From Branchiostoma floridae (taxonomy: Eukaryota; Chordata; Leptocardii; Amphioxiformes; Branchiostomatidae): 64,000 bases of DNA. The notes under the pieces are model-generated. The model was not told where the DNA came from, did no database searches, and saw only the letters and a list, made by a program, of their open reading frames with translations. Below are positions 1 to 64,000 of this stretch, in pieces. The first letter of the stretch is position 1, and each line of letters opens with the position of its first letter. The position numbers were made by a program, and so were the translations under genes. The DNA is taken from positions 22,189,089-22,253,088 of the forward strand of contig NC_049981.1 in assembly GCF_000003815.2 (NCBI RefSeq). The letters run 5' to 3'.

Positions 1-780
1 TAGCCGGGCTTTCCTTTCTTTCTTTTTTCATGTTCTCTTTTTGGCCACCAGTCAAAAAAGAAATCTGACAAAAAAGAAATCGCGATAGAAACACCCGAAC
101 CCTATTAAAAAACTGTCTGGAGAATGCCTCCTGCCTATCTGTGTAATTTATTTGGTAAGGAGAGTGGCGTAATTGTGTTAATCTCCGAGCAGATGTGGCG
201 AGCACAAATCGAATAAATTGATGCATAGATAAGACGTTATCCTTGTTCTTACGGCCAGCTTTTCTGGAGAAATGCTAGAGGACGGTCATAAAACTTTCTC
301 ACTGTGCTTGTAGATCCTTCTAGGTCACACCTGAGTTAAGTTATCGTCCTGATCGACCATGACCATGACCATGACCATGACCATGACCATGACCATGACC
401 ATGACCATGACCACTCCCCTTGTTAGTAGCAGCAAGTCACATGAAGAAGATCGCACCTGTGTTCTTGTTTTCAAAGTGCGTGGCCAAGTGCACTTCCTCC
501 CTCCTCCTACGCACGGTACTCGATGGCACTAGCTGACTGCCTGTGACCACAACTTGCACAAGGAGTTTCGACACTACTGTGATCCCTCAGCGTAGGAGAA
601 TGACTTCTTCGTGACCCGAGCTCTGATTCCTATTAAAACCATGACAAAGGTGTCAGATGTGGACCTACTAGCGACGTTGCATGGTAATGCAGCGGAATAT
701 TGACTTTTAAATATTGTGATATTTACTCCATTGTTGCTTTCCTTAGTCATGCGGCTTAAGTATGCTAACATGTCAAGAGG
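1..780. other. Spacer with no recognised gene
   Basis: No protein-family match is seen. The only structured elements are the GACCAT hexamer array at about 355-411 and the start of the GAAT-type tetranucleotide tail of the neighbouring LINE. The 65-codon frame near 574-771 has no recognisable motif and is probably chance. Confidence 0.6.
355..411. repeat. (GACCAT)n hexamer microsatellite
   Basis: About nine uninterrupted copies of the hexamer are read directly. It is a simple-sequence repeat with no associated gene and is likely length-polymorphic. Confidence 0.95.
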
Positions 781-784
781 TCAA

Positions 785-836
785 ATGAATGAATGAATGA
801 ATGACTGAATGAATGAATGAATGAATGAATGAATGA
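785..836. repeat. (GAAT)n tetranucleotide tail of the LINE
   Basis: A nearly perfect tetranucleotide array immediately abuts the 3' end of the minus-strand LINE reading frame. Tandem tails of this kind are generated by LINE reverse transcription, so it is best read as part of the element. Confidence 0.85.
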
Positions 837-2775
837 ATTTTATTGCTCAACAATCGCACAGGGTACAATGTATGGCAATTGATAACAACTAATAGCTATA
901 CAGACAATAGTACTAAGAGGCTACATACAACCAACAACAAAACACATCGATAACAGTACAGTTATGTATGATTAATCTGGTCTCGCATTTGGAATACATT
1001 ATAAAGAAACTGGCCTACGTAGACGGATATGAGTTGAACATGAGAGCAATACATGGAAAATATCGCTTTCTGTACCAGCGAGAGAGATGTGTGTTTTGGT
1101 TCTAATATTCTTAAACAACAAAATGTTTCTCTCTCTTTACTGTAGGTAGGACATTTCATAACAAAGTGGAATTCATCTTCTATATTTTCATGACATGTAG
1201 GACACAGTCTCTGAGTGGCTGGTGTGTTACGGTGATGACCTTTTTCAATTTCTAAACAATGTGCACTTATTCTCAGTTTTATAATGCTGTATCTAAATGG
1301 TCTATTATGAACTGATTTGAGATATTCTTCCATACCAAAGTGTTTTTTGATTTTCGAATATGTTTTTAGTTTGTTGGCGCTTTTGAGCTGTTCCCTCCAG
1401 CCAGAAAGAAACGTGTCTTTTAGACGCTCTTTGAATATGTTCCCAAAATGTTTGGCATTAACAGCGGGGTTGAGCCAAACATTTTGGAACCCATGTCTGC
1501 ATAAAATGTCCTGAACGTGAGTAGCCCAGTCATGTTCTTCTTCGACTGAAGTGTCGTAAGCCTTTTTAACAATCCGATCATTTGGTAGAGTATGCAATCT
1601 TAGCCAGTATTTAATCAAATGTGTTTGACTGTCATCGAATAAAGGACATACTCCTAATTAATTAATGCACCTCTTACGGCGGCATTGACAGAGCTTTTCG
1701 GTACATGAAGTAAAATTTTGCAGTAATTTAAGAGTACGTATTCTAAGTCAGGTATTTCATATGAGATTTTTGGTTGTTCTATTGTTATATTCTGGTTCCT
1801 AAACAAAGTGTCTGACTGGTATATCACGTTCAGTTTGTCACTGTATTTCTTGAATCGGACAAGAATGGGACGAGTATAAATAGTCGAGGCTTCTGATATA
1901 TTTCCCAGACGAGAGACTCTAAGTATATCAATTTCTGATCCCAATATCGGGCTGAGGACTGTGGCTATAGATGTTCTAGTCGTTTCATTTTGACATTCCG
2001 GAATCCCTTTGAATATTAGATCTCTGCATTGTGCATTTATTCCAGTGAGCTCACTACAATAAAGTAGGATGGGTTTAACCAGACTGTTAAACAGATTAAT
2101 AGCTAGGGAAATCGAGGGGTTGGAATTAGATGACAAGAATGATTTCAATTTGAACGAGGCCCGTAGTGCTTTCAATCTTAACTGTTTTATGGCTCGACTA
2201 AAAGATCCTGAAGGTGTTATGTCCACTCCTAGGTAGGTATAAAAGTTTGTTATCTCTATATTTTGACCCTGAGATGTGAAAGGTGACTGTTTGTTATTGA
2301 CTGTGCGCCCATTTTTGGAGAAGATCATTACTTTTGTTTTGTTCTTATTGATTGATAGTTTCCACAGAGAGCAAAATTGGTCCAGTGCCCTCAAGCATTC
2401 TTTTAGGCCTGATTCTGATTTCGATACAAGTACAAGATCATCAGCCCAAAATATGCTGTTTACAGGAGTATCTTTTAAGAATAGGGAGTCACAAGATATT
2501 GGATTTAATAGGGCCGGGAAATTGTTAATATAAAGGTTAAAAAAAGGAGGGGGCTTATGTTACAACCTTGTCTTACCCCGCAGAATGACTGGAAGTAAGG
2601 TGACATGCCGTGTGGGGTTTTAACGCAATATTCTATGTTGTGATACATTGATTTTATAAGTCTAAAAAAGTTACCTCCTATCCCTAGAGATAAAAGTTTA
2701 TAGAATAGTCCGTTTCGCCATACCGAATCAAAGGCTTTTCGGAAATCCACGAAACATGCATATAGCTTAATTAAA
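785..2775 (-). mobile_element. 5'-truncated non-LTR retrotransposon (LINE) with RT and C-terminal Cys/His domain, frame-broken
   Basis: Three minus-strand reading frames belong to one element. Frame 2750-2505 carries reverse-transcriptase motif A (FRKAFDSVW) and the GVRQGCNISPLLF block. Around 2395-2460 the catalytic FWADD box is read, with Trp where Tyr or Ala is usual. Frame 2394-1654 continues through the thumb (KLSINKNKTKVMIF). Frame 1618-962 ends with a CPTCHENIEDEFHF-type Cys/His cluster typical of LINE C-termini. The frames are out of register, so at least two frameshifts or stops separate them. The 5' half, including any endonuclease, is missing. The 3' end in sense orientation is a CATT tetranucleotide array (plus-strand 785-836). 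The clade is not certain; CR1, L2 and jockey-like groups are all possible. A second fragment with the same kind of tail lies at 60893-61394. Confidence 0.88.
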
Positions 2776-3299
2776 GCAAGAGTATGTTTGTAGTCTTAAT
2801 GAATTTTCTCACATTACATGCGCCCAACATAAGTCATGATAAAGTTATAAGACAGACCCAAACTACATTTGTATGGAGAGATCTACAGTTCCGTTTACAT
2901 TGACACTTGTGTGTAGATATCTGCAAGTCTGTATGAGTTGTATATTGATATTTTTGTGGCCTAGCCCTAGGATAAGTTTGCGGGAAAGAATTTTTTTACT
3001 TGACCCACCGTTGTGCAGCCTGGTTAACGATATCATTAAACCGAAAAAGTCTAGTGCTGTGGTGATATCTTTTGCGATAAAGTCAATGATATAGTACAAT
3101 CCCAAGGGAAATAAATAAAAGGAGGCAGTTTGGGGGTTAGGTATCCATCTTTATTGACACATCTGTGATCACCCATCTAAGATTAAAAACTGACGTTCTA
3201 AGATCACCTCACACGACTTTTAGACATCCTACTACATTGCAATGAAACTAGTTGTCCAAATCACACCACATCAAATGCACTATATAATGTACAGTGACT

Positions 3300-3515
3300 G
3301 AGTAAGAGGGTCGAATGGTTGCCATTCGTGCCAGTTTTTTTGCGGGGTTACCTATATCCGATGTTTTAATGAACAGGGTAGTCAAGGTTGACAGACGGTG
3401 GTTTTAAATCGCAATATTTTCAAAATACTACATCTGTCTGTCGATCCCCGTTGTAAAAAATAACGGATATAGGTTACTCTGCGGATAAAGGTGAACTATT
3501 GTTAGATCCTTCTCT
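3300..3515. mobile_element. Hairpin element, family D (terminal repeat with ACCTATATCCG / GGATATAGGT)
   Basis: Inverted sequences flank a short centre: a left GGTTACCTATATCCG and a right CGGATATAGGTTAC, then GATAAAGGTGAAC at the outer right edge. Related copies lie at 8260-8370, 11725-11880 and 45000-45173. No coding capacity. This is a non-autonomous DNA transposon (MITE-like); the superfamily is unknown. Confidence 0.7.
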
Positions 3516-5351
3516 TTAAGATAAAGTTAGAGGGCGGAGTTATGATTACAAATTCTGATGATGTTTTAAATTCTTACAAAAATACATGAATTTGACCGAA
3601 CTTCAGCTGAATTTTGTTTGTGTTTTTGTGATTTGAAGGATTTGGTAAAGATGTTAGCCAATGTGTGTTCTATGATATGTATAACAACATATGCTTATAA
3701 ACAGTAGTTCAGGATCATATGACAGTGAGCAAAACAACACTTAGATCCTACACACACTTACATTCACTTATAACAAGTTCATGTAGGCTTACATATTTAC
3801 AGCAGAATACAGCAATTCTTGAAATGTTAGAATAACCTTTAAGTTAGAAGAATAACCCACAATCATATGTTACCACTACTATGATTATACTCATAAAGTC
3901 ACATGTAATTCCACAGCTTGTCAGATAAAAGTCAAGTTCATCAATGTTTTATATATTCACTTAAACATAAGGCAGTGAAAAAATACTGCATGCCAAACTG
4001 CTTGCAGGTAGTTAAAGGAGAGAGGGGAAAATAGAAAGTAAAGCTGAGGATGGCAGGAGAATCGACAAATTTTCCTGCTTTCAGAATTATCATGAAATAT
4101 TTTGTGCTTGAAAAGCAATAAGTATGCACAAAAGAACATGCAATATCCATTATGGATAAACCCACATACACCGCGACTAAAAAACTTAGCAGCTAAAGAC
4201 TTCAGCTCCATAAGCCTCACAATTTATGTGCGTATGGACACCACCTTTGACTTCATTCCACTGTAAATTGCAATGCTGCCTACATCTTACTGCACAGACC
4301 TGGATGGATGGCAGATTTCTAAGGCTTTGGACTTGATCTAAGCCTTAGGAAACCATTACCAGCCGCCCAGTGTTCAGAGGACTGGCTACCTACATCCAAA
4401 ATATCCACAGCTCTTGCTTGTTTTCTCAAGCATAAACATTCTTGAACTGTACAGAAATGCCATACCCCTTCCTCTACATTACATAGGGATACTTATGTGT
4501 GCCATCAGCCAAAATGTTAAAACCTGAGGCTACATCATCATGAAAAAGGCAAAAGAATGATACACTCCAGCATTTTCTTGAAAAAGAAATTCATCATACT
4601 AACAGTAAATGCTTACCCCACAAAACAACACCTATGGCAAGTCTAGTACAGTCTGCACAAGTCTGTACCATAACATCAAGTTTCACAATATCCCTTACAA
4701 CAAGTCCACAGAAAAATACACTTCATCTACATCTTCATGATAGTAGAATAAACACAGAAATCCTTTTGATGTGTGTTTATTCAAGACGATGTTGAAATTG
4801 TGTGAGCTTCATACTGACAGAGTGTCAGTACATCATCATGTCATTTATTGCATCCCCAGGCAAAAAATGAGACTATGGCATGGGCCTGACAAGTATAGTC
4901 TTACCATCTGAAAGTATGGGCCTAAAAATGATTGGTTCTGCTCTGTAGCAAAAGCACACATAATATTTATGTCATACATGTAGTTTCATTGGCATGTATG
5001 AAAAATATGGCCAAATAAGGAAAGATTTAACATCCTGGAAAAGACTAAATGATTTGAGCAAGCCCTTTAAACTTTATAGGTTGACTGTAAGCCAGCAAAC
5101 AAAACAAAAGGAGAGCCCATATGCCCATATTTTGATTTTCCATAATATGTGAGAAAGCCCATTATTTTTCACGCAATTCGTAGCGAGACGACCAAAATTT
5201 TGCATAACAGCCTTCCTCGATATTAGCATAATACTTTTAGGGGGTTCTTCAGAATACAGCATAAAACATTATCAGAACCCCTCATGCAGACCCTCCAAAA
5301 GCCTTGGGATGGTAGGGTTTGCCAGGTCAATGAAAAGACAGGTTTTCACGG
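3516..5351. other. Spacer and probable 3' untranslated region of the SLC6 gene
   Basis: No coding exon is recognised. In minus-strand orientation AATAAA hexamers occur at about 4776-4781 and in the 4840s. They are candidate polyadenylation signals for the SLC6 transcript, which would give 3'UTRs of roughly 0.5-0.6 kb. Nothing else is supported here. Confidence 0.45.
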
Positions 5352-5486
5352 TCACAGCATGTTGCCCTGTTTGTCGTGGTCTGTTTTCGGTCCATCCACC
5401 ATGGCGATAGCATTGGCCTCCTCTCCAACTGCACCATTCTCTTCTTTCCGCTTCGTGTAGATGGGAGTCAGAAGGGTGTGTATTCT
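5352..5486 (-). CDS. SLC6A-like: SLC6 exon 15 (cytosolic C-tail and stop)
   Basis: Acceptor CCTCCACAG|AGAATA. Encodes [20 protein letters not shown] and a hydrophilic tail ending GNML before TGA. The LLTPIY stretch is conserved in the GABA/creatine group; the remainder is lineage-specific. Phase 0. Confidence 0.93.
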   Translation of the reverse strand, partial: RIHTLLTPIYTKRKEENGAVGEEANAIAMVDGPKTDHDKQGNML

Positions 5487-8400
5487 CTGTGGAGGGATGA
5501 AAATCATCTTTAGATGACGAAAGGTGTAATGCAAGATCATATTTTTCATGAACGTAAGTTAAGCAGAAAATACCTTAATGCTATTACACTTTTATAGTAC
5601 TACCAGCCTTCTTTGTGCAAAAGAAGACATGGACAATTCAAGTTTACTTTGGGACAGTTGGAATTTCTTTGGGGGACACTCCTGGGACAATAAGGAAAAA
5701 AGCTACTTTTGAGGCCTATTACAATTACTGGTGTATTGAGGTTTTCCTCCTAGCTCTTTGCCTTCATGATGTATGCCTCCCGTCATCATCATCATCGCGG
5801 GCTGCTTGCCCGGACCCGGTCCACTCTCTCCTTCCAAACGTTTCTGTCCCCCATAGCGTTCTTAAGATCCTCGACCTGCAACCCATACTTTCACCCAGAC
5901 CCAAGAAAATAAATAAGTGCCAGGCCTTACCTCAGAAAAGGTCCCTTTTGTTGTCAGGATGTTGTAGACGAATCCTATGGGAATCATCACCATGGAAGCC
6001 AGCGCCATCAGCCAGCCAATCGCCTCGCCCCACGGCGGGTACGTGTACGTCTTGTTGTACGTCGGCCTCTGGTACTTCACCAGAGAGAAGATGAAGATAC
6101 CCTGCAAGGTCAAAACTTAACTTGTTTATGTTTGCTAATGTTTGTATATCATATCTGGAAACCACCTCACAACGGGTTTGTGCTGAAGAGTACAAGCTGC
6201 ATATCCAGACAGTCCTAAACAATAATTTAGAGAATCCACAGAGATTTTGCAATACGGGTAAGTCACCAGGTAAGAGTGTTTCACACTTTCTAACTACGCA
6301 AACAACACTCATTGCAAGTGGTACTAAAACAAGTAACCCAAAATAGAAGATACTGTATATGAAGGATGAAACCTAAGACTAAGATTAAACGCGAGCTGCA
6401 GGTATACGAGTGACACGGTGTCACTGAACACGCTATAACGTGGCCTTGACGTGCACAGGAGACATGCTGTGACGGTCGTTGTAAGGTGCTATGTAGGACA
6501 CTAAGAATGGCAGTGTCTTTTATTGCATCCAGACAGTATTAAGTGGGGACAACTGACTTTACAAATAGTTTAATATGTTTATTTAGTCTTTCGGTCTTTT
6601 GATTATATAGAATGACAAAGCCTGTGAAATGATCTTAGTCTTAGTTTTGAAGTTCGTGCATCGCCTATCAACTGTCACTCACCATTGTCATGATGGGTGT
6701 CACCACCATCCAGCAGATCTTGATCCAGATGATGGGCCGGAAGCCGACCATGCTTTTGATGTCCCAGTAGAACTTTGTGCTGCCTACAAAAAAATAACAA
6801 GGTTAGATATTTCCAGGTGTGTTGGTATAGTCCAAATGTCTAGATGATGATTTTGGACGTTACACAGAATAGAGGACTAGAGGTAGTGTTAATTCTATAG
6901 CTACCTTGCTATCAAATACTTAAGGAACAGCTACATGTACCATGAATTGCTAGTAACAGACAAAAAAAGAATTGTAGGAGTTAGTATTGTGTGAAAAAAA
7001 ATATGTGCAAAGGGAGTTTACAGATTTCTATAGACATTTACTGACTATATTTGTCTTAATTTCCTCTACTCTACAAATTATGTGTGATACAGCTGATGAT
7101 TCTCGCTTGCCAAAAATGTATATGCCCAGTTATTTCCAATAAAGTAACAAGAAAACTGACAGCTCAAGAAACGGTGTCATACCAAAGTTCCAGCCGACAC
7201 GATCGCCCAGTCCGTAGAACCACCCAATACAGATGGCCTGGAAGAAGGTCACCCACAGCAAGGTCATTCCACTGGCCGAGTAGTTGTCAAACAGTTGGAA
7301 GACGTACATCCCACCCTAAGCATAGGGAAGATGGAGAAATAGGTTATTAACATATACATATTACATAAAGGTCACATAGATTTGCATATTATGTATATGT
7401 ACAATCATCATTACAATGTCTCGCAGCCTAACAGAGGGTTCGTACTATGACGCTTTAAAAAGTAAATAGTGTAGGCCCCTACGTACACCTAAAGTCTTGC
7501 CAGTATCCATCTTGTTTTCGCTCCAGTTTTCTCCTCTGACCTCCTAGTTTTTGCAGCCTGCATGTGGCTGGATCCCCCTTGCAGCCGTTACTAAAAGCTT
7601 GCAAGCACAAGGCATCCTTGTACCAGTGATGAGCAGCTAATCTCTCTCAAATTCTAAGTGATTCCGCATCAGTCATTATCCTATCCTGTTCTATTCTCCA
7701 AGCAGAGGTTGAGTTGCGTAGATATAATAGTCTGGATTTTCACCGGCTGTCTCCTCTTGGGTAAAAATCCCGACTACTATATCTACGCGACTCAACCTCG
7801 GCTTGAAGAATAATCCTGTTCAATATTATCCCTCAGAAACATATTCTTTAGCAAACAGAAGCTGCTTACCTGGGTACAGAAAGCGAGTCCAATGAGAAAC
7901 TTCACGAAGCAAACCACAGCGATGAAGATCTCTCTGTTGTGCCCACGCCTGAGGATGTGCGGATACATGTCCTGGCACGACGTCACAAAACCCTCCACCC
8001 CGCAAAACTGGACAACAGAAGAAATGTTGAAAGGTTCATTGAAGACAAATTATTGTCTAAATACCCTCCTGGTGAATGGAATCGACTCTATATCCTCTGT
8101 TTTAAAAAACCAAGTATTTTGAGGTATCAAGTCAACGGACAATGGTTTAAAAAATTTTAAAATGCAATATTGTCAATTTGAAAATATTAGTACTGTAATG
8201 ATTTTGAAATGCTTACTTGAAGTCAGATCCTTTATTTGCTTGGAGATTACTTCCTTGGTACTTAACCCTATAGCTAGTTCACCTTTATCCATTGACTTGA
8301 TATCCCTATGTACCCAGTTCTTAAAAACAACAGATAGGTAACTTCGCTGATAAAGATGAACTAGCGTTACATTTTTCTAAAAAAAACAAAAAACTGTAAG

Positions 8401-11400
8401 CCCGTCCTCCTTACCTCACTGTCCAACCCCAGCAGCAGCACCATGAAGAAGAAGAGGATCGCCCAGAGGGGAGACAGGGGCATCAGGGTCACGGCCTTGG
8501 GGTACACGATGAACACCAGGCCAGGACCTGCAGCATAAAGAACCAATCACATCACTGGTATCAAAAATATATAAAGTCAGCGTTTGTATTACATGCAGTC
8601 TGGTTGGTTGGTTGGTCATAAGTAACTCATAACCTTAAGTTCTTAATTTGTCTTGTTACTGAGACTTCTAACACGTTGCTTGTATCAATGCAAGAATATA
8701 ATGCTGCCTCAAGATTACATTGTTTTAGAATTTCCATTTCACTCACTGTTTAAGAATTTTCATCATTTCAAGTTATTATATTGAACACATATTTTCATCA
8801 ATTTCAGGTCAAGAAGCTCAGATTTTTTAAACGGACATACAGAGTGAATTTTTCTTTTTAGCCCAACAAGCATTGCCAAATTTCTGTCCTGGGATGGTGG
8901 GACAGGTCCTGGAGACAGGCCTTAAAAGTCAGTGATTGTGTAACATTAAAGCATGCAGGGTGGTGGGTTGGTTGGCAGTGGTCAGTCACAAGTAGCTTAT
9001 AACTTTGAAGTTCTTAATTTCTCTTGTTACTCTTCTAACAATATCTTTGACACAATTTGTTCCCTCCATTGCAATGCCAATCATTTGTGCATAGGACCAA
9101 GCTCAGCTAGATGAGATTCAGGGATAGTTTGTTAATTCAAGCATAGCGGGGAAAGGTTTAGAAATCCCAGTCTGTTTACCTGACTCTGCCACATCTGCAA
9201 CGGACACTCCCTGTTGGAGCGCCATGTTACCCAGAAAGCTGAAGATGACGATCCCAGATAGAATGCTGGTGCCAGAGTTCACGCAAGCGAAGACAACAGC
9301 ATCCCTAAGAACACATTAGACATGTTCTCAGCAATTCCACTGGATATTTCATCATCAGATTCAGAGGTTCCCTTTGAACCACAATGGTTAGTAAGTTTCT
9401 GGAATTCTGCAACACTTGAAATGGTGGAATTGCTGACAACAAGTGGCAAGAAAGAGATAAGAAGAAACAGGTATGAACCTTATACCCTAATGAGAATAGG
9501 CGGTGCATACTGCAAGTGAAACGTGCATAAACTGCTCAAACACTTAAAGGATATAACCTTGTCAACCAAGGAGCTGTAAAGGAATTTATAACATGTAGAA
9601 AAATATCTACTGGAGTCATTCTAGGGACTGCTTTCCACAAATTTCTTCAGAAGTGGTGGAGAAGACAAAACCCATCGCTTCCTCGTGTCCCCATCATCAT
9701 ATTTTTAGCGTGAAAGCACTGGCATTTTTGGAAAGATAAGGCTTATATAGTAACGCGCTGCAAATGAAATGGAAACTATATAGATACAGCTGTGAACTTC
9801 AGACTCAGAAGTAAGTGTTAGCTCAGACAACATTCAAAGCAAGTGTTAATTGAGCACTGCAAGGTTGTAGAAGACACCCAAAACTGCAGCTAGAAAAAAG
9901 CAACACCCTGTAGAATAAAAAGTGAGAAGAGCAGCGAGATTTTCTGCTTTCTATACACCTAAACTCCCCAAAATCGGCACCCTGTTGGCAGGAAACGACA
10001 TCAGTATACTGTACCTGATTCTGCAACCTCGCCCACTGATACACCCTGCTGCATGGCCATGTGGCCCAGGACGCTGAATATCACAATGCCCGACAGTAGG
10101 CTGGTGCCAGTGTTCACAAAGGCGAACACTATGGCATCCCTGTGGGGGCAAAAGACCGTTGAGTTTGGAGTTAGTGTAGAATCTTCACTCAACAGGAAAA
10201 ACATCTAAGGTTATACACCTCTGCCAACAGGCTGAATAAAAGTTAAAAACTTGAACTATGCGGCTCCGGATGTCTTTAATACTGAGGGATGACTGCAGTG
10301 TGCACAATGTCAGTAGCTTGAGGAATGAATCCACTCTACTATATATCTATACACCTCAGCGTTGTAGACTGTGCAAAGAGTAGCTAGTGCTATGCTGCAG
10401 CACAGTGTGAACCAGTCAGAATTGCCCTGAGGAAGGTGACAGACGATCACCAAAACGTCAGTTGAATAAAGCCCTTGGTTGTGTACAAAGGATCTTATTT
10501 TGTGACTTAAAAACCTGATGAATCTATTCACGTGAGCAAAGAGCATACTCAAAAGCTGTGCAGATGTCAATAAATCATAACATTTGTATATAATATAGAA
10601 TGTCGATGTAGAAAGGAGACAGATTTGTGCATGAAAAAAAGGACCAAACATCACCACCTGGAAACTTACATGTGTCTATTGGCTACAGAATACAAATATA
10701 GGCAATTGAGGAGTTAGTAGAGGTAAGAGCACATCCCTGTGCACTGAAAATAAATTGATCTTGTAAGCAGTTGTTAGTATGACGACGTGGAGTGTGCAAT
10801 CAGAGGACAGAATATCTCAAGTATTATGCAGACTACTACTTCAGCACCACGGACAGCTACAACACATTACAACACAACACAATACAAAACAACACGATAC
10901 AACACAAAAGACACAACACATGATCATAAGAAGTGCCTCAATGATGCAAGGTTATTAAATACTCAAATACTCCCAGCAAAGTCTTTGCCATTGCAGTCTA
11001 ACAGGGGTGGACCCAATGGACAGAGCCGCATGGAAGCACGATGTGAAGACTAACTGACTGCTCTCTACCTGTCTCAGGGATCCTAGCAGCAGTATAATAA
11101 AAAAATGGACACTACTACTACTACTTCTCCCTGTGCTCTGATGAAATAGATACTCACCATACTTGACTCAAAGAAGTCAGAGAAGTGTAAGATTTTCATG
11201 CTATTTCACCATAACCGTGTAAGCTAATGATAACACAGTTGAAGTCCCTATGAGTGGACATATCTGTTGTAAATTATAGATTGTAAATTGAAGAATTATT
11301 CTACCAACAGATTGTTAAGTTTAATAATACATTCTTTTCACCTGTGGCAATTGTTGTTGAACTTGTTGTAGCTGCCCAGGGCGATGAGAGATCCCAAACC

Positions 11401-14400
11401 GATGGAGTAGGAAAAGAACACCTGAGTTCCTGCATCCATCCACACCTGTAAAGGTATTAAATGCGATACAGAATTGACATAAGATCAACTGTAGTGCCAC
11501 GTGGCGTCACAGCAGTGTATTTGGCCCTCAACCCAGTGGTCCTGGGTTCGAATCCTGTCATGTTTCCAATCTTATGCCCATGAAAATGGCACTTTAAACA
11601 ACTATACTCCCTCCACCCAAGTGTATAACTGGGTACCTGACTTAGTTTTTAATGTGGTGGTCGTAGGGCACCCATCGGAATCATAAGAGTTGACCTTAGT
11701 TGTGTCTTCCTCGTTAAGCCAGGTAAAATTTTGACTTGATATCCCTAAATACCCTGTTTTTAAAAGCAGCGGATAACGGTTAGCCCACAGATAAAGGTGA
11801 GCGAGTGTTACCTGTGGGTCTCCCTAAATACCCTGTTGTTTAAAAGCAGCGGATAAAGGCTACCCCACGGATAAAGGTTACCTGTGGGTCTCCGAGCCTG
11901 GTTATGTTGGGTTTCAGGTAGAACTCCAGGCCGATGTCGGCTCCCTGCAGCGTCACCCCCCGGATCAGTAGGATAAACAGCACCACGTACGGAAACAGCG
12001 CCGTGAAGTACACAACCTGAGAGGTTCGGGAAAAAAGAAAGTCAGTCAAGTCTACTACACGTAAGTGCGCCTCCTGCCAGGATTTAAGGAATCTGTAGTC
12101 TGTGATTGATAACTGGTATGTCGTCTTTCATTTAAGTATATCAATCTGTATCCATTGTATTTGATATGTCAGGATGAAGGCTGGTAAAAGTGTTCTCACC
12201 TGTTCCCTCGCCCCTTCCATTGGAGTGGTGAATATTAATGAACAAATGAACAAGAAAACTCAGGAATACTGACTGACAAATTTTATGAAGTCATAGAAAA
12301 TAAGAAAAGGCACCTGAATGAAACTTGAATGATGAAGTACACAGTGAGAACACTAACTTAAAAGCATGTAATTGCAATAATGATACTTGACAATAAATGG
12401 TAATGTTAGGTTGTTGACTTAGAATATAAAGGCTTTGGGTTCAAATACCTAGCAAGTTGTAATGTGCTACAGACATCCTTTGGGGAGGCACATAACACCC
12501 ATTTCCTCACTTGAACCATTGTCCATATACCACTATATATATCACACGACTTTCAGGAAGGGTGAGTCAGCCTGTAAAGCTGCAGTACCTCAAAATACTG
12601 CTAAGGGGCCCCAAGTCTCCATATTTCTTCGGGACCTCAATAACTGCCCAAATGCAAAAATTCATACAAATCCATCTTAGGGATAGTTATAGGTGTGAAC
12701 ACACAATACATGTATATGGCTCCCTTCGGTCAGCAATGACCATTTCAGCCCAAGAGCTTTGGCTATTGCGCACAAAAACAACCATAAACAGTATCCCCAT
12801 CAAAGGTGAACCTCCTTTCCCAAAGGTAATCAGCTGGAAAGGAGTACCTAGCTTTGGCTAGAGCATCTTCTTGGATGGGATGTAGAGGAGAGGTCCCATG
12901 TCTGAGGAGAGCCATGCCTCAAGCACACACCACACTTTGATATCAAGAATTTTTGCATGCCCACATCAGTTTTGGGGTGCCCAAGGGTTGTTATTCATAG
13001 AATCAAATCAGTGTGGCCTTTTGCAAACAAACATTTCTATCAGTAGCCCTTACCCTGCCAGTGCTCTTGACTCCCTTGAAGATGCAGAAGTACACGATGA
13101 TCCAGGCCAGCAGCAGACACAGGATCAGCTCCCACTGCATGGAGCCAGGCTGGTCCAGGCCACCAGAGATCTGCAGTACACGGTTGCTGGGCAACACAAG
13201 CAACAGATCATCAAAAAATGTGCCTACAGAAAAAAACTTTCATATCATATTTTTTCCCATTTTTTCCATGTGCTTCTTGAAGTTCCTCATTGATTATGCA
13301 GATCTAGTCCTCATTTGCATAGCATTCATATCATTGTGTACATCTTTGCCTAAGCTACCTGCATGTCCAAAATAGTCGACATCCAGCATTCCTTTCTTCA
13401 GTTATCCTCTTTGGAATGTTATGACAAAAATGCCCCTGCAGGTCCACAATTCAATGTTAGCGGACTGAAACTTGACCCACCTTGTCCTGAGGTCAAAAGC
13501 TGTTCGGGACAAGAGATACATTAAAAAAAACTGCAATGGATATTTCATGGAGGTAAATATCACAAAGACCGACGTACTTCCAGTATTCCAGGGATGCGGC
13601 AATCCGAGTTGCGTTCTCATTGGTGGCGTTGGGAGCCACAGTTGTCATGGTAACGTTGAGGAGCGTGCTATTCATCGTGCTGTTCTCCGCCTTCTTTATC
13701 TCCTCATCTGACGCAATGCATCTTGGGATAGAAAAATATTGACATCAATTTTATCATCCAGAGTTCTATTAACCTTCTAGTAATATTGTAGTTTTCATAC
13801 TATAGCTAGTAAGTACGAAAAATCGTTATGATTTTCTTTACCTTGTATGAAATATTTTCATATATACTCATTCATGGTGACTGTATATATAATACAGAAA
13901 ATATTTGAACATCAAAATGTGTACCGCACAGTTCGGCCGTCTTTCTTTGTTTATCAGAACGCCTTTAAATGCTTATCTAAATGGACTGCGGAAAGTGATC
14001 TAAATGTACTCTATCTATTGAAGAAGCCGCACTTAAGTCTTACTTAAGAGACTTTAGAAGTGGATGGCGTATGCAGAACAGTATGTATAAATCTAGATCG
14101 TCTCGCAGACATCTTGTCCCCAGGCAATGCACCGTCACGGTATCAAAACCAAAACGGTCTATCGGTAAATGCCTGTCTTTGACTGTTGCTCTTACACAAC
14201 CGTAGCGGCGCCACGTTTTCTGGGCTTTTTATGTTTGTCTATATCACTCAGAAAATGCGTTGCCAAGTGGGGTATTACCTCAAGTTTCATAGTACAATAA
14301 AAAGAAGTACTTCGTATGCGATCTGTGCAACTTTGTGTCTCAAGTATCACTCGTTCTCATTGAAATGTCGAAAATGGCATTTTTTGGTCGAAAAATAAAT

Positions 14401-17400
14401 CGGCTTTATTTTCAGTGAAAACTACGTTGTTGTTTAGGAAAATTCCTCTTTTAACCATAGCCAAAAAAATGGCAACTTATCATTTTCGGTCCCATTGGTA
14501 ATGCATTACAGGGCATGTAACAAACGTTACCGGTATAAGCGAGGCTCGTACAATCGACGGTGAATAAATCTATGATAATTAAACTCCCATGACCTCTTGC
14601 ACGCGGACAAGGTAACACAAAACGTTCCTCAAAAAAAAATGGCAAGAGATCGATAAATGTTGCTTATTTTGTTGTCGGAATATTTTTAACCAATGATTGG
14701 AATCCGCGGGCATAATAGAAATGACACAAGATAGGAATGTGTGTCACAAAGTCAGCCTACATACTACCACAGGGGCCACAATGTTAGAATTACCCTCACA
14801 TTCCCAGAAATTCAATATTTGTAAACAAACGGAAGTCGGGCGAACGTCGCCCGAACGTTGCGAACGATAAAAAACTAGGTCTGTGCTCGCCTATTGGTCT
14901 TCAATCGTTGGATTGACGCAAGACTATTGACCGATACCCTTGCGAGGTACGCACGATTTGCACGCACGATCTGCGACTCGGTAACGAGCTCTGCGATCTC
15001 CGAGATCTCCTGCGACTTGTCGCTTATGTTAAGAACATGTTTCGCTGCACCGCGACCGTCGTAAGATTCCTGAAAATTGCCGACGATCCCTAAAAATCGC
15101 AAGATGATCGTGAGAACACCGGACGTCTTACTCACGAAAATGTCATTTAGAGCTCGTAAACTAGTCTTCCGATCGAATCGCGCCTAATGTGAGGCGGGTA
15201 TTAAGAACATGTTTCGCTGCACCGCGACCATCGTACGACTCCTGAAAATCGCCGGCGATCCCTAAAAATCGCAAGATGATCGCGAGAACACCGTACGTCT
15301 TACTCACGAAAATGTCATTTAGAGCTCGTAGACTAGTCTTCCGATCGATTTTCGCCTAATGTGAGGGGGGTATTATAGTCGTAGCTATTCCCCAAAATCA
15401 AAGCTGTGATTTTTTTTCTCGGGCGAGGCTGAAAAATTACTCACACAAGTTTCAAGTTCCGGCAAGCCAAGGACGTTGGACAAGCCCAGCACCAACAGCT
15501 TTTCAATATTGACTAGGTTCATTTATGCGCACAAATACGATCTCCACGACATTAGAGATCCGTATTGAGAATCGCGTATCAGACACCTCCCGTAAAAAGG
15601 TTCGTATTTTATCGATGAAATTCGTTGAACGTTCTGTCAAATCTCTCAAACGCATCGACGCCGCCAGCGAAGACATCTTCAGTGACACGAGTGATTCCAG
15701 AAGTCATGCGAAGGAGGTTACTTGAGGACACGCACCTGTCTGTGTTCCACCAGTTGCCGCACGTGGCCCAGGGCAGCTCGGACGTGAAGGAGGCGAAGAA
15801 GTAGTGCAGAGCCCAGCCCATCACCATCACGTAGTACATGTTCAGGAAGCTCACAATCACCATGGACGCCATTCCGATTCCTGAAGAACACGATAAACTA
15901 ATTATTAATCACCAAGCAGATGCCATAAGATAGTATCAAAGCTGGCCAAGAAGTATAGCCGGTCAAAGGGAGTCAGACGGTCGTATACACACTCCTAGGC
16001 CGGCTTCACTCCTCTGACAGCTTTTGATACTAATTTATGCTACCGTAGGATCTGCTTGAAGATTACAAGTTATGTCAATTGCAAACTACAAAGGAGCAAA
16101 GTATGGTTTTTAACGATCGTTTGATCTATACACAGCGCCAATTGTCCAACAAGATCCATGTTTTGCTCTCCCTTTCATCGAAATACGACAGCGACAGTGT
16201 TTAGATTTTATAAAATAACCAACTAAATAGTCGCGGCAACACAAAACATATAAGTTCGAAGCACAAACATGTAACGTTACCAGCTAAAAAGATTTTGGAA
16301 AAAAAAATTGCTTAAGAGTCAAGAATAGCTTGGATGTCAGAAATATTAGGCAACGATAAATAAAAAAAGAAATAGTTTCACCCCATGCAAATATTTTCAC
16401 GAAAATGGAACGCTTAAAGTTTGCTGGCAGTTCATTTCAATAATGTTGTCATTGTGAGAGTACCAATGCATCTTTTGAATAGCCTGAGCATCATCCTCCG
16501 TAGTAACCGCTGGCTCACGACTTTCGCTTGCTAACTTAGCAACTGATGATACTCAGGCTATTCAAAAGATGCATTGGTACTCTTTTGAACACATGTAGTT
16601 GCAAATACATCGTGGTGTGTGAAAGACGGATTGTTTGAGTTGTGTCCTATTCCTGTAACCTTTATCACTTTAATTTCTGTTGCCAGCGTGTGACGACTTT
16701 GTTCAACCGCACTTTTTCTCTACTTCTGTGTAACTAAAACTTTTTGACAAGGACACTGAAGACACACCCTCGCTGTGAATGTAAAAAGTCACCCAAAGTC
16801 TAAAACCGTACGTTTACGCCTTGTGCTGTAATCCCATGCCTATCATGTCTAAATGCCGAGGTAGTATGTTTCTTAGCACCTGTCCTTCGATGATCGGATA
16901 TGTATGCTCGTTCAGCCGCACTTTTTCTCTACTTCTTGTGTAATTTTAACTTTGACAAGGACATTCAAGGACACACACCCGCTGTAATTCTGAAGTCTAA
17001 AACCGTACGTTACGCCTTTTGGTGTGATCCCATCCCTATCATGTCTAAATGCCGAGGTAGTATTTTTCTCAGCACTTGTCCTTAGATGAGCGGTTACGTA
17101 TGCTAGTTCCCTACTGTCGCCATCTGTAACTGTCACCCGTGGCTGTCACCTGCCACCTGTGACGTCATCAATGACGGACAAGGTGTGACGATTCTCCTCC
17201 CCTTTGACGCCGAAGGTGAGAATGACGGACCATTTGGAGACGCAAGAATGATCGCTGCTCTATCACGAGCGGTTATCAGACGTCTCCACCTGTTCCCAGC
17301 TTCCCTTATCTTGATAGAGAAAACCGCACAGCCTGTAGCTCGCATTGGAATGACAGACAAGCCGCCCAAAGTTCTCCCAGTAGGAGCTAACGCGCGAGCG

Positions 17401-20400
17401 CGGGTGGGCGTTTGGCTCCTTGGCGAGTCGATGTAATAAATCCGTCTACTCAACGGTGTAAGTACCCTGCGATATCTACAATCCCGCTCCGCTTACGGCA
17501 AGTTGTGGCGTCGTCTTTCTTTAAATACGGGGACTTGCATACACGTGAGGTCGTTTAGGTAACTGACGCTACAGGAAAACTTGCTGTACAGTTTTCGACA
17601 AGTTAAGTAAATCAAAATTCCATAGAACGTATTGAGTTGGAAAACAATACATATATTGTCAAAAACATTTGCTGTATCACTTTTTTTCTTATCGTTATAT
17701 TTTGTTTAAGGTTTATTTGTTAAAGAAATTTCAAGCTGAAGTTTCCAGTTAATATTTGACACAGTAATAAATGCTTGATACTTTGTACATCAATCATTCG
17801 CGGGCATCATCTTTATAGACTATTGCTGCTGTTGATCACCATCATATCTGCTGTTGATGGTTTCATTGAAACGTTCAAACATTACAGTATTGTAGTCAAC
17901 AAGATATACATAATTAACTGATGCATGGCAGCTGTAGACATTCTCTCTAGCCTCCTCCATCGGCCTTGCTGTGGACGTTCCATCGAGTTGAACATGTTAT
18001 CAAGGAACGCTTCGTTCCAACGTTTTCAGAACAAGAATGCCTAGAGTACTTTGTAGTTAGTTAATCCGAATTTGAGTTCCATTTTGGTAACATCTAATTC
18101 AATCTATCAGATAGTCAGAGTTTGTGCATGTTCACACTTATGAAATACACTGTAAATACACCCACACAAAATCTAACATGTTTTGATGTTTTGAACCATA
18201 ATGAACTCCTTCACCGCACATATATCGCGGTCCTACCTGAGAAGAGCGGACAGAGGTTCCAGGCCTTCAGTCCGCCGAGGCTCATGAACTGGCCCAGGGC
18301 GATCTCCAGGAAGAACGTGGGAATGCCTGCCCCCAACAGGAAGATGAAGTACGGGATGAGAAAGGCGCCTGTAGAAGATATTCGTGTAGAAAGAAGTGTT
18401 AAGGATGTGTTTGCCATATAACGCTACACATGGGCCTTAGATTGTCGTGCGTTCGTCTTACGATCACAAACTGACCTGTTCTACTCAATTCTATTTACTA
18501 CATTACTGGGCAAAACCCCCTTAACAGGCATCTCGCCCAGGATGCCCTAGTGGGATAGTCGTACATATGTCGTACAAAATTTGGCCCTCTTATTGCCGAA
18601 AAAGATTGTCCTATTATATTATGGGCTGTTCTCTGTGCTACCCGGTGGCAATTTGGAACACCTTGCGGCTACCGGGCTATTTTAAGGCGTGGTCGGGTCC
18701 CTGTTTTTTTTTTTTTTTTATCAACTTGCAGTTAAGATTAACCCGGGACCCACCGGGGCGACTTTAAAAAACACCGTGACATACCCGTGCATAAAACACA
18801 CAGAGTACCCCCTTCCGGCAGTCCGACGGATCAAACTTATGGCTTCGGAGCTCGAGGGTCCCAACCCATACGGGCACCGGCGCAAAAGGGATCGTATCAT
18901 TAAGGGTGTTATGCCAGCCTACTATAAGTCTGACATATTTCTATTAGCATTTCACACCGTGACAGGAAGCTTGTGATTCATTACAACCTGTCGCACAGGC
19001 AGATAAAGACGATCTGTATTCGATCTGTGTTCGCAACGAATCGCTCCGATTACGGATAAGAAAGTCGCAGGAAATATGGCATTTTATTGAGTAACAATTG
19101 AGTCGTTCTTCCATGCCGACGATACATGAAAAGCCTTGTTGGCACATTTGATATAGCGTATCAATTAACGCTGAGGTACATTAGAAATCAGTGTAACGTT
19201 GGGGGTGAAAGCTAGGGTATATTGTGTGGTAAATGTTTGAAAAAGCCTGGTTCTTTCTACCTCGCAGTGAGGGAGGTTATCCCACTCATCAATAGTTCTG
19301 CATGTTACAAATGTAGAGCAATAAACAATATAGTTTTCGCCAAAAAGTTGTGATTGTTGTCTGAAACGTCCGACCGTTTCTAAAATCACATCCTGTTGCT
19401 TGAGTAACTGCTTTTTGGTGCATCTTATTACCTGGATGTCCAACCTTCGTCGAAATTATAGTTTGTTGCACGCAGATATTTCTCAGTTTCTGTCACCAAT
19501 AAGGTCTGTGCAGAGTCTATACTCAAATGCGTTGTTATGGAGTAACTGACTAATGCAAACAAACTATAGACAGCGCCGAGATGTTGTCTGGGCTTGTCAC
19601 CTGCCCATTTGGAACGCACATACAACCATTGTTAAAAACCTATTCATAGTCTGGTGTATTCTTAAGAAGAAAAGTCAAAGGCAGGAATACTGAAGGGCAT
19701 TGGAATTAACCGTTTCGAACGTTTCTCATACATCACCTTCGTCTTTAACCAACCAAGATGGCGGACGTGAAAAAAAATGTCACAGTCAGGTGATTGCAAG
19801 AAACCATAGCGAGGTAAAAGAAGGCAGATGAGTACTTACATATGAGGAGAGATACATAATGATTCTAGAAAACTTTGTTCGACGGGCGAAACGAAACTTT
19901 TTATATCAGTTTGCAAACTCACTATTTCTTGTAGACGTTTAGCTCTTGGGAAATAAAGACATTGTAAGAAGAAACTGCGTTGATGCTGTAACAAGCCTAA
20001 TGGTTGTTGATAGCCATCATAAACTGCGCTTCGAAAACCAGTAACGCAGCTCAATGCGACGGCACGATAACGCCAGAACGTCTCAGAAGAGTTCCATCAC
20101 ATTTTCACAGTCGTGCATATTGCCGACAATCGCTGCAAATGCTTGCCGAGGGCAACCCGGGTGCCGACCAAGGGTATATAACTACTATAGTGTCTGAAAG
20201 TTAGCAATATGCCAATAGACGATAAGAGCATATCACAAGGTGGCCCGCGCACACCCCGAAGCTGTAGTAGACATTGTTGATGAAAAGGCAATGTAGAGAG
20301 GAACATTACAGAATAGTTACATGCAAGCGTAGAGAAAACCATGACTAACAAATTTGGAAGCAAATTTACAGTAATCAACAAAACGGGTTCGTATTTAATG

Positions 20401-23400
20401 GCGTAAATATGACGAGGGACTCTGAGTACAAATATTTCGGTGGTAAGCCCTCACTGCCGGATTTTTAAGATTCGGCACAGCTTTATTCAGCAGATCAAAT
20501 ATGAAACAGTGACCTATCTGCGAAAGTTGCAGTCTCCAGGTTAATGTTTGTCTGTTTTGTTGTTTGTTTGATTCTTGTTTGTTAGTATATACCATTGGTA
20601 TAGTGAATGGTACAAGAGTCACCCGGGCAGGGAACAGGGAACTAGCTACGCCGGCAAACTCTCCCTGCTTGACAAGTGCCCGGTGTGCTTATCTTAAAGT
20701 CCTCGGGAAAACCTGACTCGGCTGCCGAACAAATTCTCTGCCGACCCTGGCTAAAAGTCTTGTTTTCCAGGGTAGGAGGTATTTCACAGTAACAGAAGTT
20801 GTAGTAAAGTTGGCGACGCCGTACCCTGGGAGCCAGTCGGGATCGGGCAGCTAGGACAGTGTATTCGGTGGCCCAAGAAAGTCAGGCCCGCCGATCTCCT
20901 ATTAGCACCCGGGGAGCTTAAACTCCCCGGAGCACTAATGTGAGATCTGCTGGCTGACTGCCTTGGGTCCCCGAACAAAACTCGCTAGCTCCCCGGTCCT
21001 GTCTGGCTCCCAGGATAGCGATGCCACTGCAGCCGAGCGATTTGTACGCTCTCTACAGACTCTCTTCAAGCACAGGTCGAATGGAGAAGGCCGGTTTTTT
21101 TTACCTCCTGCTGATTGGCAGCCGTTTTCTGTCCAAAGAAGGGATCCCCCCCCCACCCCCTTCTACCTCTGTTTGGAGAGTACTGGTTCTCGATCCCAAA
21201 ATGTGTGCGTTCCGGTGACCCCATTGCCCTACGAGAAGCTGTACCGCCTTTGAAACGCGTTTGGAGAGCGAAGGGTGGCGACCTGAGGAGTGTGTTAGAG
21301 TCATTACGTATTCCTCACACACTGTCGATGATACCAGCAGGAAAACCAGCTATTTGTTCATCACATTCAACAGGAGCATGATCTTGCCACCGAAACGATG
21401 AAGGGCGAATCATACAATATATCTATTTTAAAACAAATGAATGTTACGCGTTTAGAATTGACAGTACCTCAACATCAGTATGCATGCAAGTACAATAAAT
21501 GATTTCTGACTATGATTTATCATATGCGGAGATGCTTAAATAGTATTTCCTAAGAAAATCCTATTATCACCTCAGGAGATTTGTCAGAAGACGGCTGTGG
21601 ATGCTAATCTGGAAGGGCGTTCTAATCTCTAAGCAGATGTAATGAGATGTTTTCTGACCAGGAACTGTCACAGAAGCCAGGCAGTCAAAAAAAAGTACGA
21701 TCTTCCACCCCTACATCTGATAGAAGATGTACGTATGTCTCATGTTTCTCTTCTACATGCTATTGTTTTAACTACGCCCCAAAAATGGAAAATTGTCAAG
21801 TGATAATGGCGAAAGTTAAAACATTCTGTAATCTCTGTCAAGAAGCTATATAATGATAATAACGTTAACGCCTGGTCCTTTGATATATCCACCTCATAAA
21901 ACCACCCCATTCGCTTCGCTCACTCGTTGGTTTCATTCGTTGGTTCGATCTGTAGCAAAGGACCAGGCGTTTCGACACCATATACGCCTCATTACCTAAT
22001 TGTTGAGTTTGACTTCTTCTTTGGTTCAAAGGGTATAGAACTGTCCCGCATACTGCATAACGAGTGCATTTGTGATTTTAAGTAGAAACATTTATAGTCA
22101 CAGTAAAATTTGTAACAGCACAGGCTCCAGGGACTCTAGCGGTCTCTTGTTTACGAGAAGGCAGAGGGCGTAGGAAGCTGACGGGTGTTGATGGATGATG
22201 CTCACTGCTTGCTCTACGGGGAGATGACATGAACAGCGGGGATAGACGAGGATCGGAACATCAATCATGGCACTGCCACGCCCTGAATACCTACTCAAGT
22301 AGAACAGAGTTTTCCGTCAGGTAGGAATTAACCCTTATTTGTACCATACTGCTTTACTGGCTGTGCACCTTACAGGCATTCTGGAAAAGTTAAACCGCAA
22401 TTTTCTACACAAAGATCTGGTGTTAGAAAAGATCTGCTTCGCCCTCGGGGAGACTAGAAACCCCTTGGTGGGGGGCCTGGTGATATACACAGAAAACGAG
22501 CCCAAGGCCATGGGGTAACTAACTTAGCCCATGGCATACTTCCCCGAAGCTTTTCTAGTTCATCAGCTTTACAAAATGTTACTTTATTTTGTCCTAAAAG
22601 TCCACAATCTTTCTTGTTATTGCTTGAAAAGCTGTGACAGACAGTCTCAGGCTGTAACAACACACGGTCATTAATCTTGGGTACCTTCCCGGCCAAGGTA
22701 CCCAGAGAGACAGAAAGTCTGGTGATATTCCTTTGGGCAATTAGAAGTGAAGAGTGGGATTGGTCAGTTATCACATGACACAATTCTAGTCCCAGAAGAT
22801 GGGCTCAAAGGTAAGCTAGGGTTGGTCAGTACAGGTCACATGCGTATAGCACCCACACTTTTCAGGCTGATATCACCACAGTTTTCTTGATATCACCACA
22901 GTTTTTTTCCTCATTTGCATGAAATAGCAGCACACTTTTTTTCGTAGCACCATACTATGTGGATATATCAACAGAAAATGGGGGCTCCTCATTGGCTGAG
23001 GGGAAGTAGCCATGGGCTAAGTAGTAGTACGGTCGACCTCGCAATTCTGACCTGCACATCTGGACTTCCCTACAAGATCCTGGAGCTGTGGCGTGTCCGT
23101 ACTCCTGACAAGCGGTATTTCATACATCGCATCTTGCCTGACTCCACATGTGAAAGTGACTTGCTAACTGCTTTGTTAGGTCCAGGTCATGCTGGGGTCA
23201 CTGACCTCTGCCTCAAAAAATGCCGCAAGGGGTCAGCAAGAGGACAAAACCACTGCCAGTAGATGATCGGAAAGATGGTCTGAGCAAGGAGGTCCATTTT
23301 GGGCAAGGAGGTTTTAAAAAGTCGTTGAGAGAAAGAAAGAGATCTCTATTCCAACATGTATGAGGGTCTGTAATGAACGGTGGGGGACAAATGTCTGCAA

Positions 23401-26400
23401 ACTTTTGTAAACGCTAAGAAAGACAGAAGTCCTTTTTGAAACCTCCTTGATCTGAGATACTCTTTCAAGCAGAGGGTCGACTCTGGCTATGTTTTGATGT
23501 ACAGTATTTTAAGCGTTTCCTGTCGGGCTTTCTACTTTGTACAACTATTTTTATGTCCGCTAGTTGAATATAACGTTACAGAAAATTGTACAAAATAGAA
23601 TGCCTGACAAAAAAGGCCTAAAATACGTCAAAACCAGTCAAATCCAAACCTCTGCTTGGAGAGTAGGTCAGAGAAACATTTTGGGGGGAACGATCTGAAT
23701 GTCTGCCTTGCTAGATTTAGTCCCTTCTCCACAACTGCAAACTTGACACATGTAGTTACCCTTTCAGTTGTCCTGAGCAACGCGACAGTCACAAAACCGA
23801 GATGAAGTCAACCATTTCAAGCTCGATTCAAATAGTGGCTGAAAGTTTTGAAACATAACAACGGTCTCGACTATTGTAAATATGCGGAGTTTTACAAACG
23901 TAAATCTCCAAAACTGTGGACAATGCTGTTCCCTGTTTCAATGCCTACGACTTACGAGGCTGGACTTGGCCGGCATACTAAATATGTATAAACAGAACAG
24001 ACAGAATGAGACCACAAGGCATGTTGTCGACTTCTGCTCCAAACTTGAAAGAGACAAGAAAAGTCAACAACTGTTCCATTCAACATGTTTACGCTAGCTC
24101 AAGCGATGCGGCAAAGATAGCAGCTGTGTAAGAAATTGTGCGAAACGATCAAATCAAATAACAGCACTCTCCTCGCCAACGAAGCTCAAGTTTGACACAC
24201 ATGCTTGTGCAACCTTAGACAGATAAAAAGGTCAAAATGTCGCAGAGAGAAAGAAAGAGGTCTCTATTGCAATATTTATGAGGGTCTGTAATGAACAGTG
24301 GGGGGCAAATGTCTGCAAACTTTTGGAAACGCTGACTGATCGGTAGATGAAAGCCTCTGAACACTAATCTCCAAGCAGATCCTACGGTAGCATAAGATAT
24401 CAAAAGCTGACAGAGGAGTGAAGCCGGCCTAGGGATGTATTTCGCCCCGGTTGCGAAACACATTCCAGGAGTCCTTGTTCGGCTTCACTCCTCTGCCAGC
24501 TTTTGATACTATCTTATGCTACCGTAGAATCTGCTTGGAGATTACTGAATCAAAGCTGTCTCTTGCGCACCAGTAAAGGGCGGCAAATTATTGCCTCTTC
24601 AAATTGTACTTGTGACGTATGAATTGGTACGATCTATTGGCTTTCACTTCTTTCACCAATGAGGTTTCTTTAACAGAATGTAAAGCAATGCTCAGGCTTG
24701 CCAAGTATAGGTTATACATATTAGCCTGTGGTTTCAATCTTCCCCAGGTACTTACCTTTTACCGTAATTCCTCACAAATAGCCGGCATTGTTTTTGCACA
24801 TTTGCCCACCTTAGCTACGCCCCATGGGGCGTGGATAAGCTCCGTGGGTATGTATGTACAATGCATCTTCTTTCCGCTTGCTTGTTTGGACAGCAAGCAA
24901 AAAGACCGAGCAAGCGGTTAGTACGGAGGATGGTATCCAGGCTAGGGCAGCTGTCAGGGCTTTTTACTACTACAAGTACAAGTATCCTTCTCAAAACTTG
25001 GTCAGTTTTAGTTGTTTGATGAATAAGTAAAGAAAATGTAAAAAAAATCTCGATATAAAAGGGGGTATATGACTAACCAATATAATTTCATAACTCATAT
25101 ATCTCCTTAAATCATTTGTGACATCATTACTTTAGCACTGTGTTTGAGATATTCTTGAAGTGCTTCAGTAGCTCGTCGTAGATGCGCGCACCCTTATCTT
25201 AACACCTGTATCAGATGACCTGTATATGATATGATATCTGCAACATGTGGCTTTCCGTTCATCAGATTTGGCGCCGCTGTGCGCTCACTACATACAGATG
25301 ACAGTTGACATTTCAAGAATCCCCAAAAGATCTACAAATAAATCTCGTAAACATTGAGTTAGCACATAGCTATCACCGTATGCATAAACAACAGGCACAA
25401 ATGATTCTCAGTGGGTTTGTTTATAGTTATACATAGATGTCACCAATAGATAGCTTTCAGAAGCACTGTGTTTGTACATGATATCAAGGAGGTTGAAAAA
25501 GGATATCTAGCAAAGATTCACTTCCAGCCGTGGCTCTGTCCAGTAAATCTTTAGCTAGCCATGCATCAAATGTTAGCTTTACCTGTTTTTATTGTAAAAA
25601 CTACCTTATTTTATTACTTGTATATACATGTTCATTTTGTATTGAGTATGCATATGTCTGTGGCCACGATACCAGCCTCGCTGCCCAGTGCCCACAGTGT
25701 ATTATTTTGTTACAACCTGAATAAAGATCGCCGTGAGAAAGAAGAGATCCCGTACTTACCGCCACCATTTTTGTAACAGAGGTACGGGAAGCGCCAGACG
25801 TTCCCCAGTCCCACGGAGAAGCCGACGAGCGCGAGAATGAAGTCGAGCTTGCCGATCCAGGTTTCTCTCTCCGGTAGATCGTCCTCTACTGGCGGTGCGG
25901 CCACGCGGTTCAGCTCGGCTTCATCGGCCTTGGACGCCGTCTTGGTGGCGGGGCCGTCCATGGTGACACCGCCGGGCGATCTGTGAAGGAGAAGGAGAAC
26001 GGAACAATTGAAGGAGCGCGGCAAGCGTCGTTCTCACTCTGTTCGAGCTATTCAAATAAAGAAGAAGAAAACAAGCGACTCCTTGCAGTTTTCGCGCGTG
26101 TCACGTGACAGCGGGTCGCAAGAATATCTGGATACAAATTAGGCCATGTCGTTTTGATTATATGGATGACATCCACGCGCGCATTAATTTTTGGCCGCTT
26201 CCTAAATTAAAAATCCTACAAAGCAGCTTCAAAATAAGCAAATATATGCAATGAATGGACAAAAAAAAACCCATTGAATATCGGAAAACGTATACCATTG
26301 TCATAGAACATTACAAGGTCAAAGAAGGTGTGAAAGAACAAAAATGAAGAATCAATTGTTCGGTATACTTGATATTCTGTATGTTGTCATTTGTTCAACC

Positions 26401-29400
26401 TTCCTGACCATTTTAATTTCATAATGAAGTTCATAATGAAGGCATTTTTTTGTCAAACCTTTTTATTTTTGTATGCTCGCATCAGTTTTTGGATTCCCCG
26501 GAGGATGTCATCAGTATAATCAAATAACCATGGCCTAAGGTGCAGCTATACAGGCTCGCGTAAATCATCTTCAGACTGCACAGTGGGGCGCAAAGGGAGT
26601 CGAGGCGACCGTAAGGCGACCGTATCGCACACAGAGATATACCGACTTACCAAGGTGATGGTACATTGTGGGATTTGCGGACCAGACTAACACGACGATT
26701 TTGAAATATATTATAATGTAGATTAAAGTTATTAGGATCGTAGTTGTGTAATTAGGATTGTAGTACTTAGTGTAAAGTATTTAATTACTTTGTATTGATC
26801 AATTGATTTATTTATTTTTTTTCCGCAACAAATACCATCATCTGCTAGAGACGTTGCCAGGAAGGAAATGTACTATTTGTTTGTTTGTTTGTATTGTATA
26901 CCGGTAAACCACCTCATAAATCTGGTGTATGATTTGCAGACAGTAGGTACACAATGTTTTTAGTAATGAGGCAACTCCTTAAACACGGGAACCCCGTTTT
27001 ACGTCCATTCCGAAAGATGCGTAACACATCAGATTTGAATTGAAGAGTACAAGCTGCATACCCGGACAGATCCATTTGATCCACTCAGACCGGGAAGGTC
27101 CCCGAAAGTGTGGCGGATTCTTTCACGTGAATTGTGGCTCTCCCCAACCACTTTGTGCTTCTATCAAACTTCGTTCTATAAGCCACAAGCGTATATAAAA
27201 TGAAGACTACGTCATAGTCGGTCCAGGAAGTTATCAAATACTGATTTCGGACCTTACTAAATTTCTAAGCATACTATTTTCGTGACTTAAGACTTCGTCA
27301 ACAACCACAGTCAATTCGTCTAAGTGGAAACCTCAGCATCAGTGTTGGCTGTAGACTACACATCGCTAAGTCTTTACCTGAGAGTTTAGTTGTCGTGCCT
27401 TCCTCCTTGGGACACAGAGGTCAAAAGAGACCATGTGCTGTGTTATAATGTAGAGTTATTTCAGCTGTATATTCAGGTGTTACCCATTTGAGATCATTTG
27501 AGTACTTCTTCTTCTTCGTTATTACGTGCTTAACCTCATTACAGGGGTGGTCTGAGGAATTGTTTTAATTCAAAGGTACGTATTGTAGGAATTTGGCGCG
27601 CTATAAATATTTTGTATTTCAAAACCTCCATTTAGTTTGAAATTTGTTGCGTTACATGTTTCCACATTTCCACCATTGTTATACAACCAATTTAGCAAGT
27701 CACGAGAAGTCCCCTAAGCTTTGGTAGCCTGCCAAAAAGTTCTCATTCTGACAAACATGGCTGACATGTCGTGGGACTGGTTTATTTGTAAAAACATTTC
27801 CACGACAAAACAAAGTCGTTTTCATACGCCGTGAATGTCACTCTTTAGTGTCACTGTAGTGTCATCTTATGTTGTATGACAATGTGACTTGATGACAAGA
27901 TTCTACAATATATACTTTTTTCTGATTAGGTGTTGTAAAGACAGACGGACACTTACAAAGACATACATGTGTGATACGTATTTAGATAGTAGATACGGTT
28001 AGATCAGTGATAGTTGATCACGCCAGCACTGCCAATTCGTAGCACCCTTTCCGAGTGGTTTCTGACTGGTGGTTGGTAGATGTACTGGGTTTTCCCAGGG
28101 GTTTCCATTAACGTTACAGAATGTGACTACAGTGCAGTAATGTAAGGATGGCGCAACCACGAACTCAAAACTAATGCGAACACTTCATCATTGTCCCTCT
28201 ATCGCGACATTAAATCCCCGCGAACATTAACTACACTACTCGTCCGGGGCCCCCTTTTCCAATTGTGACCGAAACTGGATTGATTTGATAAAAGAAGGGT
28301 AGCCTCCTTCATAGCGGGTTGAATTTAAGTCGGACTTAAAATGAACCCGGGACCCGGTACCAAATAGACGCCGTGACCTACCCGTGGAGAACATCGAGGG
28401 CTATCCCCGCTATCCAGCAGTCTATCGCCTAGTCTCCAAGCAGACCCGACGGTGCCTTAGAAATAGTATCAAAGCTGGCAAGGGGCTTAGTATACTCCGG
28501 TGTCCGTTTGACTCCCTTTGGCTGGCTATCTCCCTTTTGCCGCCTATACTCATTTGCCAGCTTTGATACTATCTATAAGGCACCATAGGGTGACCCGGTC
28601 TGCTTGGAGGCTATCTACCGCCTTGTACCGGGACACATTTTGTGGCTACGGAGCCCGGCCGGGACCACTTCCCTGACGGGCACCGGTGCAATTGGGACCT
28701 AAGCCTTATAGAGCCTGGTTTAGGCTTAGGTCACAATTGGAAAAAGGGGCCCTGCCGGGCAGTTCACGGGCTGTTTTTTGGCACTTTCGGGCGTGACCCC
28801 TGCGTTGCCCTGTGGGACACCTCGCGGCTGCCGGGGTATTTTGAGGCCCGGCCGGGACCCTGAGTCTGATTTAAGTCTGACTTAAAATGAACCAGGGACC
28901 CGCTCGTACAACCACCCCGCGTCCTAATCGTGACAACACCGAGAGGGACCCTTCCGGTTGCCGGCAGTCTGTCGGAATAAATTCGTTACGTCAAAGACCA
29001 GGTTTACAGAATAAAAGTGTGTAATTCGTAACACCGGGTCAAATATGTGACGTCACAGATAACGTGAAAGGACAAAAGCCGTGAACTTACACGTATCGCA
29101 GTGCAGTTCTTACGCGTATTACAATGGAGTTAAGTGCATAGCGCTATACCAAGGGGAAGGAGAAGACAAGGGGAAACAGCCCTTAGCCCACTAGGCAGGC
29201 GGAAGAATTCAGCAACAGACACTTCTGCAGACAAGGGCAACAGAGGGGGATAGGACAACACACCACACAACAGACCACATAATAGGCTGCATCACTGAGA
29301 AGCAGGACGAACAGATAGCCTCCTTCATAGAAAGCTACTATGCTTTTTACGATATTACAACCCCAGACTACAGAAAGAAGCTGAAGAAAGATGTTTGGCT

Positions 29401-32400
29401 GAAGAAGGACGTTTCCTCTAGCTCTGCAATTGGCCGACGGAACGCCAAACTTTCAGTCATTCGGACGGAATCGGACCCAAAAGCCATTTTTTTTCGTTTT
29501 ACAAATATAAAAATATAGGCCTCAACAGTTTGGCAAGTCATCCGCCGACATTGAAAATTCCAATAACATATTCATTTAGTTTAGAAGCGTAACAGTGCCG
29601 CACGTCAGTGCGAGTGCGAGGAAAAGTTGTAAAATAACCGTGCCGCATGCGCAGTGAACGGACCCCGGCGTACCGCACCAGTACTCCAAGTCCAGTGATG
29701 TACTACCTTAAGTGAATGCAGGCAATGCTTGTTTTTATACCCCTTAAATATGACGAGTGCCCGCCAGGAGCCTGCCTGGTTCCCTGCCGTTGTTCGCAGG
29801 GCATGCGGCAGGGTCCCTGTAACTGCCCCACCGGGCTGTGAGAGACAAACGTTAACCTGTCGGACCCCGCAGGGGTGACTACAGGACACCGTCAGAACAT
29901 CTGACGGGTGTCTGCCGGAGACGAACCTAGGAAGGTGGAAATTTTTTAAAGAAAAATGACGGGTTGCCCGCCGGAACACTCCGGGACCCCCATGGGGCAG
30001 CGTTTGATTGTGAACACGACAGCGGGTAAACAGCCGGTGTCCGCCCGACTTCAGAGCCCGGCCGGGGCTACATCCCTGACGGGCACCGGGCCAATTGTGA
30101 CCCTAGCCATAGCGAGGCTAGGTGAGTGGCGAAAAGTTCCTGACCGCCCCTCCCGTAACTTCTGCAATAAGATACACCATGGAAAAGTTCAAAGGTGTGC
30201 TTTTCTTTTGTTAAACGAGGCGGTTGTTGTACACTGTAAACAATGGACCAATCCTGATCGAACAAATAGAACCAGGTAGAACCCCCTATTCTATTTCGAA
30301 CGTGAACAAACTTGGGGCGGGACTTCAGGTTCGGTCGATTACGTCACCGTGTTTGCCGTGGGTAATCATACCAGGCGCCGGTGTACTACAGTTATATAAC
30401 ACGTTTACACGTGATGGAAGTTTCCGCGTTGAACTTGTTAGAAGGGGTCACTGCAGTCCGCGTGGTTTCCTAGAGACCCAAACTGTACCGTGCTCAGGAA
30501 CAAAGGGAGAAATTGTACACGGTGCTGAACCAACCGGCCGACACCCCTTCCCAAAAAAACTACTCTCCAAGCAGAGGTTAGGCTCCGGTTGTTTTTTTAA
30601 CGTTTTTAAAGTCGTTTTTATCGGGCTTTTTAATTTGTATTGTGTTTTGTTTTGTCAAAACCTAACATCTGCAGGCACACGGAACTTTCAATGCTCCATA
30701 ATAAACCTAGGTTTTGACAATACAAGACAAGATAAGATAAAAACTTTAAAAACAACCGGAGCCTTACCTGTGCTTGGAAAGTAAAAAAAAAACGTCACAA
30801 CCAATCAATTCAACCCAACAAATAAATAAACAAATAAGCAATCTAACTAACTAACTAACTATCAAACAACGAGGGGCCTTCCGACTGAAGCTATAAAATA
30901 AACGATAGCATAGACCACCCAGATATAAAATCAACAAAGCCAAGGTTCATATATTGTGGGACATATTAAAGCAAAAGCCACTCTATCTAGGCGAAAGCCT
31001 AAAGTCCTTACACAAGAATAGCATGTTAACAAAATCGGAGGATATACGATAAATCTATAATGTTAGGTTACCTAACAAACAACAAGAACAACACATATTG
31101 CATATATTTTACATGATTAAAGATTTCAAGACTGATAATATCTAACATCGGAACCACAGTAGGTCATCCATAGTTCAGTGGTCGGGTGACGGTCCTCGAC
31201 ATGTGCAAACAAACTGTTTGTAATTTGTGACCAAAGAGGTAGATAAGCACAGGATACAAGCTGACATTACACAATGCGTTCCCCAAATACAACGTGCGGA
31301 GATGCGAGATACTTGAAGGAGGGGGGGGGGGGGTGTTCTGATCAAGGAACTCGAGGTTGTTCTGATCTTGTCCTCAGCTAACCCCACTCTCAAAGCAGAC
31401 GTTTGGTGGGGAGGAAGACTGTGACCTTCTCCCAACTTGCCTCGTTTTCAGTGAATGGGCAGACGTTCAGAAAATGAGCAAAATCTAAGGTTAAAATCTT
31501 CCCATCCAAGCTCAGCTTGGAGAGTAATCTGACTTCACGTATGTTGACAAGCCAGAAATCTCTATTTTGTTTACCTATTTGTTTGTTTGTGTTTATGAAT
31601 ATGGAAACGACTGAATGATTTGCTTGCCAACTTCTTTGGTAAAATGGCCCATTCCTCTTATATTATAATCTCCAAGCAGATCCTACAATGGCATAAGATA
31701 GTACCAAACAAACTGACCAAGTAGTGTAGTCAACCAACAGGTGTCCATTTGCCCGGTAGCGAAACACTCTTAAGCCGGCTTTAGTCCTCTACCAGCTTTT
31801 GATACTATCTTATGCTACCGTAGAATCTGCTTGGAGATTACTTATATTCCACCCACCACAGCCACCAGAATCAGCAAAGAAGCCTCTTTCGAGACTAGCT
31901 CGCTAAAGTCGTTCTGGGGTTATGCCAAAATGCGGCACGCACATGCGCAGTGGCACCAGACTTGGACTTCCAGACGTCTACTCACGGGTCATTACGTATG
32001 CAACACCAGGCGTCCTTATGACATGAGATTGGTCTGGGTAACTCAATGTGTGGGTCAATCAAACCACAAATGCAACAGATGGAACTATTAGAGTATTTAG
32101 TATTTGATAATAAAACTTGTGTCGTTGGCTGCTCCGAAATTCAAAGTAAAGGCGTGATTAATCTCCAAGCAGATGCTACGGTAGCATAAGATAGTATCAA
32201 AAGCTGGATTGAAGCCGGCCTAGGAGTGTGTTTCGCTACCAGTAGCGCCGGGTTCAATCCTCTGCCAGCTTTTGATACTATCTTATGCTACTGTAGGCTC
32301 TGCTTGGAGATTAGGCGTGATAGCATTCATCTTCGGCCGTCGTGCTATTTTGGTACCGTAAAATTATCCAACAGACGAACGAACTGCCGACAAAGACCTA

Positions 32401-35400
32401 AGACGGTCTTTCCGAAACAAGACAGTTTAATTTTGTATGACACGTGCAAAGAATGGTCTCGGCTGCTATTCTCCAAGCAGAGGTTGATGGGCAAAATTGT
32501 GGCTTATGTCGTTTCCAACTATAGAAGCCGTCGTTTTCTGTCAGATAAGACACCAGGTGTTACTTTTCTCCATCAACATCTGCTTGGAGAGTACTCGGTT
32601 GCATCACTTCCAATTTGTCGTACATTAATAGTTTACCTCTGTTATCAATACGTGTTCTTACTCATGATTTTATCAATGCTTTCATGTTAAGTGGTGTCGT
32701 CAGCATACGAATGCAAGCTTAGACAAATCGGGACGTGTCGCAATACCCCTGTCACATCATCCACGATCTTCGGGCGTATCGATGGAAGATCGGCCATGAC
32801 AGAGGGTTGCGCGTATTTTTCACCTGAAAACCGTCCCTGTCACATATAAGCCATACTTTGTACCTTGTACAATTGTTGTGCAATTAAGGTATAATTATAA
32901 GCGAGGCTCGGGCGATTGCTGCAGAATCGTCGCTCGATCGATTTTCGTGCAGTTCGACAGGGGTATTAGGGATTAAGGCAACTTACCATAAGGGGATTGT
33001 GTATTTTTCAGATGTCTGTTGTGTCAAGTATCCAGTGTTATCTCTTCCTCTAACCGAGGAGGTAGAAAAAAGGACAACCTCCTTGCTCTAACTCGCACGA
33101 TCCACGATCGGCTACATTACATCATTGTCAAGTCAACACTTCAAGCCGTCCCAAAATTCCAGCTCAAGTGAAAACTACATATTTTAACATCGCCTTGGCC
33201 ACTTATGTGGTTGACAATTGTTTGCACTACACGGCATATCTTTTACTTTATCAATTGGAGAAGTCGGTCACCTGGGCAGCGATATAAAAGGGGTAAAGTC
33301 GAATTTTATATTGTCTTGGAGCAAAGAGTCATGTAAATTTATACTGGTCCCAAAACGGTTAGAAAACTACTATGATTCGCTAAAATCTGCTTGCGGACTG
33401 CTTGAACTCTTTAGGGGAGATTAGACTTCGCAGAATTTCAGATTGGCTGTGTTTATTCAATCTTTTTTTTGGGGGGGGGGGTATTCGAGATTTCAAAGTT
33501 TGGCTAAAGATCTCTACGGAAGGTAGAATAATTCCTTCTAAAATTGCGAATCAGCGCTACCAAACAAAATGAAAAACAAACGTTAACGCTGGTCGGAAAG
33601 TCTGCGAAGGCTTGAGGCTCATGCTACTAATACGCGCTTCATTCAGTCAAAGCTTCATAAATTATAGAAAGCGTACAATAATAAATCCCGCAATGAACTG
33701 CCTAAGGTTATACTTTTTGACAAAGCAAACCATTCTTTCAGAAAGGGGCGTTTATATTGTTTTGGCGTAAGGTTATGACGGAACGACCTGTCGCGACAGT
33801 CGTCGTTTAACTTAAACCTTACATGCCTTAGGGCCATGAAATTCTTTTGTTGTGTAGGTGGGGCAGCTAGTGCACAAGTACAGCCACTATGCAGCATTGT
33901 CTATACTTTCAAAGTGACCTTTTCCTTATATGCCGAATTTTTCGACCAGGGGGAGGCTGGTCGAAAAATACGGCATACACGAAAAAGGTCACGATTTTCC
34001 CCACCAACCTCTGCTTGGAGAGTACATTATTTACCCAACAGCGACAACAGAAAAGCAGAGCAAAATCACCCTTCCAAAGAGCCGTCAGCTTGCTAATCTG
34101 TACTCTCCAAGCAGAGGTTGAGTCGCGTAGATATAGTACTATAGTAGTAGTCGGAAAAGAGCGGCTCTGTAATTTTTCCGACTACTATATCTACGCGAAT
34201 CAACCTCTGCTTGGAGAGTAGCTAATCTGATCGTTATGGTTCATTGCACCACCACTATCTGTCAGCAATATCTTTACCTTGAACCGCAGCTAGTAGATAC
34301 CCTCGCGAGCTCCTTCTCGGTATCCAAACAGATGTTGGGGAGACTACATCGTTATAGATAGTTACGTTTCTCTGCTGTCCGTTTCTGTCACATACCACCT
34401 TCCTACATACAGGTTTGTGACTACGATCTAGTCACCACCTACATCTGATTGGAGATTACAGATCGCAAACATAGACAGTGCTGATGCAATGGACCATGTC
34501 GCCTGAAGTGGGCGTGTGTTACGTTACTTTGCAGACTTGAGAGGGTTCATTGGAGCCCTCTCAATGGTATCTACCAGACTCTTTAGGTAATATTATCCAT
34601 CTTATTTGGCCAGCCGTTACTATCTGTTAGCCCCAAGACGTCTGGGCGAGTCTTAAGTATCCATGGCCATGGCTCACCTCCACCTCTACATAAAAAAGGG
34701 ATTTCCCTACTTCCAAAATGTGAACAGATTAACTCTTCCTATCTTTCATTCCTATCTCCAAGGGCCGTGAAAGACAACACACTGCAAAGGGGCACTGAAA
34801 GAACGTTAACGTTTGAAATAAATATTTTTCGTTGACAAAATTGGCTTCTTCCTCATAATAATTTTCAGACATTTTTTCGCCGAAAAGGGATATGCCAATG
34901 TGATAACGTTACTATTCATTAGGTTACCATTAGGTGCTAGTGAAAACAAACTCATGCCTTTTGTTCGTGACAAACGACTTCCACTAGCGCGGTAAAAGTT
35001 TCTTTCAACGTGGGCACAAACAAGGGTTAATTGTTCCCTGTCGACATGTCTGTTTCTGGTACCGACAACCTGTTACTAGTACATGCAGTCAGGGCATACT
35101 CAAGACTCTGGTCCATTTGAATGTGAAACCTTGCATGTCACACCACTGCCACACAAGGTTCGTCCTGACCCCCAGGAACGATGCCAAGGCTCCCAGCAGG
35201 AGAGAACCCAGAAAGGACGCGAACCCTCCCGACGAGAAGAAAAAAAGATCATTGCTGCCTTGAGATTGGGTTACTCTTATTATGGACTGACTACCGCTGC
35301 TAAAAGAACGGTGATAGTTTTTCGAGACCAGTCGTGCACGTAAGAGTCACGTAACGTTGCGTATATAAGTGGCTGCTCACGTACACTGAAGTCACAACAT

Positions 35401-38400
35401 AAGTAATTACGTATAGTATACACCCGACCTACACCATGCTCCCTACTGTTAATTATTCTTTCCGTTGGCACTCCATTGTGGCCGCAATTCAGTTGAATTG
35501 GGATGGATTCGTGTCAACTGTTTAGCCAAAGAACCCACAGAAAGAACTTACAACGTACTATTCGTAGGCTTTACCGACTGCGAGCAGATTCTCATATACA
35601 GTACTACCGGGGTACAATAATAATTTACGTGCAACGGAACTTGAAATTTACATACAACAAGCTGAGAGATCATAGTCTCTATTCTCAGTCCTCACCTAAG
35701 CATATCATAGATCTTGTGAATGTGGACGTATAACTTACGTACCTGAAACTATCGCTCAATACAGTTCGGTAGGTAGTAGGACTGGGCGTGCTTTCCCGCG
35801 TGTCTCCTTGACTGCCGTCTACTAAAACTTGCGAGGCGCCCTGCCTTGGTTTGGGTTACTTAGTAATCCGACCCACGTTTCTGTGACGTCACAGCGCATA
35901 CATCAACCAATGACAAGCCCTAACATTCAAGTGACCCGGAGCGCAAGGTCCTAGCCAGTGGCTCTTGTGTTAGCCTCGCACATAGGCTCTTTCATCGTAA
36001 ACCGTATATGGCTCGTTAGGTGGTAATTCCTCGTGTACGAATGTTTCTATGAACGTTTCTACGTTTGCCATATTAGGCATAAGTCGAATTTGAGTGGTAG
36101 GTGGAGCCAAGAAGTCAAAAGTCACTGAACAAACAAACTTCACGGAACGCTTGGCTCCAGTGACATAAAACAAACATGCTTTTGCTCACGGTATTTAAAT
36201 GAAGCAAAGTATTCAAATGAAATTTGGTACACACGCACACAAACACACATTTGTGTTAAACCGACGTAATTATGTATTTAGGCTTCAGGCAAATCACTGG
36301 CATGTCAAAGTTCTAACCTCTGTTGGCTTCGCCTGGGATATTGTTGAACAAATAGAATTCCACGACCCCATACCTTCGCTAAACTGTATTAACCATTATG
36401 ATGGTTGTAATATAAATGTTTCTCACTGGTTATAAAGATATCTATTTCAAATACAATGTAGTTTCAAATGTATTGCAAATAGTCTACACCTAGATGACAG
36501 ACGGTTTCCATTGACATCTTGACAAAGACAAACCAAACATCAAGACGATCCGTGAACCCCATATTGAGTTATTCATTTATTTATTTATTGATCTTTAGGG
36601 TAGTCCCTTCAGTTCTCTTTCAAAGTTTGAAACTAAAGCGTCTCCTGCAGTGGAAAAGGCGGCCCTGCAGTTCCAGAGTAACCTGCTAGAAGACCCAAAC
36701 ATACACCACGTATTCCTTACGTTACAAGCCCTCAGTCGCCAAAAAAAAAATGACCACAGCGCTTCAAGGTCAAAAGATAAACAAAAACGGAAATTCTGCT
36801 GCAGTACCAAGGTCACATACAAGGGGGCCCAAAATTGACATTGACCTTCGTCTTACCAACTCCTACCAACATACCTAGTATCATCGTAATCCATCCAGAG
36901 GTTCTTGATTTATGCTGACTACAAAAATCCAGAAACACAGACAGACAGACAGACCCAAAACTATATCTCCATTTTTCATGGAAATATTTTCATGGAAATA
37001 TTTTTCATGGAAACATAACCTTCTACGGAAGGTAGTAAAAGCTCAAGACCTGACACGGCCGAGAAGGCAAGGTCTTGTGTGAGGACGAGAAACTTTTAAT
37101 ATATACAATAGACCGATCCAGTAGACCATCCTACCTCCGTCAAAACGTAGAAATTCAGAATAAAAACATAGACATAAAACCTTTGACGGACACTCAGCCA
37201 CTCTCTCATTGGTCGAATCGTTAATTGTGATTGACAGTCGGATTGATATACCCCGCGTTAAATAGTATTCAATTATGTATACAGTCAAACCTGTCTATAG
37301 TGGCCACTCAAGGGACTGGTCAAAACTGGCCACTATAGAGCCACAATTTACCTCCGTAATATTGGTGTCGTCTATTGACCTTATATGACCTCGTTTGTCA
37401 GCGGGTATGGGTAGCGCCAGTTTACGAAGTTTTGTTTTGAAAATAAGTCAAAGAGGTTTTTAATCCGGCGTAGGGTGACGATACGGCCGCTGTATATGGC
37501 CGAACGCGTGCCGAAACATAGATCAGCGGTCCGCGTGGCCGTAATCGGCAGTTTTTTTTTACCTGCGGGACCGGAAATCGTGTGACCGTGGCCGCGTTGG
37601 ACAGGTGGCCGCTAAGCCTATTTCTTAATCATTACGAATCAAGGGACCGACAAAAAGTGGCCACTATGGGCAGGTGGCCGGTATGCAAAGGTGGCCGCTA
37701 ATACAGGTTTGACTGTATACACATGCATATGTAACTGATTTACGTTTGGGACGGCATCTCTTAAGCCCCCTTCACACGAGAGCACGAATGAGCCGGAATG
37801 CCGTCGGAATGAATATTCTTTTCTATTCCTGGCAATTCGTAATGTGTTCTAACTGCATTCCAGCTATTCGTGCCCATTCTTTTGGTTAGCCCAAAAACTG
37901 TCGAGGTGCGTTCGAAGTGGAGAAATATCGAATGGCATTCATAGTGGATTCTAAGTGGATTCTAACTATTCCTACTGCATTCCCATTTGGAATTCCCACC
38001 TGAATGGCCCCGAATGTGGCACGAATTTTGCAAATAATTCATTCCGGCTGGTTCTGCTCGATTCCTGCTGATTCGGTTTCAGTGTGAATGCCCTATAATC
38101 AGCGACACTTGCGGCAGCAGTCAGAATTGCTCTGAGGAAGGTGACAGACGGTCACCGAAACGTCGATGGAACAATGCTCTTGGTTGTGTACAATCTTGTC
38201 ATTTAGTGACGTCCCCTACTTACTGAACTATTTACGGGTCGGGGATAAACATCACATCTTGTTTAACACAGAAATTCATCTGTGTTGGTAATCATAGAGT
38301 ACATACAAAACTTTTAGTAGCTAAACTTTCTTCCAAAACTAAGGTGTACACGGATCGAATTTCAACGACCACTGTCGCCTTCTTCAGAATCAATCAATGG

Positions 38401-39754
38401 ATGACCACTTTCGAACGTACTGTCACAAAGAGTTACAAACACAAGTTATTGACACGTGATATTGTGTATACGTGATGTCACGGCAATTGGTAAAACATAC
38501 CTTGAAAGTTTGGGTCTAAGCTTGCTTACGAGTGAAGCCGACTGTGATCGTCAATGTTGCGATGTCCTCTTTCCGTGCATTTAAAATATACTCAGTGATG
38601 ACGTTATAGATTGGCCATCATCAGATTCTAGTTTATACCTTATAATCCGAAGTATATTGGGAAAAATCACCGTGGCCTCACGCTAGCAAATCTTGCCATG
38701 TAGTGATAAGGTAACTGTATGTGCGCTCGCGTTGCGTCTCTTGAGAAATTTCAAGGGAAAGAGAAAAGGCCTGATTTGACACTCTTCTTCTCTTCTCTTC
38801 TCTCTTTTGTCTTCTCTCTCTTCTCTTCTCTTCTCTTCCCCTCTCTTCTATTCCCTTCTCTTTCCTTCTCTTCTTTTCTCTTCCCTGATCTCTCTTTGTC
38901 TTTATCGCACTCACTCACTCACCCACTGACTCTACTGCGCATTCCGAAACAAAAGGGCTGGATACGATGCAGTATTCATTTCTAGATATGAAACTTTAAA
39001 AAAAAAAACAATAGCTTACTTATTCATTGACCCCCCCCCCTTATTTGCACAACAAAGAAACCGAACAATGAATTTACCTGCATGTTAGGTTGAAAATGGA
39101 TTATTACTGAAATGCCGCCGTTCTAAACTCTTTGTCCTCGGAAACTTAAAGTTATAAATTGAACTAAGAGAACCGGTGATAGAAGAATATAGCTCATGTT
39201 CGTTAAACGATCTAATGTACGTAAGCTTAGTCACCTGGCCACATGGCCGACGCGACATGTGCTCGAACAAACCGGTACAACTACCTACTATGGTGGTAAA
39301 TGGGACACCGTGACCGTCTACACTTTTCCTAACGCCATTTTCTGCATATATTTAAGTCGTTTTACTGCATCTGAGGCTCCTGATCCGTGGGTGGCTCACG
39401 ATTTTCAATGCCACTTTTCAGTGGATGATCATAAGCTGTTAACTGTGGGTTGACGTACCAATTAAGCCTGTCCAAAAACACTCTAACGAACAGGAAACAT
39501 TAGCGCAAACCCGAGCAATAAAAAGCCATAGAAAATCCCCAGCCTTCCTGAAACTCTGTGCAGGTGGCTGGTCCTTTCCACGTTATGAGAGACCTTCTTC
39601 TCACCAAGGCTGATAGCGTCTTTTGTTGCAATATGTAACCATAAATACGTACGGTTCACAAGAGATATAGAGGTAGTTCTCACCCATTATTCTCGCCCGG
39701 TGCAAGCGGGGAAGTTTCCGTGACGGTCCCGTCCGGGTCCACAGCCAGTGACAT
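5352..39754 (-). CDS. SLC6A-like: SLC6 Na+/Cl--dependent transporter, GABA/creatine/taurine subfamily (gene-level entry, 15 coding exons, introns included)
   Basis: Predicted plasma-membrane symporter moving a zwitterionic substrate with Na+ and Cl-. Fifteen exons join in phase from ATG 39754 to TGA 5354-5352, giving about 666 residues (family usually 600-700) with 12 membrane segments. Seen: TM1 [18 protein letters not shown], the EL2 disulfide pair [18 protein letters not shown] before TM5, TM6 [18 protein letters not shown]7 VN(S/T)GTS, TM8 GLDS, and [16 protein letters not shown] in TM10. Phe occupies the TM1 position that is Tyr60 in GAT1 and Asp in monoamine carriers. With [14 protein letters not shown] and SYNKFNNNC this points towards SLC6A8 (creatine), but GAT or TauT-type substrates are not excluded. 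Odd points: two alternative exon 9 copies, GLDSE where GLDSQ is usual, and an insertion of about 10 residues after TM10. Exon structure rests on splice consensus and phase only. Confidence 0.93.
5931..6101 (-). CDS. SLC6A-like: SLC6 exon 14 (TM11 end, EL6, TM12)
   Basis: Acceptor CCTTGCAG|GGTATC, donor TGAG|GTAAGG. Encodes [40 protein letters not shown], then [17 protein letters not shown]. The [10 protein letters not shown] segment is typical of GABA and creatine carriers. 171 bp, phase 0. Confidence 0.95.
6683..6783 (-). CDS. SLC6A-like: SLC6 exon 13 (loop and TM11 start)
   Basis: Acceptor TTTTGTAG|GCAGC, donor ACAATG|GTGAGT. Encodes [20 protein letters not shown] and [13 protein letters not shown]. 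The [10 protein letters not shown] stretch matches the DIxxMIGxRP motif of the family. 101 bp, ends phase 0. Confidence 0.94.
7183..7315 (-). CDS. SLC6A-like: SLC6 exon 12 (TM10)
   Basis: Acceptor ATGCTTAG|GGTGG, donor AACTTTG|GTATGA. Encodes [35 protein letters not shown], then LGDRVGWNF. The stretch after WFYG is about ten residues longer than the usual loop before the RFYDDI-like block. 133 bp, ends phase 1. Confidence 0.93.
7692..7812. mobile_element. Hairpin element, family B, with exact 9-bp target duplication
   Basis: Arms begin TATTCTCCAAGCAGAGGTTG and close with the reverse complement (GCTTGAAGAATA). Inner arms contain the GCGTAGATATA motif. The 9 bases ATCCTGTTC lie directly on both sides (7683-7691 and 7813-7821), a clean target-site duplication. 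No coding capacity. It lies in the SLC6 intron between exons 11 and 12. Confidence 0.88.
7870..8007 (-). CDS. SLC6A-like: SLC6 exon 11 (end of TM8, TM9)
   Basis: Acceptor TTGTCCAG|TTTTGC, donor CCCAG|GTAAGC. Encodes [28 protein letters not shown], and TM9 [18 protein letters not shown]. 138 bp, phase 0 both ends. Confidence 0.95.
8260..8370. mobile_element. Hairpin element, family D
   Basis: The outer sequence AGTTCACCTTTATCC on the left pairs with GATAAAGATGAACTAG on the right. The interior has CTTGATATCCCTA and CAACAGATAGG as in the copy at 45000-45173. It lies in the SLC6 intron downstream of exon 10. Confidence 0.72.
8415..8527 (-). CDS. SLC6A-like: SLC6 exon 10 (TM8)
   Basis: Acceptor GCTGCAG|GTCCTGG, donor GTGAG|GTAAGG. 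Encodes [20 protein letters not shown] then TM8 [18 protein letters not shown]. The Asp of GLDS contributes to the Na2 site in SLC6 proteins. The following residue is Glu, where Gln is usual. 113 bp, ends phase 0. Confidence 0.95.
8573..9035. repeat. Intronic direct duplication between SLC6 exons 9b and 10
   Basis: Two stretches about 355 bp apart (8573-8680 and 8928-9035) share AAAGTCAG, a GGTTGGTTGG run, then TCATAA/AGCTTATAAC and AAGTTCTTAATTT...TCTTGTTACT. They are diverged copies of one intronic block. Next to the second copy (about 8885-8920) is a weak CAGG-rich similarity to the start of exon 10; I cannot tell whether it is an exon relic. Confidence 0.65.
9180..9304 (-). CDS. SLC6A-like: SLC6 exon 9b (TM7, second alternative)
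   Basis: Acceptor GTTCTTAG|GGATG, donor GTCAG|GTAAAC. Encodes [20 protein letters not shown] then [20 protein letters not shown] and SG. It has the same length and phases as 9a. Nine of 42 residues differ from 9a, all conservative or near so, while most third codon positions differ. That pattern means both copies have long been held by selection on protein. The intron between the copies is 710 bp. Confidence 0.92.
10015..10139 (-). CDS. SLC6A-like: SLC6 exon 9a (TM7, first alternative)
   Basis: Acceptor CCCCCACAG|GGATG, donor AATCAG|GTACAG. Encodes [20 protein letters not shown] then [20 protein letters not shown] and SG. 125 bp, phase 2 to phase 1, exactly as exon 9b. The Asn and second Ser matching GAT1 Asn327 and Ser331 (Na+/Cl- ligands) are kept. 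Using both copies shifts the frame and reaches TGA after eight codons of 9b. Skipping both also ends in a stop within exon 10. So exactly one copy must be included. Confidence 0.92.
10405..10500 (+). mobile_element. Penelope-like terminal fragment with degenerate hammerhead-like core
   Basis: CAGTCAGAATTGCCCTGAGGA, stem GGTGAC / ATCACC around AGACG, then AAAACGTC and CTTGGTTGTGTACAA. It matches the copy at 38113-38205 closely. The GAAA box of a hammerhead core is AAAA here, so this copy is predicted to be inactive. Assignment to Penelope-like elements is inference from known hammerhead motifs in those elements. Confidence 0.45.
11342..11445 (-). CDS. SLC6A-like: SLC6 exon 8 (TM6)
   Basis: Acceptor TTTACAG|GTGTGG, donor CACAG|GTGAAA. 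Encodes [20 protein letters not shown] and [10 protein letters not shown]. This is TM6, the unwound segment that binds Na+, Cl- and substrate; the FFSYS serine corresponds to the Cl- ligand Ser295 of GAT1. 104 bp, ends phase 2. Confidence 0.95.
11492..11715 (+). mobile_element. tRNA-derived SINE
   Basis: The head carries a degenerate A box within GTGGCGTCACAGCAGTG (11501-11517) and a good B box GGTTCGAATCC at 11545-11555, with spacing expected of a tRNA gene. A non-tRNA body follows to about 11715. It lies inside the SLC6 intron between exons 7 and 8, opposite to the gene. The end point is approximate and no target duplication was identified. Confidence 0.72.
11725..11880. mobile_element. Family D hairpin element, tandemly duplicated, abutting the SLC6 exon 7 donor
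   Basis: Two copies of a 70-bp block share CCCTAAATACCCTG, AAAAGCAGCGGATAA and GGTTACCTGTGGGTCTCC-type ends. The 17 bases at 11807-11823 and 11877-11893 are identical; the second spans the real exon 7 donor. On the minus strand the intron begins GTAACCTTTATCCG, which is the family D terminal sequence. The first copy (donor position 11812) is a decoy 5' splice site whose use would add 70 nt and shift the frame. Confidence 0.75.
11882..12016 (-). CDS. SLC6A-like: SLC6 exon 7 (TM5 and EL3)
   Basis: Acceptor CTCTCAG|GTTGTGTAC, donor CACAG|GTAACC. Encodes [36 protein letters not shown], and NITRLGDPQ. 135 bp, phase 0 both ends. The donor abuts the end of a family D hairpin element, and a near copy of the donor lies 70 bp further on (see the 11725-11880 entry). 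Confidence 0.95.
12240..12900. other. SLC6 intron stretch without recognised feature
   Basis: Sequence between exons 6 and 7. Open frames of about 70-116 codons on the plus strand have no recognisable domain and no splice or promoter context. No repeat was identified with confidence. Confidence 0.5.
13054..13186 (-). CDS. SLC6A-like: SLC6 exon 6 (TM4)
   Basis: Acceptor TTGCCCAG|C, donor GCAGG|GTAAGG. Encodes [20 protein letters not shown], then TM4 [16 protein letters not shown] and the near-invariant KGVKSTGR motif. 133 bp, ends phase 0. Confidence 0.95.
13578..13721 (-). CDS. SLC6A-like: SLC6 exon 5 (second extracellular loop)
   Basis: Acceptor CCCAAG, donor GGAA|GTACGT. It supplies the second EL2 cysteine and five N-glycosylation sequons (NST, NST, NVT, NAT, NAT) before SLEYW. 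A glycosylated loop here is a hallmark of eukaryotic SLC6 proteins. 144 bp, phase 2 kept. Confidence 0.93.
14750..15375. repeat. 172-bp tandem duplication inside a GATCG-rich repeat element (SLC6 intron)
   Basis: A block beginning TTAAGAACATGTTTCGCTGC at 15029 recurs at 15201 with few changes, both running to CGCCTAATGTGAGG. The outer sequence has AGGGG-type ends resembling the TATTACCCC / GGGGTATTA termini seen at 32745-32965. It is probably a non-autonomous DNA element with an internal duplication. Confidence 0.75.
15736..15880 (-). CDS. SLC6A-like: SLC6 exon 4 (TM3, start of EL2)
   Basis: Acceptor TTCTTCAG, donor ACAG|GTGCGT. Encodes [20 protein letters not shown] (TM3, which in this family lines the substrate site), then [19 protein letters not shown]. 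The last part carries the first of the two EL2 cysteines. 145 bp, ends phase 2. Confidence 0.95.
15906..16065. mobile_element. Hairpin element, family A (diverged copy)
   Basis: Left arm contains ACCAAGCAGA...ATAAGATAGTATCAAAGCTGG and the right arm AGCTTTTGATACT...GTAGGATCTGCTTG. The left arm is shortened. It lies in the SLC6 intron just upstream of exon 4. Confidence 0.85.
16457..16590. mobile_element. Perfect-arm hairpin (about 34-bp inverted repeats)
   Basis: AGAGTACCAATGCATCTTTT followed by GAATAGCCTGAG at the left is mirrored exactly by CTCAGGCTATTC and AAAAGATGCATTGGTACTCT at the right, around a loop of roughly 60 bp. The arms are unusually intact, suggesting a young insertion. The TIR differs from families A-D. 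Confidence 0.85.
16700..17110. repeat. About 208-bp tandem duplication in the SLC6 intron
   Basis: CCGCACTTTTTCTCTACTTC occurs at about 16708 and again at 16916. Both are followed by ACAAGGACA, CTAAAACCGTACGTT, TCATGTCTAAATGCCGAGG and GCAC(C/T)TGTCCTT. The two copies differ by small indels. A palindromic TGACGTCA (CRE-type) lies just beyond at 17160-17167. Confidence 0.85.
18237..18368 (-). CDS. SLC6A-like: SLC6 exon 3 (end of TM1, TM2)
   Basis: Acceptor TTCTACAG|GC, donor CTCAG|GTAGG. Encodes [20 protein letters not shown] followed by LEIALGQF, the conserved TM2 block, and ends with LCPLFS. 132 bp, phase 1 to phase 1. A 7.4-kb intron separates it from exon 2. Confidence 0.95.
18480..18970. 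repeat. GC-rich repeat with ACCCGGGACCC / CACCGTGACATACCCGTG motifs
   Basis: Shares phrases such as ACCCGGGACCC, GCCGTGACCTACCCGTG and GGGCACCGG with 28310-28980 and 29950-30100. The boundaries are not clear. No coding function. It is probably a fragment of an uncharacterised transposon family. Confidence 0.45.
19362..19450. repeat. Dispersed repeat, copy 1 (partner at 58832-58922)
   Basis: GACCGTTTCTAAAATCA, GTTGCTTGA, GAGTAA and ATCTTATTACCTG occur in order here and at 58832-58922 with moderate divergence. One copy lies in the SLC6 intron and the other upstream of the sialyltransferase gene. Confidence 0.6.
20790..21185. repeat. Nested inverted repeats with a family B-like right end
   Basis: GCCGTACCCTGGGAGCCAG at about 20818 is mirrored by CTGGCTCCCAGGATAGCG near 21004. 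The right part ends CTCTGTTTGGAGAGTAC, resembling the family B terminus, with a matching CAAGCACAGG about 115 bp earlier. Old and rearranged; the boundaries are uncertain. Confidence 0.45.
21868..21976. repeat. Short hairpin (ACGCCTGGTCCTTTG arms)
   Basis: ACGCCTGGTCCTTTG at the left is exactly mirrored by CAAAGGACCAGGCGT at the right, around about 75 bp. It lies in the large SLC6 intron between exons 2 and 3. No coding capacity. Confidence 0.75.
23310..24340. repeat. Pair of about 105-bp direct repeats (23310-23417 and 24233-24340)
   Basis: Both copies read GAGAGAAAGAAAGAG(A/G)TCTCTATT, TATGAGGGTCTGTAATGAAC and AAATGTCTGCAAACTTTTG, then AAACGCT. The copies are about 920 bp apart within the SLC6 intron. 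Confidence 0.85.
23458..23665. mobile_element. Hairpin element, family B (diverged)
   Basis: Left TACTCTTTCAAGCAGAGG and right CCTCTGCTTGGAGAGTA. Inner arms mirror each other around TCGGGCTTTCTACTTTGTAC / GTACAAAATAGAATGCCTGA. Flanking 9-mers GATCTGAGA and GGTCAGAGA are a decayed target duplication. Confidence 0.82.
24365..24544. mobile_element. Hairpin element, family A
   Basis: TAATCTCCAAGCAGATCCTA at the left, mirrored at the right by CTGCTTGGAGATTA. Long inner arms include AGCATAAGATA and CAAAAGCTG, with GGAGTGAAGCC facing GGCTTCACTCC. The flanks CTGAACAC / CTGAATCA are only partly matching. Confidence 0.9.
25760..25980 (-). CDS. SLC6A-like: SLC6 exon 2 (N-tail and most of TM1)
   Basis: Acceptor is a long pyrimidine tract ending TTCACAG at 25981. 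The donor is GGCG|GTAAGT. The exon holds an internal ATG at 25961 in a strong GTCACCATGG context, an acidic tail, then TM1 with [20 protein letters not shown] and the YKNGGG turn. It ends in phase 1. If the first exon is absent from a transcript, this internal ATG would give a protein of about 636 residues. Confidence 0.93.
25981..28300. other. Proximal part of the SLC6 first intron
   Basis: No coding exon recognised. AT-rich sequence with scattered repeat fragments. One is at about 27068-27165, with GTGTGGCGGATTCTTTCACG and TGTGGCTCTCCCC, related to the conserved repeat at 58145-58290. If the exon at 39684-39754 is not used, the SLC6 promoter or an upstream non-coding exon would have to lie here or further left on the minus strand. 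Confidence 0.45.
28310..28980. repeat. GC-rich element with TTAAGTC(G/T)GACTTAAAATGAACC termini, interrupted by a family A hairpin
   Basis: TTTAAGTCGGACTTAAAATG at about 28324 recurs as TTTAAGTCTGACTTAAAATG at about 28868, both followed by AACC and GGGACCCG. Between them are GGGCACCGGTGCAATTGGGA and a mirrored CACAATTGG, indicating a larger inverted structure. The family A hairpin at 28430-28613 is inserted within it. Confidence 0.6.
28430..28613. mobile_element. Hairpin element, family A, with 9-bp target duplication
   Basis: TAGTCTCCAAGCAGACCCGA and the right TCTGCTTGGAGGCTA close a long hairpin (TAGTATCAAAGCTGGCAA / TTGCCAGCTTTGATACTAT-like arms). The flanks TCTATCGCC (28421-28429) and TCTACCGCC (28614-28622) are a 9-bp duplication with one mismatch. 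Confidence 0.88.
29040..30560. other. SLC6 first intron, GC-rich stretch without recognised gene
   Basis: Contains a CRE-type TGACGTCA at 29048-29055 and a further copy of the GGGCACCGG-type repeat at about 30060-30110. Open frames of up to about 186 codons have no family signature. No exon is supported. Confidence 0.45.
30561..30783. mobile_element. Hairpin element, family B
   Basis: TACTCTCCAAGCAGAGGTTA at the left and CTGTGCTTGGAAAGTA at the right. Inner arms include GCTCCGGTTGTTTTT / AAAACAACCGGAGC. Flanks CAAAAAAAC and AAAAAAAAC fit a 9-bp target duplication with one mismatch, though in low-complexity sequence. Its interior is close to the copy at 60380-60570. Confidence 0.87.
31384..31525. 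mobile_element. Hairpin element, family B (diverged)
   Basis: CTCTCAAAGCAGACGTTTGG at the left and CAGCTTGGAGAGTA at the right. The inner GGGGAGGAAGACTGTGACC is only loosely mirrored. A poly-G run (31320-31332) lies just upstream. Confidence 0.65.
31666..31840. mobile_element. Hairpin element, family A, with 8-9-bp target duplication
   Basis: TAATCTCCAAGCAGATCCTA and its mirrored right end CTGCTTGGAGATTA. Flanks CTTATATTA (31657-31665) and CTTATATTC (31841-31849) match at eight of nine bases. Inner arms include GCATAAGATAGTA and GCTTTTGATACTATCTTATG. Confidence 0.88.
32159..32313. mobile_element. Hairpin element, family A, with exact 8-bp direct flanks
   Basis: Near-perfect arms starting TAATCTCCAAGCAGATGCTA and ending CTGCTTGGAGATTA, with AGTATCAAAAGCTGG facing CCAGCTTTTGATACT. 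GGCGTGAT occurs on both sides (32151-32158, 32314-32321). One of the best preserved family A copies. Confidence 0.92.
32467..32593. mobile_element. Hairpin element, family B, with 9-bp target duplication
   Basis: TATTCTCCAAGCAGAGGTTG at the left and CATCTGCTTGGAGAGTA at the right. Flanks CTCGGCTGC (32458-32466) and CTCGGTTGC (32594-32602) differ at one base. Confidence 0.87.
32742..32968. mobile_element. Hairpin-ended element with ACCCCTGTCACA / GACAGGGGTATTA termini
   Basis: TACCCCTGTCACAT at the left faces TCGACAGGGGTATTA at the right. Internal copies of CTGTCACATATAAGCC and CGATCGATTTTCG are present. It resembles the element at 14750-15375. No coding capacity. Confidence 0.6.
33905..34024. 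mobile_element. Hairpin element, family B (left end eroded)
   Basis: The right end CCTCTGCTTGGAGAGTA is intact. AAAGTGACCTTTTCCTTATA on the left mirrors ACGAAAAAGGTCAC on the right, and ATTTTTCGACCAG mirrors CTGGTCGAAAAAT at the tip. The left terminal motif is missing. Confidence 0.72.
34101..34220. mobile_element. Hairpin element, family B, with exact 9-bp target duplication
   Basis: TACTCTCCAAGCAGAGGTTG to CAACCTCTGCTTGGAGAGTA, inner arms AGTCGCGTAGATATAGTA / TACTATATCTACGCG. GCTAATCTG is repeated exactly on both sides (34092-34100, 34221-34229). The clearest single example of the family. Confidence 0.94.
34230..36580. other. SLC6 first intron stretch without recognised gene
   Basis: A short hairpin GAGAGGGTTC...GAGCCCTCTC lies near 34540-34565. 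A CRE-type TGACGTCA is at 35884-35891. Several open frames of 60-90 codons have no recognisable domain. No exon is supported. Confidence 0.45.
36830..37040. repeat. Interspersed repeat ending in CAGACAGACAGAC and CCAAAACTATATCTCC
   Basis: The (CAGA)n stretch at about 36934-36953, followed by CCCAAAACTATATCTCC, is the kind of tail seen on short interspersed or RTE-derived repeats of marine invertebrates. A duplicated TTTTCATGGAAATA follows. Class assignment is inference. Confidence 0.4.
37274..37722. mobile_element. Terminal-inverted-repeat element with CAGTCAAACCTGT ends (TA flanks)
   Basis: ACAGTCAAACCTGTCTATAG followed by TGGCCACT at the left is mirrored by AGTGGCCAC...ACAGGTTTGACTGT at the right, with TATA on both outer sides. 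Multiple GTGGCC(A/G)CT motifs lie near each end. No transposase is encoded in about 450 bp. TA flanks suggest a Tc1/mariner-type MITE; a remnant with the same motif lies at about 48690-48720. Confidence 0.82.
37762..38098. mobile_element. Element with CCCCTTCACAC / GTGTGAATGCCC ends
   Basis: GCCCCCTTCACACGAGAG at the left and TTTCAGTGTGAATGCCC at the right. The interior is built of repeated GGAAT / ATTCC words such as GCCGGAATGCCGTCGGAATG. Non-coding; probably a MITE. Confidence 0.55.
38113..38205 (+). mobile_element. Penelope-like terminal fragment with hammerhead-like ribozyme core
   Basis: CTGAGGA (38132-38138), then a perfect six-base-pair stem GGTGAC / GTCACC around AGACG, then GAAA (38157-38160) and CGTC. 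This matches the conserved CUGANGA-stem II-GAAA arrangement of hammerhead ribozymes. CTTGGTTGTGTACAA follows, as in the copy at 10405-10500. Penelope-like elements are known to carry minimal hammerheads. Stem I pairing was not established, so activity is unproven. Confidence 0.5.
38780..38900. repeat. Polypyrimidine (TCTCT/TTC) low-complexity tract
   Basis: About 110 bp of almost pure C and T on the plus strand. The long open frames on both strands here are products of the low complexity and not genes. Confidence 0.9.
39684..39754 (-). CDS. SLC6A-like: SLC6 exon 1 (predicted N-terminal coding exon)
   Basis: Encodes [20 protein letters not shown] plus a few residues, a short cytosolic N-tail. 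The ATG has an ACC context and is preceded directly by an in-frame TGA TTC ACC, which fixes the start. It ends at GG|GTGAGA, phase 2. Joining to the acceptor at 25980 completes a Gly codon and runs in frame through SPGGVT into the MDGPATKT segment. The intron would be 13.7 kb. If this exon is not used, translation can begin at ATG 25961. Confidence 0.72.
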
Positions 39755-40496
39755 GGTGAATCACAAAGTTAGCAGCTCAGCGGTTGTTGTAATGTACCAA
39801 CGTCTCAGGAGGTAGTGATTGCAACAAAACGGCGTTCAGTTGATCTGCTGAGATAAAGGACAGTCCAGCTTTCAGCCCGGTGGCTTCAATGACTTACTTT
39901 GTGTCAACAAACAGTGACTTATTGGCTAGGTAAATGAGGCACTGGTTGTGGTTGCAGGCAATGTTGTTCTTCAACTTCTTGTAGGAAGGAACGCGCCTAT
40001 TTTTAATACATTCTGAGGCACGGATTCCCAAGGCAAACATTCATGTGCTACTGTGTACATGTTGCTTCTTCCGGGGGGCGCTGGTTCAACTTCAATGCAC
40101 ACAAACAACTTTTGACCTTTTTATCTCACTTTGTAGCGTTCCGTATGCGCACGGCTTCGACTTTTTTTGCTTCGTCTTTCAAGTGATCCGTTTTTTTAAT
40201 TACATGCATAGCCTCACGTCGAATCAACAATAACAGGAAAAGTTGCGTTTTACAAACATTTTATGCTATTTTAACAGGTTCAAACGTCATTTTTACTAGT
40301 ACATGTACCTTGTGGCTCTGATATCCTCGTTCTCAGGTGACAACTCTGGTTACGGTCGCATTTGTCTCGTCACGAAAATGCAAATGAGCAAACGCCCGAT
40401 TTCACGACCACGAAATTGGAATATGACCTGACGTTGCGACGTTGCACGTGAGTTGCCCAATCCCAGCACGCGAGGAAGCCCAGGACAGCGATCGTG

Positions 40497-40990
40497 CCCC
40501 ACGACGTATGTCTATGATTCTCAAACTGACAACATACAATTGACGAATCGCTGGGAAAAATGATGCCCCACGACGTATAAACGTTATGTCTAACGTTATG
40601 ATTCTCAAACTGACAACATACAATAATTGACGAATCGCTGGGAAAAATGATGCCCCACGACGTATGTCTATGATTCTCAAACTGACAACATACAATTGAC
40701 GAATTGCTGGGAAAAATGATGCCCCACGACGTATAAACGTTATGTCTATGATTCTCAAACTGACAACATACAATAATTGACGAATCGCTGGGAAAAATGA
40801 TGCCCCACGACGTATGTCTATGATTCTCAAACTGACAACATACAATTGACGAATCCCTGGGAAAAATGATGCCCCACGACGTATGTCTATAATTCTCAAA
40901 CTGACAACATACAATTGACGAATTGCTGGGAAAAATGATGCCCCACGACGTATGTCTATGATTCTCAAACTGACAACATACAATTGACGC
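40497..40990. repeat. Left-arm array of seven 69-bp tandem repeats
   Basis: Units read CCCCACGACGTATGTCTATG, ATTCTCAAACTGACAACATA, CAATTGACGAATCGCTGGGA and AAAATGATG. Variants carry an extra AACGTTAT-type 9-mer or an extra AAT triplet. All indels are multiples of three, so a minus-strand frame stays open across the array. Homogeneous copies suggest recent amplification. Confidence 0.95.
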
Positions 40991-41072
40991 ATCTAACAGT
41001 GCTACCGTAATGATGTGAATATGTGACATATGACAATGCGAAGAACTAATTTTGTCATCTGCCCTACTATGA

Positions 41073-41468
41073 TTTTAAATCTAGTAACATCTGACAATGG
41101 TCCTTACAACCGTGTCAGTTTTTTATCTAAGATCTGACATTGGCCCTTACACCATGTCAGGTTTTCAATCTAACATCTGACATTTGTCCTTACGCCATGT
41201 CAGATTTTTAATCTAACACCTGACATTTTTCATATTATTGTCAGATTTCCTGTCTGACATCTGACAATCATCCTCCAAATGTAAGATTTCTAGTCTAACA
41301 TCTGACACTTTTTGTAGCACTGTCAGATTTTTGAATCAAACATCAAACATTCGTCTTCAAACAGTCAGATTATTTCAATCTAAAATCTGATTTAAAAATC
41401 TGACATGGCGCAAGGACCAATGTCAGATGTTAGATTAAAAACCTGACTCGGTGTAATATTTTAGGTCA
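41073..41468. repeat. Central array of diverged TCTGACA / TGTCAGA repeats
   Basis: About seven degenerate units of roughly 50 bp. Each has ATCTAACATCTGACA followed by a short spacer (TTTGTCCTTACGCCA-like) and TGTCAGATTTTTAATC, so each unit is itself a small inverted repeat. The region is the spacer or loop of the larger palindrome. Confidence 0.85.
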
Positions 41469-41569
41469 TCATAGTAGGGCAGATGACAGAAGTTCTTCGC
41501 ATTGTCATATGTCACATATTCACATCATTACGGTAGCACTGTCAGATGTGAAATCAGATATGACAGAAC

Positions 41570-41907
41570 TGATGTATGTTGTCATCAGTTTGAGAATCAT
41601 AGACAAACGTCATGGGGCATCATTTTTCCCAGCAATTCGTCAATTGTATGTTGTCAGTTTGAGAATTATAGACATACGTCGTGGGGCATCATTTTTCCCA
41701 GCGATTCGTCAATGGTATGTTGTCAGTTTGAGAATCATAGACATAGTCGTGGGGCATCATTTTTCCCAGCGATTCGTCAATTATTGTATGTTGTCAGTTT
41801 GAGAATCATAGACATAACGTTTATACGTCGTGGGGCATCATTTTTCCCAGCGATTCGTCAATTGTATGTTGTCAGTTTGAGAATCATAGACATACGTCGT
41901 GGGGCAC
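41570..41907. repeat. Right-arm array of five inverted 69-bp repeats
   Basis: The reverse complement of the left-arm unit. The innermost copy is the most diverged (CAAACGTCATGG). One copy has lost a base (CATAGTCGTGG for CATACGTCGTGG), which breaks the frame that stays open in the left arm. Confidence 0.93.
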
Positions 41908-42052
41908 GATCTCTGTCCTGGGCTTCCTCGCGTGCCGGGATTGGGCAACTCACGTGCAACGTCGCAACGTCAGGTCATATTCCAATTTCGTGGTCGTGAA
42001 ATCGGGCGTTTGCTCATTTGCATTTTCGTGACGAGACAAATGCGACCGCAAC

Positions 42053-42128
42053 CCCTACTCTCGTTCCCTATTTGATTAAATCTCGCGAGAGAGTACGTGA
42101 CGTTGGCAATCGAGCGAAAAAATCCAAG
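42053..42128 (+). promoter_or_regulatory. CISD2: CISD core promoter region with TCTCGCGAGA motif
   Basis: The palindromic TCTCGCGAGA at 42081-42090 is a recognised core-promoter element of housekeeping genes in animals. TACGTGACGT follows at 42094-42103 (E-box and CRE half-site). The region lies between the palindrome edge and the ATG. No TATA box was seen. Transcription start is not known from sequence alone. Confidence 0.55.
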
Positions 42129-42225
42129 ATGGAGTTCTTGTCGAAAATAGTCCGTGTACATATTCCAGATTACCTGAACTCTGTGCCTGTCCCGGACAGC
42201 TTTGGCGGCTTCTTGGACCTCACAG
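42129..42225 (+). CDS. CISD2: CISD exon 1
   Basis: ATG in AAG ATG G context. Encodes [20 protein letters not shown] and [12 protein letters not shown]. Donor CACAG|GTAGCC, phase 1. Its start lies 77 bp from the right edge of the palindrome. Confidence 0.95.
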
Positions 42226-44906
42226 GTAGCCTTGATGGGTTGTCTTTTTCATGCAATTAAAAGCGCGGGATTTGCGTTTTACGTTTTTCCGCTGTAGGGA
42301 AGTTACAAAACCAACCTTCGACCTGTGCTGTCCTTACATAGGTCACGCCCCCCTCCCACTCAACATGAAAAGTCCCATGTTATGACCATTGAAGTATTTC
42401 ATCCCCCTGTTATTTTATATCAAATACGGATAGTCCATACCTCTGCAAGTGACAGAAATTGTGGGTTGTCAATTTGGAATTTGCGTAACAGGTGAATTTT
42501 GGATAAAGACTGTGCTTACTTTAGTACATGTATCTGTAACTTGTAACATTAACTTATAAAGTTCCCTGTTGGGTATCTAGTTGTAGGATAGCTAAAATTT
42601 ATACTCAATGGTACATGTATGGTTGATCTGCTTGCATGACAAAATAGGGTTTGTTCTGAAAATGTCACTCAAATTTCAGAAAGTAACACATAAGAGCATG
42701 GTAATGGTATAGCTATCAGTATATGCAGATTTCGCACATTCAAGTGTCAGAGGTAGCTGCCAAGTGCCACCTTTGACATATTACCTACAATTTCTTTTGC
42801 AGGACATGCATACTCGAACGTGTGAAAGGGCTTATTGTAGGTCCACTATCCGGCGGCTAGTAGACATGCAGGGATTCACAAAGAATAGGCCGGATTTGTG
42901 AATCCCTGTCTACTAGTACCAGAAGATTAGCAAGTTTATTTGCAAAATCATGCCCGAAGGCTAATTGCAGGAACATTCTCGAGGGAAACAAAATACAATG
43001 TAGTACATAGCACTAATGTCTATTCAGCTGAAGGTGCATCTTATTATTGGATTTGACTTCTTCTTAGAAGGCAGTGGTTAATGAACTGTCCCACACCCTG
43101 CAAAATAAGTGGGTTTTGTGACTTCAGTAAAAATGTAGTCTTTTGGCAATGTCCTAGGTTGCAAAAACATTACAGAATGTTTTGTTTTGTTGTCTACTAG
43201 CTGGACAATGGCTGCACCTGTTTGCGTTCAGCGGCACCGTGGCGGCGGCGGTGTACGTGTCGGTGAAACCGTACCTGGACAAGAAGGATCAGAAAGACCA
43301 GCTGGTTAACCTGTGAGTTCCAACTTTCCAGACCTCCAACCAGGGTTCAAGTCAGCATTCGTCTTTTGACGAATTTTGCTGTTGGGGACGAACAAAAATT
43401 TTGCCCATTCCGTCCTCTGTGACAGACAAAATTCGGCATATAAAGACATTGATCGAACCAAGCTACCAGCAAATTTCGCTCGTCAAAATAAAGGAAATAA
43501 CATTTAAGAGGGCCTAGATTTTAAAATATTCCTGGGGAGCATACACCCTGACTCCCCTAGGATTGTTTCGCCTTAGACAGGATTTCCATTCAAAATCCAG
43601 GGGACAGAAAAAAATTTCAGGCTGGCAAAACGTATGCCTTTTTCCTTGTAGTCCTTCAAAATTAAGAGGGATTGCAAGCTGAACATAGAACAGCTGATGT
43701 TGTATTTGTTTAGTCCATATAACCGCCCTTTGACATTACACACCAGCAAACAATTCTTAGTATGTGTCCTCTTGCTTGATCAAACAAGGATTCAACAAGC
43801 GTGGAAGTCTTTTAGTATTTCTGATCTTCTACAGCAGGCTATTGTTTAATATTGCTATTGGGTGGGCTGACTACTCTCTTTTCACAGCCATGGTAGAATT
43901 GCAAGGAGCTTACAATAGTCGGGACTAAATTGCAAGGGTCTGTAGTGACAGTCATTGTGGCGCTCACTCAGGTGACAGTAATTTGCCCAGGCACGGCAGC
44001 CATAGGACTGTAGGTTTTGAACCACTTACATTCTCTCTATGATGGGGTACCTTTACTGTCTATCTCTAAACGATATCCATTTATTTGTCCCCAGTCGTAT
44101 CCAGAAGGAGAGCAGTAAGGTTGTGAACATGGTGGACATCGAGGACCTCGGAAACAAAGTTTGCTACTGCCGCTGCTGGAGGTCTAAGAAGGTGAGGATT
44201 TTTTTCGCTCTACAACAAGCTATCTTTATCTGTCTTTCAACACAACAAATTGCTCATCTTGAGTTTTCGGTCGCTCATCCGTTGACCTTTGTCAGGAGTG
44301 ATGGTTCAATTACTCTGACCATGTGACCCAGGGACTCAAGTAAAGAATCAAGTAAAGAGTTTTAGATGCCTGGCAAGCAGTATCAGCCCCTGTCTCTGTT
44401 AATTGTCAGCTGCAACGTACTTTTTAGGAGATGGCATGGATAATATGTTAAACAAAAAATGTAAACAATGAACATTGTAAACAGATAAATGGATAATGTA
44501 GAAATCATTTAGTCCAGGTGTGGCTCTTCACATGTTCTTCATAGTTTCTTTACAAACTTACGCAATTTTTTTTTCAAATCTTTAAACGAATAGTACGTTT
44601 CTCAACAATTAAGTACTTTTACAATCTATAACTATTGTACAAGTAGTTATAAAAAGAACTTACGTCTCCTATCACATGAGTAAGAGTACACTTGTCAAGT
44701 ACAAGGAGGATAGGAACTTACAGTTACACAATTGTTTGACAACAGTTCCCCTACCTGCGGATTTGGTGTACCAGTGTGTCAACATTTGCCACTAAGACCT
44801 ATAAAATTTTTTTCAGTTCCCCTTGTGCGACGGCTCCCATGCTAAGCACAACGAGGACACAGGAGACAACGTGGGACCTCTGGTGCTGAAGAGGAAGGAT
44901 GTATAG
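42129..44906 (+). CDS. CISD2: CDGSH iron-sulfur domain protein, CISD1/CISD2 type (gene-level entry, four exons)
   Basis: 131-residue membrane-anchored [2Fe-2S] protein, expected in the outer mitochondrial or ER membrane, with roles in iron, redox and calcium homeostasis in this family. The N-terminal [20 protein letters not shown] resembles CISD2. A transmembrane segment lies at about residues 36-54 ([19 protein letters not shown]). The cluster motif [16 protein letters not shown] gives ligands Cys95, Cys97, Cys106 and His110, spaced 2, 9 and 4 as in mitoNEET. It ends [10 protein letters not shown]. All exons join in phase by GT-AG introns and the length fits the family. Invertebrates often have one CISD1/2-like gene, so the symbol marks the closer resemblance. 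It is divergently arranged with the SLC6 gene. Confidence 0.96.
42857..42916. other. Compact 60-nt hairpin in CISD intron 1
   Basis: CTAGTAGACATGCAGGGATT followed by CACAAA pairs with TTTGTGAATCCCTGTCTACTAG, with a 2-3-nt bulge and a 12-nt loop. The size and the single bulge resemble a microRNA precursor, but a very short hairpin transposon is equally possible. No expression evidence. Confidence 0.4.
43201..43312 (+). CDS. CISD2: CISD exon 2 (transmembrane anchor)
   Basis: Acceptor TCTACTAG, donor CCT|GTGAGT. Encodes [20 protein letters not shown] and [17 protein letters not shown], the anchor and the start of the linker. Ends phase 2. Confidence 0.95.
44095..44191 (+). CDS. CISD2: CISD exon 3 (first half of the CDGSH domain)
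   Basis: Acceptor TCCCCAG, donor AAG|GTGAGG. Encodes [20 protein letters not shown] and [12 protein letters not shown], including the two N-terminal cluster cysteines. Ends phase 0. Confidence 0.96.
44817..44906 (+). CDS. CISD2: CISD exon 4 (second half of the CDGSH domain, stop)
   Basis: Acceptor TTTTTTTCAG. Encodes [20 protein letters not shown] and PLVLKRKDV, then TAG. Supplies the third cysteine and the histidine ligand. Confidence 0.96.
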
Positions 44907-46480
44907 TCCTGCTGCTGCCACGCCCTGATGCCACACCTTCAGGCCTAATAATAGCAATAACTAACCTGGGATGACTGGACAGAATGTACTAGTATTGCTT
45001 GTTCACCTTTATCCTCGGGGTAACCTATATCTGTTGTAGTTTAAAAACAGGGTGTTTACGGATATCAAGATTGTGGTTTCAAACTGCAATACTTCGTCTT
45101 CATGTCCGTAAACAACCTGTTTTTAAAACAACAGATAAAGGTTACCCCCCGGCGGATAAAGTTGAACTTGTGCTACTTACACAGGAAACCAATTTCAATC
45201 AGTTTTACTCTTCTACACCAAATCCTTGTCTCAAGTGAAACTTGAATTATTTCATGACAGTGTGTTTGACATAAGTAGTTTAAAGCTGGCTACAGTACAT
45301 GGATTTGTCCTTCTTTCGACATACCATTCATTCAATGGGTAAAGTGTGAAAAAGTAACCCAAAAGAACAAAGCTGCTGTTGCATGTCTACCATAGTCATC
45401 CCAATTTCTTAACAATTTTTTTTCTAAAACATACTTTTTTAGCACACAGTAACCATGGCCATGCAAATCTCTACTACAGCTCTTCTTGTTAAAATCCTGA
45501 CAAAATCTTATTTACTCTAAATATACTTTATATACTAACATGTCTAGTTACAAATTATTGGTGGGGAATGTTACCTGAGAAGCGTGAAAATATTTTTCTT
45601 TCAAACGTCTTCATATTTTACAAGATTGTTTGGTAAACAGTGCTGATATATTATGTGTAGGAAACACCTCTCTCTTTTTACTGGCCAATTCTGGAAATAC
45701 TCTCAGGTGCGTTGTGATTCGCAAATTCAGAAAATTATTTAGCAAATCAAAAGTCATCATAATATTTTCTGTATCTTACAAAAATGGAGGAATATAGATA
45801 TATCTGTTATTGCTGTTTTTGTCTTGCACTTTTTGTGGCAATCAGTTGCTTCAGTATTATTCATATATTTGCATGCAGAACAATTAAGTTTGCAGTGTTA
45901 AACAAAAGAGTAATCCCCACCTCAGAAGAATATAACAAATACATTTGTACTATTTGTATTGCTATCTGCATTGCTTGCTACTGTTTAATGTAGTTGAACT
46001 TTACAGCAAAAGCTGAAGTGAAAACTGTCCTGTTCTTGTTTATTAAGATCGTTTGAAAAAATATGTATAAGCTACATGTATTCTGCTTGCCTAGCGCCTG
46101 GTTGTGTTTCATTTGCTTCAGAACAGACTGTCATTGGTGAGGTGTATTGGTGAGGTACAGTGAAACCTGTACCAAATTTACATTGTGGGATTAAAAATGG
46201 AAAATGGTTCTGACATTGTTTCAGTGTGGTTTGATTCATTGTACATGTATATGTAAGCACTTCTAAGCTTAGTTAATTTATTTTAATCATTTAACTTTGG
46301 GCCACATTGATTGAATTATATGGATGACATCCACTGGTAACTTCAAAACTGATGAAAGTTTGTGAATAAAAAGTTGTTTTCACTATGAAATCAAAGTGTT
46401 CAGGAAGTTTGAAAAGAATTAAAACAAAGAGTATGCTAGACAATAGATTCTTAATTTTTGTTATTTCAAATCTTATTCCT
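44907..46480 (+). other. CISD2: CISD 3' region
   Basis: Contains the family D hairpin at 45000-45173. Several AATAAA-like hexamers are present, one at 46365-46370. Which polyadenylation signal is used cannot be told. No further coding exon is recognised. Confidence 0.4.
45000..45173. mobile_element. Hairpin element, family D, in the CISD 3' region
   Basis: GTTCACCTTTATCCTCGGGG and TAACCTATATCTGTTGTAG at the left face CAACAGATAAAGGTTACCCC and GGATAAAGTTGAAC at the right. TGTTTACGGATATCAAG and CATGTCCGTAAACA form the inner arms. The most complete family D copy; it would be transcribed if the CISD mRNA extends past 45173. Confidence 0.85.
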
Positions 46481-46487
46481 TGACTTT

Positions 46488-46722
46488 GGAATAGCCTCCA
46501 TAGCAGGCTCTCTGGACCTTTTTTTGCTTTCCTCGTGATATACGTTTGCTGGCCATTCCTTTTATGTACTGGGTCGTTTGTGCTGCTGGTCCGTGTCACA
46601 ATCGACCCAGTACAAAAAGAAATGACCAGCAAAAGTGTATTATGAGCCTCCCCCCCCCCCCCCCAACACACACACACAAAGCGAGGAGAAAAGACCCAGC
46701 GAGCCTGCTGTGGAGGCTAATT
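46488..46722. mobile_element. Hairpin element, family C (TAGCCTCCATAGCAGGCTCT ends)
   Basis: TAGCCTCCATAGCAGGCTCT at the left and AGCCTGCTGTGGAGGCTA at the right. Inner arms TTGCTGGCCATT / AATGACCAGCAAA and GTACTGGGTCG / CGACCCAGTAC. A poly-C and CA tract lies in the right arm. A second right half is at 46990-47109. Confidence 0.83.
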
Positions 46723-47008
46723 AAGAGTCCTTAAAAGATACGACTCTGGGAAATCTAGGAAAGTTTAATCAACGTTTTTCTTAGTATCGCTTGTTAATTT
46801 GTTTAAATGAATAACAAGATAAGTTAGGTATTGTTGCTGTATCCTCGTTGAATCGTTGAAGATAGGAAAACTAGGTCATCTTCCAGTGATAAGAATATTT
46901 GAAATTTGTGATACATGTTAGATAACAACAGAGTGAACACACAAAGTAATATGGCTTGTCAGCATTTCTCAGCTACCAGAGAACATACAGAATGCCAAAG
47001 TCCACAGC

Positions 47009-47039
<31 letters not shown>

Positions 47040-47360
47040 ACACTCACACACAAAAAGCGAGGACATGGAGGAGAAAAGTCCCAGAGAGCCTGCTGTGAAG
47101 GCTAATTAAGTGTAAGAAGAAAAAAATACGATTCTGGGAAATCTAGGAAAGTTTAATTAATCAACATTTTTTAGTATCGCTTACTTTTTAGTAGGCTTAC
47201 AATGATTTAGTTGTTAATTTGGTTAAATGAATAACAAGATAAGTTACGTATTGTTGCTGTATCCTCGTTGAAGATAGGAAAACTAGGTCATCTCACAGTG
47301 ATTTAGTGATAAGAATATTTGAAATTTGTGACACATGTTAGATAACAACAGAGTGAGCAA
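46651..47360. repeat. Tandem segmental duplication (46651-46936 and 47009-47358)
   Basis: Both copies run from a poly-C/CA tract through GCCTGCTGTG(G/A)AGGCTAATTA, TCTGGGAAATCTAGGAAAGT, GAATAACAAGATAAGTTA and AATATTTGAAATTTGTGA to TGTTAGATAACAACAGAGTG. The second copy begins with the right half of the family C hairpin, so duplication followed its insertion. Confidence 0.88.
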
Positions 47361-47399
47361 TACTAATCCGATCTTCCTTTTTCAGACCCTGAAAGCAAT

Positions 47400-49220
47400 A
47401 GGGGTCGTACAGTAGTTTTGATTATCATTATCATCATTCTTTCCCCGTTCCTTGTGTCGTGAAGGTAAAATGTCAAAGAACACTTTACAGGAGCCAGTTT
47501 TTTTCTTCTTTTCCTCTTAAGGTTGCCTTGATTTTGCTATATCGAGACGCGGTTTACATTTTGGCATACGAAGTACTAGAGGCATGCAAACGAACGTTCG
47601 TGAACACGTTCTACATAAAGTAAATGCTTTGTCAGCATTTCTCAGCAGCTTCTAGAGAACATACAGACTCCAAAGTTCACAGGCCTTGCGGAATGAATCA
47701 AACAGCAAATAAACTAATGAGGACCGTACGTCATCATTGTACGTCATTAGAAATGATTTCATAGCTGCCCTGATTCAAAGCCTTCAGGAAACTCTGTATT
47801 TCTTTCCGACCGTGGATATTTAAATGAATAAATGTCATCCTCGACTTTAATGCAAGTTGTATGGCAACCACTCGCAAACGACAATGCAGCAAAGCTAATG
47901 TATCCTACACTTAGAACTATAGAATAAATAGATAAAATATATAGAAAACGGTATAGGAGTTACATTTTACTAAAGCAAGGGGGTTTCAATCTGAAACTAG
48001 AAAGGCCGACATTTGCTTAAGAGCAAATACAGCATATTTCAGCCATACCCCTTCCCACGCAACATTGGACTGTTCCAAATCACCCCTGCGCAAAAATGGA
48101 ACATCCTCTTAACAGTACATTATCGCCCAAAGTGGACTGGTATTGTGAATTGATTCCAGGTAAAAACAGAGCTTGCTTCTATTTTTCAGAAAATGACAAT
48201 AATCACACCTTCCATTCATAAAATTTTCATCATGACTGAAAATTGTTGAATGACTTCATGTAATGTCATTAACAATTTTTAGTACGATAACTAGGTGTAA
48301 GTTTAAAAAAGTATAAGCTCCTTGTGATGTGGGTACATTTATTATTGCAGTGAACTTTTTTTATTCAAGTAGGGCATACGATTTAATAATTATCAAGCAG
48401 GTGCAGGTACTGTAGGAGCGTTTGTTTTCTTCAAGCTGTAAAACTGTTAAACTGTTTTACTTTGTATGCAATCAGCCATCGAGCCTATTCTTATTTTAGT
48501 TTAACAACTTCCTGCCAGACCCGAAAGATACGATTGAACCTTGTTCGAGGATTTATTTTCGTCTGTCTGGTCAGTCTGTTCATACCCTGGCACTGAGAGT
48601 GTTTTATTGGGCTGAAACTCTGGCAGTTTAAAGTTACTTACAATTTAAATGTTCAAAGTTTATGTCAAACAACAACAGCACTAGGAAATGTGGCCACTAT
48701 AGACAGGTGGTCACTATAGAGAAAATGCTGATCTATTGACTAGGAGCCATACGTTACACATGATTTCAGTACACTGATCATTAATCATATAAACATTGCA
48801 CAGGTAAGCCAATTGTTTAGATGTACAATTAAGTTCAAATAATTCTGAAGAGAAATATTGATGAGAAAATAATCATTCTCGCCACTGTCTAACTTATAAT
48901 TACGTATCAAAACTAAACGCAGATTTTGTAACTAACGCACCTTTCGCCGACTTCATCAAAGGACCGCCGGCTATCAATCAAACACGGCTGTTGATTAGAC
49001 TTAGAGTTTCAAACAGTCATGTGCTGTGTGCCAGTAGACAGCGAACTTCATGCTACGTGATGTTTTACATTGCTTGGACCTTCTTTCCTACAGCGGTGCT
49101 TCTACAAAATATTTAGACTGTAACACTGAGTCCCACATGTTTTATAGAATAGAATTTGACGCAGAACAGCGTTTTTGCTGGGTATTTTTCTTGAAACATG
49201 TCCGTGGGAATATCAGCGAG
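47400..49220. other. Spacer without recognised gene
   Basis: AT-rich. A TGGCCACTATAGACAGGTGG fragment at about 48688 is a remnant of the CAGTCAAACCTG element family. No exon, RNA gene or other repeat is recognised. Confidence 0.5.
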
Positions 49221-49224
49221 GCGG

Positions 49225-50545
49225 CGACGTAGGGATATCAGACCGTCAACAAAAGTCGCACGGCGGCTAACGGCGCAGCGAAGATACTAGCGCTACAAAT
49301 AAGCGCTTCAACTAAGGATGGCAACCCGTACAATATTTTTGTATACTGTTGAGCTAAGTAAAGTTTGTTGTTTATGAGGTTTTAGTTGTCTTTGAAGCTT
49401 TGACCCGAAATATTTTAAAGTCAAACTGCTGAAGAGAAGTAAGTGACTGCTACGATTATCGTAGATATGGCCCTAAAAAAACGGATAAAAGAAGCCTTCT
49501 CAATAGTCTAAAATGCAAGAGCTTCCGGGGGGGCTTCGCCCACCTGGGTCCCCCCCACAGTGGCCCTGCCCCTGGACCCCGCCAGGGACATTCGGCGGCC
49601 CCCGGACCCCTGTCCAACGCTTTGAAAAAATCCTGGCGAGAAGTCTGTACGGCCTGAGTCTTCAAGTTAACGTATTGTGTGGCCCCGCTTATGAATATTA
49701 ATTAGCCTTCGCTTTCCTCTTCGCTGATTGGCTGAACCATTAATTGAATTAACTCTTCCTGCCGGCTAGACGCAGGTGCAGATGTCGGCTCTGTGGGGTG
49801 AACGTCCGAAAGGTCATGGCATGGAGAACGAAAGAAAACCAATTTCCCCCCCAAAAAGTGCTGTAATTAAGCCTTTTACAGTACTTTATGCCAAAAATTT
49901 CACTTGGATCATTTTACCAACTATCTTATGCCTATCTATACCAAATGTTACTCATACCAGGGTACAGGGGTGCAAAATATACCGTTATAAGACCGTCAAC
50001 AACAGTCGCACGGAGCTAACAGCGCAGCGAAAATACCATCGCTAGCGTTTCAACTTCGGATAACAAGTTATAAGACTTAGTACTGTTGAACTCAGTAACG
50101 TTAAAGTTTGTTTTTAGTTGCCTTTGCCGGTTTGACCTGAAATAGTGTTACGCTAAACTCCTGAAGAGAAGTTAAGTGACTGCTGCCATTATCATAGATA
50201 TGCCCCTAAGAACTGATACAATATAAAGCCTTCTGAATAGTTAAATGCGAGAGCCTTAGGCGGGCTTCGCTCCCTCTGGCGGGAACACTGCTATATACGG
50301 GATCATGAGGCCCCGCTTATGAATATTAATTAGCCTTTGGCCTCCTCTTCGCTGATTGGCTAGGTCTTTGATTCAATTAACTCTCCGACTGACGCGCACA
50401 GGTGTGGCTCTGTGCGGGGTCACGGAAGGTCACGTCAGGAGGCCAAAAGAAAACAAATTTCCCCTCAGAAAAGTGCCAAAATTAATCATATTTAAGTTGT
50501 TTATGTCAAAAATTTTACTTGAATCTTGTTACCAAGTATCTAATG
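49225..50545. repeat. About 750-bp tandem segmental duplication
   Basis: The first copy (about 49225-49975) and second (about 49985-50545) share, in order, AGACCGTCAACAA(A/C)AGTCGC, CTGAAGAGAAGT, TTATCRTAGATATG, CCCCGCTTATGAATATTAAT, CTCTTCGCTGATTGGCT and GAAAAC...AATTTCCCC. They are diverged by perhaps a fifth and differ by indels. Open frames within them lack motifs. Confidence 0.85.
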
Positions 50546-50554
50546 CCTATCTAT

Positions 50555-51125
50555 ACCAAATTTCATTTAATTGTAATACCAGGGTACAGGAGCCAAAAGT
50601 GTCCTTTTTTGGTCAAAAATTGGCCAAAAATCGCAAAAAAAAGCATTTTGTTGCACTGTACACGAAAAGTGTTATTGAATTTATATGAAGGGATTATCAA
50701 GGCACATCTGTGTCAAATTTCAGCTCATTCGGTTGCAATACCAAGGTACAGGAGCCAAAAGTGTCCTTTTTTGGTAAAAAATTGGTCAAAAAATCGCAAA
50801 AATAAGCATTTTGTTGTACTGTACACCAAAAGTGTTATTGAATTTATATGAGGGCATTATCAAGGCACATCTCTGTCAAATTTCAGCTCATTTGGTTGTA
50901 ATACCAGGGTACAGGGGCCAAAAGTGTCCTTTTTTGGTCAAAAATTGGTCGAAAAATCGCAAAAATAAGCATTTTGTTGTACTGTACACCAAAAGTGTTA
51001 TCGAATTTATATGGGGGCATTATCAAGGCACATCTCTGTCAAATTTCAGCTCATTTGGTTGTAATACCAGGGTACAGGGGCCAAAATATACAGTTTTGGT
51101 CTAAAATTGACCAAAAAATCTCAAT
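50555..51125. repeat. Minisatellite of about 163-bp units (roughly 3.5 copies)
   Basis: GGTACAGG starts at 50583, 50745, 50909 and 51071 (spacing 162-164). Units contain CAAAAGTGTCCTTTTTTGGT, GCATTTTGTTG(T/C)ACTGTACAC, AAGTGTTAT(T/C)GAATTTATAT and CAAATTTCAGCTCATT(T/C)GG. The partial open frames across the array are by-products. Confidence 0.93.
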
Positions 51126-51169
51126 AAAATCATTTTAGAGGCAGATATGAAAAAACTGAGAAAAAAGCA

Positions 51170-51350
51170 TCAAGGTATTGGTCCATTCTACCCCTGTGCC
51201 AAATTTCAGGTCATTCGGTCCAGGAACGGCGGAGATGAATCACTTTGAAGATTTGACAGGAGAAAGAAGAAGAAGAAGAAAGAAAGAAGAAACATTACGA
51301 ATACAATATATTTCACCATACTATGTATGGCTGAAATATAATCACATTGA
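51170..51350. repeat. 3' end of an interspersed repeat with (AGA)n tail and terminal hairpin
   Basis: CAAATTTCAGGTCATTCGGT then GAACGGCGGAGATGAATCAC, a GAAGAAGAAGAA tract, and ATATATTTCACCATAC...GTATGGCTGAAATATA at the end. The preceding minisatellite shares the CAAATTTCAG(C/G)TCATT phrase, so the array probably arose from this element. Class unknown. Confidence 0.55.
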
Positions 51351-54300
51351 ACATTGATCCTCAAACGCTCATCACTTTCCTACACTGCAGTTTGATTGTA
51401 ATCCGCAAGATGTCGCTACATTGAATCGCACAATGCACTTTGCCCCCAACAAAGGAATGGGTAACCTCCTTGGGCAAACAGGGAGGGGCGACATACATAC
51501 AATAAAAAAAAAAGAAACATTGAAGATACCAGTATGTACACGATGAGATAAATCACGATGAATTATGTGATATCGTTTATAGTGATAGATGATTTCCTTT
51601 TGCTAGTACGAAGAAAATTGAAACACGATGGAAAATACTTCCCCATAATGGGCTTAGTGGTAGCGTCCAAACCGCTGATCACGTTTTGTTCACGTGTACT
51701 CCAGACTAGGGCGGGTGCAACCTGACCTCTTGTAAATAATAACAACACGTAACAGACTTCTCCACCAGAACAGATTCATTACGGACTGCCACCCCCTCAA
51801 GTGCTCCGAGCACAAGGCAGGGGCGGTGTACTGAGATCTACTGAGGGAAGAGACGCAATCGCACGCACGTAATCGTCAGGACAAGGTCATCTGCTCACTA
51901 TCTTCAGGTTCAACCAGGAAAATTGTCTGCCGTTACCTGCAAGGTGAGTGAAGTGACGTGATTTCTACAGAGTTTCAAGAGTAGCGTATAGATTTATTTT
52001 TAAAGCAGGCTAGGTAGGCAACGTATTTTTATCATCTCGTTTCCTCTCGGTATCTTTCGTATACCTTTCTTAATTTACTTAACTAAGGTCTCTACGGCAA
52101 GTTTATGTGAACGGTGTATACATGTAACAAAACAACCGATAAAGAGTTATTAGACTGAGAAGAGAGCGCAAAACAGGAGGGCAATCATGATAGATCAGTT
52201 CCCCCAGGAAGGAAGTAGCCAGTTCACATGCTACACAGCCTTCCAATCATTTGAAGACATATTAATAAGAATATAAGTGTACAATATTATGTCGTACTGT
52301 GTTGCTTGTCAGACTCTTTTTAAAAAGACTTGTCAAACTTTGTAGACTTTACTAGCAACTGCTGAAAACGACCGAATACAATCAAGTAGTTTTTAAAAGT
52401 TTAACGTTAACCTCCTTGACAACACACTGTAGAATGTTGACATGTAAGTATTTCTCTGTGTATCAATAAAAGTTAGGAACTGAAATCTGTTCAGTTTTCT
52501 TCGTTCTGCTTTTTAATTAAACCACACGTCTAGTGCAATTTGAAGGTAATTAGTTCCCGCTCACCGTTTGCATAGCACTTTGAGAGCTATTCACGTCATT
52601 GAGCCCATTCTTCAAGATGCGGATTAAATAGTTCAATGTAGGTCACCACTCAATACATTCCAGTGGCTTCAGAAAGAGGTGGTACATAATACAGCGGAGA
52701 ATCCGCGCAGAGTCCATTGTACTTCGTGAATGGCCGAGCGCAGAGTTGGTCGTCATTCCCACGCCAACTATCCCCCACCCCCTGCCATGTTCACCCAACG
52801 TAGGGGACATTCCGATCCAGGCAAACCTGCATGTTGTCCAGATCTCCTTAGATTAGGAGGACCGTATTTATATATTTGACAGGGGACTTTGTTGTAATCC
52901 GAAGTCCGCATACCGTAATCAGTTCGCCAAGAAAAAGGAGAAAATCTCGTTCTTAAGTTGTCATGGATTGCAAAAAGGATGTCTGATTATAGAGAAACGA
53001 CAAATTTTGTATCTGTGGTCCTGAAATCTTCGTCTCCGAATTAAATGAATTATTAAAGTGATTTTTGTAAGGAAAGATTTTGAAGTGCGAGGGGCGATCC
53101 CTTGCAAGATTGAGGATGATAGCAACCACCTGTTTTACATAAGTGTTGATGGGCGATCCGCTACGGCTGCCCTTTGATATGGGGATTTCTGTGTACAGTC
53201 AACATTTTAATTGAATTGAAATTAATGATTATCGTTTCCTCAATTACGGAAAGCACAAAGTGCGAATGACCACTTCGTTCGTTTGTTTATCTATCACTCA
53301 CCAATGTAGAGCACTGCACAACAGCTTTAATTTGTTTGCGATATGTGCTTGTGCGTCATTGGTTTGGTTTACCCCAGTCTCTTTCGTCTATCGGTATACT
53401 ATATTGTTGACACATTCCTTTATGATATCCTTTATAGCCATTTTGATAATTCATGATAACTTTGGATTCCAAGACCAAAGTTCTCTTGAGATCACATTCG
53501 TCGCAGGTAGTTGTAAGATCTTGATGTCGTGCGATCCTTCCAAGCTGGCTGTGACAGAACCAACCGCCAACTAGGATCTAAGATGACCTTTTTTCGTGAC
53601 AAGACATCTGAATTTCTATGCGTCATTTGCACGACTATGCGATCGTGCAAATTTGCGATCGTACAACGATCGTACGACAATGTGCACCAACCTTTACGCT
53701 ACATCCACGGACCAAGAGCAATAATTTGAATAAGAAGTCAAATATTATATTGAGAAGAGAGGGTAATTCGCAACGATGTTTTTTTTAATCATTTAAGTCT
53801 GCCAACAAGGCCCAAGTTCAAGGAAAGTACTGAAGTTCATCCATGGTCCGCTGAATGAACCCGCCTACACACATTCCTCCAGTGTTAAACATTTCTTTCC
53901 AGTCAGATGTAAGCCGTAACTCATTCTGGATAGCGTAGCACCGAGAATCCGCTATCAGTTATCACAAAGGTGCCGCCGTGGTCAGTGTGATTCATAGCTG
54001 CATTCCTCGGTATGTGTCAACTTCAAGGCTGAATTCTCGCGGAGGGGATATGGTTACATATGAGGGCGTATTGCGTTCAAAGAGTGTGTGACTCACGTGC
54101 AAAATTGTGCGTAGACATTGATTACTTTTTAAATCAAACTAGCGAGTACCATGTATAATTTCTGTATGTATGTTAACTACAATGTCTTTCTGTTATTTTT
54201 CTGTAGAAAACGTATAGAAAAAGCGTGAAGGTATTTCCAGCAACGTATCTATGTGAACTGCAACAGTTCGCGTTGCTTTGTTGAGGAGTTCCCAGGCTTT

Positions 54301-55896
54301 CTGGTTCGGAAATCATCCATCCCGCGGAGTTCAAAGAGGTGCAAAAACCATGACGGCGCCTCGCGGCAACACTGACAAAACACCTGTAAACTTGTTGACA
54401 CAACGTTACCTCTCCACCGTCATACAAAACTATTCAATTATTGTCTGTTTACATTCTCTTTACATAATGGTACACCATTACAAAATCTTGACTTTGTGAC
54501 GTTTGACAAAACGTTGCGACCAAGACAAGAACGGGAAATGTTGTGTTTGTAAGTTAAAAGTGTTTGTCTAGAAATAAAAGGTAGATTGCTTCAATGACAA
54601 GCAAGACGGAAACCATGCATGGCAGACGGACTGTACAAAGAAGGCACAGAGCGTTAAGACATGAAAATGGGTTCGTCTGGGTACATTAAATATGACATGG
54701 TTCTAGTGGTCAATAGCACACTACAAACTTCATTTTTCATATAAATAAATCCATCTGAAATCACAACAAGTTTTTCGTTTATGATAGTATCACAAGTGTA
54801 AGAAAGAATTTGTCATGAAGTAAGTGAAGATTAATGTTTTAGCTAAATATTGGCACTTCTGGCACACCACAACAACCACGTGCACGATAGGAGCGAGGTG
54901 CGATGGCGTTAGACTTGTTGCGTTCTGTTGTGTTAGGCTTTTGACAAATATTGATGCCGAGATTATTGTCCGGTCGGTCAGACGCCAGCCAACAGTCATG
55001 GTGACCATTTTGTCAAGGTGCAAGGCTGTCCTGGTCTCCAAGCAGACGTGTCAGCTGGATGACAAAAGAGAAGAATTTGGCCAAATAGGGATAAAATACT
55101 GAAAGTAAGTTGTCATGGGGTCTCAGTCAGTCTTTTGCAGTCTATCCAGCTGACCGCGGCCGGTCAGTTCACTCCTAGGCCAAATAACTCCTACTAGACT
55201 TTTATCCCTGACATAAAGTCCTCTACTATTCGACCAGGCGGGAGTCTCGTAGAGACCAGAGACTGTGGGTAGAGACTACGGCTGTCTCCTGAATATTGGA
55301 AAGTTCTCGACCTCCTATTTGAACACTTGTCGCGACCCAAATGTGTCGGTCACGTGTCTACAGCCAAGCTACGCCGCTCTCTAACCCTCAACCCTCCACT
55401 CCAAAGCAAGGAGGTTAAAAAAGACCTTTTTGTCCAAACACACCCGACTCTGCTCGTTAGTTCACGAAGACCGCCACTCACGTCAAAACTATGTTAGGCG
55501 TGGTGGTAAACATCGGTGTGTATGCCTCTCAACATAACACCTGTCACACAAGAGGTGGGAACACCCATCCTCTACCCTTCACACACAACACTACAGCTCT
55601 ACGGGCCAGTAGTTCCATAGATGGTCGCGTCTGCATGTCAACTTCAATACTCTCCAAATAGGCTTATATAACGGTCATTTCATCTTACGTCAGTGCCTGA
55701 AGTACATGTAATCATAACTACGCCATTCGAAAGCAGATCATTCCACAGGGCTCAAAGTACAGGTACGATTACTTCCAGGTTGCTACATGTTACTCAAACC
55801 AGTGGTGTCAGTTGTTATTTGTGTTTTGGATGCATGGGCTGATCTTCAATTGATTCATTTGTATTTATACTGTTTTTTGTTGTGTTTTTCTGATAG
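51350..55896. other. Spacer without recognised gene
   Basis: No coding exon, RNA gene or clear transposon was identified. Short palindromic GATCGT words occur near 53640-53670. A segment at 55030-55080 (AGACGTGTCAGCTGGATGAC and AAGAATTTGGCC) recurs in altered form at about 59225-59265. The last few hundred bases are candidate 5' flank of the PH-domain gene. Confidence 0.5.
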
Positions 55897-56073
55897 GCTT
55901 CTTCAGCGGTTGGAGGAGGCAACCTTCGCTGCTGTCATTCTGTTTGGACGGGAGGACTGTTTTTGTAATCGTCTTTAGCAGATCTGCCGATTCAACCCGA
56001 ACTTGTGGACATTCCAGGACATCAGTGGGCATTTCAACTCCTTGTAAAAATCCCCGCTACCATCGGCCTGACC
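55895..56073 (+). promoter_or_regulatory. Possible 5'UTR acceptor and leader of the PH-domain gene
   Basis: A long pyrimidine-rich tract ends TTTTTCTGATAG at 55896, a plausible 3' splice site, so the transcript may have an upstream non-coding exon. An in-frame TAA at 55966-55968 shows the leader cannot extend the protein before the ATG at 56074. Confidence 0.4.
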
Positions 56074-56775
56074 ATGAGTCTACTGGAAAAACTTTTCCAC
56101 CTCCGGGGCCTGACTGGTAACCGCCCCACCATCGACCAGCACGGCCTGTTCACTAGCATTCAGATGAGCAAGAAACTGCTGTCCGAAAAACTGGCGGTGA
56201 AGGAACCGTGGAGGCTAAACAAGAAGCCGCACCAGTGCAAAGTTTGTCTGTACACGAACGACTCTAGCCCGTTTCTGGTCTGTTACAACAGTTCTGGGCA
56301 CAGACCCAGGGCAAGGATTGAGCTATACGGGACCAAGGTGGTCACTTGTGGCGACAACTCATTCAAACTGTGCAACGAGGAAGGTTCTGAGGTGTACTTC
56401 TTCCAGACAGACGGGAGGTCGAAAAGGGACGAGTGGGTGAGATCACTGAAGGAACAGTGCGAGAGGGAGCTCAGTCCTGATGGAGAGGAGTCGGTTCGTC
56501 TCAGCAAAAAGATCATGGAGGTTCGTCAGCGCGTCAAGTCGCAGAAAATAATGGCTGAGCTCGAGAAAAACAACAACAACACGAGCAGCAAGCCTCATAA
56601 GACATTATTGCCGGTCACTCCAGAGGATGGCAGACAAAGAAGCGTGCCACACTTGAAAAAGAACGCCAGACTCGCCAAGCGGCGGCCTCATATCGAAAAG
56701 GCCAAGAAGGAGGCGGCACTGGCGACCAAAAGCTTACCGTTGTCTGAGTACTTTGTGAGCGTGCCTGACTCGTAA
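56074..56775 (+). CDS. Single-exon PH-domain protein with basic C-terminal tail
   Basis: 233 residues. The first ATG after an in-frame stop has a good ACC ATG A context. Residues 22-127 look like a pleckstrin-homology domain: HGLFTSIQMSKKLL, ARIELYGTKVV, FKLCNEEGSEVYFFQTDG, then the C-terminal helix KRDEWVRSLKEQCE with the hallmark Trp121. PH domains bind phosphoinositides or proteins at membranes. Residues 137-166 are charged and may form a short coiled coil (RLSKKIMEVRQRVKSQKIMA). Residues 194-213 are Lys/Arg-rich (LKKNARLAKRRPHIEKAKKE) and could be a nuclear or membrane-contact signal. No enzymatic domain is seen. The frame has no intron, so it may be a retrocopy or a gene with only non-coding upstream exons. 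I do not recognise an ortholog. Confidence 0.8.
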   Translation: MSLLEKLFHLRGLTGNRPTIDQHGLFTSIQMSKKLLSEKLAVKEPWRLNKKPHQCKVCLYTNDSSPFLVCYNSSGHRPRARIELYGTKVVTCGDNSFKLCNEEGSEVYFFQTDGRSKRDEWVRSLKEQCERELSPDGEESVRLSKKIMEVRQRVKSQKIMAELEKNNNNTSSKPHKTLLPVTPEDGRQRSVPHLKKNARLAKRRPHIEKAKKEAALATKSLPLSEYFVSVPDS

Positions 56776-57279
56776 GAGTTCAATGAACTCTCTTCAATCG
56801 ATTTTTTTACTGGCAAATAACAATGCAGTGTGTACAACAGCGTTTGTACTACGACAACTTAACTTGCTAATATAACATTATTAGCTATAGTATTAGACGA
56901 ACAGGACAATGCGACTTTTTGTTACTTGTATAGAACATAAATCTAACCATGTGGAACATTAACCGAAAGCACTTAACTGACATTCCCACAAATGGATGAA
57001 TGAATGATTTATTTTGTAAAACATCACATCGTTCTAGTATACTGAGACTGAATTATTGTGAGATACATTACAACGGATAGTGTAAACATCAAGCAAATGA
57101 TAAGATATATGCAAATGACTTTAAAACGCATGGAAACATTCAAGGCAAAAATGGAATCAGAGTACAGTCTGTTTTCAGAGTGATAGATATACATGTATGC
57201 CACGCTCGTACCCAGCGCCGTGAAGAAGCCATAGGTTTGAGATCGTGGGCTTATTCACAATCCACCTCAAGCTGAATTG

Positions 57280-57320
57280 AATAAACTCTATGGAATTCAC
57301 AGCTGTCGTTTTGTTTTGTT
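57280..57320 (+). terminator. Candidate polyadenylation site of the PH-domain gene
   Basis: AATAAA at 57280-57285, followed within 25-40 bases by a T/G-rich run (TTTTGTTTTGTTTCGTGTTT). This is the usual arrangement of a cleavage and polyadenylation signal, and would give a 3'UTR of about 0.5 kb. Confidence 0.5.
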
Positions 57321-57329
57321 TCGTGTTTG

Positions 57330-58930
57330 TCTCAATGCCTTAGAAAATCGTAAGTTGTGAGCGCACGCCACTACGTGCGTTTCTACAGCCTGAGTATTTT
57401 TACAGTTACCGGGTCCAAAACTGGTCGCAAGTTTACTATTTAGGGTGTAAAATGTTGCCACAATAGTGGCACGTTATAACAAAGGGAGTTTTAGAATGTA
57501 CCTGATTTGGTGGCGCTGTAAGGGCGTTAAGATTATCCCTCTACATTGCCGAGAGGGAGTTATGTCACGGAAGGGAGTTTTGCACGGCGGCGCGTCCCGC
57601 CGCCAGATCACGTTCCCGGGACACTTAGCTCCTCTCAGCATGATTCGCCCCAGGAATGCGTTCTCTGTCCCAGGACTGTCTTTGAGAAGATTCCCAGATG
57701 CCAGTGGCCACCATGCGGCCGTATAATGTATTGCAAAAAGACTCACACGCATATTCAGTGGAATAACACGATTTAATAGGACGCTGTGGAGGAGCGTGCA
57801 TGTATGCTATCATAACTTTGTTTACCGGCTAAGAGCAATACATAACTTGTTCCTTTCAATTTTGCTCATTTCCATCTATTTTCACATGACTTACATCAGT
57901 TTTCCTCTTCCACAGATATGAAGAGATAAAGTAATCATGGAATGTGCGATGTCTGGTGTGTAGAGGATAGAGCTCGATGCAATAAACGGACTGTGGATTG
58001 CACAGAACATGGACAAACATTATTGTGGTTTCATCTGCCTTGTCGTAGATTATTTTATTCATTCAGTTTTACCCCATTTGTGGAAGGATTGACATAACAT
58101 GTGACTATCAACTTTGCAAGATGTCAACTCGGAAACCAGGCTGTAAGGTTTGGTCCACTCACACCAGGAAGGACACGTACCCTTTTCGATAAGTGTGGTG
58201 GGCTCTTTAACGTGCGTGGGTGTGGCTCTCCCCGAACACGGGATCTCCATTTAACGTCCTATCCGAGGGACGGCCCTAGCCGAAGCTAGGTACTCATACT
58301 CATAATACTTCTAGTCTTTCCTATACCAAAACACATGAATATGTTTGTACCACATGAAACGATGTATGTATGATACGCACCAAGTATCTATTGGCATGGT
58401 TCAAAAGTAAAGGAGTGGCTATATAGGTGTCGAGTTTTATCGTATTTGTTCATTCCCAGTACATCTATCGTTGTCCATAAGACACTATTCGCGGGTAGAG
58501 ATTCTTATGAATTCATGCAATCTGTCAGGAGCTCAATGTTTGTCCCATTTCGATATGAATTATTTGAGTGCTGGCTTACTGGAGTGGTCGCGCGTACTTG
58601 GGTGATACGCTTATAATAGCGGTACCACTAGTAAGAATATACAACAGATCTGGAGTGGAATGCCCCTAATACGTACACACGTTTGTGCATATAATAAATG
58701 CACGAGAATGCTACGTGTACACGTACAGATTCTCTAAAGTATCATAGACAACAGGTAGTTCTGCAAAATAGCAATTACTCATAGTTAAGATACTCTACAA
58801 CAAGATCTCTTTAGTGTCACTGACCAAACGTCTGACCGTTTCCAAAATCATATTCAGTTGCTTGATCATGAGTAATTGATATTTGGCGTATCTTATTACC
58901 TGTCTAACCTACATCAACGTCACAGGTAGT
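57330..58930. other. Spacer between PH-domain and sialyltransferase genes
   Basis: No exon is supported. It holds the conserved repeat at 58145-58290 and the dispersed repeat at 58832-58922. Open frames of 60-90 codons around 57470-57780 overlap on both strands and have no motif. Confidence 0.5.
58145..58290. repeat. Conserved interspersed repeat (GTGGGCTCTTTAACGTGCG core)
   Basis: GGTTTGGTCCACTCACACC, GTGGTGGGCTCTTTAACGTG, TGTGGCTCTCCCCGAACACG and TTTAACGTCCTATCCGAGGG appear in order. A weaker relative (27068-27165) has GATCCACTCAGACC, GGCGGATTCTTTCACGTG and TGTGGCTCTCCCC. I recall similar blocks in other marine invertebrates, which would make it an ancient repeat; that is from memory and unverified. 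Confidence 0.5.
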
Positions 58931-58937
58931 ACAGCCA

Positions 58938-59066
58938 TACTCTCCAAGCACGGGTTGGTGGGGGAAATCGTGACCCGTTTCTAACATGCCGTATTTCTTT
59001 TCGAAATACGTCATGTAAGGGAAATGTGACGATTTTCCCCACTGCACTGACTTCTGCTTGGAGTAG
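58938..59066. mobile_element. Hairpin element, family B
   Basis: TACTCTCCAAGCACGGGTTG at the left and TCTGCTTGGAGTAG at the right. Inner arms GGGGGAAATCGTGAC / GTGACGATTTTCCCC and CCGTATTTCTTTTCG / CGAAATACG. Confidence 0.85.
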
Positions 59067-59716
59067 TTCGACCACCCGAGACAAAATGCTCTAATCAGCA
59101 GCGACATCTAGCGAGTTTTCATAACTAAGCTCCTTGATTATTCGGAGAGGACAGACGACAATCGGGAGCTATAAATTAGTATAATACGGCTGGATTCCAG
59201 CAAGGACTTGATTCCAGGCTAACCAGACGTGTCAGATTGATGAAAAAGACAAGAATTTGGCAATAACAACAACAATAACAAATGTCCAAAGCAAAATGAC
59301 GTAGATGTCTTCGTCACGGATCAAAGAACCGGTCAGACCAGTTTTCTCGAGGTCAACCAATCGACTACTTAAAATCTCACCCAGGGGTTTCTAGTGGCCT
59401 TGTTCATGCTAGGTTTCAACTGTATTTGACTAGAATTTTGCATCCATAGATGAAATAAGAGAGTTAAGCAAATACTAGCCCATCTTCTGTATAGATTTCA
59501 CATCGTCACAGAAATAGTCGTTCATTAAAACAAACACACACACAAGAAAGGTGGGCGTTAAAACTCCATGCGGACCCCTCTGGGGTAGATAGTCTAATCG
59601 CACCCCCAGGTGGCAACACGAAATCAGCCAGTCGTCTCAGGAAAGGTGTTCTTCAGCCATTCAAATTACGAGCACTCATAACATCAAGTAGTTCATGTCA
59701 CCGGGTGCTCTTGAAA

Positions 59717-59844
59717 ATGTGGCGGTTTCTCAGAAGACGAGGTCGGCATCTCCGCAAGGCCGGAGCGTTCCTGTCCATGTTCCTGGCGACGGTGATGGTT
59801 ATAACACTGAGGGATGAACTGGTGACAATCGCCGGACCCATCAG
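59717..59844 (+). CDS. ST6GALNAC-like: Sialyltransferase exon 1 (cytosolic tail and signal anchor)
   Basis: MWRFLRRRGRHLRKAGAFLS, MFLATVMVITL, then RDELVTIAGPI. This is a textbook type II anchor. Donor ATCAG|GTATTA, phase 2, which fits the phase of the acceptor at 61561 and completes an Arg codon. The donor is weaker than consensus. Confidence 0.8.
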
Positions 59845-62800
59845 GTATTACTAAAGTACACGCACAACAAACACACACGCATGTTTGATAGTATTGAAGA
59901 ACTAGAGGCGAGTTAGAACAGTCTCCTGGCTCCCGGGAATCGAACCCGGGCTCGCCAGTTCACAAACAAATGCCCCTAAATCTGATTTCCATATTTTTTG
60001 CAAGAGAAAGTTGAACAAAGTAAGGAGATTTTGAATGCCATTACACTGACAAACAGGGAACCTTGACACGTTGACAAATAGCTGCAATTCATGTAAAGGA
60101 TGATGGACGTCGCTTCACGGTGAAATTAAGCGGCATACCCTAACGTTGCTTAAGAGAACTGCTTTATGATCCTTTATTACTAACATCTGGACATATCTAA
60201 TATCGTCGACCACATTGTCCAGGTTACAATGTTGTGACAAACGCTACGATTTCTTATCACCCTGCTGTTACGGAGAGCACATTTACAGTGCATGAATTAT
60301 TGATATTCACGTTTCCCTTTTGAGCTGTCTACTTCCCTAGAGGCCGTGTCGTGACTGTTTGAAGGAAGTCCCCTAGTTGTACTCTCCAAGCAGAGGTTAG
60401 GATCCGGCTGTTTTCACGTTTTTTAGTCATTTTTATCGGGCTTTATATTTTGTTATGTTTCTTGACGTAGGCCGGCGGACGTCAAGAAACGTGACAAAAT
60501 AGAAAGCTCGATTTAACCACTAGAAAACGTAAAAAACAGCCGGAGCCTACTAATCTCTGCTTGGAGAGTACCCTATTTGATTTTGATAACATCAGATGGT
60601 CTTTGCAAATTTTTGTCACGAATGTTTTAATGATCTTTTGATAGCGGGAACACATTGTAAAAGAAATGGGCTCAGCATTGGAGTTCAAGTTAAACAGTTT
60701 AAAGAAAGTCCCCTATTTGATTTTGATCGACATCAGATAATCTTTGCAATTTTTTGTCATGCGGGTTTTAGAGATCTTTTTAATAGAGGAACACATTGTA
60801 AAACACCATTTTCGAGTTTCAGTTTATTTATGAAGAAACCGATATAGCCGGCAAGGCACCAGTACTGTATAGTGCGACAGGACAAGGATATAATGAATGA
60901 ATGAATGAATGAAGACCTTTATCGTACAATTTTGCCCAACCGGGCTAAGTACAGGTCACAACAAGTCAGGATATATACATACATAAAAGTGTCACAAATC
61001 TAGTCTAACACAAAAGTTCGGCTTCTTCTCGCTTCTTGGTAATAGTGAAAATGTAGGACTGTATGGGTTTCGCTATTGTCGGTCTGTCAAAACGCATGAG
61101 AAATATAAACTTGTCAGTGCTACTCATGTGTCTAAAATGAGGGAATCTACTTTCTATATAACTAAATAGAGTATTTCTATCATTCGCATACATATCGCAA
61201 TCAACAGTGAAGTGCACTTCATCTTCTACCATGTTTGAGGTACAAAATTGGCAGACTCTTTGTTCTAGAGGAGTGCGGTTGTGCCTTCCTGATTCAATTC
61301 GCAGTCGGTGGCAACTGATTCTTAGTTTAGCAATGGTAGTTCTATGCCGAATGTTTGTAATTTTCAAATAATCATTCAATGCTTTATGCAACACAAAATT
61401 TCCTTTGTCTTACCCTTGGTTATTTCGAAGCCTCGTTCGGAAGAGCTTCTATAACATCGACGTTTGACAAATGGATGTCTATATAAATACAGCACATATC
61501 CTGAGACCCTCGCATGAGGATTGGCTCTGCTACAGTATTGAAATCATCATTTTGTTTCAGATCCAGACAAGAAATTTTAGATTTGCGCCACCGAAACGCA
61601 CCCAGACCTTCCGCAGAGTCGACCTACGACCACCTCCATCACATCGCCTGGATCATCGACCACGACCACTTCACGGACGATCAGAACTCCGCCGAACTCC
61701 TCCAAAACATCGTCAAGCAAATCATACTCAACAAGGACGAGTCGAACGTTTACACTTTGCAAGAAATCGCAAAACTGTACAATTTTACCGACGACGACTT
61801 GCACATAGAAGGGGTGACCCTGAATGAGGTGATATCGTTGATTAGCGAGGGAGTGGAGGTTGGAGAAAACTATGACATCACGGTGGACAGACTGGAGAGG
61901 GTCCTGAGGGAAGGGACGGAGTACGAGGAGGATGTTGACGACGTCATTTCCGGTCGGGCTTTGGGTCACATCTTGCCAAAGGTCGACAAGAAATGGAGAT
62001 ATCACGATCTGTCGTTTGCAAAGGATCCTAACCGTAAGCCGTCGGTAAGTCGGATGGCTTTATTGAGGACTAAAAGCATTCATGATATATGCCTCAGTAC
62101 ATGTATTGGGAAGTACGTAGATGTACTAAGTAACTGTAAGATATCTGTGCTAGCTTTCGTGTTTCAGATGCTATATCAATGTCTGACACTTGTTGGTGAC
62201 TATATTTCCATCTGGTACCATAAGAGAGGCACGTAAAAAAAATGATAACTGTAAACGACACCAATGTTACCTGCAGAATGTCTGGGTCGCCGCCGGTCTG
62301 GACATCTTACGTGTCATACTAGTCCGTTCAGGGATTACTGATATGCTGCCATAGTATATCTCTTTAAATTCCGAGTTTTAAAGATAATGACAGAATCACG
62401 AGAGTTAATGTTAATAGAACGTTGGTTCATAAAGGTGTTTTGTAATCCACCAAGGTAATTCCCATGCCCATGTGCATTCAATTCTTTACACAAAATGACA
62501 CAGGGTAGTAGGTAGATGGGTACACTTTTGCCAATAATCATTGAAGACTCTCAAAGCCGGATCGTGTATTAAAAGAAGGTGTATTCATTAGGGTAAAATG
62601 TTAAAAAGCATACCAAGGCGGTCTGTGTACTCTTTATGATGTCATGCATTTTCTTGGCCCATTCGTCAACAGAGGTGTCCTTCCAGTCTCCGCCACATGG
62701 GGGCGTCCTCCTCCTGGTTTAACGGCAGGTTCAGGGATGACGTCAAGGTGTTCGCGGACAAAGACGATCTCCTCGAGGAAAACTACAAGTCGCTGTGCGA

Positions 62801-63922
62801 GAGATTTCCGCTGCCGTTTGGGTATAAAAAGGAGAACAAAACATGTGAGTCTTTTAGTGTTTCTATCACTATGATGAAATCTATTCTATAGCAGCCTCGT
62901 TTGGCGTCTCATAATCTTCAGGCCGTGAGTGCGTAATCCCCAAGCAGATCCCACGGCAGCATAAGATAGTATCAAAAGCTGGCAGAGGAGTGGAGCTGGC
63001 CTAGGAGTGGCTACCGGAGCTTATGCTACCGTAGGATCTGCTTGGAGATTAGTGAGTGCGACCCTCTTATGCGTGGCAGCTATGGCTTCTCTCCAAGGGA
63101 AGGCTCCATCTTATTTTAGCGTCTTTTTTGGCGTTTTGTTTTACCCGTTTGCTGGGTCTTATTTAGATATTTGCGTGTGCCTTTCCCAGTTCTTGAGCAG
63201 ATTTTAAACACAATCAAGACTCCGGATGTGTTTGGCGAGCCGAGGAAAGACTGTATCCGCTGCGCCGTGGTGGGGACAGGAGGGCAGATGAAAGGGTCGG
63301 GGAAAGGGAAGGAGATAGACGCACACGACTACGTCTTCAGGTGAGCATTTGTCTACATTAAAGAAACTTTCCTCGATCTTATTTAAAGCCATTTTCTCTC
63401 CTGTATGTCAACCCTCATAGAAAACCCCTGCACGTAGAGAAAAAGCCAATACGCGTACCAAAAAGAGTAGGGGTGACCTGGTGTGATTGGCCGAACACAC
63501 GAGCCGTAGCGAATGTACATTGCAAGTGTTGCAACTAGCCGCTGTAGGCGAAAAAGCACCCGCTTTAGGCCTACGCCATACCAAACCGGAGCCTGGCTGG
63601 GCAGTTTTCGGGAACGAAGAGTATGCTACCATGAAAGGCACCAAATTGCACAATTTGCAAGACGTAAAGAGAATGGTCGCGGGCATTATAAATTTGTGTA
63701 TATTTTTACGCATAAACTTCCAGCAATACCTCGACCGGACCCCGGTTTGGAAATGGGACGTTAGCGTTACTCCAGTGGAGGATAACTGTCTTACCCTTTT
63801 CCTGTTTTTACAGAACGAATAACGCCCACACAGAAGAGAAGTACTCGGCCGACGTGGGCAACAGAACGTCCTTCTACACATTCTACCCGGAATCACAGAA
63901 AATCCAGCTGGTGGCGAAAGCG
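59717..63922 (+). CDS. ST6GALNAC-like: GT29 sialyltransferase, ST6GalNAc-like, 5' part (gene-level entry, runs off the right edge)
   Basis: Golgi type II membrane glycosyltransferase expected to move sialic acid from CMP-Neu5Ac to a glycan, probably alpha-2,6 to GalNAc. Five exons join in phase to give 348 residues so far: a short Arg-rich tail (MWRFLRRRGRHLRK), a signal anchor (AGAFLSMFLATVMVITL), an acidic stem (about 44-204), then CPSSLR and sialyl motif L around residues 284-330. Motif L reads RCAVVGTGGQMKGSGKGKEI, then DAHDYVFR and ADVGNRTSFY, closest in type to ST6GalNAc I/II. Odd point: VVGTGG has Thr where nearly all family members have Asn. Motif S and the C-terminus lie beyond the window. 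Without them the subfamily and activity stay uncertain. Confidence 0.9.
59925..59965 (-). repeat. tRNA-derived fragment (T-arm and B box only)
   Basis: On the minus strand CCCGGGTTCGATTCCCGGG forms a T-stem and loop with a perfect B box. The expected A box and acceptor stem partner are absent, so this is not a tRNA gene. It is probably a truncated tRNA-derived SINE. Confidence 0.5.
60380..60570. mobile_element. Hairpin element, family B, with 9-bp target duplication
   Basis: TACTCTCCAAGCAGAGGTTA to CTCTGCTTGGAGAGTA; arms GGCTGTTTTCACGTTTT / AAAACAGCCGGAGCC. Flanks CCCTAGTTG (60371-60379) and CCCTATTTG (60571-60579) differ at one base. It lies in the first sialyltransferase intron. Confidence 0.9.
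60600..60830. repeat. Direct repeat pair downstream of the family B hairpin
   Basis: CCCTATTTGATTTTGAT, ACATCAGAT, TCTTTGCAA, TTTTTGTCA and GGAACACATTGTAAAA occur at about 60571-60663 and again at 60710-60804. It is a tandem duplication of about 137 bp. The hairpin lies immediately before the first copy. Confidence 0.8.
60893..61394 (-). mobile_element. LINE 3' fragment (C-terminal Cys/His domain) with tetranucleotide tail
   Basis: A minus-strand frame of 129 residues includes TTIAKLRISCHRLRIESGRH, QRVCQFCTSNMVEDEVHFTV and DCDMYANDR, aligning with the end of the LINE at 785-2775 (KLRISAHCLEIEKGHHRNTP; CPTCHENIEDEFHF). Its 3' tail is the (GAAT)n array at 60893-60915. 5'-truncated; lies in the first sialyltransferase intron. 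Confidence 0.88.
61561..62044 (+). CDS. ST6GALNAC-like: Sialyltransferase exon 2 (stem region)
   Basis: Acceptor TTTGTTTCAG, donor CCGTCG|GTAAGT. Encodes SRQEILDLRHRNAPRPSAES, LHHIAWIIDHDHFTDDQNSA, a strongly acidic segment (REGTEYEEDVDDVISG) and FAKDPNRKPS. The stem has no recognised domain and is probably lineage-specific. 484 bp, phase 2 to phase 0. Confidence 0.87.
62673..62844 (+). CDS. ST6GALNAC-like: Sialyltransferase exon 3
   Basis: Acceptor GTCAACAG|AGG, donor ACAT|GTGAGT. Encodes RCPSSLRHMGASSSWFNGRF and VKVFADKDDLLEENYKSLCE, then RFPLPFGYKKENKT. The CPSSLR stretch resembles the Cys-containing block that precedes the catalytic domain in GT29 enzymes. I preferred this acceptor over the later TTCCAG because only it keeps phase. 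Confidence 0.85.
62935..63051. mobile_element. Hairpin element, family A, with exact 9-bp target duplication
   Basis: TAATCCCCAAGCAGATCCCA to CTGCTTGGAGATTA. The right arm is shortened. GTGAGTGCG is present exactly on both sides (62926-62934, 63052-63060). It lies in the third sialyltransferase intron. Confidence 0.92.
63190..63340 (+). CDS. ST6GALNAC-like: Sialyltransferase exon 4 (sialyl motif L)
   Basis: Acceptor CTTTCCCAG, donor TTCAG|GTGAGC. Encodes FLEQILNTIKTPDVFGEPRK, then RCAVVGTGGQMKGSGKGKEI and DAHDYVF. Motif L binds the CMP-sialic acid donor. The Asn usual after VVG is Thr. Phase 1 to phase 2. Confidence 0.93.
63814..63922 (+). CDS. ST6GALNAC-like: Sialyltransferase exon 5 (end of motif L)
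   Basis: Acceptor TTTTTACAG, donor GCG|GTGAGA. Encodes TNNAHTEEKYSADVGNRTSF and YTFYPESQKIQLVAKA. The ADVG(N/T)RTSFY block follows motif L in ST6GalNAc enzymes. Ends phase 0; the next exon lies beyond the window. Confidence 0.92.
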
Positions 63923-63953
63923 GTGAGACAAATAAAGAGCCAAACAGTAGATA

Positions 63954-64000
63954 TAGTCTCCAAGCAGACCCTACGGTGCCTTAGAAATAGTATCAAAGCT
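63954..64000. mobile_element. Hairpin element, family A (left end, cut by the window edge)
   Basis: TAGTCTCCAAGCAGACCCTA then GGTGCCTTAGAAATAGTATC and AAAGCT, the same left arm as the copy at 28430-28613. The rest is outside the window. Confidence 0.85.

Follow-up and report, generated by a model that had tools for sequence, protein, structure and literature searches.

A tandem pair of candidate mutually exclusive TM7 exons in a GAT-subfamily SLC6 transporter gene of a lancelet

The window, that is, the whole 64,000-nucleotide stretch of lancelet DNA analysed here, carries on its minus strand the coding part of an SLC6 (SNF, PF00209) transporter gene (5352-25961), whose joined exons form one uninterrupted reading frame with a Pfam SNF match. 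The gene model, built from the coding exons joined at their borders, comprises 14 coding exons per isoform and encodes 636 amino acids with either of two alternative exons, 9a and 9b. The SNF domain runs nearly from end to end (profile positions 1-523 of 524), scoring 744 bits with 9a and 742 bits with 9b. Exon numbers are those of the initial annotation, and the model therefore has no exon 7; the coordinates given there for exon 8 were right, whereas its rank was not, six rather than seven coding exons preceding it in the 14-exon model. Using a GAT1 sequence as the tblastn query, most exons were found in collinear order from 25.97 to 5.93 kb on the minus strand, and exons 4 and 15 were located by reading the sequence. 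Each conserved part of GAT1 was matched once at E < 1e-5, and only the segment of residues ~316-360 was matched twice. Exon 12 (7183-7315) is 133 nt long and includes about ten residues without a counterpart in TauT and CT1; its donor scores lowest of the 36 SLC6 donors compared, and the end of this exon may need RNA evidence.

Among solved proteins (PDB chains), the isoform containing 9b is nearest to TauT (717 bits), CT1 (716 bits), and GAT3 (698 bits), whereas glycine carriers reach at most 540 bits and monoamine carriers at most 536 bits, against up to 717 bits for the GAT/TauT/CT1 group among the 60 of 76 matches listed. On these similarities, the transporter is assigned to the GAT subfamily of SLC6. 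The wording "vertebrate SLC6A8/GAT-type gene" in the initial annotation was not borne out, as the protein resembles TauT, CT1, and GAT3 to about the same degree and the genome is amphioxus-like. Elsewhere in the window, a domain scan of ten open reading frames gave any match in four of them. Two open frames downstream of the gene (965-2559, minus strand) have reverse-transcriptase-type matches (RVT_1, 8.8e-10, above the cut-off; zf-RVT, 8.6e-4, below it) and appear to be remains of a LINE-type element, and an open frame on the plus strand (55969-56772) matches a PH domain with 25.7 bits against a curated cut-off of 25.1 bits and may represent an exon from an adjacent gene. In the intron after exon 3, a 172-nt unit occurs twice in tandem with 93% identity (15029-15372), and the intron after exon 11 contains an inverted repeat (7692-7812) with 53-nt arms (89%) separated by 15 nt, resembling a small foldback element.

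The segment matched twice by GAT1 corresponds to exons 9a (10015-10139) and 9b (9180-9304), both on the minus strand, both 125 nt long with AG/GT borders, and separated by an intron of 710 nt (9305-10014, minus strand). They lie between two constant exons on the same strand, namely, exon 8 upstream (11342-11445, 104 nt, the seventh coding exon of the model), which ends after two bases of a codon, and exon 10 downstream (8415-8527, 113 nt). The phases of the two exons are identical (2 in, 1 out), the acceptors read cccccacag|GG in 9a and gttcttag|GG in 9b, and the donors read CAG|gtacag and CAG|gtaaac, respectively. In a self-comparison the two copies match over 130 nt at 75% identity, with similarity stopping 2-3 nt beyond the exon borders; within the exons, 92 of 125 nucleotides are identical and 33 differ. 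A tblastn search of the window with 9a recovered 9b at E 6e-19 and no other match below E 0.3. In terms of SLC6 topology, the encoded segment is TM7 followed by the first half of extracellular loop 4 (EL4), and the earlier assignment as TM7 with its flanks is corrected accordingly.

The reading frame permits one copy at a time. Inclusion of 9a alone or of 9b alone leaves the frame open and yields a complete 636-residue transporter. Because 125 nt is not a multiple of three, double inclusion or double skipping leads to an early stop: with both exons present the frame ends at codon 382, the eighth codon past the split codon that ends 9a, and with neither the stop comes at codon 369, where exon 10 ends. 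These results bear out the initial annotation, which had described two 125-nt exons of equal phase lying 710 nt apart (coordinates, strand, lengths, and phases are all correct), a stop eight codons on when both are included, a stop ending the next exon when both are skipped, and a full transporter from either copy alone. In a survey of human mutually exclusive exons, 377 clusters (60%) hold exons of a length not divisible by three (PMC5740500). The same survey considers paired similar exons for transmembrane helices highly unlikely to be cassette exons, since using both or neither flips the membrane side of all later sequence (PMC5740500); this argument applies to 9a and 9b too.

The differences between the copies are distributed as expected of coding sequence under constraint. 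The 33 nucleotide differences fall 6, 2, and 25 on codon positions 1, 2, and 3, and of the 41 whole codons 14 are identical and 27 differ, 18 synonymously and 9 nonsynonymously, in agreement with the earlier count of nine residue differences among otherwise mostly synonymous changes. The dN/dS comparison that had been proposed as a check, carried out by Nei-Gojobori counting (S = 31.0, N = 92.0), gave pS 0.758, dN 0.111, and pN/pS 0.14, pointing to constraint on both copies. The pS value exceeds the range of the Jukes-Cantor correction, so that synonymous sites are saturated; simple binomial 95% bounds, for what is a short exon, place dS at no less than 1.24 and dN at no more than 0.19. In a neutral simulation that placed the same number of changes randomly on 9a in 20,000 trials, residue changes averaged 20.2 with a minimum of 12, compared with the 9 observed, and a stop codon arose in 49% of trials; the real copies contain neither a stop nor a frameshift. 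Given the saturated synonymous sites and the low dN, the duplication is old and purifying selection has acted on both copies, evidence against a dead exon and against an assembly artefact alike.

These values also bear on the proposal that the pair serves mainly to produce messages with both exons or neither, lowering transporter output through unproductive splicing, with the difference between isoforms being secondary. Both faulty messages do stop early, at codon 382 or 369 against 636 residues, and reads joining the exons were found for 83 of the 377 human frame-shifting clusters (PMC5740500). However, a copy whose role is to break the frame need not keep its amino acids, and the pN/pS of 0.14, together with the invariant residues retained in both copies, makes this proposal improbable in our assessment.

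The history of the pair was examined in the whole genome (513,431,437 bases in 431 contigs, with the window on contig C3). A search with the 9a peptide found at least 27 exon-9-like places, and the 9b peptide listed the same 27; of these, two are 9a and 9b themselves, 24 are exon-9-like places elsewhere, and one is a truncated second copy on contig C5 (L034). Exons 9a and 9b are mutual best matches genome-wide among the matches listed, sharing 34 of 43 residues, whereas none of the other rows compared (21 paralogue and 4 human, 25 in total) exceeds 27 of 43, the value for human TauT. An AG, 125 nt, and a GT follow one another at 22 of 22 paralogue loci tested (leaving aside L028, L032, and L034, and accepting the AG at any of six nearby offsets), which indicates that the 125-nt exon is ancestral. 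No second complete tandem pair of exon 9 was found among the matches listed or within ~1.5 kb of the other loci, 9a and 9b being the only complete tandem pair among the at least 27 places. In a tree of 26 rows (9a, 9b, 20 paralogues, and 4 human sequences, omitting L035 and incomplete rows), 9a and 9b form a sister pair with a support of 0.989, and their branch groups with human CT1, TauT, and GAT3 with a support of 0.863. Recruitment of 9b from another SLC6 gene was considered and rejected, since 9a is its best match among the matches listed and its sister in the tree.

Several partial copies were observed at other loci. In L016, a truncated second exon-9 copy (L016:1765-1839, G000:C5:24132713-24132787, also listed as L034) retains 25 codons with a GT after its 3' part and lacks the 5' part, ~140 bases after the normal exon 9 of that gene, and it illustrates the appearance of a non-functional duplicate. 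In L030, another SLC6 gene (G000:C11:7034750-7037872, reverse-complemented, 1684-1989), the 3' end of exon 9 seems to recur downstream in three partial matches free of stops, of which two are spaced 150 nt apart. L019 contains a 13-residue exon-9 match (E 0.04), and L017 a weak match (E 0.08).

Lancelet genomes are very polymorphic, and a tandem arrangement could in principle arise in an assembly when alleles or paralogous fragments are misplaced next to each other. Widespread presence/absence variation in lancelets, reported in PMC12373286, lends this idea some background plausibility. However, a difference at 33 of 125 sites is far beyond allelic difference, and the two copies cease to resemble each other at the exon borders. 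Moreover, a 1,151-base stretch has a single match in the genome, itself, and no other gene has a closer exon among the matches listed. An artefact is consequently given next to no weight.

The splice sites of both exons are intact. They were scored with a matrix built on 36 SLC6 sites of either kind, acceptor and donor (for each kind, 14 from this gene and 22 from exon 9 of paralogues), with the scored site left out each time, and both site pairs fall within the score range of the 36. Counted from the bottom, the acceptor of 9a ranks 34 (third-highest) and that of 9b ranks 12, and the donors rank 20 and 31, respectively. Within the gene region, the score of the 9b acceptor is reached by 3.0% of 1,261 AGs and that of its donor by 0.5% of 1,297 GTs. 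The 9a acceptor is preceded by CTAAC at -32 and by 41 AG-free bases; before 9b there are 20 AG-free bases, and no yTnAy site was found at -45 to -15. The 9b acceptor may therefore look weak, yet other exons of the gene share these traits: exons 11, 14, and 15 likewise lack yTnAy at -45 to -15, and exons 3, 4, 14, and 15 have AG-free stretches of only 15, 12, 12, and 19 bases, so that weak acceptor signals do not single out 9b. Two classical causes of exclusivity were ruled out: steric hindrance, which needs a donor and a branch point less than ~50 nt apart, by the 710-nt spacing, and U2/U12 incompatibility by the GT-AG borders of both exons, neither of which has the U12 donor consensus.

The weaker acceptor and branch region of 9b could mean that one of the two copies, with 9b the likelier, is a relic almost never included in transcripts, and the truncated copy in the C5 paralogue shows that such relics form. 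Against this stand the saturated synonymous sites with a dN of 0.11, the freedom from frameshifts and stops, the intact AG and GT, and a 9b donor ranking 31 of 36; the C5 copy, unlike 9b, has lost the 5' part of the exon. We hold a relic to be very improbable.

In isoform numbering, the replacements from 9a to 9b are I335V, F339C, T342S, L346I, V355F, H358N, M361L, G368A, and E369D, aligning in this order with GAT1 positions 321, 325, 328, 332, 341, 344, 347, 354, and 355. In GAT1, Asn327 is a ligand of Na+ site 1 and Ser331 is a chloride ligand (PMC10352132). The Asn and Ser aligned with them are kept in both copies, as the initial annotation had stated, and so are all eight columns found invariant across 24 other rows, 20 from paralogues (without L035) and 4 from human. 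Three of the nine substitutions lie no more than two residues from an ion ligand: T/S directly after the Na+ ligand, F/C two residues before it, and L/I directly after the chloride ligand. The I/V change lies earlier in TM7, and, by SLC6 topology, the remaining changes fall either toward the extracellular end of this helix or in EL4. Compared with the 25 other rows, Thr342 and Met361 are private to 9a and Asn358 is private to 9b, and neither copy is, by this alignment, simply ancestral.

Most of the nine changes are mild (I/V, L/I, M/L, E/D, and G/A), and the isoforms could for this reason be near equivalent. It is accordingly conceivable that 9a and 9b are both in use yet equivalent, kept by chance or for reasons of expression and with no functional tuning, a situation compatible with exclusive splicing. 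The mostly conservative changes and the untouched ligands favour such equivalence, whereas the Thr and Met of 9a and the Asn of 9b, found in none of the 25 other rows, speak against it, and the long retention of both copies is easier to explain by different roles. We consider interchangeability rather unlikely.

A candidate regulatory structure lies beside 9b. An inverted repeat on the minus strand has a 21-nt 3' arm (9320-9340) at -16 to -36 from exon 9b and a 21-nt 5' arm (9424-9444), with 19 of 21 positions paired and 83 nt between the arms; a TACTAAC read by eye ~84 nt upstream of 9b lies within the loop. The region 9305-9444 folds with -38.6 kcal/mol (z -2.39; 5 of 200 shuffles as good), and when the 710-nt intron was shuffled 300 times, the best repeat had 17 pairs and none reached 19. 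Six inverted pairs of at least 14 nt were found in 8400-11450. The site 9414-9444, which the 5' arm overlaps, can pair with 9320-9340 just before 9b (90%) or, over part of its length, with 8753-8773 in the next intron downstream of 9b (81%); the latter pairing may reflect a competing structure, and either may be fortuitous. A docking/selector pattern serving 9a as well was not seen among these six pairs, none of which links 9414-9444 to 9a. In addition, inverted repeats of 18-21 of 21 positions occur in 4 of 12 other introns scanned (the long first intron left out), and because of these the hairpin may be incidental; it is treated here as a lead, only its position beside 9b being special. The 125-bp hairpin element matches only itself in the genome, and as a single-copy element it was rejected as a recent high-copy mobile element; an origin from an old mobile element is compatible with the similar repeats in 4 of 12 introns.

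Collectively, we estimate a probability of about 0.85 that 9a and 9b arose by an old tandem duplication and persist as mutually exclusive exons within a single SLC6 transporter gene of the GAT subfamily. The reading frame, the splice sites, and purifying selection on both copies, as read from the DNA, give good support to the core of the initial annotation, two alternative TM7 exons used one at a time and both functional. In each transcript, exon 8 would be spliced to one of the two copies and that copy to exon 10, swapping TM7, with one Na+ site 1 ligand and one chloride ligand, and the first half of EL4, with the rest of the protein constant; the reading frame would act as a backstop enforcing the use of one exon at a time. 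With its CTAAC at -32, 41 AG-free nucleotides, and strong acceptor, 9a might be the default exon, and 9b might be the regulated one, its acceptor region being covered by a stable hairpin whose opening would take a protein or helicase. The nine substitutions are predicted to act on ion dependence, affinity, or gating and not on which substrate is carried. Taken together as an ancient lancelet switch of the ion-coordinating TM7 and half of the extracellular lid, which would produce two carriers differing in Na+/Cl- coupling or gating and chosen by opening the 9b hairpin, these elements form a quite tentative picture that we put forward with low confidence.

In SLC6 carriers, which remove neurotransmitters, taurine, and creatine, the effects of single residues on ion coupling are usually studied mutant by mutant. 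Exons 9a and 9b offer an apparent natural matched pair, with nine substitutions in the TM7 segment, the remaining protein equal, and both versions long retained. The closest solved relatives of the transporter are TauT (SLC6A6), CT1 (SLC6A8), and GAT3 (SLC6A11), and for none of these three did the literature searched (annotation databases lying outside its scope) describe an additional TM7 exon. No description of a TM7 exon pair in any SLC6 gene was found either in that literature, a scope that excludes annotation databases and most subscription papers and makes this weak evidence of novelty. Mutually exclusive exons in transporters are known; what may be new is their place, TM7 of an SLC6 gene.

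Among known systems, exon 4 of SLC12A1 (NKCC2), with its variants A, B, and F, likewise consists of tandem mutually exclusive exons in an ion-coupled cotransporter gene. These variants encode a transmembrane helix and alter ion affinity by kidney segment, as tested in cells. They differ from the pair described here in that the SLC12 family is unrelated, another helix is affected, and three copies are present. The families of SLC25A3 and SLC39A14 are also unrelated to SLC6. These two are further transporter genes with mutually exclusive exons (PMC5740500), and the third mutually exclusive exon of SLC12A1 is noted in PMC9741552. According to the latter paper, six of twelve families with convergently duplicated exons are ion transporters (PMC9741552), and the SLC6 gene would join these ion-transport genes in which duplicated exons arise repeatedly. 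NALCN has duplicated exons too, giving isoforms called calcium- or sodium-selective (PMC9741552; see also PMC3557258). However, NALCN is a channel in which the pattern of selectivity residues itself changes, whereas 9a and 9b keep the ion ligands and alter their neighbours.
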